Shown here: positions 1 through 64,000 of the stretch, in pieces
How the letters are laid out: each line of letters opens with the position of its first letter
Numbering within the stretch: position 1 is the first letter of the stretch
Assembly (NCBI RefSeq): GCF_036924745.1
Contig: NZ_JAZHSD010000001.1
Coordinates: 2,604,001 to 2,668,000, forward strand
Reading direction: 5' to 3'
Source: Bradyrhizobium sp. AZCC 1693
GTDB lineage: Bacteria; Pseudomonadota; Alphaproteobacteria; Rhizobiales; Xanthobacteraceae
Length of the DNA stretch: 64,000 nucleotides
The notes under the pieces: model-generated
Databases searched by the model: none
Told to the model about the DNA's origin: nothing
The model's input: the letters and a program-made list of their open reading frames with translations, nothing else
Program-made: the position numbers and the translations under genes

Positions 1-1
1 C

Positions 2-379
2 CTGATCATGCGGCTGGTGCGCGCCGAAATGCTCGAAGTGCTCCGCACCGATTACATCCGCTTCGCCCGCGCCCGTGGCCTCACGACACGCGCAATCCAT
101 TTCGGCCACGCGCTGAAGAACACGCTGGTTCCCGTCATCACCGTGGCAGGGCTGCAGTTTGGCTCGGTAATTGCATTTGCCATCATCACCGAAACCGTCT
201 TCCAGTGGCCGGGTATGGGATTGTTGTTCGTGCAGGCGGTGCAAAATGTCGATATCCCGATCATGGCGGCCTACCTGCTGATGGTGTCGCTGATCTTCGT
301 CACCATCAATCTGGTGGTCGACATCCTCTACACCATCGTCGACCCGCGTCTGCGCTCGACCATCAGCCGTCCGGCCTAA
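2..379 (+). CDS. Peptide ABC transporter permease (DppB type), 3' part
   Basis: This is the C-terminal 125 residues of an inner-membrane permease of the dipeptide/oligopeptide/nickel family; the start lies before the window. The reading frame is open from base 2. The EAA loop that docks on the ATPase is visible (DYIRFARARGL), followed by the conserved ALKNTLVPVITV stretch and two hydrophobic segments. The end NLVVDILYTIVDPRLR is typical of DppB-like proteins. The next gene, a DppC-type permease, starts 13 bp downstream, so this is the upstream part of a four- or five-gene transporter operon whose binding-protein gene may lie to the left. Family assignment is firm; the substrate is not visible. 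Confidence 0.93.
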   Translation: MIMRLVRAEMLEVLRTDYIRFARARGLTTRAIHFGHALKNTLVPVITVAGLQFGSVIAFAIITETVFQWPGMGLLFVQAVQNVDIPIMAAYLLMVSLIFVTINLVVDILYTIVDPRLRSTISRPA

Positions 380-392
380 AGCGAGACATAAG

Positions 393-1364
393 ATGTCCGA
401 TGCCGTGGTGCCCCACCGAGTAGAGCCGAGCGCGCCAGCGGCGCGTTCCGGCACGAGCTGGCTGAAGCGCGCGCTCGACAGCGATATTTTCTATTCGTTC
501 CGCCGTTCCCGGATGACCATGGTGGCGGCGGCCGTCACCATCCTGTTTTTCCTGCTGGCGATCTTTGCTTCCCAGCTTGCCGTGCAGAACCCGTTCGATC
601 CGGCGCAACTGCAGTTGATGAATTCGCGGATCTCGCCGCTATGGACTGCCGACGGCCAGAGCCCGTTCCTGCTCGGCACCGACGAACAGGGCCGCGACGT
701 ATTTTCCGCCATTCTCTACGGTTTGCGGATTTCGCTCGTGGTCGGCGTGCTCGGCGTCATCTTTGCCGGCACGCTCGGCATCACGCTCGGGCTGGTCGCG
801 GGCTATGTCGGCGGCGCGGTCGACGGCTTGATCATGCGCATCGCCGACGTGCAGCTTACCTTTCCCGCGATCCTGATCGCGCTGTTGGTCAACGGCGTCG
901 CCAAATCCGTGTTCGGCAACCGGCTGGACGCCATGAGCACGCTGGCGGTGCTGGTGGTCGCAATCGGCTTAAGTTTCTGGGTACAATATGCCCGCACCGT
1001 GCGCGGCTCGGTCATGGTCGAGAAGAGCAAGGACTATGTCGCGGCAGCCCAACTGATCGGCCTGCCCGCGCCCAAGATCATGCTGCGCCATGTGCTGCCG
1101 AACACGATGGGTCCGATCCTCGTCATCGCCACCATCAACCTCGCGCTCGCCATCATCACCGAGGCCACGCTGTCGTTCCTGGGCGCCGGCATGCCGGACA
1201 CCATGCCCTCGCTCGGCACCCTGATCCGGATCGGCAACAATTATCTGTTCGCCGGCGAGTGGTGGATCGTGGCCTTCCCCGGCATTGCACTGGCGGGACT
1301 GATCCTCTCCATCAACCTGCTCGGCGACTGGCTGCGCGACGCGCTCAATCCAAAGCTCCGATGA
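393..1364 (+). CDS. Peptide ABC transporter permease (DppC type)
   Basis: This 323-residue inner-membrane permease is the second channel subunit of the dipeptide/oligopeptide importer. An N-terminal transmembrane segment near residues 45-65 precedes a periplasmic stretch with the family motif LLGTDEQGRDVFS. Further membrane segments follow, then the EAA loop (DYVAAAQLIGLPAPKIMLRH) and LSFLGAGMP. The C-terminus ([14 protein letters not shown]) is characteristic. The stop overlaps the next start by four bases (ATGA), pointing to translational coupling with the ATPase. It pairs with the partial permease just upstream. Confidence 0.95.
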   Translation: MSDAVVPHRVEPSAPAARSGTSWLKRALDSDIFYSFRRSRMTMVAAAVTILFFLLAIFASQLAVQNPFDPAQLQLMNSRISPLWTADGQSPFLLGTDEQGRDVFSAILYGLRISLVVGVLGVIFAGTLGITLGLVAGYVGGAVDGLIMRIADVQLTFPAILIALLVNGVAKSVFGNRLDAMSTLAVLVVAIGLSFWVQYARTVRGSVMVEKSKDYVAAAQLIGLPAPKIMLRHVLPNTMGPILVIATINLALAIITEATLSFLGAGMPDTMPSLGTLIRIGNNYLFAGEWWIVAFPGIALAGLILSINLLGDWLRDALNPKLR

Positions 1365-2352
1365 CCGTTCCTGTCCTCTCCGTGCGTAACCTCGAGGTGG
1401 AATTCCTCACCCGCCGCAGCACGCTGCGCGCGATCAACGGCGTCTCCTTCGACATCGCCAAGGGCGAAGTGCTCGGCGTGGTCGGTGAGTCCGGCGCCGG
1501 CAAATCGGTCACGGGGCTTGCCGTGATCGGGCTGATCGATCCGCCCGGCCGCATCGCAGGCGGCGAGATCTACCTGTCGGGAACGCGGATCGACCATCTG
1601 CCGCCGGAAGAAATCCGCCGCATCCGGGGCAAGCGGATCGGGATGATTTTTCAGGATCCGTTGACCAGCCTCAATCCGCTCTACCGGATCGGCGACCAGA
1701 TCGTCGAGACGATCCGGACCCACCTGAATCTGTCGGAGACCGCGGCGCGCAAGCGCGCCATCGATCTGCTGGCCGAAGTCGGAATCCCCGCGCCGGAAAA
1801 ACGCATCGACGCCTATCCGCACGAATTCTCCGGCGGCATGCGCCAGCGCGTCGTGATCGCGCTCGCGATCTGCGCCGAGCCGGAACTGATCATCGCCGAC
1901 GAGCCGACCACCGCGCTCGACGTCTCCGTGCAGGCGCAGATCATCTCGCTGATCAAGCGCCTCGGGCGCGATCATGGCACGGCGGTGATGCTGGTGACCC
2001 ACGACATGGGCGTGATTGCCGAGACCTCCGACCGGGTCGCGGTGATGTATTCGGGACGGATCGCCGAAATCGGCCCGGTGCAGGACGTGGTGCAGAACCC
2101 GCTGCACCCCTATGCCAAGGGATTGATGGGCGCGATCCCGACGCTCGCCGGCGAAGACAAGCGGCTGGTGCAAATTCCCGGCTCGATGCCGCGGCTGTCG
2201 GCGATCCCGCCGGGCTGTTCGTTCAATCCGCGCTGCGCGTTTGCGTTCGACCGTTGCCGCGTCGAACGGCCGGAACCGCTGAAACAGGGCTCGCATGCCG
2301 TGGCCTGCCATCTCTTCGATACCGCACCCCGTGAAGCGGCGAAGGAGACCGC

Positions 2353-2356
<4 letters not shown>
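1361..2356 (+). CDS. Peptide ABC transporter ATPase (DppD type)
   Basis: This cytoplasmic ATPase of 331 residues powers the peptide importer. Walker A ([10 protein letters not shown]), the signature SGGMRQR, Walker B ([13 protein letters not shown]) and the H-loop (THDMG) are all present. The C-terminal oligopeptide-transporter extension has the [10 protein letters not shown] motif found in DppD/OppD proteins. The reading frame is open further upstream, but the ATG at 1361 is chosen because it overlaps the permease stop and begins the normal family N-terminus ([15 protein letters not shown]). The second ATPase overlaps its end by four bases. Confidence 0.95.
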
Positions 2357-3351
<995 letters not shown>

Positions 3352-3454
3352 TCACGGAGATGGGTGCAATGCGTGGCATCCCAGCGGTTGGCATCCAGCC
3401 GCGCCTGTGGTCAAGTGCGCCCGCATCGCGATACCAGCACGGCATTGGATTCCC

Positions 3455-5260
3455 ATGAGCAACATCAATCCCGATCCGTTCACCGCAAGGCCGGAAATCG
3501 AAGGCACCTTTGGTGTTGTGACCTCGACGCACTGGATCGCTACCGCCGTCGGCATGGGCATTCTGGAAAAAGGCGGCAACGCCTTCGACGCCGGTGTCGC
3601 CACCGCCTTTACGCTGCAGGTGGTCGAGCCGCATCTGAACGGTCCCGGCGGCGACGTGCCGATCATCGTCCATGACACCAAACGCGGCCGTACCGAGGTG
3701 ATCTGCGGCCAGGGCCCCGCGCCCGCGAAAGCCACCATCGCGCATTACAAGAGCGAAGGCCTGGAGATGGTGCCCGGCACCGGCCTGCTCGCCGCCTGCG
3801 TCCCCGGCACGTTCGAATCCTGGATGCTGCTGCTGCGCGACTACGGCACGATGCGGCTGCGCGATGTGCTGGAGCCTGCGATCGCCTACGCCCGCGACGG
3901 CTATCCGCTGGTCGAGCGCGCGTCCGCAACCATCCAGGTCGTTGAGCAATTGTTCCGCAAGCACTGGACGACATCGGCTGCGGTCTATCTGCCGAACAAC
4001 GAAGTGCCGAGGCCCGGCACGCTGTTCACCAACAAAAAACTCTCGGAAACCTACGCCCGCATCCTCGAGGAAGCCGAGAGCGCGGGCGGCGATCGTGTCG
4101 CGCAAATCGAGCGTGCGCGAAAATCCTGGTCGCAGGGTTTTGTGGCGGAAGCGATCGACAAATTCTGCCGCACGCAGGAGGTCATGGACGTCTCTGGTTC
4201 GCCGCATCGCGGCGTGCTTTCGGCCGACGACATGGCGCGCTGGCAGCCGACCGTCGAGGCGCCGCTGACCTATGATTATGGCCGCTACACCGTCTGCAAG
4301 CCCGGCGTCTGGAGCCAGGGTCCAGTCATGCTGCAGCAGCTCGCGTTGCTGAAAGGCTTTGAGCTCGACGGCCTCGATCCCGCCGGCCCCGAATTCATTC
4401 ATCTGCAGATCGAATGCGCAAAACTCGCCTTCGCCGATCGCGAGAAGTTCTATGGCGACCCGAAATTCACGGAAATCCCGATCGCGACCTTGTTGTCGGA
4501 CGCCTACAATGATGAGCGCCGCAAACTCATCTCCAGGGACAAAGCCTCGCTCGATTTTATCCCGGGCTCGGTGGAAGGTTTCGGCTCGGTTGTAAAACTG
4601 CGCCGTGCCGAAGGGCACCGCGAGGCGGTTGGCGCCATGGGCGCGGGCGAGCCGACGGTCGGCCGCTTCGGCGAAGTGCGCGGCGATACCGTGCATTTCG
4701 ACATTATCGATCAGGCCGGCAACATGATTTCGGCGACGCCGTCCGGCGGCTGGCTGCAGTCCTCGCCGGTCATCCCGGAACTCGGCTTCTGCCTCGGCAG
4801 CCGCGCCCAGATGTTCTGGCTGCAGGAAGATCACCCGGCGGCGCTGGCGCCCGGCAAACGCCCGCGCACCACGCTCTCGCCCACCATGTGCTATCGCGAC
4901 GGCGAGCCGTACATGGCGTGGGGCTCGCCGGGCGGCGACCAGCAGGATCAATGGACCACGCAGTTCTTCCTGCGGCATGTCCACGCCAAACTGAACCTGC
5001 AGGAGGCAATCGACGCGCCGGCGTGGCATTCCGAACATTTCCCGATCTCGTTCTGGCCGCGCACCGCGCGCCCCGGCGTGCTGGTGGTCGAGAATCGCGT
5101 GCCGAAAGCGACGATCGATACGCTGAAAGGCCGCGGCCATGTCGTCGAGATCGGTCCCGATTGGTCGGAAGGCCGCCTCACCGCGGCCTCGAAGGTTGGC
5201 CGTCGCCGTCGCGCGGCCGCCAATCCGCGGGGCATGCAGGGCTACGCGGCGGGACGGTAG
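3455..5260 (+). CDS. ggt: Gamma-glutamyltransferase family protein
   Basis: This 601-residue protein belongs to the gamma-glutamyltranspeptidase family of Ntn hydrolases, which are made as a precursor that cuts itself just before a catalytic threonine. The cut-site region is recognisable as RGDTVHFDIIDQAGN, making Thr412 the likely nucleophile and N-terminus of the small subunit. Downstream, PSGGWLQSSPV and AWGSPGGDQ fit the substrate-binding glycine motifs. The start at 3455 gives MSNINPDPF; the frame is open upstream but that part is unlike the family. I see no clear signal peptide, so a cytoplasmic place is possible. Between two peptide importers it may hydrolyse gamma-glutamyl compounds such as glutathione, though the exact substrate is inferred. 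Confidence 0.9.
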   Translation: MSNINPDPFTARPEIEGTFGVVTSTHWIATAVGMGILEKGGNAFDAGVATAFTLQVVEPHLNGPGGDVPIIVHDTKRGRTEVICGQGPAPAKATIAHYKSEGLEMVPGTGLLAACVPGTFESWMLLLRDYGTMRLRDVLEPAIAYARDGYPLVERASATIQVVEQLFRKHWTTSAAVYLPNNEVPRPGTLFTNKKLSETYARILEEAESAGGDRVAQIERARKSWSQGFVAEAIDKFCRTQEVMDVSGSPHRGVLSADDMARWQPTVEAPLTYDYGRYTVCKPGVWSQGPVMLQQLALLKGFELDGLDPAGPEFIHLQIECAKLAFADREKFYGDPKFTEIPIATLLSDAYNDERRKLISRDKASLDFIPGSVEGFGSVVKLRRAEGHREAVGAMGAGEPTVGRFGEVRGDTVHFDIIDQAGNMISATPSGGWLQSSPVIPELGFCLGSRAQMFWLQEDHPAALAPGKRPRTTLSPTMCYRDGEPYMAWGSPGGDQQDQWTTQFFLRHVHAKLNLQEAIDAPAWHSEHFPISFWPRTARPGVLVVENRVPKATIDTLKGRGHVVEIGPDWSEGRLTAASKVGRRRRAAANPRGMQGYAAGR

Positions 5261-5325
5261 AGGAAAGATGACTTCTGCAGCACGGTCATTTTGGCATCGA
5301 ACCGCAGAGCGAGCCACGGACTCCA

Positions 5326-5472
5326 CCTCGCCCCGCCTGCGGGGAGAGGTCGGAATTCAGGCGCAGCTTGAATTCCGGGTGAGGGGGAGCCTCCGCGAAT
5401 TCGTCAGACACCGTCTACGCCGAAAGAGCCCCTCACCCCGACCCTCTCCCCGCAAAGAGCGGGGAGAGGGAG
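5326..5472. repeat. Intergenic palindromic repeat, family B
   Basis: About 150 bp fill the gap between two plus-strand genes. The left edge CTCGCCCCGCCTGCGGGGAG and the right edge CCCGCAAAGAGCGGGGAGAG are roughly inverse, with CCCCTCACCC-type sequence and an internal hairpin around GAATTC between them. A relative lies at 11837-11994, and a more distant one at 33984-34120. No coding signal is seen. Confidence 0.7.
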
Positions 5473-5493
5473 AAGCACGTCCGAGAAACTAGG

Positions 5494-6200
5494 ATGACCT
5501 GGTCGATCATCGCCTGCGATCCCTCAACCGGCCAGATCGGCATTGCGGTTGCGACCAGATTTTTCGCCGTCGGGGCACGCGTGCCGCATATCGCCCCCGG
5601 CATCGGCGGCGTCGCGACGCAGGCGCTGGTCAATCCCTACTACGGCATCGACGGCGTAAAACTGCTGCGCGAAGGGCGCGAGCCGCGCGAGGTGGTGGAC
5701 GCGCTGATTGCTGCCGACGACGGCCGCGAGGCCCGGCAGCTTCATGTCATGGATATCAAGGGCCGGATCGCCGCGCATACCGGCACCGAATGCGTCGACT
5801 GGTGCGGACACATTCAGGGCGACGGCTTCTCCCTTGCCGGCAACATGCTGGCAGGCGCCGCCGTGCTCGACGATACCGCCCAGGCCTATGCCGCCAATAC
5901 CAGCCTGCCCTTTGCGCAGCGGCTGATCGTGGCCATGAAAGCCGGCGAAGCCGCCGGCGGCGACAAGCGCGGCAAGCAATCGGCCGCGCTGGTGATCCAG
6001 GGCGAGGAGGAATGGTCCGATCTCGACCTGCGCGTCGACGACCATACCGACCCGCTTGCCGAGCTCGAACGGCTGGAACAGGTCAGCCGCGAGCGCTGGG
6101 TGCATTTCCGCCCCTTCCTGCCGACCCGGAAGAATCCACCCGGGATCACCGACCGCGCGGTCATCGATGCAACGATTGAAGCCGCGACGGCGACCAAGGC

Positions 6201-6204
<4 letters not shown>
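5494..6204 (+). CDS. DUF1028 family Ntn-hydrolase-like protein
   Basis: This 236-residue protein matches the DUF1028 family: MTWSIIACDPSTGQIGIAVAT at the start, then GIGGVATQALVNPYYG and a GNMLAG stretch. Family members have an Ntn-hydrolase-like fold. Here Thr2 would be exposed by removal of the first methionine and could serve as nucleophile, which is an inference. The gene overlaps the next transporter ATPase by four bases (ATGA), so it belongs to the second peptide-transporter operon. With the nearby gamma-glutamyltransferase, two Ntn-type enzymes accompany two peptide importers. No signal peptide is seen. Its reaction is unknown. Confidence 0.88.
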
Positions 6205-7186
<982 letters not shown>

Positions 7187-7190
<4 letters not shown>

Positions 7191-8296
7191 CCGCGCTTCT
7201 CGAAGTCGAAGGCCTGGTGAAGCATTTCGTCGCCGCGCGCTCGGTGTTCGGCCGGCCCACCGCCTATGTCAAAGCGGTCGATGGCGTCAGCTTCACCGTC
7301 GAGGCCGGCAAGACGCTGGCGCTGGTCGGCGAATCCGGCTGCGGCAAATCCACCGTGAGCCGGCTGGTGCTGCGGCTGATCGAGCCGGATGCCGGAACCG
7401 TCCGCTTCGAAGGCCGCGACCTCGGCGCGCTCGACGCCAACGCGTTGCGCGCCTTCCGCCGCGATGCGCAGATCATTTTCCAGGACCCATATGCATCCTT
7501 GAACCCGCGCATGACCGTCAGCCAGATTCTGACCGAGCCGCTGGCGCTGCACGATCTGGTGCCGGCACCGCGCCGGCGCGAGCGGGTTGAAGAACTGCTG
7601 CGGCTGGTCGGGCTGGAGCCGCGCTTTGCCCGCCGCTATCCGCATGAATTTTCCGGCGGCCAGCGCCAGCGTATCGCCATTGCGCGGGCGCTCGCGGTGG
7701 AGCCGAAACTGATCATCTGCGACGAGCCGGTCTCGGCGCTCGACGTCTCGATCCGCTCGCAGATCCTCAATTTGCTGCGCGACCTGCAGGACCGGCTTGG
7801 CCTCGCCTACATCTTCGTTAGCCACGATCTCGCGGTCGTAAAACACATCGCCGACCGCGTCGCCGTGATGAATCTCGGCGGCATCGTCGAGACCGCCGCC
7901 GCCGACGCGCTGTTCGCCGCGCCCCGGCACCCTTATAGCCGCGCATTATTGTCGGCCATTCCCGTGCCCAAGCCGCAGGCCAAGCGCAGCCGCATCGTGC
8001 TGGAGGGCGAGATGCCGAGCGCGCTCAACCCGCCCTCGGGCTGCCGCTTCCATACCCGCTGCCCCTATGTCATCGCGCGCTGCCGCACCGAAATTCCGCC
8101 GCTGCTGGCCGACGGCACGGGCCACGCCACCGCCTGTCACCGCACCGCCGAATTGCCGGCGCCCGAAAATATCGTTCCCGCCGACGGCGGCTTTTCGCCG
8201 GTGCTGGAAAAACTGGTCGCCGCCTTCAGCGGTGGCACGGAAGGTGCAGGCCGCGGCGGGGTTGATATGTCAGGGACACGGCCGGCGCCGGTGTAA
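7187..8296 (+). CDS. Peptide ABC transporter ATPase (DppF type), second system
   Basis: This partner ATPase has 369 residues, with Walker A (GESGCGKST), signature SGGQRQR, Walker B ([13 protein letters not shown]) and the [14 protein letters not shown] motif. After that motif it has a tail of roughly 45 residues, rich in Gly, Ala and Pro, that the first DppF-like protein lacks; the tail is longer than usual and its role is unknown. It overlaps the previous gene by four bases, and the binding-protein gene follows directly. Confidence 0.95.
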
Positions 8297-8319
8297 TCGT
8301 GGATAGAGGGATGGCAGCA

Positions 8320-9831
8320 ATGAAAATCTTTCGCTTGGCAGTCACCGCGGCAGCGCTGCTGCTGCCGCTCAGCGTAACCGTTCAGGCGCAGACCACGCTG
8401 CGGATCGGGCTTGCCGAGGATCCCGATATCCTCGATCCGACCATGGCCCGCACCTATGTCGGCCGCATCGTATTCGCCGCCTTCTGCGACAAGCTGTTCG
8501 ACATCGACGAAAAGCTCAACATCGTGCCGCAGCTCGCATTGAGCCACGAGACATCGACCGACGGCAAGGAAGTCACCATCAAGCTCAGGCCCGGCGTCAA
8601 GTTTCATGACGGTGAGGCCTTCAATGCGGAGGCTGCAAAGTTTTCGCTGGAGCGACACCTGACATTCCCGGGCTCGTTCCGAAAGCCGGAACTGGCAGCC
8701 GTCGATCATATCGATGTCGTCGATCCCCTCACCATCAAGCTGGTACTGAAGGCCCCCTACTCGCCGCTGGTCGCGCAGCTCACCGACCGCGCCGGGATGA
8801 TGGTGTCGCCCAAGGCCGCAAAGGAGGCCGGCGACAAGTTCGGGCTGCGCCCGGTCTGCGCCGGTCCTTATAAGTTCGTCGAACGCGTGCAGCAGGACCG
8901 CATGGTGTTCGAAAAATTCGCCGACTACTGGAACAAGGACAATGTCCACATCGACCGCATCGTCTACCTGCCGCTGGTGGATGCGACGGTGCGTCTCGCC
9001 AATTTGAAATCCGGCGGCCTTGACCTGATCGAGCGCCTGCTCGCGACGGACCTCAAGGAAGTGCAGACGGATTCGAAGCTGAAATTGTCCAGCGCAATCG
9101 AGCTCGGCTATCAGGGCGTGACGTTGAACCTCGGCAAGGACAAGGCGAAGGGACCGCTCAGTCAGTCTGCCAATGTGCGGCAGGCGCTCGATCTATCGCT
9201 CGACCGCGATGCGATCAGCCAGGTGGTATCCAACGGCGAGTTCATGCCCGGCAACCAGTGGGTCAATCCCGATCATCCCTATTATCAGAAGGCCTTTCCG
9301 ATACAAAAGCGCGACGTCGCCAAGGCCAAGGCGCTGTTGAAGGAAGCGGGCGTCACGCCGCCGGTCAGCGTCGACTTCATGGTGTCGAAAGGCGCGGAGA
9401 CCGAAGCGGCCGCCCAGGTGATCCAGTCGATGGCGGCGGAGGCCGGTTTCGACATGAAGCTCCGGGTCACCGAGTTCGCGACCTCGCTGAAGCAGGCCGA
9501 AGCCGGAGACTACCAGGCCTATCTCCTGGCCTGGAGCGGCCGGATCGATCCGGACGGCAACTCCTACATCTTCCAGAAGACCGACGCGCCGCAGAACTAC
9601 AGCGCCTGGTCCAGCAAGGAAGCCGACAAGGCGCTCGATGATGGCCGCCTTGTCACCGACCAGGCGCAGCGCAAGGCGATCTATGAGAAGCTGGCGAAGA
9701 TCGTGCTCGAAGAAAAGCCGCTGCTCTATATCTACCACCGCCGCATCCTGATCGCGCACACCACCAAACTCGAGGGCTACAAGCAGATGCCTGACGGCTT
9801 GGTGCGCGTGGTCGGGCTGAAGCTGAGGTGA
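8320..9831 (+). CDS. Peptide ABC transporter substrate-binding protein
   Basis: This 503-residue periplasmic binding protein belongs to the SBP_bac_5 family (DppA/OppA/GsiB-like). A classic signal peptide (MKIFRLAVTAAALLLPLSV, cut probably after QA) leads into TTLRIGLAEDPDILDPTMAR. The middle has the family pattern for peptide-binding lobes (VKFHDGEAFNAE, CAGPYKFVERVQQDRMVFEKF). Two earlier starts are possible (GTG 8299, ATG 8311), but the ATG at 8320 gives the cleaner signal peptide and has GAGGG about nine bases upstream. It is the only binding protein seen for either transporter here, so the two systems may share it or the first one's may lie outside the window. Confidence 0.93.
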   Translation: MKIFRLAVTAAALLLPLSVTVQAQTTLRIGLAEDPDILDPTMARTYVGRIVFAAFCDKLFDIDEKLNIVPQLALSHETSTDGKEVTIKLRPGVKFHDGEAFNAEAAKFSLERHLTFPGSFRKPELAAVDHIDVVDPLTIKLVLKAPYSPLVAQLTDRAGMMVSPKAAKEAGDKFGLRPVCAGPYKFVERVQQDRMVFEKFADYWNKDNVHIDRIVYLPLVDATVRLANLKSGGLDLIERLLATDLKEVQTDSKLKLSSAIELGYQGVTLNLGKDKAKGPLSQSANVRQALDLSLDRDAISQVVSNGEFMPGNQWVNPDHPYYQKAFPIQKRDVAKAKALLKEAGVTPPVSVDFMVSKGAETEAAAQVIQSMAAEAGFDMKLRVTEFATSLKQAEAGDYQAYLLAWSGRIDPDGNSYIFQKTDAPQNYSAWSSKEADKALDDGRLVTDQAQRKAIYEKLAKIVLEEKPLLYIYHRRILIAHTTKLEGYKQMPDGLVRVVGLKLR

Positions 9832-9850
9832 GCGTGATACCTTCGCTCTC

Positions 9851-9980
9851 GTGTCCCGGACGCGGTGCAGCGCGGCAGCGCTGCTCCGCAGAGCCGGGAC
9901 CCACAGTCCAACACCGTCCGCCTCTCGCATGGTCCCGGTTCTGCAGCGCATCGTTGCACGCTGCGCTGCGCCCGGGACAC
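9851..9980. repeat. Intergenic palindromic repeat, family C
   Basis: The gap between the binding-protein and permease genes is filled by a composite palindrome. It opens with GTGTCCCGGACGCGGTGCAG and closes with its rough inverse ending CGCCCGGGACAC. Internal copies of TCCCGG/CCGGGA make smaller hairpins. It could lower or modulate expression of the permeases relative to the binding protein. The sequence looks non-coding. Confidence 0.65.
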
Positions 9981-9990
9981 GGATAGCGCC

Positions 9991-10932
9991 ATGCTGAACT
10001 TCCTCACGCGTCGCGTGGTCCAGCTCATTCCGACGCTGTTCTTCGTCTCGATCCTGATCTTCTCGCTACAGCAATTGCTGCCGGGCGATCCGGCGCTTGT
10101 CATGGCGGGCGAGGAGCGCGACCCTGACGTGATCGCGCAGATCCGCCAGCAGTACCGGCTCGATCAGCCGGTGCCGGTGCAATATGTCTATTGGGTCAAG
10201 GGTGTTCTATCGGGCGATTTCGGCGAGTCGCTGCGCAACAAGGTGCCGGTGCGCGAGCTGATCGCACAGAAACTGCCGGTGACGATGCAACTGGCGTCGA
10301 TGGCGATCGTGATCGCCTTCCTGATCGGCATTCCCGCGGGAATCATTTCGGCGGTCAAGAAGGGCACGGCCTGGGACTACGGCGCCAATTTCTTCGCGCT
10401 ATGGGGCATCTCGACACCCAACTTCTGGCTCGGCATCATGCTGATCTTCCTGTTCTCGATCAAGCTCGGCTGGCTGCCGGCGTCGGGCTACGTCCCACTC
10501 ACCGAAAACTGGCGCGCCAGCATTGCCTCCACCATCATGCCCGCCTTCGTGCTGGGCAATGCGATCGCCGCGATCCTGATGCGGCATACCCGCAGCGCGA
10601 TGCTGCAGGTGCTCGAAAGCGATTACGTCCGCACCGCCCGCGCCAAGGGCCTTTCCGAACGCTCCGTCATTCTCAAGCATGCCATGCGCAACGCGCTGAC
10701 GCCCGTCATTACGCTTGGCGCGCTTGAACTGGGTACACTGCTGTCGGGCGCGGTGCTGACCGAACAGATCTTCTCGATTCCGGGCTTTGGCAAGCTGATC
10801 GTCGATGCGGTCTTCAATCGCGATTATGCGGTGGTGCAAGGCGTCGTGCTGACGACGGCGACGATCTACATCACGCTCAATCTGATCGCCGATATCGCCT
10901 ATGTCCTCGTCAACCCGCGGCTGAGGGCTTGA
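9991..10932 (+). CDS. Peptide ABC transporter permease (DppB type), second system
   Basis: This 313-residue permease has the DppB layout: an N-terminal helix MLNFLTRRVVQLIPTLFFV, the LPGDPALVMAGEE loop, several membrane segments, and the EAA loop SDYVRTARAKGLSERSVILKH. It ends NLIADIAYVLVNPRLRA. The frame is open upstream into the repeat, but only the ATG at 9991 gives the normal start. The DppC-like partner begins three bases after the stop. Confidence 0.95.
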   Translation: MLNFLTRRVVQLIPTLFFVSILIFSLQQLLPGDPALVMAGEERDPDVIAQIRQQYRLDQPVPVQYVYWVKGVLSGDFGESLRNKVPVRELIAQKLPVTMQLASMAIVIAFLIGIPAGIISAVKKGTAWDYGANFFALWGISTPNFWLGIMLIFLFSIKLGWLPASGYVPLTENWRASIASTIMPAFVLGNAIAAILMRHTRSAMLQVLESDYVRTARAKGLSERSVILKHAMRNALTPVITLGALELGTLLSGAVLTEQIFSIPGFGKLIVDAVFNRDYAVVQGVVLTTATIYITLNLIADIAYVLVNPRLRA

Positions 10933-10935
10933 GCC

Positions 10936-11823
10936 ATGACCGACGCGGCCCTCGGCACGATCAAGCTGACAGCTTCCGACGAGCTGGAGAGCCCGGCGCG
11001 GCGCGCGCTGCGGCGTCTGTTCAAGCGCAAGGGCGCGGTGGCGGGCCTTGTCGTTATCGCAGCCTTCATCCTGCTCGCGGTGTTTGCACCGCTGATCTCG
11101 CCCTATGAACCGATCGCGACCAGCTGGTCGCTGGTGCGCAAACCGCCTTCCGCGCTGCACTGGTTCGGGACCGACGAACTCGGCCGCGACATTCTTGCCC
11201 GCGTGATCTACGGCGCGCGGGCTTCACTGCTGGCCGGCGCGATCTCGGTCGGGATCGCGCTTTCGATCGGCGTGCCGCTCGGCCTGTTGTCGGGCTACCG
11301 CGGCGGCTTCATCGACGCCCTGATCAGCCGCATGACCGACGCGATGCTGGCCTGCCCGTTCCTGATCCTCGCGATTGCGCTGGCCGCATTCCTGGGCCCC
11401 AGCCTCGGCAATGCCATGATCGCGATCGGCATATCGGCGACGCCGATCTTCGTGCGGCTGACCCGCGGCCAGGTCATGAGCGTCAAGGTAGAGGACTATG
11501 TCGAGGCGGCGCGCGCGATGGGAAACCCGCGCTGGCGCATCGCGCTGTTTCACATCCTGCCCAACATCATGCCGGCGCTATTGGTGCAGGCGACACTGTC
11601 GATCGCCGCTGCGATCATCGCGGAAGCCGCGCTGTCCTTCCTCGGCCTTGGCCAGCAGCCCCCGGCGCCATCCTGGGGCAGCATGCTCAACGCCGCGCAG
11701 CGCTTCCTGACCAACGCCCCGTGGATGGCGGTCTGGCCGGGGCTCGCGATCTTTCTCGTGGTGCTGTCGTTCAACCTGGTCGGCGACGGCCTGCGCGACG
11801 CGCTGGATCCGAGGGAAAGGTAA
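10936..11823 (+). CDS. Peptide ABC transporter permease (DppC type), second system
   Basis: This 295-residue permease closes the second importer operon. The motif WFGTDELGRDILARVIYGAR, the EAA loop EDYVEAARAMGNPRWRIALFH and LSFLGLGQQPP are all as expected for DppC. The C-terminus DGLRDALDPRER is typical. The second system is complete: two ATPases, a binding protein and two permeases, plus DUF1028. Confidence 0.95.
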   Translation: MTDAALGTIKLTASDELESPARRALRRLFKRKGAVAGLVVIAAFILLAVFAPLISPYEPIATSWSLVRKPPSALHWFGTDELGRDILARVIYGARASLLAGAISVGIALSIGVPLGLLSGYRGGFIDALISRMTDAMLACPFLILAIALAAFLGPSLGNAMIAIGISATPIFVRLTRGQVMSVKVEDYVEAARAMGNPRWRIALFHILPNIMPALLVQATLSIAAAIIAEAALSFLGLGQQPPAPSWGSMLNAAQRFLTNAPWMAVWPGLAIFLVVLSFNLVGDGLRDALDPRER

Positions 11824-11836
11824 GCGCTTTCTTTAA

Positions 11837-11994
11837 CCTCGCCCCGCTTGCGCGGAGGGGTCGGATTGCGAAGCAATCCGGGTGAGGGGGTACAGGTCCA
11901 TCGGCTGACCGCAGCATTCGCGGATAGAGCCCCTCACCCCAGCCCTCCAAGCGCGAGCTTCGCTCGTTTCGACCCCGCAAGAGCGGGGCGAGGG
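11837..11994. repeat. Intergenic palindromic repeat, family B
   Basis: This is a second copy of the repeat seen at 5326-5472: CCTCGCCCCGCTTGCGCGGA at the left, GGTGAGGGGGTA in the middle and CCCCGCAAGAGCGGGGCGAG at the right. It lies between two converging genes (DppC and the RidA-like gene), where its hairpins could end transcription from both sides. Confidence 0.7.
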
Positions 11995-12010
11995 AGCGCG
12001 CCACCGAATT

Positions 12011-12754
12011 CTAAATCACCACCTCCCGCATCACCCTCCGGCAATCCATCTCATACTCAAGATCGATCACCGGCGGTCGCGCAAAATGCCAGGTCAACCC
12101 CGAACGCGCCGCGCCACGGCGAACCAGCGCGTCGGCGAAGACGTGGTGGAAATCGTGGATGGTGTAGGTCTGCACAGCGGTAGCATCGTTCCAGCCAAAC
12201 CCGAATTCGCCCATGCGCCGCTCCATCACGCTGGCGACGTAACGGACCTTCTCCGCAATGCCCTCGGGGCTGATATCGCGATAACGCACCGTACGCTCCG
12301 CATAGCTCGCGTTGCCTTCCTGCGACTCGCCACTGCCCGCAATGACGAAACTCGGCGTCGTGCTCTGGCTCGGCCGCGTGAATGAAAACGCATAGAACGA
12401 AGGCTCGCCCGGCGGATCGATCTCCGGACAGACATTGCTGCGCGCGACCGGATTGGTTTTGCCGTCATAGACGCCCCATTCCGCCAGTGTCTTGACGTAG
12501 TGCAGGTTGAAATTGCGGAATCCCTCATCGGTAAACGCCGTCGGCGATCGCAGTTCGCAGGCGCAGAACGATGTCAGCGGCCTGCCCGCCGCCTGAATGT
12601 ATTTTGCGATTTGCGCAAAGCCTTCGGCCAGCGGCACCCATTTGTCGAAGCGCACCCGCTCGATCTCGTAGCCGGGATTGGCGGCCACCCCGCCGGAATA
12701 CTGAAATACGGCCGGGATGAAGCGGTAGTTGCCGGCTGCAAAGTCGCTGGTCAT
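12011..12754 (-). CDS. RidA/YjgF-like protein
   Basis: This 247-residue protein has a C-terminal half with the shape of a RidA/YER057c domain: a strand with VQTYTIHDFHHVFADALV, then LTWHFARPPVIDLEYEMDCR, like the conserved end of imine/enamine deaminases. The N-terminal half may be a second, diverged copy. The ATG at 12754 is chosen because a strong GGGGAG lies just upstream; the frame is open further but looks unrelated. I recall a 2-aminomuconate-type deaminase family of this length, but cannot confirm it from sequence. It stands alone, converging on the peptide-transporter operon. Confidence 0.6.
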   Translation of the reverse strand: MTSDFAAGNYRFIPAVFQYSGGVAANPGYEIERVRFDKWVPLAEGFAQIAKYIQAAGRPLTSFCACELRSPTAFTDEGFRNFNLHYVKTLAEWGVYDGKTNPVARSNVCPEIDPPGEPSFYAFSFTRPSQSTTPSFVIAGSGESQEGNASYAERTVRYRDISPEGIAEKVRYVASVMERRMGEFGFGWNDATAVQTYTIHDFHHVFADALVRRGAARSGLTWHFARPPVIDLEYEMDCRRVMREVVI

Positions 12755-12885
12755 GTTGGCTCCCCTGTTTTCTTTCTTCCTAGCATGCAGAAGAAGGCGG
12801 CGTCGCCGGTCGCATGACTGCCGGCACAAAAAAGCGGCGGCAGCGAATTCCGCTGCCGCCGCTCGATTGTTATCGGCTTAAGAGC

Positions 12886-15800
12886 TCAGGTCGGCTTGAG
12901 CGCCGTCCTCGCGAGATCGAAATCGGCGATCTCCTTGGTCCGCTGCGAGTCGGCCTTGGCCTGGTGGTCGGTGGCCAGCCAGACATAGACCGCGGGCAGT
13001 ACGAACAGCGTGAACAGCGTGCCGATCGACATGCCGGAAACGACCACGAGGCCGATCGAGAAGCGGCTCGCCGCACCTGCGCCGGTCGCCGTCAGCAGCG
13101 GAATCAGGCCGGTGACCATCGCTGCCGTCGTCATCAGGATCGGACGCAGCCGGATGCGGGCCGCCATCTCGATCGCCGAACGCTTGTCGAGGCCTTCCTT
13201 GAGCTGCAATTCGTTGGCGAACTCGACCATCAGAATGCCGTGCTTGGTGATGAGGCCGACCAGCGTCAGCAACCCGACCTGGGTATAGATGTTGATGGTG
13301 GCCACGCCGAAGAACAGCGGAATCAGCGCGCCGACGATCGCCATGGGAACGCTGATCATGATGACCAGCGGATCCCGCAGGCTTTCAAACTGCGCCGCCA
13401 GCACCAGGAAGATGATAATCAGCGCAAAGCCGAAGGTGATCGCAAGCTGGTTCCCTTCCTGCACATACTGGCGGGAGTCGGCCAGATAGTCGTGGCCAAA
13501 GCCGGATGGCATCTTCTTCGCTTCGCCCTCCAGGAAGTCCACCGCCTGCCCGACCGTCACGCCCGGCATTGGCACCGCCGAGAAGGTCGCGGAGTTGAGC
13601 TGGTTGTAGTGCGTCAGCGAGTTCGGATCGGTGCCGGTCTCGATCGACACGATGGTCGACAGCGGCACAAGCTGCCCGGTGTTGGTCGGGACGTAGTAAC
13701 CGCCGAGCGATTCCGGCGACAGGCGCTTGTCCCGCGGCACCTGCGGAATCACCTGATAGGAGCGGCCCTCGAGGTTGAAGCGGTTGACGTAGTTGCCGCC
13801 CAGCAGCGTCTGCAGCGTGGCGCCGACCTGCGCCATGTTGATGCCGAGGTCGCTCGCCTTGGAACGGTCGACGGAGACGCGCACCACCGGCTGATTGAAG
13901 TCGAGATCAGAGTCGGACACGATGAACAGGCCGCTCTTGCGCGCGGCATCCTTCAGCTTGGCCATCTGCTCGTAGACGGTCTGGAAGCCGGAGGTCGAAT
14001 TGATCACCATCTGCACCGGCAAACCACCCGGCCCGCCCGGGAGCGGCGGCAGGTTGAACGCGAACGCCTGGACGCCTTCGATCTTGCTGATCTCAGCCTG
14101 CACCAGCGGCTTCAGCTTGATGGAAGAACGCTGACGCTCGTCCCACGGCTTGAGCAGCATGCCGGCAATACCGCCCTGCGGCCCGTTGATGCCGTTCAGG
14201 ACGAAGCGCAGGTCGGTCTCGGGGAATTTGGCGAACGCCTTGTCGAGCTTGTCGCCGTAGAAGTCGACATAGTCGATGTTGGCGTATTTCGGCGCCTTGG
14301 TCACCGAGAACACGATGCCCTGATCCTCTTCGGGGGCGAGTTCCTTGGATGTGTTCATGTAGAGGAACCCGACCAGGCCAAGGATCGTCAGCGCGAACAC
14401 GCCGGTGATCGGACGATAGTCGAGCGAGCGGTCGAGCTGCCGCCCATACCAGCGCGTCATCGCGCCGAACACCCGGTTGACCAGCCGGGCGAACCGTCCC
14501 TCGTCCGCGCTCTTGAGCAGCACCGAGCACATCATCGGCGACAGCGTCAGCGCAATCACACCCGACACGATCACCGAGCCGGCGAGCGTGAAGGCGAATT
14601 CGCGGAACAGCGAACCGGTCAGGCCGCCGAGGAAGCCGATCGGCGCATACACCGCCGCCAGCGTAATCGTCATCGAGATCACAGGGCCGACGATTTCGCG
14701 CGCGCCCTGCAGCGACGCCTGGACCGGGGTTTTTCCTTCCTCCAGATGGCGATGGATGTTTTCCACCACCACGATGGCGTCGTCGACCACGAGCCCGATC
14801 GCCAGCACCATCGCCAGCAGGGTCAGCAGGTTGAAGCTGAAGCCCATGGCCAGCATCAGGCTGCAGACGCCGATCAGCGACAGCGGGATAGTGACCACGG
14901 GAATGATGACGGAGCGGAACGAGGCGAGGAACAGGAAGATCACGACCACGACGATCAACACCGCCTCGATCAGCGTGTTCTTCACCTCGTCGATCGACGA
15001 CTGAATGAACTTGGTGGAATCGTAGGCCACCTTCATCTTCATCGAAGGCGGCAGGTTGCGTTCGAGTTCCGGAAACAGCGCGCGCACGCCCTTGACCAAC
15101 GTCAGCGGGTTGCCTTGCGGCGTTGCCTGCACGCCGATGAAGATCGCGCGCTCGCCGCTGAATGCGACGCTCGCGTCCGAGCTTTGGGCGGCAAGTTCGA
15201 CGGTTGCAATATCCTCGATCCGCACGAAGCCGCCGTCCTTGGACTTGACGATCATCTTCTTGAACTGATCGAGGTTCCGCAGGTCGGTGTTGGTCTGAAT
15301 GTTCGATACGATGAAGTAGCCCTTGGCCTGGCCGGCCGCGGCCTGGAAGTTGTTGGCGGCAATCGCCGCCGAGACGTCGTTCGGCGATACGCCGCGCCCC
15401 GCCATCCGCACCGGATCGAGCCACAGCCGCATCGCAAAGGTCTGGCCTCCGAGAATGTCGGCCGACGCCACGCCGTCGACCGTCGAGAGCACCGGCTGCA
15501 CCACGCGCGTCAGATAATCCGAGATCGCCGAGCCCGAGAGCTCATCGCTGGAGAAGCCGAGATACATCACGGCCGTGGTCTGGCCGGTGGTCTTGGTCAC
15601 GATCGGATCGTTCGATTCCTTCGGGATCAGGTATTTGACCGAATTCACCTTGGCGAGAACTTCGGTCAGCGCCTGGTTCGGATCGAAATTGAGCTTGACG
15701 TAGACCTGGATCGTGCTGGTGCCCTGCACCGATGACGAGGTGATGTAGTCGACACCCTCGGCGGAGGCGACCGCCTGCTCGATCGGCGTGGTGATGAAGC

Positions 15801-15981
15801 CCTGAATCAGGTTAGCCGATGCGCCCGGATAGACGGTGGTGACGTTGATCACCGTGTTCGACAGTTTCGGATATTGCCGGATCGGCAATACGCTGGCGGC
15901 CCTCAGACCGATCAGGAGGATCAGCAGGCTGACGACGACCGACAGGACCGGACGTTTGATGAAGATATCGGTTAAGGCCAT
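12886..15981 (-). CDS. RND multidrug efflux pump inner-membrane subunit
   Basis: This 1031-residue protein is a full-length RND pump of the hydrophobe/amphiphile efflux type (AcrB/MdtB-like), driven by protons. The start IFIKRPVLSVVVSLLILLIG, the porter domain opening SNTVINVTTVYPGASAN and the paired acidic residues of the proton relay (LVVDDAIVVVENIHRHLEEG) are all present, with two halves of six membrane segments. It follows the adaptor gene by about 100 bp, a gap that holds a 6-bp-arm hairpin (16017-16036). No outer-membrane channel gene is in the window, so TolC or another must serve. Confidence 0.96.
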   Translation of the reverse strand: MALTDIFIKRPVLSVVVSLLILLIGLRAASVLPIRQYPKLSNTVINVTTVYPGASANLIQGFITTPIEQAVASAEGVDYITSSSVQGTSTIQVYVKLNFDPNQALTEVLAKVNSVKYLIPKESNDPIVTKTTGQTTAVMYLGFSSDELSGSAISDYLTRVVQPVLSTVDGVASADILGGQTFAMRLWLDPVRMAGRGVSPNDVSAAIAANNFQAAAGQAKGYFIVSNIQTNTDLRNLDQFKKMIVKSKDGGFVRIEDIATVELAAQSSDASVAFSGERAIFIGVQATPQGNPLTLVKGVRALFPELERNLPPSMKMKVAYDSTKFIQSSIDEVKNTLIEAVLIVVVVIFLFLASFRSVIIPVVTIPLSLIGVCSLMLAMGFSFNLLTLLAMVLAIGLVVDDAIVVVENIHRHLEEGKTPVQASLQGAREIVGPVISMTITLAAVYAPIGFLGGLTGSLFREFAFTLAGSVIVSGVIALTLSPMMCSVLLKSADEGRFARLVNRVFGAMTRWYGRQLDRSLDYRPITGVFALTILGLVGFLYMNTSKELAPEEDQGIVFSVTKAPKYANIDYVDFYGDKLDKAFAKFPETDLRFVLNGINGPQGGIAGMLLKPWDERQRSSIKLKPLVQAEISKIEGVQAFAFNLPPLPGGPGGLPVQMVINSTSGFQTVYEQMAKLKDAARKSGLFIVSDSDLDFNQPVVRVSVDRSKASDLGINMAQVGATLQTLLGGNYVNRFNLEGRSYQVIPQVPRDKRLSPESLGGYYVPTNTGQLVPLSTIVSIETGTDPNSLTHYNQLNSATFSAVPMPGVTVGQAVDFLEGEAKKMPSGFGHDYLADSRQYVQEGNQLAITFGFALIIIFLVLAAQFESLRDPLVIMISVPMAIVGALIPLFFGVATINIYTQVGLLTLVGLITKHGILMVEFANELQLKEGLDKRSAIEMAARIRLRPILMTTAAMVTGLIPLLTATGAGAASRFSIGLVVVSGMSIGTLFTLFVLPAVYVWLATDHQAKADSQRTKEIADFDLARTALKPT

Positions 15982-16079
15982 CGCAGATTATCCCGCTGAG
16001 TTCAGCATTTCGGGCACGGTCTCATCTCCAAGACCGCCGCCCACCTTTTCGCAAGCGGCGCTCTGGCCGCGATCATGTA

Positions 16080-17273
16080 TCAGTAGCGCGGCGGCTTCGC
16101 CGGTATCGGCGGCACCGGATCGTTCGATACCGTCACTGCCGATCCCGATTGCAGCTTGAGCTGGCCGACGGCCACGACACGGTCGCCGTCCTTCAACCCC
16201 TTCAGGATTTCAGCACGTCCCTCGACACGGTTGCCGGTCTGCACGAAGGTACGCGTCACCGTGAGACTGGTCTTGCCGTCCTCTTCCTTCTTCTCGCTGA
16301 GGAGGTAGACCGAGTCGCCATAAAGTGTGTAGTCGACCGCGGTTTCGGGCACGGTGATGACCGGCGGCTTGTTGGGCAGCACCACGGTGGTGGTGACGAA
16401 CATGCCGGGCTTGAGGATCCGATCCGGATTCTGGATCGTCGCCTGCACGCGGATGTTGCGCGTTTCGGTCGCGATCTGCGGCTCGATGGTAGTGATCTTG
16501 CCCTCGAAGGTGCGGCCCGGATAGGCGTCGACCGCGATACGAACGATCTGACCGACCTTGAGCTGGCCGGAATCCTTTTCCGTCACGGTGAAGTTCGCAT
16601 ACAGCACCGACAGGTCGGTCAGCGAGACGATCTGCGTGCCTGCCGTGAGATATTGTCCAACCTCGACCTTGCGAACGCCAAGCTCGCCATCGAACGGCGC
16701 CCGCACCAGCTTCTGCGAGATGATGGCTTCCGTCTTGGCAATGCCGGCGCTGGCCTGATCGAACGCAGCCTGCGCCGTGTCCACCGTCGCCTGCGGGCCG
16801 ACCTGCCGCTCAGCCAGTTGCTTGGCGCGATCCAGCGAGATCTGCGCCACGCGCTGCTGGGCCTTGAAGTTGGCAAGGTCGCCCTGCTCCGGACCGTCGA
16901 ACAGCTGAACCAGCGGCGTGCCCGCCTTCACGCTGGCGCCCGCCGTGAACTGGATGTCGGTGATGCGGCCGTTGACGTCGGAGGTCACGTTGACCTGGTG
17001 CACGGCGGCGAGATCGCCGACCGCAGTCAGGAGGTTCGGAATGGTCTCGGACTTCGCCGTGGCGACGTTGACGCTCACCGCCGGCGGCTTGTTGTTCGCG
17101 AAGAACTGCGCGATCATCTTGCCGCGGAAATAGTTGAACCAGACGAGACCGCCGACCAGCACGGTCAGCAGCGTTCCCACGACGATGAACCAGCGCACCA
17201 TCCGGACCGGCCGCTTGTGCGACTTGTCGGTTATCGGCTTGCCCGATAGTTTGGATTCAGTCACGATATTCAT
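16080..17273 (-). CDS. RND efflux periplasmic adaptor subunit
   Basis: This 397-residue membrane-fusion protein links the pump to the outer membrane. After an N-terminal membrane anchor (residues about 26-45) come the two lipoyl halves (VTSDVNGRITDIQFTAGASV and KLVRAPFDGELGVRKVEVGQ) around an alpha-hairpin of coiled-coil character. A beta-barrel domain follows (VRIAVDAYPGRTFEGKITTI). The start is taken as ATG 17273, one base after the TetR stop; a GTG at 17282 is also possible. The order regulator, adaptor, pump indicates one leftward operon. Confidence 0.94.
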   Translation of the reverse strand: MNIVTESKLSGKPITDKSHKRPVRMVRWFIVVGTLLTVLVGGLVWFNYFRGKMIAQFFANNKPPAVSVNVATAKSETIPNLLTAVGDLAAVHQVNVTSDVNGRITDIQFTAGASVKAGTPLVQLFDGPEQGDLANFKAQQRVAQISLDRAKQLAERQVGPQATVDTAQAAFDQASAGIAKTEAIISQKLVRAPFDGELGVRKVEVGQYLTAGTQIVSLTDLSVLYANFTVTEKDSGQLKVGQIVRIAVDAYPGRTFEGKITTIEPQIATETRNIRVQATIQNPDRILKPGMFVTTTVVLPNKPPVITVPETAVDYTLYGDSVYLLSEKKEEDGKTSLTVTRTFVQTGNRVEGRAEILKGLKDGDRVVAVGQLKLQSGSAVTVSNDPVPPIPAKPPRY

Positions 17274-17274
17274 G

Positions 17275-17976
17275 TCATGCACTTTCTGCAGTTACCGATT
17301 GTCCCGAATTCGGTGACAGCTCGCCGTCCAGATGAGAAGCAATTGCGGCTTCGGTAAGTCCGATGCCGCGCAGGATGAATTGACAAAGCTGCCGCTCCAG
17401 ATCGGCGGCGTCGCCGTAGGAAAGACAGGGCACGGCGGGAAGCCGCGAGAGCGCCGCCATCAGCACGGTGTGATGCGCGAACCAGAACAGGTTGAGCGGA
17501 TCGCTGCCGATCCGCGCGGCGTCACCGGCCGCGACAGCGCTTTCGATCGATGCGCTGAACACCGGGCCGATCAGGCCGCCGATCTTGTCGTAGAGCAGAC
17601 GCGCGAACTCGCCATCGTCGAGATGGCTCGTCGTCATCAGCCGCAGCCGCTGCGCTTCCTCCTGATCCGACCCGTCGGATACTTCCATGAAATGGCCAAC
17701 CATGCCCTTGACCAGTTCAACCAGTGTGGCAGTTGAAGGCTCCTGGCCGAGCAGGTGCGCAAAGTCCGGGTCGGCCTCGCACTCCTCGGCGAGGATTTCG
17801 GCATAAAGCGCGGCCTTGGAGGGGAAGTGCTTGAACAACAGCCCTTCCGAAATGGCCGCGGCTGCCGCCACGCTCTTCGTCGTGGTGCCAGCAAAGCCGT
17901 TACGGGCAAAGCATCGCTTGGCGGCGCTCAAGATCAATTGCCGCCGCAAGTCACTGGTCATGCGCAGGGTAGACAT
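17275..17976 (-). CDS. TetR/AcrR regulator of the RND operon
   Basis: This 233-residue repressor has the N-terminal helix-turn-helix of TetR proteins (LSAAKRCFARNGFAGTTTKSVAAAAAISEGLLFKHFPSKAALY). The C-terminal ligand domain is not recognisable by itself. The ATG at 17976 is preferred over an in-frame GTG at 17994 that would sit inside a palindrome likely to be its operator. It is the first gene of the efflux operon, which fits self-regulation and induction by a pumped compound. Confidence 0.9.
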   Translation of the reverse strand: MSTLRMTSDLRRQLILSAAKRCFARNGFAGTTTKSVAAAAAISEGLLFKHFPSKAALYAEILAEECEADPDFAHLLGQEPSTATLVELVKGMVGHFMEVSDGSDQEEAQRLRLMTTSHLDDGEFARLLYDKIGGLIGPVFSASIESAVAAGDAARIGSDPLNLFWFAHHTVLMAALSRLPAVPCLSYGDAADLERQLCQFILRGIGLTEAAIASHLDGELSPNSGQSVTAESA

Positions 17977-17982
17977 GGGAGC

Positions 17983-17998
17983 GTGAGTAATCACTCAC
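17983..17998. promoter_or_regulatory. Putative TetR operator upstream of the efflux operon
   Basis: The dyad GTGAGTAATCACTCAC pairs at seven of eight positions and lies seven bases before the TetR start codon. TetR-type repressors commonly bind such 14-18 bp dyads next to their own gene. On the minus strand, TTGACT (18003-18008) would be a good -35 box with the dyad overlying the -10 region, so binding would block transcription. Confidence 0.55.
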
Positions 17999-18014
17999 CT
18001 TGACGAAGTCAAGG
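17998..18014. promoter_or_regulatory. Second dyad beside the TetR operator
   Basis: CCTTGACGAAGTCAAGG has perfect 7-bp arms around GAA and abuts the previous dyad. It contains the likely -35 box of the leftward promoter. It could be a second binding site or a hairpin. Confidence 0.45.
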
Positions 18015-18190
18015 ATCTATTGCAGCGCACCAAGCGGATTCTCTCGCAGGGTGGCGTCAAAGACACAGCTTCATCGCTTTGTTTGAGCACGCCTTTTCCG
18101 AAATCCAGTGCTCATCTTGCCGGTTCATCCCGGATCGGCCGCAACCCGAACGCGCCGCTGATGGTGCGGAGCCGGAAGCTGCGTTCCGGC

Positions 18191-18218
18191 TTGACGCTCT
18201 AGCCGGGGCATTTAAGAT
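18191..18218 (+). promoter_or_regulatory. Possible promoter of the P450 gene
   Basis: TTGACG at 18191 and TAAGAT at 18213 are separated by 16 bp, a fair match to a housekeeping promoter. The P450 start is 63 bp after the -10 box. No other promoter-like pair is better placed in this 280-bp gap. Confidence 0.4.
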
Positions 18219-18234
18219 AGTTGCAATTGCGACT
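18219..18234. promoter_or_regulatory. Near-perfect dyad at the P450 promoter
   Basis: AGTTGCAATTGCGACT pairs at seven of eight positions and lies directly after the putative -10 box, where a bound repressor would cover the transcription start. The protein that might bind is unknown. Confidence 0.35.
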
Positions 18235-18280
18235 AATTGGATGGTCGCTTACCTAATCTTCCCAAAGCATATGGCGGGCC

Positions 18281-19501
18281 ATGAATTTGGATGCGCGCGA
18301 ACTGGCAGCCACCTTCGACCTCGAAAAGCTGACGCCGGAGTTCTATGCCAACCCCTACCCGACCTATCGCGCGCTGCGCGAAACCGAGCCGGTCAAGCGG
18401 CTGCCGAACGGCTCGTATTTCCTGACCCGCTACGACGACCTGGTTGCGGCCTACAAGAACACCAAGGCCTTCTCATCCGACAAGAAAAAGGAGTTTTCGC
18501 CGAAATACGGCGCCTCCCTGCTCTACGAGCACCACACCACGAGCCTCGTCTTCAACGATCCACCCGCCCACACCCGCGTCCGGCGCCTGATCATGGGTGC
18601 GCTCTCGCCGCGCGCGATCGCCGGCATGGGGCCCGATCTGATCCGGCTGGTCGACCGCCTGCTCGATAGCATCGCCGCCAAGGGCAAGGTGGACCTGATC
18701 GACGATTTCGCCGCAGCAATCCCGATCGAGGTGATCGGCAATCTGCTCGACGTGCCCGAGGACGAGCGCGAGCCCCTGCGCGGCTGGTCGCTGGCCATCC
18801 TCGGCGCGCTGGAGCCGGTGGTTAGTCCGGACGCCTTCGCCCGCGGCAACAAGGCGGTGAAGGACTTCCTGTCGTACCTCGACGGGCTGGTGGCCCGGCG
18901 GCGGGCCAAGCCCGGCAATCCCGACCGCGACGTGCTGACGCGGCTCATTCAGGGCGAAGACAATGGCGAACGGCTGACCGAAAAGGAGCTTCTGCACAAC
19001 TGCATCTTCCTGCTCAATGCCGGCCACGAGACCACCACCAATTTGATCGGCAACGGGCTGGTGGCGCTGTCGAACCACGCGAGCGAGAAACGGCGATTGA
19101 TCGACGACCCTTCGCTGATCAAGACCGCGGTCGAGGAAATGCTGCGGTTCGAAAGCTCGAACCAGCTCGGCAACCGCATGACCGTCGAGCCGTTCGAACT
19201 CGGCGGCGTCGCGATGCCGCCGGGCACGCCGGTGACGCTGTGCATCGGCGCCGCCAACCGCGACCCCGCGCAGTTCGCCGATCCCGAACGTTTCGATATC
19301 GGCCGTACGCCGAACCGGCATCTGGCCTTCGGCACCGGCGCACATCAATGCGCCGGCATGGCGCTGGCGCGGCTCGAGGGCGCCATCGCGATCTCGCGCT
19401 TCCTCGCGCGCTTTCCGGATTATGCGCTCAACGGCGAGCCGGTTCGCGGCGGCCGGGTGAGATTCCGCGGATATTTGAGCGTGCCTTGCACGGTCAGCTA
19501 G
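18281..19501 (+). CDS. Cytochrome P450
   Basis: This is a soluble bacterial P450 of 406 residues, complete by family length. The I-helix oxygen-binding motif is AGHETT (residues 247-252), the K-helix ExxR is E286-R289, and the haem loop is FGTGAHQCAG with Cys357 as the haem ligand. The pattern HLAFGTGAHQCAGMALAR and the NDPPAHTRVRRL stretch resemble CYP107-like and related bacterial families. No ferredoxin gene is beside it; the ferredoxin-reductase-like gene at 38440 is far off. The substrate cannot be read from the sequence. Confidence 0.95.
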   Translation: MNLDARELAATFDLEKLTPEFYANPYPTYRALRETEPVKRLPNGSYFLTRYDDLVAAYKNTKAFSSDKKKEFSPKYGASLLYEHHTTSLVFNDPPAHTRVRRLIMGALSPRAIAGMGPDLIRLVDRLLDSIAAKGKVDLIDDFAAAIPIEVIGNLLDVPEDEREPLRGWSLAILGALEPVVSPDAFARGNKAVKDFLSYLDGLVARRRAKPGNPDRDVLTRLIQGEDNGERLTEKELLHNCIFLLNAGHETTTNLIGNGLVALSNHASEKRRLIDDPSLIKTAVEEMLRFESSNQLGNRMTVEPFELGGVAMPPGTPVTLCIGAANRDPAQFADPERFDIGRTPNRHLAFGTGAHQCAGMALARLEGAIAISRFLARFPDYALNGEPVRGGRVRFRGYLSVPCTVS

Positions 19502-19603
19502 GCCTGTGACGAATTGCACCAGCCTCGCATCGCAAAATCGCGAACGATTCCTATCCTTACGCGTTGACATCCCCGGGCGACGAAGCACGAGGGAGTTGCG
19601 ATC

Positions 19604-21421
19604 ATGCTTCCGCGCGGTGTTCGCCTTGCAGCGTTTTTTCTTGGTGTCTCCGCGATCGCGGTGAGCACCGGCTTGTCGGCGCAGGACCGGAGAGGCCCAG
19701 GTGGCTCGGCTGCGCCAGCGGCCCGGCCAGCGGGACCTCCACCGGCGATGGCGCGCCCAGCGGCGCCGCCAGCGATGGCCCGTCCCGCGGCACCGCCGGC
19801 AATGGCGCGATCCGCCGCACCGGCGTTCCGCGCGGCTCCCCCGCCGCAGCGTCCGGCCATGGTCCCGCATGCCCCGCCACGGATCGCCGCCCCGCCGCGC
19901 CCGTCCGCACCGCATATTGCAGCGCCACGACCCGAGATCCATCGCGCCGCGCCGCCGCAGCGACCAGCCATGACGAGACATCCCGAGCCGCGCATCGCCG
20001 CACCATCGGGCCCGGGTGCATCGCCCGCCGCGAGCGCGCGACCGTCGCGAAAGGAACAGATCGAGACGCGTGCGCAGCAGCGTGAGCAGCGTATCCAGCA
20101 GCGACAGCAGATCGTGCAGGAGCGGCAGCGCGACATGCTGTCGCGTCAGAGCACAGATCGGCAGACCCGCATCGATCGCCTGCAGCAGCGCGTGCAGCAA
20201 TTGCAGTCGCAAAAGCCGGAAGGCCTGCGGGCGCAACGCGCGCAGGAAAGGTCGCTGCAGACCCAAAACCGCCTGCTCCAGCGCGAGCAGCGCATGCAGC
20301 AAAGCGATCAGGCGCGCCTGCAGCGGCTGAGCCCGCAGCCTTCGGCTGAACGAACGGCCGCCATGCAGGCTGCCGCACGCGGGCGATTTGCCGCGCAGTT
20401 CCGCAGCAATGATGCCCTGCAAGCCCGAACTGCGCTCACGGCCCGGGAGAACAGCTGGGCTCCCCGCGATGCCTGGCGGCGCGGTCACCGCGCAGCGTTT
20501 GTGGCCTGGCTCGGCCCGGTGTTCTGGCCCTACGCCTATTCCGACATCTTCAGTTACACCTTTTGGCCCTATGCCTATGACCCCGGCTATTGGGCCTACG
20601 CTTACGACGACTTCGTCGACACAGTGTTTTGGGGGACGGACAGCCCGTATTCCGCTTACGCCAGATATCCGGAGCCTGGTGCTGCGATCACCGATTATCG
20701 AGCGCGCGGACGCGCAAGCGTGAGCCCGCAGGCTCTCCGGCAATTGTGCGGAGGTCCGGATAAGGGCGTGACCGCCTGGCCGATCGAGGAGATCGCTCGG
20801 GCAGTACAGCCGAGGCCCGATCAGCGCGTCCTGCTTGATGAATTGAAGGCCGCCGCGGCAAAGGCGGCCGACGTGTTCAGCTGCGCCGATTCCTATGCGA
20901 TGACGCCACCCGGTCGCTTGCGCGCGATGACGAACCGCGTAAGCGCAACGCTCGACGCGGTAAAGATCGTGCGGCCGGCACTTGAGCAATTTTATAATTC
21001 GCTCAACGACGAGCAAAAAGCGCGCTTCAACGCACTTGGCCCGAACGTCGGCGAGCGATCGCAACAGCAGCCGCAGCAGGAAGCGAATGCTGAAGCCGAG
21101 AAGTGCGGCGAGCCGAAGTCCAGCCTCACGCAGCTACCGATCGAGCGGATCGAGGCCGTGCTACATCCGGCCGGCAAGCAAAAGGAAGCGCTCGACCGCC
21201 TCAGCACGGCGACGAAGAGTGCGGTTGAAAGATTGCAGGCCGCCTGCCCCGATGACGTGCCGCTCACGCCGCTTGGACGGCTGGAGGCCATGGAAAGGCG
21301 GCTCGAAGCCATGCTGCAGGCAGCCGCGCTGGTGCAGCCGCCACTGGATGAGTTCTATGCCGCGCTGAGCAACGAGCAGAAGGCTCGCTTCAATACGCTG
21401 CAACAGACCGCAAGCCCCTGA
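19604..21421 (+). CDS. Large Spy/CpxP-like exported protein with duplicated domain
   Basis: This 605-residue protein begins with a signal peptide (cut probably after LSA, residue about 25). Residues 30-145 are Pro/Ala-rich, with three tandem copies of APPAMARP encoded by 24-bp DNA repeats. Residues 145-250 are Gln/Arg-rich and likely coiled coil, and residues 290-345 are very rich in Trp, Tyr and Phe. The C-terminal third is two copies of a ~100-residue module (about 378-480 and 498-605), each starting with a Cys-Gly pair and ending LxxFYxxLxxEQKARFN, which resembles the LTxxQ motif of Spy/CpxP chaperones. A periplasmic or envelope stress role is inferred. Confidence 0.75.
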   Translation: MLPRGVRLAAFFLGVSAIAVSTGLSAQDRRGPGGSAAPAARPAGPPPAMARPAAPPAMARPAAPPAMARSAAPAFRAAPPPQRPAMVPHAPPRIAAPPRPSAPHIAAPRPEIHRAAPPQRPAMTRHPEPRIAAPSGPGASPAASARPSRKEQIETRAQQREQRIQQRQQIVQERQRDMLSRQSTDRQTRIDRLQQRVQQLQSQKPEGLRAQRAQERSLQTQNRLLQREQRMQQSDQARLQRLSPQPSAERTAAMQAAARGRFAAQFRSNDALQARTALTARENSWAPRDAWRRGHRAAFVAWLGPVFWPYAYSDIFSYTFWPYAYDPGYWAYAYDDFVDTVFWGTDSPYSAYARYPEPGAAITDYRARGRASVSPQALRQLCGGPDKGVTAWPIEEIARAVQPRPDQRVLLDELKAAAAKAADVFSCADSYAMTPPGRLRAMTNRVSATLDAVKIVRPALEQFYNSLNDEQKARFNALGPNVGERSQQQPQQEANAEAEKCGEPKSSLTQLPIERIEAVLHPAGKQKEALDRLSTATKSAVERLQAACPDDVPLTPLGRLEAMERRLEAMLQAAALVQPPLDEFYAALSNEQKARFNTLQQTASP

Positions 21422-21462
21422 CCGCAGCTTTGACGCAATCCCCTTGCCGACGAGGTGATCGA

Positions 21463-21930
21463 ATGAGGCAATGGCACTTCATTACGCTTCTCGCCCGGCC
21501 AACGTCCAGGCGGCGAGACGGACGTGTACGGCACCGCGATCGCCTGCTCTTGATAAGCGCGTTGAGCGCAATGGCATTCATGCTTCCATCGCCTTCCGCC
21601 CTGCCTCAGGCGTCGCAAGGCAATGAGGACGCCTCAGGCCAGCAGGCGTTCAACAATGCCTGTCGAACCTGTCACATGGTGAAGGAAGGCGACAATCGGC
21701 TGGGTCCCAACCTGCATAAGATTGTCGGACGTAAAGCAGGATCGCTGCCGGACTACGGATTTTCCAGCGCAATGAAGGAAGCAGGTTTCGTCTGGGATGA
21801 AGAGAAGCTCGATCGCTTCATTGCAAACCCCGATGAAGTCGTACCCGGCAACAGCATGAAGCCGTATGGCGGCCTATCATCGAGCGACGATAGGAAAAAG
21901 ATCATCGCCTACCTTGCTCAACCGCGATAA
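21463..21930 (+). CDS. Class I c-type cytochrome
   Basis: This 155-residue cytochrome has an N-terminal membrane or signal segment (residues about 27-48) and one haem site CRTCH (C67, C70, H71), with Met132 in SMKPYGG as the likely sixth ligand. The stretch RLGPNLHKIVGRKAGSLPDYGFSSA is typical of mitochondrial-type/c2 or c550 cytochromes of alphaproteobacteria. The ATG at 21463 is chosen for the GAGGTGA ribosome site just before it. It lies about 40 bp after the Spy-like gene and may be co-transcribed. It would carry electrons in the periplasm. Confidence 0.92.
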   Translation: MRQWHFITLLARPTSRRRDGRVRHRDRLLLISALSAMAFMLPSPSALPQASQGNEDASGQQAFNNACRTCHMVKEGDNRLGPNLHKIVGRKAGSLPDYGFSSAMKEAGFVWDEEKLDRFIANPDEVVPGNSMKPYGGLSSSDDRKKIIAYLAQPR

Positions 21931-21982
21931 CGCCGCCGCCTCAGGCGTTTTCGGCGAAAACAGCGTGGCTGGGCCTCCTCCG

Positions 21983-22858
21983 TCACTTCAGCGTGCGCGC
22001 CGCGGCCAAGGCGCGCTCCATCGCCTGCGTTACAATTACCGCAGAGCGTTCGTCGAGATGAACGCCGTCGGCCCAGCGCAGCTCGCTTCGGTCTACTTCG
22101 ACGGGCAACCATCGATTGGAATCCGGAAACGCGGCGTGAATAATCTCCCGCGTGGTCGCTGCAAATCGCGAGCCTTCGATCGGTTCGGAATACGGTAGCT
22201 CGAACAGGAACACCCGCGCGCCGCGTTGTTCCACCATCCGGATCAACGCCTCAATTCGTTTCGCGTTGATCCGCGCGGCATCCGTCGGATCCTCCGCATC
22301 GAACTGCTGCAGCGCGCGATCCGCATAGATCCGGTTGTCGAAATCGCTCGGCGGCTGCCCGACCAATCGGCGCAGGTCGAGCGCCACCTGCTCATGCGTC
22401 AGCGGTGCGTGAAGCCGCTGCTCATGGGCCGCTACCGCGGCTCTGACGGGGCGAAAGAAAAACGGCTCCGTGTCGCCGCGCGAGTAATGTTCGACCAGCG
22501 CGACATCGGTGGAACGGGCGAGCACATTCGCCTCGATCAGGATGACACCGGGAAGCCGCGGCTGGCTGGCAACGATCTCCAGCCCGGTGACCGGAGAGCC
22601 CCCCGCAAGCGCCAGGTTCCGCAAGCCGCGCGTTGCGAAATATTCCTCCTTGAGGCGGAACGTGATCGAGCTGCCCACCAGCACGACGTCAGGCACCGGC
22701 TCGCGCAGGTAACGGCTCAGGGTGATCAGCGCGCCGTCCCGCGTCGTCGTCGCCGGCATTTGCAGCCCGCTGCCGAAGCGCGCGGTGGCAAAGCCGCAGA
22801 CGATCAAGACAATCGCTGCAGCAGCCCCGCATTTCATCAACCATCGAACCGCAGACAC
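21983..22858 (-). CDS. SGNH-type protein paired with MBOAT acyltransferase
   Basis: This 291-residue protein has an N-terminal membrane anchor (residues about 9-27) and SGNH-hydrolase features: VVLVGSSITF as the nucleophile block (Ser in GSS) and ADGVHLDERSA as the Asp-x-x-His block near the end. It follows the MBOAT gene by 13 bp in the same operon. By analogy with AlgI/AlgJ/AlgX systems it probably moves acetyl groups, delivered across the membrane by the MBOAT protein, onto an extracellular polysaccharide. The acceptor is unknown, since no polysaccharide synthesis genes are adjacent. Confidence 0.78.
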   Translation of the reverse strand: MSAVRWLMKCGAAAAIVLIVCGFATARFGSGLQMPATTTRDGALITLSRYLREPVPDVVLVGSSITFRLKEEYFATRGLRNLALAGGSPVTGLEIVASQPRLPGVILIEANVLARSTDVALVEHYSRGDTEPFFFRPVRAAVAAHEQRLHAPLTHEQVALDLRRLVGQPPSDFDNRIYADRALQQFDAEDPTDAARINAKRIEALIRMVEQRGARVFLFELPYSEPIEGSRFAATTREIIHAAFPDSNRWLPVEVDRSELRWADGVHLDERSAVIVTQAMERALAAARTLK

Positions 22859-22871
22859 GCTTTCCTCGTCC

Positions 22872-24236
22872 CTAGAACTGAAAATAGATGAACGACGTTT
22901 CGGGACCCGCCTCCAGATACATCAGCGCGGCCATCGAGCCGTAGAGATATGGCTCCGCCCAGCGAAGTCTTCCCTCGAACAGCGAGCCGAAACCAAGGTG
23001 CTGAATCATGACCGGCAGCGAATAGAGCAGCGCCAGGCTGTAGAACAGCTTCGTCGGGTTGGGATTCGCGCTCGGCACAAACATGCCCGCGAGGTAGCCG
23101 ACCGCATGATCGAAATTCGGCAGCTTGAAGAAAATCCAGAGCATGGTGACGCAGACAAAGACGATGGTCATCCGCACTGCTCGAAACACCGCAACGTCGA
23201 TCGAAGCCAGTCGGGCCAACAAGGGGCGTTCGAGCACCAGCAGCAGGCCGTGCAGCAGCCCCCACATCAAATAGCCGAGGCCAGCGCCGTGCCAGAGACC
23301 GCCCAATCCCATCACGATCGTCAGGTTCAAATAGGTCCGCCATACGCCGTGGCGGTTGCCGCCGAGCGGAACGTAAAGATAGGTCCGCAGCCAGTTCGAC
23401 AGCGAGATGTGCCAGCGCGTCCAGAACTCGGAGAACGAGGTCGAGATGTAGGGAAGATTGAAGTTGATCGGCAGGCGGTAGCCGAACAGGAGAGCAAGCC
23501 CGATCGCAATCGCGGAATAGCCGAAGAAGTCCGCATAGATCTGATAGCTGTAGAGGAAAACGAGCAACCAGCGATCCTGGGTCTGCAGCGTCTCGTAGAG
23601 CGGGAAGCTCATACAGGACGTCATTTCATTGAGGTTGTTCGCCACATACAGCTTGAAGAAAAATCCAGTCAGGATCCATTTCGCGGCCTCGACGAACGGA
23701 ATGTCCGCAAAATATTTCGGCTTGATCTGCGGCATGAACATTTCCGCGCGCGTGATCGGGCCTGAAACGAGCTGTGGAAAGAAGATGATGTAGAGAAAGA
23801 CGCCGGTCAGCGTCGGCGGCGCCGCCTTGTGCCGGGTCAGATCGACCAGCAGGCTGATGTTGTGGAAGACGAAAAATGAAATGCCGATCGGCAGCGGCAG
23901 CTTCAGCAGGAAATCAAGCGGCGCGAAGTCCACCAGGCTGGGGGACGCCGGATCGATGAACAGCAGCTTGTATTTGAAGAACGCGAGCAGCACGAGATTG
24001 AAGGCGATGCCGGCCGGAAGCCAGGCGCGCCGGTTTCGCAATGCCAGAACCAGGAAGAGGTAGGTTCCGAAAACCGCGACGGCCAGCAGCGCCAGCAGTT
24101 CCGGCTGGCCATACCCGTAAAAGAACAGGCTGGCGAAGACCAGCAACTGAACCTGAAACGCTCGCAGCGCCGGCAGGTAATAGGCCGCAAATACGATCGC
24201 GACAAAAACACCGAACTGCCAGGAAGTGAAAGTCAT
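22872..24236 (-). CDS. MBOAT family O-acyltransferase (AlgI-like)
   Basis: This 454-residue membrane protein has around ten or more hydrophobic segments and the AlgI-type signature: FNLPYISTSFSEFWTRWHI, then LRTYLYVPLGGNRHG and GLGGLWHGAG with the catalytic histidine. These proteins pass acetyl groups from cytoplasmic acetyl-CoA to periplasmic acceptors. It is the first gene of a two-gene leftward operon with the SGNH protein. The same fold serves alginate, cellulose and other O-acetylation, so the target is open. Confidence 0.93.
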   Translation of the reverse strand: MTFTSWQFGVFVAIVFAAYYLPALRAFQVQLLVFASLFFYGYGQPELLALLAVAVFGTYLFLVLALRNRRAWLPAGIAFNLVLLAFFKYKLLFIDPASPSLVDFAPLDFLLKLPLPIGISFFVFHNISLLVDLTRHKAAPPTLTGVFLYIIFFPQLVSGPITRAEMFMPQIKPKYFADIPFVEAAKWILTGFFFKLYVANNLNEMTSCMSFPLYETLQTQDRWLLVFLYSYQIYADFFGYSAIAIGLALLFGYRLPINFNLPYISTSFSEFWTRWHISLSNWLRTYLYVPLGGNRHGVWRTYLNLTIVMGLGGLWHGAGLGYLMWGLLHGLLLVLERPLLARLASIDVAVFRAVRMTIVFVCVTMLWIFFKLPNFDHAVGYLAGMFVPSANPNPTKLFYSLALLYSLPVMIQHLGFGSLFEGRLRWAEPYLYGSMAALMYLEAGPETSFIYFQF

Positions 24237-24350
24237 GCCGCCCCAACGGTAGTTGGGGAAGCTCTAGCATTTCGACCTGGGAGGTAATAGTCGGAACCGG
24301 ACCGCGGGTTCGCAGCAGAGCGCTCGATTCTGCGCTGATATGCGGGAGAT

Positions 24351-24731
24351 TTAATTCCCGGCGGTGTTGAAGCGGGAGAGATCGCAGTCCCGTTCGGCGT
24401 ATTTCACGCGGCGCAGGCCATCGCGGTCTTCGACCACGGTCGGCCGGCAGCGTTCGTTCCAGGCGGTCTGGGCGGCTTCATCGGCCTTCAGTTCTTCCGC
24501 CATCCGGGGCAGGATCTTCACGGTGCCGCCGCTGCCGACGTAGAAATTGGTTTGCTGGCTGGGAAGCAGCGGCGCGCCGGTGGCGATGGCCGCGGCCTTG
24601 GCATCCGCGGCAGCCTTCGCCGCGCGGGCGGCCTGGGCAGCATCCGCGGCGTGGCCGTGATCCATCGCGAATTGCGCGGACGCGGACGATACCGAAGCGA
24701 CGACAATCGAGATTGCGATGAAGACGCGCAT
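24351..24731 (-). CDS. Small exported protein with C-terminal Cys motif
   Basis: This 126-residue protein has a signal peptide (MRVFIAISIVVASVSSASA) and an Ala-rich, probably helical stretch (residues 25-50). Its C-terminal 30 residues hold two cysteines framing the pattern DGLRRVKYAERDC. The same pattern ends the protein encoded at 24927-25217, so the two are related. The start at 24731 is chosen for the signal peptide and an AGAGGCA ribosome site. I do not recognise the family; a disulfide-bonded periplasmic protein is likely. Confidence 0.7.
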   Translation of the reverse strand: MRVFIAISIVVASVSSASAQFAMDHGHAADAAQAARAAKAAADAKAAAIATGAPLLPSQQTNFYVGSGGTVKILPRMAEELKADEAAQTAWNERCRPTVVEDRDGLRRVKYAERDCDLSRFNTAGN

Positions 24732-24926
24732 GGACGCTGCCTCTTGAAATGAATGCCGAACGTCAGGAATGCCCGACAAGCATTGAGGCGGCGTAAAGCG
24801 ATGTGACTAACCGCTTCGCTATTTGGTCGATAAAGATTTAGCGGTCTATCGGACGCGACAAGGCGCCGCCGTTCATCGAGCCAACGAGCCCGGAATACTC
24901 CTCGCAGATCGCGAGGAGCGAAAGCG

Positions 24927-25217
24927 TTATTCGCTGCGGCCGAACTCGCAGCCCCTGCGGGCGTAAACCAGGCGGACGACGCCTTCGTCATCGTAGGTGC
25001 GCCTTGGCTTGCAGAACGCTTCCCACTTCTCGATGTTGGCGCGTCTTGCCTTCTCGTCTTCCTGTTCCTGGGCCGCGTTACGTGGCGGATCGTCCAGGTA
25101 GGACGTCGTGCAGGTCTGCCCATAGAACTTGCTGTGGGTGCAGCGTTCCACGACCTGCCAGGCCTGCGCCGATGTCGACAGCAGGGTGAGGGCCGCAATT
25201 GCATAAAGGATTTTCAT
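24927..25217 (-). CDS. Small exported protein, relative of its neighbour
   Basis: This 96-residue protein has a signal peptide (MKILYAIAALTLLSTSAQA) and four cysteines in the mature part. It ends with a CKPRRTYDDEGVVRLVYAR stretch and a final Gly-Cys-Glu. This aligns with the end of the protein at 24351-24731: Cys, about seven residues, an acidic pair, Gly, Arg, Tyr-Ala, Arg, Cys. An earlier in-frame ATG (25229) is possible. Function unknown; probably a small periplasmic protein with disulfides. Confidence 0.7.
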   Translation of the reverse strand: MKILYAIAALTLLSTSAQAWQVVERCTHSKFYGQTCTTSYLDDPPRNAAQEQEDEKARRANIEKWEAFCKPRRTYDDEGVVRLVYARRGCEFGRSE

Positions 25218-25451
25218 GGTGTCGCTCATCGCTCGCGGAGACATTCTCCGTGCGGCGTAGCTAGCGCCGGAGTTCGCGGGGGCGCAACGGTAACCCTTTG
25301 TTAATCTAAATAGCCGCGCAAAAGGTTAAATCTGGAACCGTGCGCTGTCTCTTGGCGCGACATTATCACAACCAGAAGGCGTGTCAGTTCACATACGAGA
25401 CAACACCGTCCGCCATTGAAACAGCGAACAAGCGACTTCGATCGACGGCCG

Positions 25452-26315
25452 CTAGACCACCGTACGATGCCGCTCGATGCAGGTCCGCAAAACCTCATCC
25501 ATCGGCCTTGCCCACCAGTCGTTGGAGAAGATTTCGATCTCGGAATAGCCGCCAAAGCCCTGTGCCTCGACCGCCGATCGCGCAGATTTGATGTCGATGA
25601 CGCCGTCGCCCATCATGCCGCGGTCGTTGAGGATGTCTTTTGTCGGCACCAGCCAGTCGCAGACGTGAAACGCGAGCAGGCGGTCCTTTCCCGCGCGCGC
25701 GATCTGGCCAATCAGCTCCGGGTCCCACCAGACGTGATAGACGTCGAGCGCAACGCCGAGCGCGCCGGTGCGCTGTGGATCGAGCTGGTCGCAAATATCC
25801 AGCGCCTGCTTGGTCGTGTTCACGCAGGCACGGTCGGCGGCATAGGCCGGATGCAGCGGCTCGATCGCGAGCGGCATGTTGGCCTGCTTGGCGTATTCCA
25901 ACATTTCGCCGATGGCGTCGTGAACCTGCGTGCGCGCGGCCGCGATATCTTTCGAAGGAGCACTGCCCGGCCGCGAATATTGCGGCAGGCCGCCGACGAC
26001 CAGCACCACGCAGGGCGCGCCCAGCGCCTTGGCTTCGTCGACGGCGCGGCGATTGTCGTCGCGCGCCTCGATGCGGCGCGCCGCATCCGCCGTGAACATG
26101 CCGCCGCGGCAATAGCCCGACAGTTCGAGCCCGGCGTCGCGCACCGCCCGCACCGTGCGGTCGAGCCCGACGGAAGCGACCTGGTCGCGCCAGGGATCGA
26201 TAGCGCGGATGCCATGGCGCGCGCAGGCCTCGATGATGGCGACGAGATCGCCCTGCTTGCGCACCGTCGCCGTGTTCAGCGACAGCCAGCGATGGTCGGC
26301 AGAAAAATCGCGCAT
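25452..26315 (-). CDS. Sugar phosphate isomerase/epimerase-type TIM barrel
   Basis: This 287-residue protein belongs to the xylose-isomerase-like TIM-barrel family (IolE/hydroxypyruvate-isomerase type). Metal-binding strands are visible: LAIEPLHPAYA (Glu and His), GVALDVYHVWW (Asp, His), AFHVCDW and GGYSEIEIFS (Glu). The start overlaps the DUF993 stop by one base (TGATG), so the two are translated together. In the operon it follows an aldolase-like, an oxidoreductase and an enolase-type gene, which fits isomerisation of a keto or sugar-like intermediate. Exact substrate unknown. Confidence 0.88.
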   Translation of the reverse strand: MRDFSADHRWLSLNTATVRKQGDLVAIIEACARHGIRAIDPWRDQVASVGLDRTVRAVRDAGLELSGYCRGGMFTADAARRIEARDDNRRAVDEAKALGAPCVVLVVGGLPQYSRPGSAPSKDIAAARTQVHDAIGEMLEYAKQANMPLAIEPLHPAYAADRACVNTTKQALDICDQLDPQRTGALGVALDVYHVWWDPELIGQIARAGKDRLLAFHVCDWLVPTKDILNDRGMMGDGVIDIKSARSAVEAQGFGGYSEIEIFSNDWWARPMDEVLRTCIERHRTVV

Positions 26316-27508
26316 CAGGGCTCGATGCCGCGCGTTGCCAGCACCGTCTTCATGCGCCGTGTCGCCATTTCAGGGTTGGAGAGCAGGCCTGCCTTGTCGG
26401 CCAAACGAAACAGTTCGGCCAGATGCAGCGTCGAGCGCGTGCTCTCCTGCCCGCCGACCATGGTGAAATGGTCCTGATGGCCGTTGAGATAGGCCATGAA
26501 CACGATGCCGGTCTTGTAGAACCGCGTCGGCGCCCGGAAGATGTGGCGCGACAACGGCACCGTCGGCCCCAGCACGTCGTGGAAGCCGGCCTCGTCGCCG
26601 GCCGCAAGCCGCGACAGCGCATAGGACGCCGCCGGCGCGATGGCATCGAAGATGCCGAGCAGCGCGTGTGAAAAACCCTGGTCGTCGCCGGCGATCAATT
26701 CGGCATAGTTGAAATCGTCGCCGGTATACATCTTGACGTTCTTGTCCAGCCGCCGGCGCATGTCGATTTCGCGCTGCTTGTCGAGCAGCGAGACCTTTAC
26801 GCCATCGACCTTGGCCGCGTTGGCGTTGATGATGGCAACCGCCGTGTCCATCGCCTTGTCGAGATTTGCCGTGCCCCAGTAGCCTGCCAGCGCCGGGTCG
26901 AACATGTCGCCGAGCCAATGGATGATCACGGGCTCGCGAACCTGGCCGAGCACGCGGTTGTAGACCTTTGCATAGTCGTCCGCGCTGCGGCCGAGCTTTG
27001 CCAGCGCACGCGAGGCCATCAGGATGATCCGGCCGCCGGCCTTCTCGACCGCCGCGATCTGTTCTTCGTAAGCACCAATCACGTCATCGATGGACTTTGC
27101 ATCGTCAACCGCGAGGTGGTCGGTGCCGGCGCCGGAAAACACCAGCGCATTGCCGTTTGCCTTGGCGGCCTTCACCGAGCGCTGGATCAACTCCAGCGAG
27201 GTCGGCCAGTCCAGCCCCATGCCGCGCTGCGCGGTGTCCATCGCCTCTGCGACGCCGAGGCCGAGGTCCCAGACATGCTCGCGGAACGCAATGGTGCGGT
27301 CCCAGTCGATCGCGGCGTTAAGCCAGGGATCGTTGTCCGCCAGTGGATCCGCCACCACATGCGCGGCCGAGAACGCCACGCGGTTAAGCGTGCCGTCAAG
27401 CTTCGCCGGAAACGTCCGCGACGCCGCCAGGCGATAGGTTTCGATCGAACGATCCGCCTTCGGCAGTTTCAGCGACAGCGAAGACATCGGCAGGACGGGC
27501 TTGTTCAT
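26315..27508 (-). CDS. DUF993 family, dihydrodipicolinate-synthase-like
   Basis: This 397-residue protein matches my memory of DUF993, a family related to class I aldolases of the DHDPS type. It has a TIM-barrel-like layout, with EPVIIHWLGDMFDPALAGYWG and DGVKVSLLDKQREIDMRR, where the lysine in VKVSL may be the Schiff-base residue (inference). It sits between an oxidoreductase and an isomerase in one leftward operon. It may cleave or join a keto acid in an unknown catabolic route. Family assignment good, reaction unknown. Confidence 0.83.
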   Translation of the reverse strand: MNKPVLPMSSLSLKLPKADRSIETYRLAASRTFPAKLDGTLNRVAFSAAHVVADPLADNDPWLNAAIDWDRTIAFREHVWDLGLGVAEAMDTAQRGMGLDWPTSLELIQRSVKAAKANGNALVFSGAGTDHLAVDDAKSIDDVIGAYEEQIAAVEKAGGRIILMASRALAKLGRSADDYAKVYNRVLGQVREPVIIHWLGDMFDPALAGYWGTANLDKAMDTAVAIINANAAKVDGVKVSLLDKQREIDMRRRLDKNVKMYTGDDFNYAELIAGDDQGFSHALLGIFDAIAPAASYALSRLAAGDEAGFHDVLGPTVPLSRHIFRAPTRFYKTGIVFMAYLNGHQDHFTMVGGQESTRSTLHLAELFRLADKAGLLSNPEMATRRMKTVLATRGIEP

Positions 27509-27520
27509 GGCTAGGCCTCC

Positions 27521-28672
27521 TCACACCTTGATCGGGGCGACGTCGATCCAGCGCCGCTCGCGCCAGCTCTGCAGCGCGCATTCGGCAAGCTGCACGCCCT
27601 TGGCGCCTTCCAGCAGCGTAAATTTATATGGCGCGTCCTCGCAGACATGGCGAATGAACATCTCCCACTGCTCCTTGAAGCCGTTGTCGTAGACGACGTT
27701 TTCCGGAACCTTCTGCCAGTCGCCGTAGAAATCATGGGTGCGCTTCTCGTCCGGATTCCAGACCGGGCGCGGCGTCGCCTGCCGGGCCTGGATCACGCAA
27801 TCGGTCAGGCCGGCCACCGCCGAACCATGCGTGCCATCAACCTGGAACGTCACAAGATCGTCGCGATAGACCCGCGTCACCCAGCTCATGTTGATATGCG
27901 CGATCACGCCGCCCTTGAGGCGGAAGGTGGCGTAGGCGGAGTCATCGGCGGTCGCGGTGTACTTCTTGCCCTTCTCGTCGAAACGCTCGGGGATATCCGT
28001 GTTGCCGAGGCAGGAGATGCTCTCGACCTCGCCAAAGAGATTGTCGAGCACGTAGCGCCAGTGGCAGACCATGTCGAGGATGATGCCGCCGCCGTCCTCG
28101 CTGCGGTAGTTCCACGACGGCCGCTGCGCCTCCTGCCAGCCGCCCTCGAACACCCAGTAGCCGAACTCGCCGCGCACCGAGAGCATGCGGCCGAAGAAGC
28201 CGGAATCGCGCAGGAAGGCTAGCTTCTTCAGGCCCGGCAGAAACAGCTTGTCCTGCACCGTACCGTGCTTGACCCCCTTGGCATTGGCGAGCTTGAGCAC
28301 TGCGACCGCCTCGTCCAGATTGGTCGCGATCGGTTTTTCGCAATAGACATGCTTGCCGGCCTCGATCGCCTTGGTCAGCAATGACGGACGCGCCTGCGTG
28401 GTGGCGGCATCGAAGAAGATCGTATCGTTCTTGTCGGCCAGCGCCTTGTCGAGATCGGTCGACCAGCGCTCGACGTTGAAACGCCTGGCAAGACGTTCCA
28501 CCTTGTCCGCATCGCGGCCGATCAGGATCGGATCAGGCAGCATGCGATCGCCGTTTGCGAGGACCACGCCACCCTGGTCGCGGATCGCGATGATGGAGCG
28601 GATCAAATGCTGATTGAGCCCCATCCGGCCGGTCACACCGTTCATGATCAGGCCGAGGCGTTTGGTCGTCAT
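27521..28672 (-). CDS. Gfo/Idh/MocA family oxidoreductase
   Basis: This 383-residue NAD(P)-dependent oxidoreductase shows the family lysine motif EKPIATN, an N-terminal nucleotide-binding region (LGLIMNGVTGRMG) and the C-terminal sheet domain with GGGIILDMVCHWRYVLDNL, where the histidine is a likely catalytic residue. The Rossmann loop is unusual (MNGVTGRMGLNQ instead of GxGxxG), closer to dihydrodipicolinate-reductase-like loops. Its start overlaps the stop of the enolase-type gene by four bases. Probably oxidises a hydroxyl of a sugar or cyclitol-like substrate. Confidence 0.88.
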   Translation of the reverse strand: MTTKRLGLIMNGVTGRMGLNQHLIRSIIAIRDQGGVVLANGDRMLPDPILIGRDADKVERLARRFNVERWSTDLDKALADKNDTIFFDAATTQARPSLLTKAIEAGKHVYCEKPIATNLDEAVAVLKLANAKGVKHGTVQDKLFLPGLKKLAFLRDSGFFGRMLSVRGEFGYWVFEGGWQEAQRPSWNYRSEDGGGIILDMVCHWRYVLDNLFGEVESISCLGNTDIPERFDEKGKKYTATADDSAYATFRLKGGVIAHINMSWVTRVYRDDLVTFQVDGTHGSAVAGLTDCVIQARQATPRPVWNPDEKRTHDFYGDWQKVPENVVYDNGFKEQWEMFIRHVCEDAPYKFTLLEGAKGVQLAECALQSWRERRWIDVAPIKV

Positions 28673-30072
28673 ACTGCTTTCTCCAAGGGAATTCCGGCTG
28701 GGGGCTGCTCGAGCGGCGACATCGCGGACCAGTCCGGATGCGTGGCCGTGGCGAAGCCCGGTGTGGTCAGCGATCCCGTCAGGAGATCGCCGTCGTGAAT
28801 CGCGAGCCGAACCTTGCCGCTGTCGCGAACATAGAGATCGGGATGCGCTGTGAGAAACGCCTCCGCTTCGGCGGCGGGCGTATCGCCAAAACCGTCGACA
28901 TAATGGTGGCCGTTGCGCTCGGCATGGGTGACGCCAATCAATGCGCCGAGCGCGAGATCCTGCTGCACTGCCAGTCCCGCCTGACAGGTCAAGTCCTCAC
29001 CCGCGATGAAGCACTTCTCGCCGCCAGCGCTCCACTTGGCCGCGCGCGTTGCGTTGATCACCGACTTGTAGATGCCCTTGCAGGATTTTGAGGAAATGCC
29101 GCGATAGCCAAGCGCCCGTGCGATCGGAAACGCATCATAGGAGTCGTCGGCCTCGTCGACGATGAAGTCGCGCCGGGCCAGCGCGCCGAGCGGCGATTGG
29201 CGCGTGATATCGCGCGGCATCGGCTGCTCGATATAGAGCAGCTTTTGCGCGATCGGACGCAGTGCCGCCTCCCGATCGAGCCGATCGACCAGCGTGCTCA
29301 AAGCAGCAAGGTCGGCATATTGCTCATTGGCATCCAGCGTGACGCGGTAATCGTACGGCAGCGCGGCCAGTGCTCTACCGATCCTGATCAGGCGATCCGC
29401 ATCGTGTGCGGGATCACCATTGAGCTTGAGCTTGAAATAGCGCGCCCCGGCGTTTTCCTTGATGTCGGCGACACAGCCCTCGCCTTCGATCTTGTCATCC
29501 ATGCCGACCGTGTGCCGGATCGCGACACGCTCCAGTCGCTTGCGGCCGGCGAGGAACTGCGGCACATCGGCATCGGTCAGATCGCGCGACAGGCGCGCAT
29601 CGACGCCGGCGATGTTAGCCGCCATGCCATCAAAGAAGCTGCCCCCCGTACGGCGCAGCAGCGCGTCCAGGATGGCCTTGTCGATTTCGGCCGGTCCGTA
29701 AGCCGCCGCCAGCGGCGGAATGTCCTCGGCGGCGCAGGCCTCGACCTGCGCGCCGATACAGGCGGCGTGCAGGCCGAACGCGGTCTCATGGCTGGAATGC
29801 GCCAGATAGAGTTCGCGCGCAATCAGCAGCGAACGCCGCAACTCCGTAACCGTTTCCTCCGGCGAAAGATGCGGCCGCTTGTCGAACCACTTCGGCACCA
29901 GGAACTCGGCGCTGGCCCCTGTCGCCCTGCCCTTGCCTTCGACCTCGATCTCGACGCGCACAAAAGCCTGCGGGGTCGCGTTGATGACGACCGCACCGAA
30001 CCGAAACGGCCGGGCAAAACGCACCGGACGCTCAAAGAAGGCAATGTCCTTTACGGCCAAGCGGTACGGCAT
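28669..30072 (-). CDS. Enolase-superfamily (mandelate racemase/MLE-like) enzyme
   Basis: This 467-residue protein has the enolase-superfamily barrel signature: a KLK motif (FKLKLNGD), then three acidic metal ligands in TLDANEQY, LYIEQPM and FIVDEADDS, and a lysine site ISSKSCKG. This order is typical of the MLE/mandelate-racemase branches. The N-terminal capping domain (residues about 1-130) is longer than usual. The start at 30072 gives MPYRLAVKD; the frame runs further upstream into the ATPase gene and is rejected there. It may dehydrate or epimerise an acid sugar. The gene is 10 bp from the ATPase gene. Confidence 0.85.
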   Translation of the reverse strand: MPYRLAVKDIAFFERPVRFARPFRFGAVVINATPQAFVRVEIEVEGKGRATGASAEFLVPKWFDKRPHLSPEETVTELRRSLLIARELYLAHSSHETAFGLHAACIGAQVEACAAEDIPPLAAAYGPAEIDKAILDALLRRTGGSFFDGMAANIAGVDARLSRDLTDADVPQFLAGRKRLERVAIRHTVGMDDKIEGEGCVADIKENAGARYFKLKLNGDPAHDADRLIRIGRALAALPYDYRVTLDANEQYADLAALSTLVDRLDREAALRPIAQKLLYIEQPMPRDITRQSPLGALARRDFIVDEADDSYDAFPIARALGYRGISSKSCKGIYKSVINATRAAKWSAGGEKCFIAGEDLTCQAGLAVQQDLALGALIGVTHAERNGHHYVDGFGDTPAAEAEAFLTAHPDLYVRDSGKVRLAIHDGDLLTGSLTTPGFATATHPDWSAMSPLEQPPAGIPLEKAV

Positions 30073-30082
30073 CAGCCAGCTT

Positions 30083-30928
30083 TCAATCCAGCGCGCTTTG
30101 GGTGAAAAAATGCTTGCGAATGCGCTGCACCAGTTCGGTGAAGGCGGGATCGGCCATCGCGTCCAGCGAACGCGGGCGCGGCAGCGGCACATCATAGATC
30201 GCAGCGATCGCGCCGGGACGCTCGGTCATGACCAGCACGCGATCGGCGAGAAACACGGCTTCCGGAATCGAATGCGTGATCAGCAGCACGGTCTTGCCGG
30301 TTTCGCGCTGGATGCGCATCAGTTCGACGTTCATTTTCTCGCGCGTCATGGCGTCGAGCGCGCCGAACGGCTCGTCCATCAGCATGATCTTGGGATCGTG
30401 CACCAGCGCGCGACAGATCGAGGCGCGTTGCTGCATGCCCCCTGACAATTGCCAGGGCAGCTTCTTCTCGAACCCTTCGAGGCCGACCAGCTTCAGCAGC
30501 GCCTTCGCCCGCGGCAGATATTTTTCGCGCGGCAGCTTCTTCATGTCGATCGGCAACATCACGTTGGACAGGATGTTGCGCCACGGCAGCAGCAGCGCGT
30601 TCTGGAACACGATGCCGACATTGCCGTGCGGCTTCGTCACCTGCTCGCCTTCGACCAGGATTTCACCGGTCGACGGCGCCAGCAGGCCAGAGATCATCTT
30701 CAGGAGCGTGGACTTGCCGCAGCCGGACGGGCCGACCACGACAAAGAACTCGCCCTCGTTGATGTGAAAGTCCAGTGGCCGCAGCGACGGCACGTCGCCG
30801 TCGCGCGAACGATAGGTTTTCGAGACGCCGGACAGCGTGATGCCCGGCGCAGCGCCGGCGCGATCGGACACCAGGCGCAAATGGGCGCTTGGTTGATGGA
30901 TCTCGGTTGGTTTGGTCGCGGGATTCAT
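30083..30928 (-). CDS. ABC transporter ATPase (NitT/TauT type)
   Basis: This 281-residue ATPase has Walker A (GPSGCGKST), signature LSGGMQQRASICRALVHDP, Walker B (IMLMDEPFGALDAMTR) and H-loop THSIPEA. The pair LDAMTR and THSIPEAVFLADRV place it with the nitrate/sulfonate/taurine/thiamine-precursor importers. The start at 30928 has GGAG eight bases upstream; the open frame further upstream lies in a repeat. It completes the importer with the binding protein and permease encoded beside it. Confidence 0.94.
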   Translation of the reverse strand: MNPATKPTEIHQPSAHLRLVSDRAGAAPGITLSGVSKTYRSRDGDVPSLRPLDFHINEGEFFVVVGPSGCGKSTLLKMISGLLAPSTGEILVEGEQVTKPHGNVGIVFQNALLLPWRNILSNVMLPIDMKKLPREKYLPRAKALLKLVGLEGFEKKLPWQLSGGMQQRASICRALVHDPKIMLMDEPFGALDAMTREKMNVELMRIQRETGKTVLLITHSIPEAVFLADRVLVMTERPGAIAAIYDVPLPRPRSLDAMADPAFTELVQRIRKHFFTQSALD

Positions 30929-30948
30929 TGGAAAGCTCCGCTCCACCC

Positions 30949-31066
30949 GTCGTCCCTGCGGACGCAGGGACCCATACGCCGTGCCCTTTCGTTCGGGCAC
31001 GGGGGTAGAGACCTTCTGCAGAAATTAAGGCCGGTGGTTATGGGTCCCTGCGTTCGCAGGGACGAC
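30949..31066. repeat. Intergenic composite repeat, family A (copy 1)
   Basis: The left edge GTCGTCCCTGCGGACGCAGG and right edge CCTGCGTTCGCAGGGACGAC are near-inverse, each a hairpin by itself. Between them lie about 80 bp, including ACCCATACGCC and TATGGGTCC. Six copies exist in the window. This one separates the ATPase gene from the binding-protein gene inside the operon. Confidence 0.8.
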
Positions 31067-31087
31067 AAGAAGTCCGTCATCAATTGC

Positions 31088-32086
31088 TCACGAGCCGCCC
31101 TGCGGCAGGTAGTCGTTGGTATAAAACGCCTTCGGATTGTCCTTGGCCTTGGCATCCAGCCCGCCATATTCGACCATCAGATTGACCGTGTCGGTCATGT
31201 TCTGGTCGGTCACCTGGAACGGCCGCTTGTTCCTGGTTTCAGCCGTGCGGTAGAGCGGGATCGTCAGCTCAAAGCCTTGCGTGAGCGTTTCGATCTTGCC
31301 GCCCTTCGGGTTGGCGTCGAGGATCGACTGCGCCGCGCCCTTCGCATCCTTCTCGGCGGCTTCGACCGCTTTCGTCGTCGCCGACATGAAGCGCTTGACG
31401 AGATCGGCATTGGCCTTGACGAAGTCGGTGTTGGCGACGACGCCCGAGCAGACCATGTTGATGCCGTAGTCGGCGAACTTGATCGCGTTGACGTCCTTGC
31501 CGGTGGCGTCCTTGATCTTCATCGACTGGTCCATGACGTAGCCGAGCAGAAGATCGGCCTGGCCGTTGATGACGGCGTTCAGCTTGGTCTGGCCGTCGCC
31601 GGCCACCGTCTGAAAATCGCTTTCCTTCAGGCCGGTCTTCTTCAAAAACAGCGGCCAGATCTGCGTCATCGAGTCGGCCGGCGTGATCGCCACCGTCTTG
31701 CCCTTGATGTCCTCGGGCTTCCTGATGTTCTTTTCGACAAAGCCCATCGCCGACATCGGGCTGGTCTGCAGCAGCACGCCGGTAGCGACGATCGGCGCGC
31801 CCTTCACGGCCGCGCGCATCATGGTGGGCACGTCGACATAGCCGAAATTGGCGGTCTTGGCCGCAACCGCCTGTGTGGTCGCCGCCGAGCCGCGGCCTTC
31901 CTGAATTTCGAGATCGATGCCCTCGGCGGCATAGATGCCCTTGGCCTTGCCGTAATAGAACGGCGCGTGCTCGCCATAGACGTACCAGTTCAGCATCAGC
32001 ACGACCTTGTCGGCGGCCGATGCGGAAACCACTGAAAGCGCGGTCCAGATCAGGGCGGCGGAGATCGCCGCTAACACTCGTATCAT
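31088..32086 (-). CDS. ABC transporter substrate-binding protein (NMT1/SsuA type)
   Basis: This 332-residue periplasmic binding protein has a signal peptide (cut probably after ASA, residue about 24). The core VLMLNWYVYGEHAPFYYGKA and GRGSAATTQAVAAKTANFGYVD are typical of NMT1/THI5-like and SsuA/TauA binding proteins. Such importers take up sulfonates, pyrimidine precursors, aromatic or other small acids. The gene lies between the permease and the ATPase in the leftward operon. The substrate is probably the compound degraded by the four enzymes downstream. Confidence 0.93.
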   Translation of the reverse strand: MIRVLAAISAALIWTALSVVSASAADKVVLMLNWYVYGEHAPFYYGKAKGIYAAEGIDLEIQEGRGSAATTQAVAAKTANFGYVDVPTMMRAAVKGAPIVATGVLLQTSPMSAMGFVEKNIRKPEDIKGKTVAITPADSMTQIWPLFLKKTGLKESDFQTVAGDGQTKLNAVINGQADLLLGYVMDQSMKIKDATGKDVNAIKFADYGINMVCSGVVANTDFVKANADLVKRFMSATTKAVEAAEKDAKGAAQSILDANPKGGKIETLTQGFELTIPLYRTAETRNKRPFQVTDQNMTDTVNLMVEYGGLDAKAKDNPKAFYTNDYLPQGGS

Positions 32087-32143
32087 GGTTATCCTCCCGT
32101 TGGTGCTGGCGCGGCCCTTGGACAGGCCGCTTGTTGGTTTGGC

Positions 32144-32974
32144 TTACGAAGCAAAAATGACGTCGTCGCGCTGGCTGACATGCCAGGGGATCACGAGGCG
32201 CTCGATACGGTCGACGATCCAGAACAGCACGACGCCGAGCAGCGCGAGGATCACCAGCGCGGCAAACATCGTCGGCAGGTCGAAGGTGCCGATCGAGCGC
32301 TGCATCACGTAACCGATGCCGGAATTGGAGCCGACGAATTCGCCGACCACGGCGCCGACCACCGCAAGCGTCACCGACACTTTCAGGCCGGAGAAGATCG
32401 CCGGCATCGCGTGCGGCAGGTTGACGGCACAAAACACCCGGAAGCGGCTGCCCTGCATCGCGCGCGCGAGATCGACCATGTCAGGATCGACCGATTTGAA
32501 ACCCTGCACGGCCGACACCACGACGGGGAAGAAGCCGAGCAGGAATGCCGAGATCACCTTCGGAATGATGCCGAAACCGAACCACACCACAAACAAGGGC
32601 GCGATGGCGATCTTCGGCACCGATTGCGAGAACACCAGCAGCGGATAGACATAGCTTTCCACCGTCTTCGATCCCGCAATCAGCATGGCGACGGGAATGC
32701 CGAACAGCGCCGACAGAAGGAAGCCGCAGATGGTGGCGTAGGTGGTCGGCCAGGCCTGCCGCAACAGTTCCGGCCAGTCCGTCCGCAGGACAGCCACGAC
32801 ATCGCCGGGCGCCGGGATCTGGTAGGCCGGAATCTGGAACAGACGGATGGTGAGGTCCCAAGCCACCACGATGAAAAGCAGGAACAAAAACGGCCGCACC
32901 CACGCAGCATTCAGCGCTTTCGACAAGCCGCTCTCGCGCTTCAGCTCCGCCACGTCCCGCTCCCTGTTGATCAT
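32144..32974 (-). CDS. ABC transporter permease (NitT/TauT type)
   Basis: This 276-residue permease belongs to the SsuC/TauC family, with about six membrane segments and the EAA loop DLARAMQGSRFRVFCAVNLPHAMPAIFSGLKV. The start MINRERD at 32974 is the last methionine before the first membrane segment; the frame is open upstream into a repeat, and no strong ribosome site is seen. It appears to be the first transporter gene after the regulator. Confidence 0.93.
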   Translation of the reverse strand: MINRERDVAELKRESGLSKALNAAWVRPFLFLLFIVVAWDLTIRLFQIPAYQIPAPGDVVAVLRTDWPELLRQAWPTTYATICGFLLSALFGIPVAMLIAGSKTVESYVYPLLVFSQSVPKIAIAPLFVVWFGFGIIPKVISAFLLGFFPVVVSAVQGFKSVDPDMVDLARAMQGSRFRVFCAVNLPHAMPAIFSGLKVSVTLAVVGAVVGEFVGSNSGIGYVMQRSIGTFDLPTMFAALVILALLGVVLFWIVDRIERLVIPWHVSQRDDVIFAS

Positions 32975-33074
32975 CTTTTTCGGGGGAGAAATTAACCCGT
33001 TGGATAAATACTGGCAAGCGGGTTTTTCTGCGGTATTTTGTCGTTCGCTTATCCGAGCTACCGCTCTCACTGGT

Positions 33075-33194
33075 GTCGTCCCTGCGAACGCAGGGACCCA
33101 TACGCCGCGGCCTCTCGACTTTGGACGGTAGTCGTTGATCCTGCTGTAACAATTAGCATCAGTGGCTATGGGTTCCTGCGTTCGCAGGAACGAC
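33075..33194. repeat. Intergenic composite repeat, family A (copy 2)
   Basis: The left half GTCGTCCCTGCGAACGCAGG and the right half ending TTCGCAGGAACGAC frame about 120 bp between the permease and TetR genes. The right half differs at two positions from the other copies (GGGTTCC for GGGTCCC). Confidence 0.78.
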
Positions 33195-33197
33195 AGA

Positions 33198-33905
33198 TCA
33201 AACCGGCTGATGTGCCGGTGCGCGCACGCCCTGCCCCACGGGCTTGCCGAAATCCGCAGTCGACTTCCCTGTCAGCGCGGCCAGCACCAGCGCCACCATG
33301 TGGGCGAGGCGCTCGTCCCTCGCCTCCTTCTTCAGGAGGTCGCGGCCGAAGATCACGGAGAGCGTGGCGCTGTTGGAGAGGTAGAAAAAGCACAGCGCCG
33401 CGATCGAAATATAGAGCTGCACAGGATCGACCGCGACGCGAAAATCGCCGCTTTCGACGCCGCGCATCACCACCGTGCGAATCATCTCGACGAACGGCGA
33501 GTGCATCGATTTGACCTTGGTCGAGCGCTTCAGATGGCGGGCTTTGGCGAGATTTTCCGTATTGAGCAGCGCCAGGAATTCCGGATTGCGGAGGAAATAG
33601 TTCCAGGTGAAGTCGATCAGCCGCTCGATCGCCTCGGGCGGATCGAGATGTTCGAGATCGAGCCCGCGCTCCTCGGAACGGATTTTTTCATAGGCGCCTT
33701 CGAGCACCGCAAGGTAGAGGTTTTCCTTGTTGCCGACGTGGTAATACAGCATGCGCTTGTTGGCGCCCGCATTGGCCGCGATGCGGTCGACGCGCGCGCC
33801 GGCCAGGCCATGGGCGGCGAACTCCTGCTTGGCGGCCTCGAGAATGCGAAGCCGCATCCCCTCGGGGTCGCGCTGCCATTTCTGAACGCGTTTTGCTTTT
33901 GCCAA
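33198..33905 (-). CDS. TetR/AcrR family regulator
   Basis: This regulator has about 235 residues. The helix-turn-helix region reads LRILEAAKQEFAAHGLAGARVDRIAANAGANKRMLYYHVGNKENLY. The C-terminal domain resembles the TetR group with a HLKRSTKVKSMHSPFVEMI stretch. No ATG fits: the first internal ATG (33857) would cut the DNA-binding domain, so a TTG at 33905 is proposed, giving LAKAKRVQKWQRDPEG. It precedes the importer and catabolic operon in the same direction and is its most likely regulator. Confidence 0.85.
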   Translation of the reverse strand: MAKAKRVQKWQRDPEGMRLRILEAAKQEFAAHGLAGARVDRIAANAGANKRMLYYHVGNKENLYLAVLEGAYEKIRSEERGLDLEHLDPPEAIERLIDFTWNYFLRNPEFLALLNTENLAKARHLKRSTKVKSMHSPFVEMIRTVVMRGVESGDFRVAVDPVQLYISIAALCFFYLSNSATLSVIFGRDLLKKEARDERLAHMVALVLAALTGKSTADFGKPVGQGVRAPAHQPV

Positions 33906-33983
33906 ATCAATCGCCCGATGGTCGCACGAAGCAAGCTGTAGCACGCAGGGAAGAGTTTGAGAATGTGCCGACCCTGCTCTTCC

Positions 33984-34120
33984 CTTCTCCCCTTGTGGGA
34001 GAAGGTGGCGCGGACGCAATCCGCGCCGGATGAGGGGGCTCTATCCGCGGAGACAGACCCCTCATCCGGCTCGCTGCCGCTGCGCGCCAGCGATCCACCT
34101 TCTCCCACAAGGGGAGAAGG
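33984..34120. repeat. Intergenic palindromic repeat (CTTCTCCCC type)
   Basis: CTTCTCCCCTTGTGGGAGAA at the left edge is mirrored by CTTCTCCCACAAGGGGAGAA at the right. Inside, GATGAGGGGGCT and ACCCCTCATCC are also inverse, so the whole 137 bp could fold into one long stem. It lies between two same-strand genes and may end transcription from the VOC gene. Confidence 0.75.
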
Positions 34121-34131
34121 AAGAGCAAGGA

Positions 34132-34974
34132 TCACGCCCCCGCCGACGGCTGCACCAGTAGCGTCGGGACGCCGCACGTGCCGCTGCGCACCGTCATCAC
34201 CCGCGTCCCCGGCTTGCGGCCGGTGCGGACTTCCGAGACGTCGACGCCGGCCTGAGCCAGCCGCGCATGGGTGGCGTCGATGTCGGCCACACGCCAGCAC
34301 AGACCGCGCAGCCGGTCCTGCGACGTATCCTCCTGCTTGCCCGGCCGGTGCGTGACCTCGACAATCAAGTCGCCGCAGCGGAAGAACATCAGCCGGCCCC
34401 AATCGGGGTGCGAGCGGTCGAGCGCCATGTCGAGGCCGAGCCGCGCGCCATAGAGGGCGGCGGCCCGCTCGGGATCCGACGTCGAGACCACGACATGGTC
34501 CATCGCGGTGATCGATCCGGTTGTGGTTCGCACCGAAAGCGGCCGCTCCTTGTCGCGCTCGAGGAAGAACAGGCGGACGCCGCGCGTGGTCTCCGTTGCC
34601 GCTCGCGTGCGCTTCCATGACAGCGCCGCACCCGAGATCGCGTCGCGGCTTTCGACCTCGGTAACGGGATCAGGCTTCAGCGTCAGCCGATCCAGCCTGC
34701 GATGCATCCTGGCGATGTCGCTGGTCCGGAAGCAGATGCTTGCAAGTCCCTCGCCCTCTGCGGCCAGCACCGCGCGAATGCGGTCCGCGTTGGCGTCATC
34801 GCCATTCGGCGCCACCAATTCCAGCGTCGTGTTATCAAGCGTGAACAGGACGCGATCGGCGCCGGCGCCGCCGTACTGCCAGGCCGGTGCGCGCGCAAAC
34901 AAGGTCTGGTAAGCGGCAGAGGCCGCGTTGATGTCGCCGGTGAGAACGACGACGTGGTCGAGGCCGGTGATCAC
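34132..34974 (-). CDS. VOC (glyoxalase/dioxygenase-like) protein, two domains
   Basis: This 280-residue protein contains two vicinal-oxygen-chelate modules: ITGLDHVVVLTGDINAASAAY at the start and ITAMDHVVVSTSDPERAAALY near residue 154. Each begins with a His metal-ligand strand, and the second half ends with EVTHRPGK. A GTG at 34974 is chosen as start because it overlaps the glutamate dehydrogenase stop by four bases (GTGA). It is therefore coupled to that gene. Glyoxalase-like or dioxygenase-like activity is possible; substrate unknown. Confidence 0.83.
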   Translation of the reverse strand: MITGLDHVVVLTGDINAASAAYQTLFARAPAWQYGGAGADRVLFTLDNTTLELVAPNGDDANADRIRAVLAAEGEGLASICFRTSDIARMHRRLDRLTLKPDPVTEVESRDAISGAALSWKRTRAATETTRGVRLFFLERDKERPLSVRTTTGSITAMDHVVVSTSDPERAAALYGARLGLDMALDRSHPDWGRLMFFRCGDLIVEVTHRPGKQEDTSQDRLRGLCWRVADIDATHARLAQAGVDVSEVRTGRKPGTRVMTVRSGTCGVPTLLVQPSAGA

Positions 34975-36230
34975 GGGAACAGACCTCGCGTGTTCTTGGC
35001 GGCGCGGACCTTCTCCACGCCGATCGCCATCGCCGCGGTCCGGTGCGGGATATTGTCCGCTCTCGCGCGCTGCACCATGTGGTCGAAGGCGCGATCGAGG
35101 ATGGCGTATTCGCGCCGCGTCACTTCCTCTTCCTCCCAGAACAATTGCTGCAGATCCTGCACCCATTCGAAGTAGCTGACCACCACGCCGCCGGAATTGC
35201 AGAGAATGTCGGGAATCAAGAACACCTCGTCCTGGCGCTTTTCCAGCACCAGGTCGGCTTCCGGCGTGGTCGGCCCGTTGGCGCCTTCCGCCAACACCCG
35301 GCATTTCAGGTTTTCGGCGACCTTCGCATCGATGACGCGCTCCATCGCCGCCGGCACCAGGACGTCGCAGCGCAGCGTGAAAATTGCCTCGGGGTCGAAC
35401 GTCATCTGGTTGGAGAAACCGGCGATGCTGCCATGCGTGCTGGCGTGCCGCATCAGCGCGGGAATATCCAGCCCGGCCGGATCATGCAGCGCGCCGGTGT
35501 GATCGCTGACGGCGATGATCTTGAGCCCGTAATTGTGCAACTCCAGCGCCGCGTAGGAGCCGACATTGCCAAAGCCCTGGATCACGGCGGTGGCGGTGCC
35601 GGGATTGATCGAGAGCTCCTTCAGCACCCTTCTGGCGAGATAGGCGACGCCTCGGCCGGTGGCTTCGCGTCGGCCGAGCGTGCCGCCCGACGACACCGGC
35701 TTGCCGGTGACGATCTCGGTCACGGTCTGGCCCTGGTACATCGAATAGGTGTCCATGAACCAGGCCATCACCTGCTCATTGGTGCCCATGTCGGGCGCCA
35801 TGACGTCGGTATGCGGACCGACAAAGGGAATCATCTCCTGCATGTAGCGCCGCGACAGCGCTTCCAGCTCGCGCCTGGAAATGGTGGAGAGATCGACATT
35901 GACGCCGCCCTTGGCGCCGCCATAGGGCAGCCCGACGAGGGCGCATTTCCAGCTCATCCAGATCGCAAGGGCCGCGACTTCGCCGATGTCGACGGAGGGC
36001 GCGAATCGCGTGCCGCCCTTGGTCGGGCCGAGGGTGAGGTGATGCTGCACCCGGTAGCCTTCGAACACCGCGACCGTGCCGTCATCGCGGTGGATCGGAC
36101 AGGAGACGGTGATGGCCCGCTTCGGCATCAGGATTCGGCCGCGCTCGTCCATCGGGATTTCGAGATGGTTGGCGATGACGCCAAATTGGTTAACCGCCAT
36201 GTCGAATACCGGACCGGAATAAACGGTCAT
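34971..36230 (-). CDS. Glu/Leu/Phe/Val dehydrogenase (GdhA-like)
   Basis: This 419-residue enzyme is a glutamate-dehydrogenase-family protein that interconverts amino acid and 2-oxo acid with NAD(P). The active-site segment is ALVGLPYGGAKGGVNVD, with the catalytic lysine in it, then GPHTDVMAPDMGT (catalytic Asp) and the Rossmann motif IQGFGNVGS. The length is that of hexameric GDH. The start has a strong GGAGGG site. A perfect 14-bp palindrome lies 53 bp upstream. Substrate preference among glutamate and branched amino acids cannot be settled by eye. Confidence 0.94.
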   Translation of the reverse strand: MTVYSGPVFDMAVNQFGVIANHLEIPMDERGRILMPKRAITVSCPIHRDDGTVAVFEGYRVQHHLTLGPTKGGTRFAPSVDIGEVAALAIWMSWKCALVGLPYGGAKGGVNVDLSTISRRELEALSRRYMQEMIPFVGPHTDVMAPDMGTNEQVMAWFMDTYSMYQGQTVTEIVTGKPVSSGGTLGRREATGRGVAYLARRVLKELSINPGTATAVIQGFGNVGSYAALELHNYGLKIIAVSDHTGALHDPAGLDIPALMRHASTHGSIAGFSNQMTFDPEAIFTLRCDVLVPAAMERVIDAKVAENLKCRVLAEGANGPTTPEADLVLEKRQDEVFLIPDILCNSGGVVVSYFEWVQDLQQLFWEEEEVTRREYAILDRAFDHMVQRARADNIPHRTAAMAIGVEKVRAAKNTRGLFP

Positions 36231-36282
36231 CTTCCCTCCACTTTTGTCGCGCTACGGGGAAACCCGGGCAGCCGTTAGCCGT

Positions 36283-36296
36283 TATACGGCCGTATA
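36283..36296. promoter_or_regulatory. Perfect 14-bp palindrome between divergent genes
   Basis: TATACGGCCGTATA is fully self-complementary and lies between the divergent dehydrogenase (start 36230) and PfkB kinase (start 36457). The ATAC...GTAT arms resemble GntR-type operators. No matching regulator gene is adjacent. Confidence 0.5.
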
Positions 36297-36456
36297 CCCG
36301 AGCCTTAAAGACGGACGGACGTAGCCTCCTCTATACCCCCATCTCAAGCTGCAAAGACGGCACGGTTGCGAATAATTTCAGCGAATGCATCCGATAACCG
36401 GTGCTAATGTATCTGCGCCGGGCCGGGATCCCCCATCAGCTCATGACGGAAAACGA

Positions 36457-37368
36457 ATGCAGGCCCTCTTCATCGGACAGACCTATATCGACGTCACCTT
36501 CATCACCGACCACATGCCGACCGGCGACGAAAAACATGTGGCCTCCGCCTATGCGGTGTCGTTTGGCGGCAACGCCGTCACCGCGGCGTTCTGCTGCGCC
36601 AAGCTCGGAACCGTGCCTGACCTGATCGCGACCATGGCCAACGACTGGCTCGGCCGCATGTTTCAGGACATGGCCGCGAAATACGGAATCTCGATCCATC
36701 CGCGCAAGGTCAACTCCTCCTCGCTGTCGTTCATCATGCCGAAAGACGGCAAACGCGCCATCGTGCGTTGCCGCGACGACGAGCATATCCATCCCTTCCC
36801 GATGCTGAACCTGAAGGGCTGCCGCGCGCTGCATGTCGACGGCCATCAGCCGGATGCTGCAATCCATTATGCCAGGCTGTGCCGCGAGGACGGCATTCTG
36901 ACATCGCTCGACGGCGGCGGCCTGCGCACCAACACCCACGAGCTGCTGGAGTTCATCGACGTCGCCATCGTTGCCGAACGGCTGTGCGAGCAGATGGACA
37001 AGACGCCAGACGCCATGCTGGACTATCTCAAGAGCCGCGGTTGCCGGGTCGGCGGCATCACCATGGGAGAGCAAGGCCTGCTCTGGTATGACGAGACCGG
37101 CGCGGTCCGCAAGCTACCGGCGCTGCCAATCGCAGGCGAGCGCGTGATCGATACCAACGGCGCCGGTGACGTATTTCATGGCGCCTACGTGTTTTCGTAT
37201 CTCAACAATCCCTCGAAAGGCTGGCACGACCATTTCGAGTTTGCGCGCGCGGCCTCGACCTATAAGATCCAGCGCCTCGGCAACGAGGCTGGATTGCCGA
37301 CGCTTGCCGATATCGACGCTGTCAAGCAGGAGTTCCAGATCGGGCGCAAGAAGGAATTTTGGGATTAG
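36457..37368 (+). CDS. PfkB family sugar kinase
   Basis: This 303-residue carbohydrate kinase has the N-terminal FGGNAVTAAFCCAKLG motif (PfkB signature 1) and the ATP/catalytic motif DTNGAGDVFHGAY (signature 2), with the catalytic Asp. The start at 36457 has GGAAAA before it; the longer upstream frame is not conserved-looking. It is followed after seven bases by a ribokinase-like gene, so the two are likely one operon. Substrate not clear. Confidence 0.92.
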   Translation: MQALFIGQTYIDVTFITDHMPTGDEKHVASAYAVSFGGNAVTAAFCCAKLGTVPDLIATMANDWLGRMFQDMAAKYGISIHPRKVNSSSLSFIMPKDGKRAIVRCRDDEHIHPFPMLNLKGCRALHVDGHQPDAAIHYARLCREDGILTSLDGGGLRTNTHELLEFIDVAIVAERLCEQMDKTPDAMLDYLKSRGCRVGGITMGEQGLLWYDETGAVRKLPALPIAGERVIDTNGAGDVFHGAYVFSYLNNPSKGWHDHFEFARAASTYKIQRLGNEAGLPTLADIDAVKQEFQIGRKKEFWD

Positions 37369-37375
37369 GCAATCC

Positions 37376-38308
37376 GTGAGAAGCAATTTGGGGCGCGTCT
37401 TCGTCGCCGGCAGCATCAACATGGATGTGGTGGCGACGGCCAGCAGGCATCCCAGGGTCGGCGAGACCGTCGCCGGCAACGCCGTGCATTATTTTCCGGG
37501 CGGCAAGGGTGCGAACCAGGCGGTCGCCGCAGCGAAGCTCGGTGCATCGACCGCGCTGATCGGCCGGCTGGGCACAGATGCCTTCGGCCTGCAATTGCGG
37601 ACGTTCCTCGCCGCGCAAGGCGTCGACCTCGCGCTCGTCAAGGACACCGCGGATATCCATACCGGGACGGCCGTGATCACCATCGCCGATGCCGACAACA
37701 CCATCGTCGTCGTGCCCGGCGCCAATGCGCTGGTCAGTGCCGAGGATGTCGCCGCCCCCGTGCTCACCAAAGGCGACGTCGCCGTCAGCCAGTTCGAAAT
37801 CCCGCAAGCTACGATCGCCGCGTTTTTCAAGCGCGCGCGGGCGGCCGGCGCGACCACGATCCTCAATCCGGCGCCGGCCATCGCCTGTGGCCCGGAGTTG
37901 CTCGACCTCGTTGACATCCTGATCCTCAACGAGACCGAGTTGGGGTTTTTCACCCACACCGAGCTTCACGATAGCGACGCGCCTGACCGCTTTGTCGAGG
38001 CGGCGAGGCGTCTGCAAACCGGTGCGAACGCAATCGTCTGCGTCACCTTGGGCAAGCGTGGCGTGCTTGCGCTTGTCGGCGGAGAGGCATCGATGATTGC
38101 CGGACGCGCGGTAAAGGCTGTGGATACGACCGGCGCTGGTGACTGCTTAGTCGGCGCCCTCGCCGCGCAGCTTGCCAATGGAAAGGCGGTCCGCGACGCG
38201 CTCGAATACGCCAACATCGCCGCATCGATCTGTGTGCAGCGGATGGGCGCCGCGCCGTCAATGCCGACGGCGGCGGAGGTGGAGAATATCCTGGCGAAGC
38301 ACACTTGA
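37376..38308 (+). CDS. rbsK: Ribokinase-like PfkB kinase
   Basis: This 310-residue kinase resembles ribokinase: GSINMDVVATASRHPRVGETV, then the signature YFPGGKGANQAVAAAKLG, and the catalytic DTTGAGDCLVGALAAQL. The start is a GTG at 37376 (VRSNLGRVFVAG), seven bases after the preceding stop; a TTG at 37388 is the alternative. ATP-dependent phosphorylation of ribose or a similar pentose is the usual role. No ribose transporter is in the window. Confidence 0.86.
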   Translation: MRSNLGRVFVAGSINMDVVATASRHPRVGETVAGNAVHYFPGGKGANQAVAAAKLGASTALIGRLGTDAFGLQLRTFLAAQGVDLALVKDTADIHTGTAVITIADADNTIVVVPGANALVSAEDVAAPVLTKGDVAVSQFEIPQATIAAFFKRARAAGATTILNPAPAIACGPELLDLVDILILNETELGFFTHTELHDSDAPDRFVEAARRLQTGANAIVCVTLGKRGVLALVGGEASMIAGRAVKAVDTTGAGDCLVGALAAQLANGKAVRDALEYANIAASICVQRMGAAPSMPTAAEVENILAKHT

Positions 38309-38314
38309 CTTCGC

Positions 38315-38432
38315 AGGGTGGGCAAAGGCGCGTTTGCGCCGTGCCCACATCACGCACTTCGCAACAACGGCGGGCACGCGGAGCCTGTCATCGGGCGCGC
38401 GTTCGCGCGACCCGTTGGCTTTGCCCACCCTA
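38315..38432. repeat. Intergenic repeat, family D (copy 1)
   Basis: This starts AGGGTGGGCAAAGGCGCG and ends TTTGCCCACCCT, an inverted pair, with GTGCCCAC within. A relative lies at 60599-60719. It separates two convergent genes, where it may act as a terminator. Confidence 0.72.
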
Positions 38433-38439
38433 CAAAGTA

Positions 38440-39660
38440 TCAACCGAGCGCGCTCTTCAGGTCGAAGCCGCTGTCAGCCGCCTGCTCGGGCGTGATCGAG
38501 CCGTGCGCGGCAAGCAGGCGCCGGCCGAACATGTGGTCGCCGGCGCGGTTGACCGACTCGATGCCGACGAGTTGTCCGGCCTTGTAGCAGAACGCCGAGA
38601 ACGCCCCTTGCGCACGATCACCGCGCACCACCACGCGGTCATAGCCGGTGGTCAGTCCCACCATCTGCAGCTTGTCGGGGCCCTGATCGCTCCAGAACCA
38701 GGGCAAGCCGTCATAGGGCTTGGCATCGCCGGTCAGCCGGGCCGCGACGCAGCGCGCGTGGTCGGTGGCGTTCTGCACGGATTCCAGCCGCAGCGAGCCG
38801 CCGAACCGTGGGCTCGCATACAGCGCACAATCGCCCACCGCCGAGATGTTCGGATCGGAGGTCAGCAAATGCTCGTCGACCACGATGCCGGCCGCGACCT
38901 TCAACCCCGCCTCCGCCGCCAGCTCGACATTGGGCAGCACGCCGACGCCGACCACGATCAGGTCGGCTTTGATATGCCGCCCGTCGCTGACGCTCACACC
39001 GGTGACCTTGCTGCCGTCGCTCTCGATGCTCGTGACCTGCACGCCGAGATGAATCCGGATGCCGGCCGCGGTATGCCGCGATTGAAAATGTTCCGAAATC
39101 TCCGCCGTCACCGCGCGCGCCATCACCCGCGGCGCGAGCTCGATGACGTCGACTTCGAGACCTTTGGCCCGCGCGGTCGCGGCAAATTCGAGGCCGATGA
39201 ATCCGGCGCCGATCACGACGACGCGCTGGCCCGGGCCGATGTAGTCCCGCAAGGACTGGCTTTCGTCGAGCGTCCGCAGATAGCGCACGCTGTCGAGATT
39301 GGCGTTCGGGATATCGAGCAGCCGATTGCGCGCACCGGTCGCCAGCACCAGGTGGCCGTAATCGAGCGACGTGCCGGAGGCGAGCAACACCTTGCGCGCG
39401 GCGCGGTCGATCGACAGCGCGCGATCGGAGATCAGCTCGATGTTCTGGTCGGAATAGAATTTTTCCGGGCGGAACATCAGGCTGTCGGGTCCGCCGGTTC
39501 CCTTCAGATAAGCCTTGGACAGCGGCGGCCGTTGGTACGGCAGATGGCCTTCATCGTTCAACAGCGCGATGCGTTCGGAAAAGCCGTGCTGGCGCAGCGA
39601 CATCGCAAGCTGAAAGCCCGCATGGCCCGCGCCAATGATGACAACCGGTCCTGCCGTCAT
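38440..39660 (-). CDS. FAD-dependent ferredoxin/rubredoxin reductase-like protein
   Basis: This 406-residue flavoprotein has the FAD site VVIIGAGHAGFQLA, the LPYQRPPLSKAYL motif, ATGARNR, the NAD site VVVIGAGFIGLEFAATA, and the second FAD motif ISAVGDCA. This is the layout of putidaredoxin/rubredoxin reductases, which pass electrons from NADH to ferredoxins that feed P450s or dioxygenases. No ferredoxin lies next to it. It could serve the P450 at 18281, but they are 20 kb apart. Confidence 0.93.
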   Translation of the reverse strand: MTAGPVVIIGAGHAGFQLAMSLRQHGFSERIALLNDEGHLPYQRPPLSKAYLKGTGGPDSLMFRPEKFYSDQNIELISDRALSIDRAARKVLLASGTSLDYGHLVLATGARNRLLDIPNANLDSVRYLRTLDESQSLRDYIGPGQRVVVIGAGFIGLEFAATARAKGLEVDVIELAPRVMARAVTAEISEHFQSRHTAAGIRIHLGVQVTSIESDGSKVTGVSVSDGRHIKADLIVVGVGVLPNVELAAEAGLKVAAGIVVDEHLLTSDPNISAVGDCALYASPRFGGSLRLESVQNATDHARCVAARLTGDAKPYDGLPWFWSDQGPDKLQMVGLTTGYDRVVVRGDRAQGAFSAFCYKAGQLVGIESVNRAGDHMFGRRLLAAHGSITPEQAADSGFDLKSALG

Positions 39661-39928
39661 GGGAACATCCTACGTTCGAGCACACGGGAATGACCCATGT
39701 CGTTTCCTCTCCACTGATTTTGGCTTGCCTGTCTCGTCCCTTGGGTGCGGCGCTCGTGTCCGTCCCGAACGATGACAGGCCCTATCTGACCTCATGGCGC
39801 GAAGAGACGCAAGAGCGCCGTGACCCGGGAGGCAGGTTTGCGTGGTATTTTGCGGACCTTGCCGGGGATTGTCACCTCTTGCCTTCTGCGATTTAAATGC
39901 TGTCTCCGTTCCGAGCCGAGGCCCAGCC

Positions 39929-40726
39929 ATGCCGTCCTCCGATGATACCGCCGCCAGCGACCCTGCCCTGCTCCGGATCGAGGGTCCAATTGCCACCATC
40001 ACCCTGAACCGGCCCGCGGCCTTCAATTCCATCAATCTGTCGATCGCGCAAAAGCTCGAGCAACTCGGCGGCGAGGTCGAGGGCAATGACGATATCCGTG
40101 TGCTTGTGATCGAGGGCGAAGGCCGCGCCTTCTCGGCCGGCGGCGATCTGCAGACCATTGGAGCCGCCGCCGCCAACGATACCGTCGCGCCCGTGGTCGG
40201 CGAGTTGCTGAAGCACTACCATGCCTTTATCGAGACGGTGCGCCGGATGCCGAAGATCGTACTCTCCAGCGTTCACGGCTCCGCCGCCGGAGCCGGCATG
40301 GGCCTGGCCTTCGTTGCCGATCTCTGCATTGCCGCCGATGACGCCCGCTTCACGCCGGCCTATGCCAAGATCGGCGTCTCGCCGGATGGCGGCAGCACCG
40401 TCGGCATGGTCGGCACCGTCGGCACCCGCCGCGCGCTGCAGATCTTTTTGGCCGAGGACAGTTTTACCGCGCAGCAGGCCTATGAATGGGGCCTGGTCGC
40501 CCGCGTCGTTCCGGCGGCAGAGCTGAAGGCCGAAACGCGCAAATTCGCCGAGCGGCTGGCCCAGAATCCGCCCGCGGCGATCTCAGGCACCAAATCGCTG
40601 ATCTATCAGGCCGCGGTTACGCCGACCAGGCAGCAGCTCGATGCCGAGGAAGCGAAGATCATCGACGCCATGCGCACCGAAGATTTTCGCGTTGCGGTGA
40701 AGAAGTTCACCAGCAAGGGGAAGTGA
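39929..40726 (+). CDS. Enoyl-CoA hydratase/isomerase family protein
   Basis: This 265-residue crotonase-fold protein shows the family pattern ITLNRPAAFNSIN, the oxyanion-hole segments EGRAFSAGGDLQ and SSVHGSAAGAGMGLAFVADLCIA, and GVSPDGGSTVGM. The catalytic Glu of hydratases at the second segment is not obvious (SPDGG in place of PEAG), so it may act on other acyl-CoA substrates. The histidine phosphatase gene begins six bases after its stop. Confidence 0.92.
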   Translation: MPSSDDTAASDPALLRIEGPIATITLNRPAAFNSINLSIAQKLEQLGGEVEGNDDIRVLVIEGEGRAFSAGGDLQTIGAAAANDTVAPVVGELLKHYHAFIETVRRMPKIVLSSVHGSAAGAGMGLAFVADLCIAADDARFTPAYAKIGVSPDGGSTVGMVGTVGTRRALQIFLAEDSFTAQQAYEWGLVARVVPAAELKAETRKFAERLAQNPPAAISGTKSLIYQAAVTPTRQQLDAEEAKIIDAMRTEDFRVAVKKFTSKGK

Positions 40727-40731
40727 GACCG

Positions 40732-41490
40732 GTGGCGACACCGTCACGCTCCTTTCTGTGCCTCCGCCACGGCGTCACCGACTGGAACGCTCAAGGCCTG
40801 TTTCAGGGCCGCACCGATGTTCCCTTGAACGGCGAAGGCATTGCTCAAGCGCATGCGGCGGCAGAACGGCTACGAAATATACCTTTCGACCATGTCGTGG
40901 CCAGTCCGCTGTCCCGTGCGCTGAAGACCGCCGAGATCATCGCCTCGGCAAGGCACACGCCGCTCGATGTCGATGATGGCATCATCGAATGCGACTTCGG
41001 CAGCCTCGAGGGAACGTCGATTGCGGAGACGATGAAGGCGCACGGCCTGCGGACGGTGGAAGACCTGGTTTCCATTCTGCCGCCGGATGGCGAACCATGG
41101 CCGTCAATCTCTGCGCGAGCGCTAAGCTGCGTCAGCCGATGGTTCCACCGTCATCCGCAAGCAGTAATCTTGTTCGTCTGCCACGATGCCGTGATGCAGG
41201 CGATGTCGGAAGCGCTCTGCGGCCAGTGGATCGACAACCGCCACGGCACGCTGTTCAGGTATGACAGAGCTGGCGATGTCTGGAGTGTTGCCGAGGTGGA
41301 TAGCCTCGCCCCACTCTCGATGTCGTCCCTGCGAACGCAGGGACCCATAACCACCGGCTCTTGTTGTTCTGGAAGGCGTCAGCCATCTCGCTTCAACCGA
41401 GAGAACAACGCGATATGGGTCCCTGCGTTCGCAGGGACGACGGTGGAATCTAGTTCGGGCAGATGTACCCCGTCCCCGACGGCGACTTGA
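40732..41490 (+). CDS. Histidine phosphatase family protein with repeat-derived tail
   Basis: This belongs to the phosphoglycerate-mutase-like family: LCLRHGVTDWNAQGLFQGRTD holds the catalytic histidine, and FVCHDAVMQA the second histidine. The start is a GTG at 40732. Family-like sequence ends near residue 196. The remaining ~56 residues are coded by a family A repeat (41322-41441) with no stop until 41490. The tail also overlaps the convergent TRAP permease gene by 41 bp. The tail is therefore probably a late addition. Confidence 0.85.
   Translation: MATPSRSFLCLRHGVTDWNAQGLFQGRTDVPLNGEGIAQAHAAAERLRNIPFDHVVASPLSRALKTAEIIASARHTPLDVDDGIIECDFGSLEGTSIAETMKAHGLRTVEDLVSILPPDGEPWPSISARALSCVSRWFHRHPQAVILFVCHDAVMQAMSEALCGQWIDNRHGTLFRYDRAGDVWSVAEVDSLAPLSMSSLRTQGPITTGSCCSGRRQPSRFNRENNAIWVPAFAGTTVESSSGRCTPSPTAT
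41322..41441. repeat. Composite repeat, family A (copy 3), inside a coding frame
   Basis: GTCGTCCCTGCGAACGCAGG at the left and CCTGCGTTCGCAGGGACGAC at the right frame 120 bp. It lies inside the 3' end of the histidine phosphatase frame and just past the end of the TRAP permease gene. Confidence 0.8.
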
Positions 41491-42790
41491 AGCAGCCGAC
41501 CGATTCCGGGATCACCTGTTTCGGCAGCCACAGCACGACCTTCGGGAAATAGATCGTGAAGGTGATGGTCACGAGGAACACCACATAGATCGGCAACGCC
41601 GCGCGCAGCGCCTTGGAGAACGGGACGCCGACGAATTTCGAGGCCATCAACAGCACCAATCCGTATGGTGGCGTGATCAGCCCGAATGCCAATGTCGCGA
41701 TCAGCACGACGCCCATGTGAACGGCGTTGATGTCGCCGGCCTGGGTCAGCGTGTTCACCAGCGGCATGAAGATGATGATGGTCGGCACCGGCTCGATGAA
41801 ATCGCCGACCACGGTGAACAGCAGCACCAGCAGCAGCATGATCAGATGCGGATCGTTGCCGGCGATCGCGATGATCCAGTCGGCGATTACGGAGGCGCCG
41901 CGCAGGTAGGCCAGCATCCAGCCGAACGCGTTGGCGGCGCCGATCGTGATCAGCGGCAGCGAGAAGATCAGCCCGGCGAGACAGAAATCATAGGGGATGT
42001 TCTTGAAGTGCCCGCGGTTGAGCGCGGGGATCACCACCGCGATGATCCAGATCACGGCGACGACGCCGGCTTCCGTCGGCGTGAAGGCGCCGGTTAGGAT
42101 GCCGCCGAGCAGGATGACGGGGATCATCAGCGGCAGGACAGCGTCGCCAGCCGCGAACACGATCTGCTTCAACGGCGCGCGCGGCCTCTGCATCCCGGTG
42201 GGCCCGAAGAAGAAGCAATAGATCATCAGGCCGAAGCCGATCATCAACCCGGGCACGACGCCGGCCATGAACAGGCCGGCGATCGAGACGTTGCCTACCG
42301 CGCCGTAGACCACGGCGGTGATGCTCGGCGGCACCAGCGCCGCGATGGTGGAAGCGGCGGCGATGATCGCGGCGATGAAAGCGGGGCTATATCCCTCCTT
42401 CTTCATCGGTCCGCCCAGCGCGCGGGTCATCACGGCGACGTCGGCGGTGGTCGATCCCGACATTTCCGAGAAGAACATCGAGAACACGACCACGACCTGC
42501 GAGAGCCCGCCCCTGATATGCCCGACCAGCGACAGCGACAGGTTGGCTATTCGCACCACCACGTTGGCCGAGCTCATGAGTTCGCCGACCAGGAGAAAGA
42601 ACGGTATCGCCAGCAGCGCTTCCGAATCCACGCCGTCGAAAATCTTCTGCATGATGGCGGCGAGCGAGACGTCGGCCAGCAACGCGCCGACGAAAACCCC
42701 GGCCATCAGCGAGAACGGCACCGGCACGCCGAGATAGCCGAAGAACAGGAAGCAGAACGTCATCAGGCCGAGAATGACGGGCGCGCTCAC
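41450..42790 (-). CDS. dctM: TRAP transporter large permease (DctM)
   Basis: This 446-residue inner-membrane protein has about a dozen hydrophobic segments and the DctM pattern: FFLLVGELMSSANVVVRIA, SGSTTADVAVMTRALG and ALVPPSITAVVYGAVGNVSI. It is the sodium-driven transport subunit of a TRAP system, which works with a periplasmic binding protein. It overlaps the small permease gene by four bases. The C-terminal tail ending CPN reaches into the convergent phosphatase gene. Confidence 0.94.
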   Translation of the reverse strand: MSAPVILGLMTFCFLFFGYLGVPVPFSLMAGVFVGALLADVSLAAIMQKIFDGVDSEALLAIPFFLLVGELMSSANVVVRIANLSLSLVGHIRGGLSQVVVVFSMFFSEMSGSTTADVAVMTRALGGPMKKEGYSPAFIAAIIAAASTIAALVPPSITAVVYGAVGNVSIAGLFMAGVVPGLMIGFGLMIYCFFFGPTGMQRPRAPLKQIVFAAGDAVLPLMIPVILLGGILTGAFTPTEAGVVAVIWIIAVVIPALNRGHFKNIPYDFCLAGLIFSLPLITIGAANAFGWMLAYLRGASVIADWIIAIAGNDPHLIMLLLVLLFTVVGDFIEPVPTIIIFMPLVNTLTQAGDINAVHMGVVLIATLAFGLITPPYGLVLLMASKFVGVPFSKALRAALPIYVVFLVTITFTIYFPKVVLWLPKQVIPESVGCFKSPSGTGYICPN

Positions 42791-43371
42791 GGCTGCCCCC
42801 TGTTCTGGAAGCCTGTGTCGGCGGGCGGACTGTCGCCAGCGTCGTCAAGCGGCTCGGGATGGTCGAAGCCGTTGCGGATTCCATTGACGAGCTGTTCGAC
42901 GGTGAACAGCGCGATCAGCACGCCCGAGAGCGGGATCGCGGCATAGAGCGAGGCGATCGGGGTGTTCGACGGCAGCCGGAAACTGCCGAAGCCCCTGATA
43001 TAGTTGACGTAGCCGTAATAGATCAGAACCCCCGCCACCGACAGCACCACGACGCGGATCAGGATCTCGACGATCAGCCGCGGCGTGCCATGCATCGCCT
43101 CGGAGACCGCGGTCAGATAGAGATGATCATTGCGGCGCGTGGCGACCGCGGCGCCGATGAAGATGGCATAGATAAACAGCGTTGAGGTGAGCTCCTGCAG
43201 CCATAGCCATGGATTGCCGAGGGTCCGCGTGACGATATCGGCCGTGACCGACAGCGAAAATCCAAAACACAGCACGCCGCAGATGATCATCAGGATCAGT
43301 TCGAGCCGGTCCAGCGACCGCCATTTCAGATGATGCTGGCGCTGCAGCACCAGTTTGTCGGCAATGGACAT
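42787..43371 (-). CDS. dctQ: TRAP transporter small permease (DctQ)
   Basis: This 194-residue protein has four hydrophobic segments and the DctQ pattern VTRTLGNPWLWLQELTSTLF and HLYLTAVSEAM. The start at 43371 gives MSIADKLV; the frame is open further upstream into a repeat and is not used. DctQ and DctM form the membrane part of the TRAP importer for organic or sugar acids. Confidence 0.92.
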   Translation of the reverse strand: MSIADKLVLQRQHHLKWRSLDRLELILMIICGVLCFGFSLSVTADIVTRTLGNPWLWLQELTSTLFIYAIFIGAAVATRRNDHLYLTAVSEAMHGTPRLIVEILIRVVVLSVAGVLIYYGYVNYIRGFGSFRLPSNTPIASLYAAIPLSGVLIALFTVEQLVNGIRNGFDHPEPLDDAGDSPPADTGFQNRGQP

Positions 43372-43392
43372 CTTGACTTCACACTCTCTGTC

Positions 43393-43511
43393 GTCGTCCC
43401 TGCGAAAGCAGGGACCCATAACCACAGGGGTTCGTTGTTTGCAGAGGCTGGCTAACCGATCGCTCAACCGGCAGGCCGCGGCGTATGGGTCCCTGCTTTC
43501 GCCGGGACGAC
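43393..43511. repeat. Composite repeat, family A (copy 4)
   Basis: GTCGTCCCTGCGAAAGCAGG at the left and CCTGCTTTCGCCGGGACGAC at the right frame about 119 bp between the DctP and DctQ genes. Both halves carry compensating changes (GAAAGC/GCTTTC in place of GAACGC/GCGTTC), as expected if pairing within the repeat matters. Confidence 0.8.
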
Positions 43512-43526
43512 TCGCGGAGAGAGGAA

Positions 43527-44528
43527 CTAATTGATCGCCCGGATCAGCGTCTTGATCTTGTCGGCGTGCGGGCCGAGCTCCCTGGCAAGCTTGTCGAGAT
43601 AGGGATCGGCGATCTTCTGGAAGCTCGCCTTGTCGACATCCTTGACGATCTTGACGCCCATCTTCTCGAGCTTCGTCGCGGCCGTATTCTCCAGGTCGAA
43701 AGCCCGCTTCGGTTCCTGGACGCTGACATCCCGCGCGGCGGCCAGCACCCATTTCTTCTGCTCGTCATTGAGGCTCTGCCACAGTCTGTCGCTGAGCCAC
43801 AGGATGCAGTTATTTGCCTCGTGACCGGTCATCGACATGACCGGCGCGACTTCATAGTGCTTGTTGATCATGTAGACGTTGACCGCGTTCTCGCCGAAAT
43901 CCACCACGCCGGTTTGCAGCGAGGTGTAGACGCTGCCGAACGGCATGTGCACCGTCTGGGCGCTGTAGGCCGGGAACATCATGTCTTCGGTCGCGGTCGC
44001 CTGGACGCGGACCTTCAGGCTCTTCATATCCTCGGGCTTGCGCACCTCCTTCTTGCCGTACATGTGCCGAAAACCCTGGGTGCCGAGGCCGATGGCGTGA
44101 ATGCCCTGGGTGGTGCCGTCGATCATGTCGCGAACGGCTTCGAACACCTTCTCGTCGCCGAGCGCCTTGATGTTGTGTTCTTCCGAGCGGAACAGGAAAT
44201 GCAGCGACATCACGCCGGCCTGCGGCGAGATCGTCGACGTGTTGGCGGACGACACGACCGCGAAATCGAGATCGCCGGCCTTCACGAGTTGCAGGAGCTG
44301 CGGTTCCTGCCCGAGCTGCGCGCCGGGAAACTGGTCGACCAGCATCGTGCCCTTGCTCAACTCCTTCAGCTTCGCTGAAAAAATATCGTAGGCGATGCTG
44401 TAGCCGGAATTGAGCTGCTGATCGTGCGCGAAGCGATAATGCTTCGCTTCCTGTGCGCCCGCGCCGGTAGCGAGCATGACGGTCGCAGCGGCAATCGCCG
44501 CGAAGATCGATTTCCCTGGATTCCCCAT
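43527..44528 (-). CDS. dctP: TRAP transporter substrate-binding protein (DctP)
   Basis: This 333-residue periplasmic protein has a signal peptide (cut probably after GAQ, residue about 26). Core motifs include YRFAHDQQLNSGYSIAYDIF, the LKVRVQATATEDMMF stretch with the acid-binding arginine, and FGSVYTSLQTGVVDFGENAV. The start at 44528 has GGGGGGAAA before it. A 9-bp-arm hairpin and two copies of a 15-bp operator lie upstream. Regulation by the GntR protein at 47556 is inferred. The likely ligand is a uronate or aldonate. Confidence 0.94.
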   Translation of the reverse strand: MGNPGKSIFAAIAAATVMLATGAGAQEAKHYRFAHDQQLNSGYSIAYDIFSAKLKELSKGTMLVDQFPGAQLGQEPQLLQLVKAGDLDFAVVSSANTSTISPQAGVMSLHFLFRSEEHNIKALGDEKVFEAVRDMIDGTTQGIHAIGLGTQGFRHMYGKKEVRKPEDMKSLKVRVQATATEDMMFPAYSAQTVHMPFGSVYTSLQTGVVDFGENAVNVYMINKHYEVAPVMSMTGHEANNCILWLSDRLWQSLNDEQKKWVLAAARDVSVQEPKRAFDLENTAATKLEKMGVKIVKDVDKASFQKIADPYLDKLARELGPHADKIKTLIRAIN

Positions 44529-44546
44529 GACGCGTTTCCCCCCGTT

Positions 44547-44570
44547 GGTTTGATTTTTCCCAATCAAACC
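44547..44570. promoter_or_regulatory. Hairpin in the DctP leader
   Basis: GGTTTGATT and AATCAAACC form perfect 9-bp arms around a 6-nt loop, starting 19 bases before the DctP start codon and just upstream of its ribosome site. It could affect translation or mRNA stability, or be a second protein site. Confidence 0.45.
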
Positions 44571-44581
44571 ATCAGGGCAAC

Positions 44582-44596
44582 GAGATTGTCAATAAA
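44582..44596. promoter_or_regulatory. GntR-type operator copy 1 (TRAP operon)
   Basis: GAGATTGTCAATAAA matches the ATTATTGnCAATAAT dyad at 10 of 14 defined positions, with the core ATTGTCAATAA intact. It is 54 bp upstream of the DctP start. Its centre is 63 bp from the next copy. Confidence 0.55.
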
Positions 44597-44644
44597 GTAT
44601 CGGAATTATCTGCCAGAACGGGCCAGATCGTGGCCAGAAGGCCA

Positions 44645-44659
44645 ATAATTGTCGATAAT
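44645..44659. promoter_or_regulatory. GntR-type operator copy 2 (TRAP operon)
   Basis: ATAATTGTCGATAAT matches the same dyad at 12 of 14 positions. It lies 117 bp upstream of DctP, shortly before the end of the dehydratase gene. Confidence 0.6.
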
Positions 44660-44677
44660 TCACACCCGCCCCAGGAG

Positions 44678-46384
44678 CTAGTCCCTGCCCTGCCCGCGCA
44701 TGAAATCGAAGTCGCAACCTTCGTCGGCCTGCAGAATAGTCTCGTTGAACAGGTGCGCGTAGCCGCGCCTGGCCCATTCGGGCGTGACGGCCGGTGCAAG
44801 CGCCGTGCGGCGCTTCGCAAGCTCCGCCGCGTCGACCAGGAGATCGATGCTGCGTTTCGCGACATCGAGGCGGATCATGTCGCCGTTCCTGACGAGCGCC
44901 AGCGGGCCGCCCACGGCGGATTCCGGCGTGATGTGCAGCACGATGGTGCCGAACGCCGTCCCGCTCATGCGCGCGTCCGATATCCGCACCATGTCCTTGA
45001 CGCCGCCGCGAGCGAGTTTCTTCGGGATCGGCAGATAGCCGGCCTCCGGCATGCCCGGCGCACCCTTGGGGCCGGCATTGCGCAGCACCAGCACGTCATC
45101 GGCGTTGACGTCGAGATCGGGATCGTCGACCCGCAGCGTCATGTCCTCGACGGATTCGAACACCACGGCACGGCCGGTATGCTGCAGCAGTTTCGGGCTT
45201 GCCGCCGACTGCTTGATGACGGCTCCACGCGGCGCGAGGTTGCCGTGCAGCACTGCCATCGCACCTTCGCGCTTGATCGGATTGTCGCGCGGACGGATGG
45301 CGTCCTGTCCGGGCACCTCCTCGGCGTCGGCGACGACATCGCGCAGCGTTTGCCCCGTAATGGTCTTGGCATCGAGATCGATAAGATCGCCGAGCTGCGC
45401 CATCAGTTTGGGCACGCCGCCGGCATGATGGAAATGCTCCATGTAATGCTCGCCTGACGGTTTCAGGTCGATCAGCACAGGCACTTCGCGGCCGAGCTTG
45501 TCGAACGCCTCGAGATCAATGCGGTGTTTCGTGCGGTTGGCGATCGCCGTTAGATGAATAAGCCCGTTGGTCGAGCCGCCGATCGCCTGCAGCACCACCT
45601 GCGCGTTCCGGAATGAGGCCGGGGTCAGCAATTCACTCGGCTTTGGCCCCTTCGCCTTGGCCATCACAGCCGCCACCCTGCCGCTCGCCTCCGCCGAGCG
45701 AACGCGCTCGGCATGCGGCGCCGGGATCGTCGCGCTCATCGGCAGCGAAAGCCCCAGCGCCTCGGTGATGCACGCCATGGTCGAGGCAGTGCCCATCACC
45801 ATGCAGGTGCCGACGGACGGCGCCAGCCGGCCGTTGACGGCTTCGATTTCAATGTCGTCAATTTCGCCGGCGCGATATTTTCCCCACAGCCTCCGGCAAT
45901 CCGTGCACGCCCCCAGCACCTCGCCCTTGTGATGCCCGACCACCATCGGCCCCACCGGAATGACGACGGTCGGCAGATCGGCGGAGACTGCCGCCATGAT
46001 CTGCGCCGGCAAGGTCTTGTCGCAACCGCCGATCACGATCACGGCGTCCATCGGCTGCGCGCGGATCATCTCCTCGGTGTCCATCGCCATCAGATTGCGC
46101 AGATACATCGAGGTCGGAAACGCAAAGCTCTCGGCGATCGAGATAGTCGGGAACACCATCGGCATCGCGCCCGACAGCATCACGCCGCGCTTCACGGCTT
46201 CAATGATCTGCGGAACGTTGCCGTGACAGGGATTGTAGTCGCTATAGGTATTGGTGATGCCGACGATCGGCCTGTTCAGCGCATCATCCGAATAACCCAT
46301 CGCCTTGATGAAGGCCTTGCGCAGGAACAGCGAGAAGCCAGCATCGCCATAACTCGTCAGTCCCTTGCGAAGTCCGTCGGCCAT
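44678..46384 (-). CDS. IlvD/Edd family dehydratase (sugar-acid type)
   Basis: This 568-residue iron-sulfur dehydratase has the three cluster cysteines in NPCHGN (C53), GGCDKT (C121) and GTCMVMG (C194). The C-terminal domain holds RISDARMSGTAFG, with the catalytic serine. IlvD acts on dihydroxy acids, but relatives dehydrate aldonates such as arabonate, xylonate or gluconate. The neighbours (TRAP importer, uronate dehydrogenase, lactonase) favour a sugar acid here. The start at 46384 has GGAAGAA before it. Its promoter region carries two copies of the shared operator. Confidence 0.92.
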   Translation of the reverse strand: MADGLRKGLTSYGDAGFSLFLRKAFIKAMGYSDDALNRPIVGITNTYSDYNPCHGNVPQIIEAVKRGVMLSGAMPMVFPTISIAESFAFPTSMYLRNLMAMDTEEMIRAQPMDAVIVIGGCDKTLPAQIMAAVSADLPTVVIPVGPMVVGHHKGEVLGACTDCRRLWGKYRAGEIDDIEIEAVNGRLAPSVGTCMVMGTASTMACITEALGLSLPMSATIPAPHAERVRSAEASGRVAAVMAKAKGPKPSELLTPASFRNAQVVLQAIGGSTNGLIHLTAIANRTKHRIDLEAFDKLGREVPVLIDLKPSGEHYMEHFHHAGGVPKLMAQLGDLIDLDAKTITGQTLRDVVADAEEVPGQDAIRPRDNPIKREGAMAVLHGNLAPRGAVIKQSAASPKLLQHTGRAVVFESVEDMTLRVDDPDLDVNADDVLVLRNAGPKGAPGMPEAGYLPIPKKLARGGVKDMVRISDARMSGTAFGTIVLHITPESAVGGPLALVRNGDMIRLDVAKRSIDLLVDAAELAKRRTALAPAVTPEWARRGYAHLFNETILQADEGCDFDFMRGQGRD

Positions 46385-46429
46385 TTTTTCTTCCTGTCGT
46401 TGCGGGTGGGCACTTAAGGAGTCCACCGA

Positions 46430-46444
46430 ATTATTGTCAATGCT
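46430..46444. promoter_or_regulatory. GntR-type operator copy 3
   Basis: ATTATTGTCAATGCT matches the dyad ATTATTGnCAATAAT at 12 of 14 positions. It is 46 bp upstream of the dehydratase start. Its centre (46437) is 63 bp from that of copy 4. Confidence 0.6.
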
Positions 46445-46492
46445 TGACTATTGGCGGATATGCGGCCTCATTTTGCCCGCATCCAACGCGAT

Positions 46493-46507
46493 ATTATTGA
46501 CAATAAT
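46493..46507. promoter_or_regulatory. GntR-type operator copy 4 (perfect dyad)
   Basis: ATTATTGACAATAAT has perfect 7-bp arms around one base. It lies 45 bp before the Gfo start, in the gap between the divergent dehydratase and Gfo-GntR genes. Confidence 0.68.
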
Positions 46508-46551
46508 GCGAGTGCGTGCTGACTTCCGGCCATGATCGGAACCGTCTGTCC

Positions 46552-47559
46552 ATGAACCAACCATTGCGCATTGGCCTGATCGGCGCCGGCATGGTGAGCC
46601 GTCACCATCTCATCGCCTGGGCGAGCATATCAGATCAGGCCCGCGTCGTGGCGGTCGCCGATCCCTCCGGCGAAAATGCCGCGCGGCGCGCGAGCGAGTT
46701 CGAAATCCCGCAGACCTGGGGCAGCGCCGAGGCGATGCTGGCTGCAACCGAACTCGACGCCATCGATATCGCTGCGCCACGGGAAATGCACGCGCCGCTG
46801 GTTCGCCTCGCCGCCAAACATCGGCTGCACGTGCTTTGCCAGAAGCCGCTTGCGCCCAACCTGCAGGAGGCAACCGACCTTGCGGCCGAAGTCGAGGATC
46901 TGACGCGGCTGATGGTGCATGAGAACTGGCGCTTTCGCGGCTATTACCGTGACGCGGCCGCATGGCTGCGCGAGGGACGCATCGGCCAAGTCAAACAGGC
47001 GCAGCTGACGCTTTTGACATCGGGTGTATTGCCGGGGCCTGACGGGCTTTGCCCGGCGCTGGAGCGGCAGCCCTTCATGCGCCGGGAGCGACGCATGCTG
47101 GTCGCCGAGGTCCTGATCCATCACCTCGATACGCTGCGCATGCTGCTCGGGCCGCTGCAGGTTACCGCAGCGCAGCTCTCCCGCTCGAGCGAACAACTCG
47201 TCGGCGAAGATGGCGCGGTGATCCAGCTTCGGGCTGACAATGGCGCTGCAGTTTCGGTCTTTGCAAGCTTCGCCGCCCACGGGCATCCGGCCGTACAGGT
47301 CGACCGGCTGGAGATTCTCGGCGACAAGGGCGCGATCAGGCTCGACGGGCCATCGCTGACTTGCTCGGGGGCGTCTCCCGGCGAGCGCACATACGATCTC
47401 GCCGTCGAGTATCAGGGTTCCTACAACCGGACGATCGCGCATTTCGTGAAGTCGCTCCGCGACGTCTCGCCCTTCGAGACGGCGCCGCAAGACAATCTCG
47501 AGACCTTGCGCCTGGTCGAGGATTGCTATCGGCTGTCGGGCTGGGAGACCTTGCGATGA
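46552..47559 (+). CDS. Gfo/Idh/MocA family oxidoreductase (GntR operon)
   Basis: This 335-residue NAD(P)-dependent oxidoreductase begins with LRIGLIGAGMVSRHH (nucleotide-binding GxGxxx loop) and has the QKPLAPN motif in place of the usual EKP, where Gln replaces Glu. The C-terminal domain has LVAEVLIHHLDTLRMLLGP with likely active-site histidines. The GntR gene overlaps its stop by four bases. It probably oxidises a sugar or sugar acid in the same pathway as the dehydratase. Confidence 0.9.
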   Translation: MNQPLRIGLIGAGMVSRHHLIAWASISDQARVVAVADPSGENAARRASEFEIPQTWGSAEAMLAATELDAIDIAAPREMHAPLVRLAAKHRLHVLCQKPLAPNLQEATDLAAEVEDLTRLMVHENWRFRGYYRDAAAWLREGRIGQVKQAQLTLLTSGVLPGPDGLCPALERQPFMRRERRMLVAEVLIHHLDTLRMLLGPLQVTAAQLSRSSEQLVGEDGAVIQLRADNGAAVSVFASFAAHGHPAVQVDRLEILGDKGAIRLDGPSLTCSGASPGERTYDLAVEYQGSYNRTIAHFVKSLRDVSPFETAPQDNLETLRLVEDCYRLSGWETLR

Positions 47560-48248
47560 AGCCGCAGGAATCATTGACCGAGATTTCCGCGCCGACGCGC
47601 GAGGAGGAGCAGGCCGAAGTCATCCGCCGGCTGGAGGAGGACATCATCTTCGGCCGCTTCGCGCCGGGCTCGCGGCTGGTCGAAGACACGTTGATGACGC
47701 GCTACGGCGCCAGCCGGCATTTCGTGCGCCAGGCGCTGTTCCAGCTCGAACGCCAGGGCATCGTACTGCGCGAGAAAAACATCGGCGCCACGGTGCGGTT
47801 CTATTCGGCCGAGGAGGTGCGCCAGATCTACGAGGTGCGGGAAATGCTGACGCGGCAGGCGGCGCTGATGATTGCACTCCCCGCCCCGGCCAGCCTGATC
47901 GAGCAGCTCAGCGAATTGCAGCGGCAATATTGCGCCAGGGCCGACGCGCAGGATCTGCGCGGCATCCACGAGGCCAACGACGCCTTTCACGTCGCGCTGT
48001 TCTCGGCCTGCGGCAACCCGTATCTGGTGCGCTCGCTGCAGGACTACATGAACCTGACGCTGCCGATGCGCGCCAAGAATCTCGCCGACCGAGAGGGACT
48101 GGCGCTATCCCGCCGCCAGCACGAATTGATGATCGAGCTGTTGAAGGGCCGCGACAGCTGGGCGCTGGCGCAGCTCTGCGTCGATCACATGCAGTTCAGC
48201 AAGTCGGATTATCTCGGGCGGATTAGTCGCGACTCGGACGCAAGATAG
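47556..48248 (+). CDS. GntR family regulator (FCD/FadR type)
   Basis: This 230-residue regulator has a winged helix (VIRRLEEDIIFGRFAPGSRL, then RYGASRHFVRQALFQLERQGIV) and an FCD ligand domain with the metal-site pattern HEANDAFHVALFSACGNPY and RRQHELMIELL. FCD regulators often sense sugar acids. It is coupled by ATGA to the Gfo gene. It is the natural candidate to bind the four 15-bp dyads around the TRAP, dehydratase and Gfo promoters, including its own operon's. Confidence 0.92.
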   Translation: MKPQESLTEISAPTREEEQAEVIRRLEEDIIFGRFAPGSRLVEDTLMTRYGASRHFVRQALFQLERQGIVLREKNIGATVRFYSAEEVRQIYEVREMLTRQAALMIALPAPASLIEQLSELQRQYCARADAQDLRGIHEANDAFHVALFSACGNPYLVRSLQDYMNLTLPMRAKNLADREGLALSRRQHELMIELLKGRDSWALAQLCVDHMQFSKSDYLGRISRDSDAR

Positions 48249-48253
48249 AGACC

Positions 48254-48325
48254 GTCATTCCGGGGCACGCGAAGCGTGAACCCGGAATCTCGAGATTCCG
48301 GGTTCGCTACGCGCCCCGGAATGAC
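48254..48325. terminator. Hairpin repeat between convergent genes (family E)
   Basis: GTCATTCCGGGGC at the left and GCCCCGGAATGAC at the right form the outer stem. An inner stem CCCGGAATCT/AGATTCCGGG meets at CTCGAG. It exactly fills the gap between the GntR gene and the convergent uronate dehydrogenase gene, so it can end transcription from both sides. Confidence 0.72.
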
Positions 48326-48328
48326 GTG

Positions 48329-49150
48329 TCACTTCTTCCAATCCACGATCCCGCTCCTGTCGCCGTCGAACTCCATGCTGCAAAACGTGCCGCCCTGGTA
48401 GTAATCGCCGACCGGATCCGGCTTGAGCTTGGCCTGCTCGGCCATCGCGTGTTCGCGGAAATCTTCTCCGCGGCCGGTCGGCCGGTAGCCGAGCTCGTAG
48501 GCGCGATGGTTGTCCCACCAGGCGCGCTCGTTATGGGAGGCGCCGTAGAATATCTCGAAGTGAATGTCGGGATGATCGAGCCCGATGCGGCAGAGCTGCA
48601 CCAGGTCCTCCGGCTTCAGCCAGATCGACAGGCGGCGATGATCGAGCGGCATCTCGCCGAAATTGCCGATCCGGATACAAGTGACGCCAAGCCCATGCTT
48701 GTCGGCATAGAGCGCGCCGACCGCCTCGCCGAACACCTTGCTGACGCCATAGCGGCTGTCCGGCCGCGCGGTGACGTCCGTGCCGATCCGGTGGTGGCGC
48801 GGATAGAAGCCGACCGCGTGGTTCGACGAGGCGAACACCACGCGCTTGACGCCCTTCTTCCGCGTCGCCTCGAACAGGTTGTAGCCGCCGATGATGTTGG
48901 CCTGCAGGATCTGGTCCCAGGGGCCTTCGACCGAATAGCCGCCGAAATGCAGGATGCCGTCGACGCCCTCGCAGATCGCCTCGACCTGCGACATGTCGGC
49001 GAGATCGGCCGCCTTGAACTTCTCGTCCTTGCCGAGATCGGCCGGCGCGGTCAAATCGCTCAGCAGCAGGTCGGGATAGATCGGCGGCAGCAGCTTGCGC
49101 AGGGATGTGCCGATCCCGCCGGCAGCGCCGGTCATCAATATGCGTGGCAT
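48329..49150 (-). CDS. udh: Uronate dehydrogenase-like SDR
   Basis: This 273-residue extended short-chain dehydrogenase has the NAD motif TGAAGGIG (residues 7-14) and the catalytic pair Tyr134/Lys138 (RYGVSKVFGE). The stretches ILHFGGYSVEGPWDQILQAN, VFASSNHAVGFYP and ASHNERAWWDN match my memory of Agrobacterium uronate dehydrogenase closely. That enzyme oxidises galacturonate or glucuronate to an aldaro-lactone. It is divergent from an SMP-30 lactonase gene, which would open that lactone. Confidence 0.88.
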   Translation of the reverse strand: MPRILMTGAAGGIGTSLRKLLPPIYPDLLLSDLTAPADLGKDEKFKAADLADMSQVEAICEGVDGILHFGGYSVEGPWDQILQANIIGGYNLFEATRKKGVKRVVFASSNHAVGFYPRHHRIGTDVTARPDSRYGVSKVFGEAVGALYADKHGLGVTCIRIGNFGEMPLDHRRLSIWLKPEDLVQLCRIGLDHPDIHFEIFYGASHNERAWWDNHRAYELGYRPTGRGEDFREHAMAEQAKLKPDPVGDYYQGGTFCSMEFDGDRSGIVDWKK

Positions 49151-49244
49151 TTGTTTCCTCTTAGTCTCGCGACCGATTTGCGGTCATTAGCCGGGAATGA
49201 TAGCAAACTCAAACGCTCAGGGAATGCAACAACGAGAACAGCAA

Positions 49245-50213
<969 letters not shown>

Positions 50214-50236
50214 TTCCCCTCGCGCCCCCCGTGGGT

Positions 50237-51127
50237 TTATCCCTTCTTCTCCTGCGCTGCCTCGGTTTGCTTGACGAGCGCGTCCTCGAACGCCTTCTCC
50301 AGCGTCGCGGCATAGTTGTTGAACTCACCGGGTTCGACGAACGGATTGGGCCCGCCATCGGCGAGCTTGGCGCGCTTCTCCGCCATCTTGTACATTTCCG
50401 GATGCGGCGCGAGCAGCACATCCACCTTCATGTCTTTCGCCCGTGCGAATGTTTTCCGGTAATCAGCGACGATCCCCGAATAGGTCGGGTTGGGGGCGAG
50501 CCGGTTCAGCGCGACGGTGCCGCTGCAGAAGATCAGGACGGAGCGCGTTGCGTCGCCATCCTTCACCGAGAATTCCCAGCTCGTGCAGCCCGGCGAATGG
50601 CCGGGCGTTTCGCGGGCGGTCAGCGTGACGTCGCCAACCGTAACCTTATCGCCCTCGCGCACCGTGCGATCCACCTTCACCGGCGGGAAATTGAGCAGCG
50701 TCTCCTCCTGCGCGCCCGGATAGTAGCCGCCTTCAAGCAGCGGCTTGTCGGCTTCGCCTGCGATCATCTGGGCGCCGCTGGCCTGCTTCAATTCTGCAAG
50801 ACCGCCGGTGTGATCGATATGCGCGTGGGTATTGAGGAGGTATTTGATGTCGGTGACCTTGAAGCCGAGCTTCTCGATGTTCGCCTTGATCTGCGAGGTT
50901 GCTTCCGGCATCACCGTATCCACCAGGATATGGCCCTGCGGCGATGTGATCAGGTAGGACGCGAGGCCGTCGGTTCCGACATAATAGACGTTGCCGATCA
51001 TCTTGAACGGCTCGGTCGGCGTGTTCCACTTTACCTTGAGCGTCTCAAGCAGATCCTTGACGGTCTGGGCCTGCACTGTCCCGGCAAGCGGCAGCAGCGC
51101 GACGAGCGCAACGACGATTTTCTTCAT
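50237..51127 (-). CDS. Subclass B3 metallo-beta-lactamase (BJP-1-like)
   Basis: This 296-residue exported zinc hydrolase has a signal peptide (MKKIVVALVALLPLAGTVQA). The B3 zinc ligands are in order: HAHIDH (H101, H103, D105, H106), GHSPGCTSW (H177) and APHPEMY (H242). The stretches FKMIGNVYYVGTDGLASYLI, DKPLLEGGYYPG and FCSGTVALNRL match closely what I recall of BJP-1 from B. japonicum. The start has GGAGG before it. It probably hydrolyses beta-lactams in the periplasm. Its place in a sugar-acid region seems accidental. Confidence 0.88.
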   Translation of the reverse strand: MKKIVVALVALLPLAGTVQAQTVKDLLETLKVKWNTPTEPFKMIGNVYYVGTDGLASYLITSPQGHILVDTVMPEATSQIKANIEKLGFKVTDIKYLLNTHAHIDHTGGLAELKQASGAQMIAGEADKPLLEGGYYPGAQEETLLNFPPVKVDRTVREGDKVTVGDVTLTARETPGHSPGCTSWEFSVKDGDATRSVLIFCSGTVALNRLAPNPTYSGIVADYRKTFARAKDMKVDVLLAPHPEMYKMAEKRAKLADGGPNPFVEPGEFNNYAATLEKAFEDALVKQTEAAQEKKG

Positions 51128-51279
51128 GGGCGCGTCCTCCATCTTTTCTTGTTGCATCGTCGCCGTGTCGGCTTCGGCATTGACGTGAGTCTTAGCCTGA
51201 CGATGATTCTGGTCAAAAAAATGCCGGCCGCCTTTCGGCAGCCGGCATCTTTCACGATCGGCGCGAGCGCCGCATCAAT

Positions 51280-52710
51280 TTACGCGGCGTTGTAGCCTGC
51301 GACCGCCTTCACCTCGAGATATTCCTCGAGGCCGTACTTGCCCCACTCGCGGCCGTTGCCGGACTGCTTGTAGCCGCCGAACGGCGCGGTGCGGTCGTTC
51401 GGCACGCCCTGCAGGTTGATGTTGCCGGCGCGGATCTGGCGGGCCACGCGGCGCGCGCTTTCTACCGTATCGCCCGAGACGTAACCGGCGAGACCATAGG
51501 GCGTGTCGTTGGCGATCTTCACTGCGTCGGCTTCATCCTTGGCGCCGATGATGGTGAGCACCGGTCCGAAGATTTCCTCCCGCGCAATCGTCATGTCGTT
51601 GGTGACGTCGGCGAAGATGGTCGGGCGGACATAGAAGCCCTTGTTGACGCCTTCCGGCAGACCCGGGCCACCGGCAACCAGCGTTGCGCCTTCGTCGATG
51701 CCCTTCTTGATGAGCGCCTGGATCTTGTCCCACTGGATACGCGACACCACCGGGCCGATGGTGGTGCCCTCGGCGCGGGGATCGCCCGCCTTGGTCTTGT
51801 CGGCGACACCCTTGGCGATGGCGGCGACTTCTTTCATCTTCGAGAGCGGCACGATCATCCGCGACGGTGCGTTGCACGACTGGCCGGAGTTGTTGAACAT
51901 GTGCATCACGCCGCCGGTCACGGCCTTGGTGAGATCGGCGCCTTCCAAGATTACGTTCGGCGACTTGCCGCCCAGTTCCTGGCTGACGCGCTTCACGGTC
52001 GGCGCGGCGCGCTTGGCGACGTCGACGCCGGCGCGGGTCGAGCCGGTGAACGAGATCATGTCGATATCGGGATGCTCGGCCATCGCGGCACCGACTTCAG
52101 GGCCGAGGCCGTTGACGAGGTTGAACACGCCCTTCGGCACGCCGGCTTCATGGAGGATTTCCGCGAAGATCAGCGCCGACGATGGGGTGAATTCCGAGGG
52201 CTTGAGGATCATGGTGCAGCCGGCGGCGAGCGCGGGCGCGACCTTGCAGGCGATCTGGTTGAGCGGCCAGTTCCAGGGCGTGATCATGCCGATGACGCCG
52301 ACCGGCTCGCGCACCACGACGGCCGACGGAAGCGTCTCCTCGAAGTGATAGTTCTTCAGCACTTCCAGCGTCGACATGATGTGGCCGAGGCCGGCGCCGG
52401 CCTGCAGCTTCTCCGCCATCGGCAGCGGCGCGCCCATTTCGTCGGACACGGCAGCGCCGATCTCTTTCATGCGGCCCTTGTAGACTGCGACGATCTTTTC
52501 CAGCAGCGCGACGCGCTCCTCGCGGCTGGTCTGCGAATAGGTCAGGAAGGCGCGCCTGGCGGCGGCGACAGCCTTGTCGACGTCGGCCTTGGAGCCGAGC
52601 GCAACGTCATACATCGCGTCTTCGGTCGCCGGGTTGACGACGGGGGTGGACTTCTTGACGACCGGATCGACCCAGGCGCCATCGATGTAGAATTGCATGC
52701 GATTGACCAT
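51280..52710 (-). CDS. NAD(P)-dependent aldehyde dehydrogenase
   Basis: This 476-residue aldehyde dehydrogenase has the cofactor motif MITPWNWPLNQI, the general-base segment SQELGGKSPNV and the catalytic cysteine in FNNSGQSCNAPSR. It ends GGYKQSGNGREWGKYGLEEYLEVK. The start at 52710 has GAGGTTT before it. It may be the 2-oxoglutarate semialdehyde dehydrogenase of the sugar-acid route, but other aldehydes are possible. Confidence 0.93.
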   Translation of the reverse strand: MVNRMQFYIDGAWVDPVVKKSTPVVNPATEDAMYDVALGSKADVDKAVAAARRAFLTYSQTSREERVALLEKIVAVYKGRMKEIGAAVSDEMGAPLPMAEKLQAGAGLGHIMSTLEVLKNYHFEETLPSAVVVREPVGVIGMITPWNWPLNQIACKVAPALAAGCTMILKPSEFTPSSALIFAEILHEAGVPKGVFNLVNGLGPEVGAAMAEHPDIDMISFTGSTRAGVDVAKRAAPTVKRVSQELGGKSPNVILEGADLTKAVTGGVMHMFNNSGQSCNAPSRMIVPLSKMKEVAAIAKGVADKTKAGDPRAEGTTIGPVVSRIQWDKIQALIKKGIDEGATLVAGGPGLPEGVNKGFYVRPTIFADVTNDMTIAREEIFGPVLTIIGAKDEADAVKIANDTPYGLAGYVSGDTVESARRVARQIRAGNINLQGVPNDRTAPFGGYKQSGNGREWGKYGLEEYLEVKAVAGYNAA

Positions 52711-52877
52711 CGGAAACCTCTTTATCGGAGCAATGAAGGAGGAACGGTAGCGTTCGGCAGGCATCCTTGCACGAAAGCCAGGGCAGTTGAACCCGCCATA
52801 TGCGGGGTGCCGCGATGCGGCAGGCGCTGGATGTAAGGTCAGGGACGTGAGGGTGGCAAGATGGTCCTCATTGCACC

Positions 52878-52997
52878 GTCGTCCCTGCGAACGCAGGGAC
52901 CCATACGCCGCGGCCTATCTTTGGGTGTGCTGCTGGCAGATACCGCCTTGAATAACTTCTCCCTGTGGTTATGGGTCCCTGCGTTCGCAGGGACGAC
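52878..52997. repeat. Composite repeat, family A (copy 5)
   Basis: The left half GTCGTCCCTGCGAACGCAGG and the right half CCTGCGTTCGCAGGGACGAC frame 120 bp between two same-strand genes. Confidence 0.82.
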
Positions 52998-53018
52998 AAA
53001 TACCGTTACACTTCCCCC

Positions 53019-55385
53019 TCACACCGCCATCTTGCGGTGCCGTACCGGCGCTCCCACCGTGAGGCTTTCCGCCGCATCGATGATGGCGTTGGCGTCGATG
53101 CCGTAGTGGCGGTAGAGGTCGCCGATGGTGCCGGTCTGGCCGAACTGCTCGACGCCGAGCGCCTCCACCCGGTTTCCGCGCACGCTGCCGAGCCAGCCGA
53201 GCGCTGCCGGATGGCCGTCGATCACGGTCACGATGCCGCAGTCACGCGGCAGAGGGGCCAGCAGCTTTTCGACATGGCTGAGATACTGGATGCCACGGCG
53301 GTCCCGCCGCAAATTCCGCGCGGCAGACCATCCACCATGCAGCCGGTCGGCCGAGGTTACCGCCAGTAAACCGACATCGCGGTGGCTTTCGCCGATGAAG
53401 CCCACCGCCTCGATCGCCTCCGGCGCCACCGCGCCGGTATAGGCGATCACGATGTCGCAGTTCGGCCCCGGCTCGCGCAGCCAATAGGCGCCCTCGGTGA
53501 TGTTCCTCTGCAGGTCCGGCGTCATGATCCGCTGCGGCTGATCGACGGTGCGGGTCGACAGGCGCAGATAGACCGAACCACCCTCGCCGCCTTCGCGCTG
53601 CATGTGGCGGAAGCCCCACCCCATGATCACGGCGAGTTCATCGACGAAGGCCGGCTCGAACGAGGCCAGCCCATCCTGCGCCATGCCGATCAAGGGCGTC
53701 GCGATCGACTGATGCGCGCCGCCCTCCGGCGCCAGCGTGATGCCCGACGGCGTCGCCACCACCATGAAGCGCGCATCCTGGTAGCAGGCGTAATTCAGCG
53801 CATCGAGGCCGCGCTCGATGAAGGGATCGTACAGCGTGCCGACCGGCAGCAGCCGCTCGCCATTGATCTGATGCGACAGACCGAGCGCCGAGAGCATGAT
53901 GAACAGGTTCATCTCGGCGATGCCGAGTTCGAGGTGCTGGCCCTTCGGCGAGAACTCCCAGGTGAAGGCGGACGGGATCTTCTCCTGCCGGAACAGGTCG
54001 TGGTTCTCGGCCTTGGCAAACAGCCCGCGGCGGTTGACCCAGGCGCCGAGATTGGTCGACACGGTGACGTCGGGCGACGCGGTGACGATCCGCGCGGCCA
54101 GTTCAGTATCGCCGCGCGCGAGTTCGTTGAGCACCAGCCCAAATCCCTGTTGCGTCGACATCTGCGCCGCCGGCTTGAAGGTGAGCTGTTGCGGAACGTC
54201 GATCACGGGCGCGGTGAGACGGCGGCGGCCTTCCTGGTTGAAGGGCGCGGCCGCCAAAAACGCTTCGAGCTCGGCCGGCGGCAGCGACAGGCCTTCGAAC
54301 TTGTCCCATTCATGGCCGGGGCGGATGTTCTGCGCGCCGCGCCACTTTTCCATCTGCGCGACCGTCATCAAGCCCGCGTGGTTGTCCTTATGGCCCTGCA
54401 TCGGCAGGCCGACGCCCTTGATGGTGTAGGCGATGAAGCACACCGGGCGGTCGTGGTCGATCGCCTCGAAGGCCTCGATCATGCTGGCCATGTCGTGGCC
54501 GCCGAGGTTGGACATCAACGCCAGCAATTCGTCGTCGCTGCGCCGCTCGATCAGTTGCGACACCTGCCCTTGATCGCCGATGTCGTCCTGCAAATGCTTG
54601 CGGAACGCCGCGCCGCCCTGGAAGCACAGCGCCGCGTACATCTGGTTCGGGCAATTATCGATCCAGCGCTTCAACGCCTCACCGCCGGGCTCGGCGAACG
54701 CCGCCTGCATCAGGCGGCCGTATTTCACGATCACGACTTCCCAGCCGAAATTGCGGAACATGGATTCGAATTTCGCCCACAGCCCTTCGCGCACGACAGC
54801 ATCGAGGCTCTGCCTGTTATAGTCGACCACCCACCAGGTGTTGCGCAGCCCGTGCTTCCACCCTTCCAGCAGCGCCTCGAAGATGTTGCCTTCGTCCATC
54901 TCGGCATCACCGACGAGCGCGATCATCCGCCCCTCGGGCCGGTCTTTCATCCAGCCATGCGACGTGACGTAATCCTGCACCAGCGAGGAGAACAAGGTTT
55001 GCGCGACGCCGAGACCGACCGAGCCGGTCGAGAAATCGACATCGTCGGCATCCTTGGTGCGCGAGGGATAGGATTGCGCGCCCTTGTAGCCGCGGAAATT
55101 TTCCAGCTTCTCGCGGGCCTGATGGCCGAACAGGTACTGGATGGCGTGAAACACCGGGCTCGCATGCGGCTTCACCGCGACGCGGTCCTGCGGACGCAGC
55201 ACCGAGAAGTACAGCGCCGACATGATATTGGCGAGCGAGGCGGATGACGCCTGATGCCCGCCGACCTTCAGCCCGTCGGCATTGGGCCTCACATGATTGG
55301 CATGATGGATCGTCCACGACGACAGCCAGAGGACCTTAGCCGCCAGCGCAGACAACAATTCGAGGCGTGCGGGCTCGATGGGCAT
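53019..55385 (-). CDS. Homodimeric 2-oxoacid dehydrogenase E1-like (AceE/MdeB type)
   Basis: This 788-residue thiamine-diphosphate enzyme resembles the AceE-type E1 but is shorter than E. coli AceE (about 887). The cofactor motif runs from GDAEMDEGNIFEAL to DYNRQSLD. Other stretches are HANHVRPNADGLKVGGHQAS, YTIKGVGLPMQGHKDNH and the pyrimidine-side GQHLELGIAEMNLF. The frame is open 40 residues upstream but overlaps the divergent regulator's promoter, so ATG 55385 is used. The layout with an Lrp regulator resembles mdeB/mdeR of Pseudomonas putida, where 2-oxobutanoate is the likely substrate. Confidence 0.88.
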   Translation of the reverse strand: MPIEPARLELLSALAAKVLWLSSWTIHHANHVRPNADGLKVGGHQASSASLANIMSALYFSVLRPQDRVAVKPHASPVFHAIQYLFGHQAREKLENFRGYKGAQSYPSRTKDADDVDFSTGSVGLGVAQTLFSSLVQDYVTSHGWMKDRPEGRMIALVGDAEMDEGNIFEALLEGWKHGLRNTWWVVDYNRQSLDAVVREGLWAKFESMFRNFGWEVVIVKYGRLMQAAFAEPGGEALKRWIDNCPNQMYAALCFQGGAAFRKHLQDDIGDQGQVSQLIERRSDDELLALMSNLGGHDMASMIEAFEAIDHDRPVCFIAYTIKGVGLPMQGHKDNHAGLMTVAQMEKWRGAQNIRPGHEWDKFEGLSLPPAELEAFLAAAPFNQEGRRRLTAPVIDVPQQLTFKPAAQMSTQQGFGLVLNELARGDTELAARIVTASPDVTVSTNLGAWVNRRGLFAKAENHDLFRQEKIPSAFTWEFSPKGQHLELGIAEMNLFIMLSALGLSHQINGERLLPVGTLYDPFIERGLDALNYACYQDARFMVVATPSGITLAPEGGAHQSIATPLIGMAQDGLASFEPAFVDELAVIMGWGFRHMQREGGEGGSVYLRLSTRTVDQPQRIMTPDLQRNITEGAYWLREPGPNCDIVIAYTGAVAPEAIEAVGFIGESHRDVGLLAVTSADRLHGGWSAARNLRRDRRGIQYLSHVEKLLAPLPRDCGIVTVIDGHPAALGWLGSVRGNRVEALGVEQFGQTGTIGDLYRHYGIDANAIIDAAESLTVGAPVRHRKMAV

Positions 55386-55468
55386 GGCAATGCTCCGGAC
55401 AGGGTCAGTATGCGCCGATTTTAGCGGGCGGCGAGGTATCAAAATTCTCAATTTCCTGCGACAAACCG

Positions 55469-55480
55469 CCCAATATTGGG
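55469..55480. promoter_or_regulatory. Palindrome between E1-like and Lrp genes
   Basis: CCCAATATTGGG is a perfect 12-bp palindrome midway in the 137-bp divergent gap. AT-rich AATTTCC segments followed by ACAAAC flank it on both sides as direct repeats. A likely Lrp-type binding region for both promoters. Confidence 0.5.
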
Positions 55481-55522
55481 ATAATTTCCCACAAACTTCC
55501 TCCAAACCACGAGTTCATCCCA

Positions 55523-55984
55523 ATGCCCTCCCTCGACGCCATCGACCGCAAGATTCTCAGCCTGCTGCAATCCGACAGCCGCATGACCATGCAGGAGCTG
55601 GCCGACAAGGTCGGCTTGTCGGTGTCGCCCTGCCATCGCCGGGTCAAGCTTCTGGAAGAGCGCGGCGTCATCACGCGCTACATCGCGACCGTCGACCAGA
55701 AATCGTTGGGGCTCCATGTCAGCGTCTTCATCTCGATCAAGCTGGCGCGGCAGAAGGAGGAGGACCTTAACCGGTTTGCGAAAGCGATCTCGAAATGGGA
55801 CGAGGTGCTGGAATGCTATCTGATGACGGGCAACCGCGACTATCTCCTGCGCGTCGTCGCCGCCGATCTCTCCTCCTACGAAGCGTTCCTGAAGAACAAG
55901 CTGACACGGCTCGACGGCATCGCCTCGATCGAGTCGAGCTTTGCGCTGAGCCAGGTGAAGTATTCGATTGCGCTTCCGGTGTAG
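55523..55984 (+). CDS. Lrp/AsnC family regulator
   Basis: This 153-residue regulator has the N-terminal helix-turn-helix (LDAIDRKILSLLQSDSRMTM, then LADKVGLSVSPCHRRVKLLEERGVI) and a C-terminal RAM ligand domain (VLECYLMTGNRDYLLRVVAADLSSYEAFL). The start at 55523 gives the usual short N-terminus. It is divergent from the E1-like gene, which it probably regulates in response to an amino acid. Confidence 0.94.
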   Translation: MPSLDAIDRKILSLLQSDSRMTMQELADKVGLSVSPCHRRVKLLEERGVITRYIATVDQKSLGLHVSVFISIKLARQKEEDLNRFAKAISKWDEVLECYLMTGNRDYLLRVVAADLSSYEAFLKNKLTRLDGIASIESSFALSQVKYSIALPV

Positions 55985-55986
55985 CC

Positions 55987-56110
55987 GTCGTCCCTGCGAA
56001 CGCAGGGACCCATACTCCGCGGCCGTGGTTATTGGAAAAGACGAGGCAACGAGCACTTAGCAAACCAACTACGTTCGGTGGCTATGGGTCCCTGCGTTCG
56101 CAGGGACGAC
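55987..56110. repeat. Composite repeat, family A (copy 6)
   Basis: The left half GTCGTCCCTGCGAACGCAGG and the right half CCTGCGTTCGCAGGGACGAC frame 124 bp downstream of the Lrp gene. It is followed directly by a different long repeat. Confidence 0.82.
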
Positions 56111-56159
56111 GGAAGAGTTGGGTGCAATTTTCAAATAACTGACGCACGTTCGCGATCTC

Positions 56160-56640
56160 GCGGCACGATACGCCCGAGGTTTGCATCTTCGTTTGCCCTC
56201 CAGAACTTAGAGGGCGCAGGGAAGACCGGGTGCTTGCTGCACCCGCGGTCTCGCGTGCGATTTGCGCAAACAAAAGTGCACACGAGCATACAGGGCAGCG
56301 GGAACACTCCGGCCTTCCCTGCGCAATGGCTTTACGGCTTACTTCGTGCTCTTCCCGGAGAACGGCTCTTTTGCCTCCGTCGCCACGAGAGAAGCTTCGC
56401 CTCTCCCGGACTTAGCGCCAGCACCGCGGCGCCCGAACCACACGACTTCGCCGTACGCTTCCGGCGCGCAACGTCTATCGCGCCATCTGCGTCCATCGCA
56501 TCTCACCGCGCGTTCGTGACGATGGCCAACGCCCCTCATCTGCCGCGAGACAGGCGGAGTTATGCGACTGATTTGGGTGAGAACGAAAGCAGAATATTTT
56601 TGACCGAGGGCTGGACAGGTTTTAAGTGATTTGCCCGTCG
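56160..56640. repeat. Long Bradyrhizobium-type intergenic repeat
   Basis: About 480 bp recognised from memory as a sequence found many times in Bradyrhizobium genomes. It includes AAGACCGGGTGCTTGCTGCA, CGGCTTACTTCGTGCTCTTC and CGAGGGCTGGACAGGTTTTA. A frame through it (from 56078) gives a protein often annotated as hypothetical, but its composition and the repeat nature argue against a real gene. Confidence 0.6.
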
Positions 56641-56783
56641 TGCCATCATGTCGCAGGCCGCTATGTGAAGTTGCGCTTGCGCGCGCAGCAAATCAGTTCG
56701 CAGCAAGGCTCGCGCGCCTTGTAATTGCGAACGTACGACACACCTTCCCGAAGGGCGGTATATCAGCAGCGCGGTATATCGAA

Positions 56784-57677
56784 TTGGAACGGTTGGACGA
56801 TCTTGAAGCCTTTCTGGCTGTCATCGAGAAAGGCAGCCAGGCGGCGGCCTCACGGCATCTTCGGCGCCCGTTGCAATCGCTGAACCGATCGCTGATGGCG
56901 CTGGAACGCGCGCTCGGCGTCGAACTCGTGAAACGCACCACGCGACGATCGGAACCGACCGAGGCCGGACGCGTGTTCTACGAGCGCATCAAGCCGGCGG
57001 TGGCGGAGATCATCGAGGCGCGGGCCGAAGCAGCCAATCTACGCGGCGAAATTTTGGGTTCGTTGAAAGTCGGTGCGCCTGTCCTGTTTGCGTCATCTTA
57101 CGTCGCGCCGATCGTCAGCCGTTTTCTAAAGCTCTATCCCAACGTCGACGTCGAACTCCGCGCTTCCGACGAGCAGGTCGATCTCGTTGCGGAGGGTCTC
57201 GATATTGCCGTGCGGATCGGCGAGTCCGCCGATGAGTCCCTGATTGCCCGGCGATTGCATGCGCTGCGCGTCGTCGTCGCTGGCGCGCCGTCCTACTTCG
57301 CTGAACATGGCCGGCCGCAGCATCCGGGCGATCTCGAACAGCACGCCTGCATCCTGCGGGCCGGCACTGATGTGATCGACAAATGGCCGTTTCGCATCGA
57401 CGGCCGGCTTCAGTCGGTCAAGGTGCACGGCCGCTTTCGCTCGAACAGCGCCGCGTCGATCCGCGCGGCCGCGCGCGAAGGCACCGGCCTTGCCCGGCTG
57501 CCGCTATGGCTAGTCGGCGATCTCGTCGCACAGGGCGCGCTTGCGATCGTTCTGCCGGAATTCGAAACCGAGGGAATGCCGATCCTGCTCGTCTGGCCGC
57601 CGACGCGAGCGCCGCTGGAACGCGTCCGGCGGTTGGTGGATTTTCTGGCGAGCAGCCTGAAGACCGATCTGCTCTAG
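56784..57677 (+). CDS. LysR family regulator
   Basis: This regulator has about 297 residues. The N-terminal helix-turn-helix (LDDLEAFLAVIEKGSQAAAS, then LNRSLMALERALGVELVKRT) and the periplasmic-binding-like effector domain (GSLKVGAPVLFASSYVAPIV onward) are clear. No ATG precedes the domain in frame except inside the repeat, so TTG 56784 (LERLDDLEAF) is proposed as start, which restores the usual length. Two direct copies of GCGGTATATC lie just upstream. It converges on the FAD-oxidoreductase gene. Confidence 0.88.
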   Translation: MERLDDLEAFLAVIEKGSQAAASRHLRRPLQSLNRSLMALERALGVELVKRTTRRSEPTEAGRVFYERIKPAVAEIIEARAEAANLRGEILGSLKVGAPVLFASSYVAPIVSRFLKLYPNVDVELRASDEQVDLVAEGLDIAVRIGESADESLIARRLHALRVVVAGAPSYFAEHGRPQHPGDLEQHACILRAGTDVIDKWPFRIDGRLQSVKVHGRFRSNSAASIRAAAREGTGLARLPLWLVGDLVAQGALAIVLPEFETEGMPILLVWPPTRAPLERVRRLVDFLASSLKTDLL

Positions 57678-57699
57678 CACCTCGCAAACCCTTCGCGCG

Positions 57700-59139
57700 T
57701 CAGAATGCATTGTAGCCGGGCGCCAGCAGATGGCCGGGATCGTGGCGCTGCTTGGCCTCGCGAAGCTGCGGCCAGCCTGAGCCGAAGTGAATCTTCCAGT
57801 CGAAAGGCGACATGGCAAAGGCGCCGACCGGATACTGGACGCCGCCGGCTTCTCGAATGCGATCGTACAGCGTGCGATTTTCCGCGGCCATCCGCTCCGC
57901 CGCTGCCGCATCGTTCGATGCCGGGATGCGAATGAGATTGAAGACAAAGGCGATGTCCTCATCCGGCAGGCGGACCAGCGGGGTATGAAACGTTTTCGTG
58001 AGCAAGGGGTAAAGGGTTATCCGCCCGAACGGACCGACAGCATCGCCCGTCAGGCCGGACAGGATGTCGCCGGCGACCCGTTCGGCGTTGCTGCCGCGCA
58101 GGAATGTCAACAGCCAGGGTTGCGGATTGGACCACTGGCCTTTCGACCGCAGCAGACTTTCGAACTTTCCAAACGCCAGGGCATCCTCGCGATAGGTCAG
58201 GTCGGCGATGACGGCGGCGCCGCGCTCATCCGACAATTCGGAAAACACGGCCTTGTCGTCGGGAGCCGAACCGTTCGCATGATATACCGCACCGTCGAGC
58301 TGATACCGCCAACCGCCGCTTCCGTCGGGAAGCACCGCCCCCTGCAACTGGTCGAAGCGCCCTTCCGACAGCACGCGCCGCTGATCCGCCGTCAGCGACG
58401 GCAAATCGCGGTAGAAAAGCTGAAAGCGCCTGATACGCTCGGGCGCGCGCACCAGGCGCAGCGTCGCCCGCGTAATGATGCCGCATTGGCCGAGGCCGGC
58501 GCGGACGGCGTCAAAGAGATCCGGATTTTCGGCCGCCGAGCAACTCATCTCATTTCCCTCGCCCGTCACCACATCAAGCGCGATGACGTTGTCGGTCTGC
58601 ATGCCATGCCTGGATGATGCCGCGCCGATGCCGCCCACCGCGATCGTTCCGCCGACCGAGAGGCCGAGATAGTTGGTCAGCACCGGCGGCGTGAGCCCTA
58701 GCGCCAATGTCGCATCCAGCAGATCCCGCCACGTCGCTCCGGCGTCGACCACGACGCGATCCTGCTTGATATCGCGGATCAAATTCATCGCACTCATATC
58801 GACCACGATGCCGTCGCTGACCTGGGCGCGGCCATAGATCGAATGTCCCTGCCCGCGCGCCGCCACCTTGACGCCCTGGCCTTTGGCGCAGCGCATCAGG
58901 CTCGCAATGTCGGCGCTCGATGCGGGCTTGAGGACGCCGCGTGGTTGCCTGTGAATGAGGCTGCCAAAATCGTGAGCCGTTGCGGCGCGAACGTCCGGGT
59001 CGAGGCTAATGTTGCCAAGTAGAGACGGACTTTCGGGCGAGACGGCTTGCGCCGATGTCGTGAGCCCACTGGCGCGCGAAGCGAGCGCGGCGGTGACACC
59101 CAGGCCAGCGCCCAAAAACATGCGTCTGTCTGATGGCAT
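57700..59139 (-). CDS. Cytokinin-dehydrogenase-like FAD oxidoreductase, Tat-exported
   Basis: This 479-residue flavoprotein of the PCMH-type FAD family starts with a twin-arginine signal (SDRRMFLGAGLG, cut near residue 32). The FAD motif VAARGQGHSIYGRAQ holds His99, matching the GHSxxGQ motif that attaches FAD in plant cytokinin dehydrogenases. NYLGLSVGGTIAVGGIG and the ending DPGHLLAPGYNAF also fit. At the place of the plant catalytic Asp (Thr-Asp-Tyr) this protein has Asn157, so activity on cytokinins is uncertain. It would act in the periplasm or outside. Confidence 0.82.
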   Translation of the reverse strand: MPSDRRMFLGAGLGVTAALASRASGLTTSAQAVSPESPSLLGNISLDPDVRAATAHDFGSLIHRQPRGVLKPASSADIASLMRCAKGQGVKVAARGQGHSIYGRAQVSDGIVVDMSAMNLIRDIKQDRVVVDAGATWRDLLDATLALGLTPPVLTNYLGLSVGGTIAVGGIGAASSRHGMQTDNVIALDVVTGEGNEMSCSAAENPDLFDAVRAGLGQCGIITRATLRLVRAPERIRRFQLFYRDLPSLTADQRRVLSEGRFDQLQGAVLPDGSGGWRYQLDGAVYHANGSAPDDKAVFSELSDERGAAVIADLTYREDALAFGKFESLLRSKGQWSNPQPWLLTFLRGSNAERVAGDILSGLTGDAVGPFGRITLYPLLTKTFHTPLVRLPDEDIAFVFNLIRIPASNDAAAAERMAAENRTLYDRIREAGGVQYPVGAFAMSPFDWKIHFGSGWPQLREAKQRHDPGHLLAPGYNAF

Positions 59140-59440
59140 GAAGCTCTCCTTATCCAGAGGCCGTGATGCTTGCCCGCAAAGCTGTGGTGTCCAAAGCTGT
59201 GGCGTCGCACGGCATCAGACAATGGCCGCCGCGCCGGACGGACATTCCCGCAAACCGGGAGGATCCCGCCTGTCCCGATCGCCGTTCATGGTGTGAGCGT
59301 GAACAAGTCTGACGTCGTGGAACCCCGCCGCAGTTCCGCGATGCATGGCCGTTTTCGTCGGATTTACGTCATTTCAGACGGATCATGGCGGCAGTAGAAC
59401 GGGAGCCGATCGATATGAGTGAGATACGAGCCGGCAAGCC
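59140..59440. other. Intergenic region without recognised gene
   Basis: This 301-bp gap between divergent genes shows no convincing coding frame. It has two direct copies of AAAGCTGTGG near 59180 and 59195. Promoters for the flavoprotein and DJ-1-like genes must lie here, but no clear boxes are seen. Confidence 0.5.
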
Positions 59441-60592
59441 ATGAATTCACGACGTATATTGTGGGGCGCGCTCGGCGCAGTCGTATTTGTCGCCGTGATC
59501 GGCGGAGCCTGGATTGTTTCGCTACCGACGGCGCCATCCGTCGCAGCCCCGCCGGCGATCGCGCAGGACGAGCGCGATGCGACGATCGCGGCGCTGAAGC
59601 CGCCGAAGCGGCAGCGTCCGCTGATCGCCATCATCGGCATCAACGACGCTACCGAAACCACCGATTACCTGATGCCTTACGGCATCCTCAAGCGCGCCGA
59701 CGTCGCCGATGTCGTGACGCTGGCAACCCGCCCCGGCCCCATGACGCTGTTTCCGGCGCTGAAGGTCGAACCGCATGCGACCGTCGCCGCGTTCGATGCG
59801 CGGCATCCCGACGGCGCCGACTATGTCATCGTTCCCGCCATGAGCCGCGACGACGATCCCGAGGCGCTGCAATGGATCAGGAATCAGTCGGCCAAAAAGG
59901 CGATCATCATCGGCGTTTGCGCCGGCGCCAAAGTCGTCGGCGATGCCGGGCTGCTGCATGGCAAGCGGGCGACCACGCATTGGTATTCCATCAAGGAGTT
60001 GCGCGGCAAGCATCCCATGATGCGCTACGTCGAGGACCGGCGGCTGGTGGTCGATGACGGCGTGGTGACGACCACCGGCATCACGGCGTCAATGCCGATG
60101 TCGCTGACGCTGATCGAGGCCATCGCCGGCCGCGACAAGGCGCGCGCCGTCGGCCGCGATATCGGCCTGGCCGACTGGGACGCCCGCCACGAGAGCGACG
60201 AGTTCAAGTTCACACGGCCGTTCGCGATGACGGCGATCGGCAACACGGCCGCGTTCTGGGCGCACGAGCGGCTCGGCATCGAACTCAAGGAAGGCGTCGA
60301 CGAAGTGTCGCTGGCGCTGGTCACCGACGCGTGGTCACGGACCTATCGGTCGCAGGCAGTGACGTTCGCGAGCACAGCCGGCGCCCTGCAAAGCCGCAAC
60401 GGCATTCGTATCCTGCCCGACAAGGTGGCGACGAATTGGCCGGCGGCGCGATTGCTGCCGGCGATTGACAACGCAAAACCTGCTGATGCGCTCGACAGCA
60501 CGCTTGGCGGCATTGCCGCCCGCTACGGTACACGCACCACCGACTTCGTCGCGATGCAGCTCGAGTATCCGAGGCATCGGTCGACGCAGTGA
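59441..60592 (+). CDS. Membrane-anchored DJ-1/PfpI-like protein
   Basis: This 383-residue protein has one N-terminal membrane segment (residues about 7-28) that could be an uncleaved anchor or a signal peptide. The DJ-1/PfpI domain follows: residues about 60-215, with a nucleophile elbow GVCAGAKVVGDAGLLHGKRATTHW (Cys and following His as in AraC-type and PfpI glutaminase-like proteins). The C-terminal 160 residues look like a second, more diverged domain. Relatives are usually cytosolic, so the anchor is unusual. Function unknown. Confidence 0.8.
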   Translation: MNSRRILWGALGAVVFVAVIGGAWIVSLPTAPSVAAPPAIAQDERDATIAALKPPKRQRPLIAIIGINDATETTDYLMPYGILKRADVADVVTLATRPGPMTLFPALKVEPHATVAAFDARHPDGADYVIVPAMSRDDDPEALQWIRNQSAKKAIIIGVCAGAKVVGDAGLLHGKRATTHWYSIKELRGKHPMMRYVEDRRLVVDDGVVTTTGITASMPMSLTLIEAIAGRDKARAVGRDIGLADWDARHESDEFKFTRPFAMTAIGNTAAFWAHERLGIELKEGVDEVSLALVTDAWSRTYRSQAVTFASTAGALQSRNGIRILPDKVATNWPAARLLPAIDNAKPADALDSTLGGIAARYGTRTTDFVAMQLEYPRHRSTQ

Positions 60593-60598
60593 CGCCCG

Positions 60599-60719
60599 AG
60601 GGTGGGCAAAGCGACTTGTCCGCCGTAGCTCGGAGAGCGAAGGCGGAAGCGTGCCCACCATTCAAAGCGGGAATGCCGATGGATGGTGGGCACGGCGCTC
60701 ACGCGCCTTTGTCCACCCT
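60599..60719. repeat. Intergenic repeat, family D (copy 2)
   Basis: This starts AGGGTGGGCAAAGCGACTTG and ends TTTGTCCACCCT, with CGTGCCCACC and GGTGGGCACGGCG within. It lies between convergent genes, as does copy 1 at 38315-38432. Confidence 0.75.
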
Positions 60720-60737
60720 ACACTGCGCCAACGACAA

Positions 60738-61820
60738 TCACCGCCATGGTTCCACGATGACCTTGGTGTGCGCTTCCGGATTGGCAAGATCGGCGAACGC
60801 CTTGGCGACGCCATGGATGCCGACGCTGGCGGTCACCATCGAGGCCGCATCGACCTGCCCTTCTGCGATCAGGCGCAGCGAATAGGCGAATTCCTCCGGC
60901 GTGTAGCCCAGCACGTATTGAACGTTGAGCTCCTTGAGGATGCCGAGCATCGGCTCGGCGCGGTCGGTTTCCATGCAGACGCCGACCACGACGATACGCG
61001 CGTCGCGCGGCGCGCCCTCGAACACCTGCTGGATCAGGCCGGGAATGCCGACGCATTCGAAAATCAGCGCAGGCTTCAGCGGCGGAAGCAGCACCTGCAG
61101 CGGCGGGCGCGCGGCTTTTTCCTCCGGCGACATCTGGGCATGCTCGGCCCACGTCGCATAGGGCTGCGTGCGCGCGGGGTCGACGACCACGTCGGCGCCG
61201 AGCTTTTCGGCAAGCGCACGGCGCGCCGGCGAATAGTCGGCAGCGACGATCGGGTGCAATCCCCTGATCTTCAGCGCCGCGATGACGGCAAGCCCCACCG
61301 GACCGCAGCCGATCACCAGCGGCACCTCGCCGCCCCTGATGTTGCCTTTTGCCACCGCGTGCACGCCGACAGCGAGCGGCTCGGTCAGCGCGGCGTGCTC
61401 GGCGGCGAGGCCGTTCGGGACTTCCAGCAGCAAGGCTTCGCTGAGCAGCATGCGCTCAGCGTACGCGCCGACATTGTCGTTGGAGTAGCCGATGCCCTGC
61501 GGACCTTCGGTGGTCAAAAGCGCCGGCAGCGAACAGACTTTGGCGCCGGGCTTGAGCTTCTGCGTCGTGCCCGGACCGTAGTCCAGCACCTCGCAGCAGA
61601 ATTCATGGCCGAACACGACGTCGCGCGAAAGATCCATCGGCTTGCGGCCGGGGAAGTGTTTTGCGAGCTCTACCATGCGGTGCGCGTGCTTGCGCGCATG
61701 CAGATCGGAACCGCAGATGCCGCAGGCCAGCGATTTCACCAGCACCTGCCCGGCGCCGGGTTTCGGCTCGGGCATCTCGTCGACGACAATTTCCCCGTTG
61801 CGGAAAATGGCTGCGCGCAC
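60738..61820 (-). CDS. Zinc-dependent alcohol dehydrogenase (MDR family)
   Basis: This 360-residue medium-chain dehydrogenase has catalytic-zinc ligands C36 (GICGSDLH) and H72/E73 (FGHEFCCEV), and the NAD motif IGCGPVGLAVIAALK. The four-cysteine structural zinc loop is missing: only one Cys lies in that region. The start is GTG 61820 with GGGAGAAC before it. Substrate unknown. Confidence 0.92.
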   Translation of the reverse strand: MRAAIFRNGEIVVDEMPEPKPGAGQVLVKSLACGICGSDLHARKHAHRMVELAKHFPGRKPMDLSRDVVFGHEFCCEVLDYGPGTTQKLKPGAKVCSLPALLTTEGPQGIGYSNDNVGAYAERMLLSEALLLEVPNGLAAEHAALTEPLAVGVHAVAKGNIRGGEVPLVIGCGPVGLAVIAALKIRGLHPIVAADYSPARRALAEKLGADVVVDPARTQPYATWAEHAQMSPEEKAARPPLQVLLPPLKPALIFECVGIPGLIQQVFEGAPRDARIVVVGVCMETDRAEPMLGILKELNVQYVLGYTPEEFAYSLRLIAEGQVDAASMVTASVGIHGVAKAFADLANPEAHTKVIVEPWR

Positions 61821-61862
61821 TCGATGTTCTCCCGTGGTTTTCTTTTACCTTAGCACGGAGGG

Positions 61863-64000
61863 TCACCACGCATAGCGCACAACGCCCTTGCCGGCGTAGG
61901 AATTGGTCACGCTGGAGAACTGGCCTTCGAAGATGGCCGCCGCCGACCAGCCGCTCAGCCATTTCATCTCGGCGGCGGCCGTGACCAACGCGGAGTCGTG
62001 CGCCTGCGCCGCGCCGTTGACGACAAAGGCCGCGCCCGGCAGCGTCTGGAACAAGGCCGTGATGTTGCGGTCGGTGTTGAAATCATGCGCCCAGGCGGCG
62101 CGGCCGCGCAGGGTCAGGATGCCGTTCGACATCGCAAACGATTTGTCGGTGCGCACGCCGAGCTCGGTGCGCGAGGCCGTGACGTCCTTGGCCGCATAGT
62201 TCAGCGCGAACGTGCCGGCGCCCGCCAGCGCCTGCTCGGCATAGGCCGGCAGGCTGTAGGTGGTGAACTGGCCGGCGGCATAGGGCGTGATCCCCATCCA
62301 TGGCGTCACATAGCGGTAGCCGCCTTCGATACGGCCGGAATAAGCGTTGGCATTGAACTGGGCGCGCAGGCGCTCGAAGCCGGCCACCGTGACCGTGCGC
62401 TCGGTCGTCACGTCCTGCCAGCCATAGGCCGCCGCAGCGGTGATATAGGCGTTGCCGATGTTGTGGCGGATGAAAGCGCCGGCCTGGAACAGATCCGAGC
62501 GCCCGGAGCCCAACCCGCTGACGCTGAAATTGGTGCCGCCGCCGGCGAGCGCGAAACCGGCCAGCGTGTCGCGCGACAGGCGATAGTCGGCGCCAACAGC
62601 AAAACCGAACACGCGTGCGGTCGCGTCGTTCGATCCGAGCGCGGCATTGCCTGAGGTGCTGCTGCCGCCGCCGAAGGCTGCGCCCCAGACGCTCCAGCGC
62701 TGATCGAACAGGTCGTTGCGCGCGACATCCGCTTTGGTCGGGAATTTGGCAAAGGCATCGCGGGCCGCGCGGGGCTTCTTCGCGGCATAGCCAAGCGCGC
62801 TCTCCTCGGCGAACGGGATCGCGCCGGCATTGCCACCGAGGCCGCCATTACGGCCCGCCACCAACGGATCTGAGATCAGCGAGAGGAACAGGTTCATGGC
62901 GTCAAAAGTCGCCTGCTGCGACCCGGTCGCCAGCTCGCCCGAGACCTGCGTCAGGCCAGCCGGCGTCAGCGAGGCGAAGCCAACCGGAATGCCGCCGGTG
63001 GTGTTGAAGAAATTGGTCAGCGTATTGGCGACGTTCTGCTGGTTGACGTTGAGGCCGCCACCGTAGTTCAGCGCGAAATTCAGATAGACGTTGTTGGTGT
63101 CGTAGCTGAGGCTCGGGTTCAGGTTCGACGAAACGCCAGTAACCACCGGGTTGAACGTGTCCACCAGGCCGCCGCCGGTTGCCGTCAGAATCGTATACTG
63201 CTTCGTCACCGTCCCGCTCGGAACGACCACGACCGTGGCTCCGCCAAGGGTCACCGCGCCTGCGACCCGGGTCAGATCGCTGCTGGTGCCCGAGATCTCG
63301 ACCATGTAACTCGAAGCCGCCGAGAATGTCAGGCTGCCCGCCACGTTGAGGGTGCCGATCGAATTGCCCGGCGCGAGCACGCCGCCATTGATAAATACAT
63401 TGTCGATCAGGCCGGCGCCGCCGAGCGTGCCGCCCGCATTGACGGTGACGAGGCCGTTGATGGTGCCGTTGACCGAGAGCGTGCCGCCCTGAACATTCCA
63501 GTCCTGCGCACCGGTGCCAGTCACGGTCCAGTTCGAGCTGTCGACCTTGGCGAAGGTCGAGAAGCCGAGATACTGGGTGCCGATTGAGTTGAGATCGAAC
63601 GTGTCCTTGCCCGCCCCGCCGAGGTGGAACGTGCCGGCGCCGCTCGCGATCACGAGGCCCTGGATCATGCTGCCCGGGCCGAGGGTCAGCATTTCGAGGC
63701 CGCAGCCGCAAAATTCGATCGCAGCAGAACCAGTCGCGGCATTGATCGTGCCTGAATTGAATACGGTACCGTCGCCGCTGACCGAGATGCCCGTCGCCCC
63801 CGTGCCGACATTGATCGTTCCGGTGTTGACGATGTCATTGCGGCCGGCGAAACCGCTGGCCTCGATGCCGGTAGCGAAGCCGTTTCCAACGGTGATCGTG
63901 CCGCTGTTGATGATGGCACTGGAATCGCCAAACAGGGTAATGCCGGCGGAATCATTGCCGCCGACAATATGACCGCTATTGGTGATGGTGGCGCGATCGC
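61863..64000 (-). CDS. Autotransporter with beta-barrel, 3' part
   Basis: The frame is open from the window end down to the stop at 61863: about 711 residues, N-terminus missing. The upstream part repeats short units of the form NSGTI or NTGTI with a Gly-rich spacer, the mark of a beta-helix passenger. The last ~300 residues form the autotransporter barrel (WSVWGAAFGGGSS onward) and end in an aromatic residue (GVVRYAW), as needed for outer-membrane insertion. Likely a surface adhesin. Internal methionines are not taken as starts. Confidence 0.9.
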   Translation of the reverse strand, partial: DRATITNSGHIVGGNDSAGITLFGDSSAIINSGTITVGNGFATGIEASGFAGRNDIVNTGTINVGTGATGISVSGDGTVFNSGTINAATGSAAIEFCGCGLEMLTLGPGSMIQGLVIASGAGTFHLGGAGKDTFDLNSIGTQYLGFSTFAKVDSSNWTVTGTGAQDWNVQGGTLSVNGTINGLVTVNAGGTLGGAGLIDNVFINGGVLAPGNSIGTLNVAGSLTFSAASSYMVEISGTSSDLTRVAGAVTLGGATVVVVPSGTVTKQYTILTATGGGLVDTFNPVVTGVSSNLNPSLSYDTNNVYLNFALNYGGGLNVNQQNVANTLTNFFNTTGGIPVGFASLTPAGLTQVSGELATGSQQATFDAMNLFLSLISDPLVAGRNGGLGGNAGAIPFAEESALGYAAKKPRAARDAFAKFPTKADVARNDLFDQRWSVWGAAFGGGSSTSGNAALGSNDATARVFGFAVGADYRLSRDTLAGFALAGGGTNFSVSGLGSGRSDLFQAGAFIRHNIGNAYITAAAAYGWQDVTTERTVTVAGFERLRAQFNANAYSGRIEGGYRYVTPWMGITPYAAGQFTTYSLPAYAEQALAGAGTFALNYAAKDVTASRTELGVRTDKSFAMSNGILTLRGRAAWAHDFNTDRNITALFQTLPGAAFVVNGAAQAHDSALVTAAAEMKWLSGWSAAAIFEGQFSSVTNSYAGKGVVRYAW

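Follow-up and report, generated by a model that had tools for sequence, protein, structure and literature searches.

Paired dyads on candidate -35 boxes accompany the gene of a GntR-family regulator at a sugar-acid locus of Bradyrhizobium

Four copies of a 15-bp dyad are found around a sugar-acid locus in a stretch of 64,000 nucleotides from Bradyrhizobium sp. AZCC 1693 (the window). They form two pairs, with centres at 44589/44652 and 46437/46500, i.e. 63 bp in each pair. Pair 1 is located between ilvD and dctP, both of which read leftward, and pair 2 in the gap from which ilvD and gfo-gntR diverge. This arrangement raises the question of which protein uses the dyads, and whether the members of a pair act together. 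Taken as a whole, we consider it rather probable that the GntR repressor of FCD/VanR type encoded at 47556 uses the dyads as its operators, that they are placed on -35 boxes and that they work in pairs. The features of the locus are as follows (positions within the window):

41450 to 44528, minus strand: dctP-dctQ-dctM TRAP transporter (dctP 43527-44528, dctQ about 42787-43317, dctM 41450-42790)
44582 to 44596, minus strand: dyad 1, candidate proximal dctP operator, GAGATTGTCAATAAA, 4 mismatches (10/14 positions); candidate -35 TTGACA at 44587-44592 (minus strand) and candidate -10 TTTGAT at 44563-44568 (N18)
44645 to 44659, minus strand: dyad 2, candidate distal dctP operator 63 bp upstream of dyad 1, ATAATTGTCGATAAT, 2 mismatches (12/14)
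44678 to 46384, minus strand: ilvD, IlvD/EDD-family sugar-acid dehydratase, divergent from gfo-gntR
46430 to 46444, minus strand: dyad 3, candidate ilvD operator, ATTATTGTCAATGCT, 2 mismatches (12/14 positions); TTGACA at 46435-46440 (minus strand) and candidate -10 TTAAGT at 46412-46417 (N17)
46493 to 46507, plus strand: dyad 4, candidate gfo/gntR operator, ATTATTGACAATAAT, 0 mismatches (14/14), a perfect dyad; TTGACA at 46497-46502 (plus strand), the -10 position 46520-46525 reading TGACTT
46552 to 47559, plus strand: gfo, Gfo/Idh/MocA oxidoreductase, in the same direction as gntR; missing or a remnant in many relatives
47556 to 48248, plus strand: gntR, FCD/VanR-type GntR regulator of 230 aa, the probable binder of the dyads
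48329 to 49150, minus strand: uronate dehydrogenase-like gene, without a nearby dyad in the window

The locus looks like one for uronate or sugar-acid use. The PDB relatives of the ilvD product are IlvD/EDD enzymes, and its score is above the NCBIfam cut-off for the dihydroxy-acid dehydratase subfamily and below that for L-arabinonate dehydratase. Three of the four best PDB matches of the uronate dehydrogenase-like product (E 2.6e-69 to 1.5e-64) are named uronate dehydrogenase, and its gene is followed by a lactonase-like SMP-30 gene. The window scan detected no dyad in the uronate dehydrogenase/lactonase gap at up to 3 mismatches.

Re-reading of the sequence confirmed the four dyads of the initial annotation, with their match counts (10, 12, 12 and 14 of 14) and both 63-bp distances. 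The core ATTGNCAAT has three copies in the 64-kb window, all at this locus, the dyad at 44645 differing by one core mismatch. By base composition alone, the chance of two cores in one gap is about 2e-6. A scan of the window at up to 3 mismatches gave 3 matches versus 0.46 expected, a number attained by 2 of 100 shuffles, so the window alone is just moderately convincing.

The annotation had found no such sites elsewhere, which is true for the window at up to 3 mismatches, and no further convincing target was seen in the genome. There, the same threshold gave 73 places in 7.6 Mb versus 24 for a reversed-pattern control. At up to 2 mismatches 8 places remained, 3 of them at this locus and the other 5 all within mechanical ORFs (one solely in a short ORF of 104 codons, one near the start of its ORF). 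Seven 3-mismatch places were also inspected (L009-L015), three of which are outside ORFs of at least 100 codons; none of these five and seven places was a convincing target. Pairs of TTGNCRAT with starts 47-77 bp apart yielded 44 rows on both strands (0 and 2 in the reversed-pattern control), and only the two pairs of this locus combined a distance of 63 bp with A/T at both centres.

The product of gntR carries an N-terminal winged helix (Pfam PF00392, GntR, E 1.8e-14) and a C-terminal FCD domain (PF07729, E 1.9e-24), both past the curated cut-offs, and is thus an FCD member of the GntR superfamily. Among NCBIfam models none attained its cut-off (best TIGR03338, 105.7 bits versus 271.5). The nearest named relatives are from Bradyrhizobium (96% identity), and the protein has PDB sequence matches as well. 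Its structure was predicted as a single chain, with a mean pLDDT of 84.6 for the best model and 72.5 to 54.3 for the other four. Six FCD helices are predicted (residues 85-104, 112-130, 134-150, 155-172, 179-196 and 201-229); helix 155-172 has a one-residue break, and the first FCD helix is placed directly behind the wing. Members of the VanR subgroup lack an additional helix between the linker and the rest of the effector domain (PMC7797058), and the model, with six helices and no extra one, places the regulator in this subgroup.

The best fold matches of the model are 7U5Q, Atu1419, PmiR, 6EP3, McbR, AlkR (VanR) and 3IHU; their query-normalised TM-scores are about 0.55-0.72, and FadR of E. 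coli ranks behind the VanR-type proteins. Atu1419, 6EP3, McbR, 3IHU, 2HS5 and TM0439, which PMC7797058 assigns to VanR, are all among the matches. Residues N141, H145, H189 and H211 are invariant in 18 aligned sequences; in metal-binding FCD regulators three histidines and an Asn/Asp coordinate the metal (PMC7797058), and the four residues could form a site of that kind. Two operator signatures are described for GntR proteins, a GT-Nx-AC palindrome (PMC4494728) and TNG(N)nCNA (cited in PMC7797058). The dyad TTGNCAA agrees with TNG(N)1CNA and disagrees with GT-Nx-AC for x of 2-3.

Conservation was examined in the best 80 of 177 stretches encoding a GntR relative, taken from named genomes. One of them (L026) has no ilvD on its contig and was left out, and the remaining 79 together with the window gave 80 loci. 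The gap between ilvD and gfo/gntR contains exactly two ATTGNCAAT cores in all 80. The distance between the cores is 61 bp in one locus, 62 in 11, 63 in 28, 64 in 2, 65 in 10, 66 in 24 and 67 in 4. The paired sites of the initial annotation are therefore kept in relatives, while its exact spacing is not: 63 bp is found in just 28 of 80 loci, which rules it out as a rule, and an entire species group is at 65-67 bp.

The variation of gap length was analysed in 78 loci with gaps of 149-296 bp (L017 and L056, with gaps above 300 bp, were dropped). The standard deviation is 1.64 for the distance between the cores, 2.75 for the ilvD side and 24.6 for the side of the next gene (gntR/gfo). The latter side absorbs the length variation, and the pair keeps its place relative to ilvD. 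Regression of the distance between the cores on gap length gave a slope of 0.013 (r 0.19, p 0.09, n=78, the sequences being related and the points non-independent), with slopes of about 0 inside each spacing group (up to 64 bp; 65 bp and above). For the spacer itself, the median ungapped identity is 48% in pairs of equal length. On the gntR tree, spacing requires a minimum of 20 changes, the ilvD-side distance 35 and that of the other side 46. The gap pair thus corresponds to class 1 of Suvorova et al. in that the regulator is part of the divergon and the distance between sites is independent of intergenic length; it departs from the centring of that class, as it is off-centre with a near-constant ilvD-side distance.

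Three of the four dyads (1, 3 and 4) contain an outward TTGACA at a -35-like position, which had not been noticed earlier. The geometry therefore partly follows from back-to-back promoters. In the 42 rows with a spacing of 61-64 bp each gap dyad has twelve invariant positions, the right one being ATTATTGACAAT and the left one ATTGACAATAAT when read in the direction of ilvD. The 65-67 bp group (38 rows) has ATTATTGACAAT on the right (97-100% per position) and, in the same reading, TTATTGACAAT on the left (100%). All of these blocks include TTGACA in the outward reading. A conserved TTAAGT follows at N17 on the ilvD side of the 61-64 bp group (71-97% per position), and the 65-67 bp group has CCACA-containing elements at equal distance on both sides. 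We suggest that TTGACA and the elements behind it are the -35 and -10 of ilvD and of dctP and, less surely, of gfo/gntR. The last promoter is uncertain because its -10 position (TGACTT) is weak and poorly conserved in the group of the window. A scan for E. coli-type consensus promoters found none of the proposed ones, the -10s of which are non-consensus, and the -10 pattern was picked after the sequences had been viewed.

At dctP the pair has another form. We scored 54 loci with gntR, window included, in which dctP lies close behind ilvD; two loci in which over 760 bp separate dctP from ilvD were left out, one with both sites 62 bp apart (L032) and one with none (L028). A promoter of the form TTGACA-N18-(GATGAT/TTTGAT) precedes dctP in 19 of the 54. 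All 19 carry the TTTATTGACAAT arm and, 63-66 bp upstream, a degenerate distal dyad with 1-2 core mismatches. The other 35 loci, all of the wide ilvD spacing group, have neither the dctP promoter nor the dyads, so dctP is probably on the ilvD transcript there. As no promoter of its own was recognised at the distal dyad, the distance of about six turns recurs here in a different geometry.

What happens to these sites when the regulator is missing could be followed within the genus. In a sample of 242 genomes, ilvD is present in at least 233 and gntR in 168, judging by the matches listed. The other 74 genomes of the sample gave no gntR match. We read 38 of these, namely those in which the place of ilvD had already been located or was among the matches listed, and one genome of another genus, 39 in total. 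Absence of gntR means no match at E 1e-60 (genus sample) or 1e-50 (order sample); genomes were matched by eye to the listed ilvD places, the upstream stretch of L179 was just 277 bp, and the rows of paralogous ilvD (L165-L172) were excluded from the counts. None of these 39 genomes has two cores in the 300 bp before ilvD. TTGACA is found at the ilvD position in 16 of them, with the core intact in 8 and broken in 8 (e.g. GTTGACAAC). Among rows with TTGACA the core is thus kept in 80/80 with gntR and in 8/16 without (Fisher 9.7e-8, ignoring kinship).

The dctP sites are a cleaner test, because a deletion of gntR may itself take away the second dyad of the ilvD gap. We located dctP in 10 genomes without gntR, of which 9 have TTGACA-N18-GATGAT. 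The TTTATTG arm is absent from all nine of these promoters and the nine-base core is kept in four. The distal dyad, at the threshold applied to loci with gntR, is found in 0/9, compared with 19/19 (Fisher 1.4e-7, ignoring kinship). The smallest clade of the ilvD tree that holds the nine also contains 42 rows with gntR, 20 of them having the dctP pair. On the same tree, a weak one built from 300 bp of ilvD, the presence of gntR changes 20-22 times. Comparison of genomes shows, then, that the operator arm and the distal dyad go with gntR, be it by loss or by gain, and the -35 hexamer does not.

Outside the genus the same association was observed. Among 397 genomes of the order a gntR match (E 1e-50) is present in 25, and 15 of these are outside the genus. 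In 11 of the 15 loci ilvD is nearby, and in 10 of the 11 its gap has two dyads; in some of these the second dyad has 2 core mismatches, and one locus (L146) has a single clear dyad. The distances are 66, 66, 65 and 66 bp in four loci, 123-124 bp in five and 89 bp in one. At 10.5 bp per turn, 61-67 bp corresponds to 5.8-6.4 turns, 74-75 bp (see below) to 7.0-7.1, 89 bp to 8.5 and 123-124 bp to 11.7-11.8. Strict helical phase across families is therefore unsupported, and placement of both sites on the same face of the helix, brought forward in the initial annotation, is no strict rule, given the families with 89 or 123-124 bp.

Paired dyads accompany gntR across loci, and an outward TTGACA is present in dyads 1, 3 and 4 of the window. 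It is very probable from these comparisons that the dyads are GntR operators placed on -35 boxes and that GntR, as had been proposed, is the user of the sites (two cores in 80/80 loci with gntR versus 0/39 genomes without). A GntR dimer bound to a -35 dyad would exclude RNA polymerase, and cooperation with a second dimer, bound some six helical turns upstream, would strengthen repression, in the simplest form as a dimer of dimers bridging both sites. Each -35 operator of the divergent gap would double as the upstream operator for the opposite promoter, and the role of upstream partner at dctP would fall to a dedicated, weaker distal operator. An intermediate of the sugar-acid pathway would release the repressor, and catabolism, uptake and the regulator would be induced together. 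Functional cooperation within a pair seems to us somewhat favoured, and a true DNA loop or bridge is possible with a little less than even chances; bridging 61-67 bp would require sharply bent DNA. As to the cooperative pairs put forward in the initial annotation, the independence of distance from gap length fits such action, whereas exact spacing and strict phase are unsupported. Points that weigh against the favoured reading are the variable spacing, the degenerate distal dctP site, the non-consensus -10s, the 35 of 54 scored loci lacking the dctP promoter and its dyads, the nine-base core persisting in 8/16 ilvD and 4/9 dctP promoters of genomes without gntR, and the orthologues of L133-L135 with no dyads nearby.

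The main rival of this reading is that the operators are independent: each dyad covers its own -35 box, and 61-67 bp results from back-to-back promoters, with neither cooperation nor a loop. It is favoured by the outward TTGACA in each gap dyad, by the drift of the spacing over 61-67 bp with other distances in other families, and by the fact that 71 of 100 double-site divergons of the FadR subfamily with a regulator gene are described as acting separately (PMC4494728). It explains the gap and not the distal dctP dyad, which has no recognised promoter, yet remains 63-66 bp away in 19/19 loci and is missing in 9/9 genomes without gntR. Moreover, Suvorova et al. take a distance independent of gap length as the mark of common, cooperative sites (PMC4494728). 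We regard independent action as unlikely, though it deserves serious weight.

It is improbable that another regulator uses the dyads and gntR is a mere neighbour. The motif does lack the GT-Nx-AC signature usual for FadR-type proteins (PMC4494728), and near three orthologues (L133-L135, 62-63% identity) there is no ilvD and no dyad. On the other side, the dyads accompany gntR in the genus and in other families, even over a distance: in L144 and L145 gfo-gntR is about 5 kb from the dyads and the pair remains at ilvD.

Still less probable, to a degree that makes it hard to maintain, is that the dyads are promoter elements only, divergent TTGACA -35 boxes with incidental symmetry. TTGACA is present in three dyads, and conserved -10-like elements follow at N17-18 for ilvD and dctP. 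However, twelve invariant positions per gap dyad (42 rows) are twice those of a -35 box, the distal dctP dyad is not recognised as a promoter, and in genomes without gntR the hexamer may persist while the core (8/16 at ilvD) or the arm (9/9 at dctP) is gone. Chance repeats, which the 2 of 100 window shuffles with as many matches might suggest, can be dismissed almost entirely given two gap cores kept in 80/80 loci with gntR.

The favoured reading, GntR operators on -35 boxes working in pairs, resembles several described systems. The closest is Atu1419 of Agrobacterium fabrum, a VanR-type FCD protein (PDB 6Z74, 6ZA0, 6ZA3, 6ZA7 and 6ZAB), the tetramer of which was seen by electron microscopy to loop two palindromes 190 bp apart; a second palindrome pair is 109 bp apart (PMC7797058). 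Like the regulator studied here, it is an FCD repressor without the extra helix in the effector domain, and its gene adjoins its targets. Its palindromes are on promoter elements of divergent promoters, and a second promoter carries one intact palindrome and one that is degenerate (PMC7797058). It differs in its palindrome (ATGTATACAT versus ATTATTGNCAATAAT here), in the distances of 190 and 109 bp (61-67 here) and in its role in hydroxycinnamic-acid degradation with a folate effector (PMC7797058); identity to our GntR in the fold matches of the predicted model is 21-23%.

Divergons of the FadR subfamily with a constant distance between sites have been interpreted by Suvorova et al. (2015, PMC4494728) as pairs of operons under cooperative control. 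They share with our locus a regulator divergent from the structural operon and two sites at a distance independent of the gap. Their typical motif is GT-N2/3-AC, Bradyrhizobium is absent from the main text, and the passages of PMC4494728 consulted here describe no corresponding pair at a promoter outside a divergon. AraR of Bacillus subtilis, of the GntR family but of the AraR subfamily, controls sugar catabolism by cooperative binding and looping at paired operators (PMC4494728; see also PMC4218819). DgoR of Escherichia coli, assigned to the FadR family, is a repressor that responds to sugar-acid metabolism, and two inverted repeats overlap its promoter (PMC7674646). Searches of the literature on the family, mechanism, pathway and organism found no description of this regulator, judging by titles and abstract openings, and searches with six motif spellings found nothing related, judging by titles.

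That the operator system is real and of a familiar bacterial gene-switch kind is well supported. The interesting parts are the paired layout and the clean split of the -35 from the operator arm in genomes without gntR. The many genomes with ilvD and without gntR constitute a ready-made evolutionary experiment, in which promoter constraint is separated from operator constraint. The locus also supplies a testable operator, regulon and mechanism for GntR regulators of Bradyrhizobium and several related families.

As a tentative idea, which we hold to be possible rather than likely, a VanR-type dimer of dimers might span about six helical turns and clamp the -35 operator and a second one 61-67 bp away in a tight bridge, the same span having evolved twice within the locus, between divergent promoters and with a dedicated upstream site at dctP. 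If this is true, one switch would have been retuned in the clades with 89, 123-124 and 74-75 bp. The last distance is that between further dyads about 2 kb past gntR in four of the five loci of the 123-bp group (L150, L151, L153 and L154), with one more dyad 33 bp beyond this set in L153. In the same group the second dyad of the gap, as judged by eye, overlaps the region right before the gfo start. An additional weak match is found between the two dyads in L145 and L153. Finally, a distant relative of 47% identity (L142) has, by eye, one related dyad shortly upstream of gntR.

Among the 242 genomes of the genus sample, some of which are incomplete, a match to gntR, the gene of the FCD/VanR-type regulator, was absent in 74, whereas ilvD, encoding the IlvD/EDD-family dehydratase, was detected in 233, and therefore frequent loss of the regulator with retention of the enzyme seems likely. 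The window carries the following element beside gntR, recognized by eye:

ca. 48254-48327, 3' of gntR, REP-like inverted repeat, GTCATTCCGGGGC...GAATGAC

A sequence resembling this repeat, also judged by eye, lies immediately 5' of ilvD in several genomes without a gntR match at the search threshold (L162, L178, L182 and L195). Because like sequences are placed 3' of gntR in the window and 5' of ilvD in these gntR-less genomes, such repeats may mark a deletion junction.

In many relatives, the oxidoreductase gene gfo, present in the window at 46552-47559, is missing between the dyads (15-bp inverted-repeat sites) and gntR, which therefore stands more directly behind its own promoter. The gap spans 295-325 bp in loci L016, L017, L019 and L056, and a gfo remnant is discernible in L016 and L019.

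GntR orthologues of 62-63% identity were found in a different gene neighbourhood in L133-L135 (family f24), and at these loci neither ilvD nor dyads were found.

Several clade-1 relatives (e.g. L035, L039, L041) repeatedly show, by eye, a short motif a few bases from the left dyad of the divergent ilvD gap:

right of the left dyad, clade-1 loci, GATAAT half-site, ATTATTGTCAATATGAGATAATC

It resembles the additional half-sites at 7-12 nt noted in PMC4494728.

In L150-L154 (families f6 and f16), the distance from the first dyad to the second, which lies immediately 5' of the gfo start, is 123-124 bp. These loci contain a further dyad set approximately 2 kb past gntR, with a spacing of 74-75 bp in four of the five, and in L153 this set includes one additional dyad 33 bp further along.
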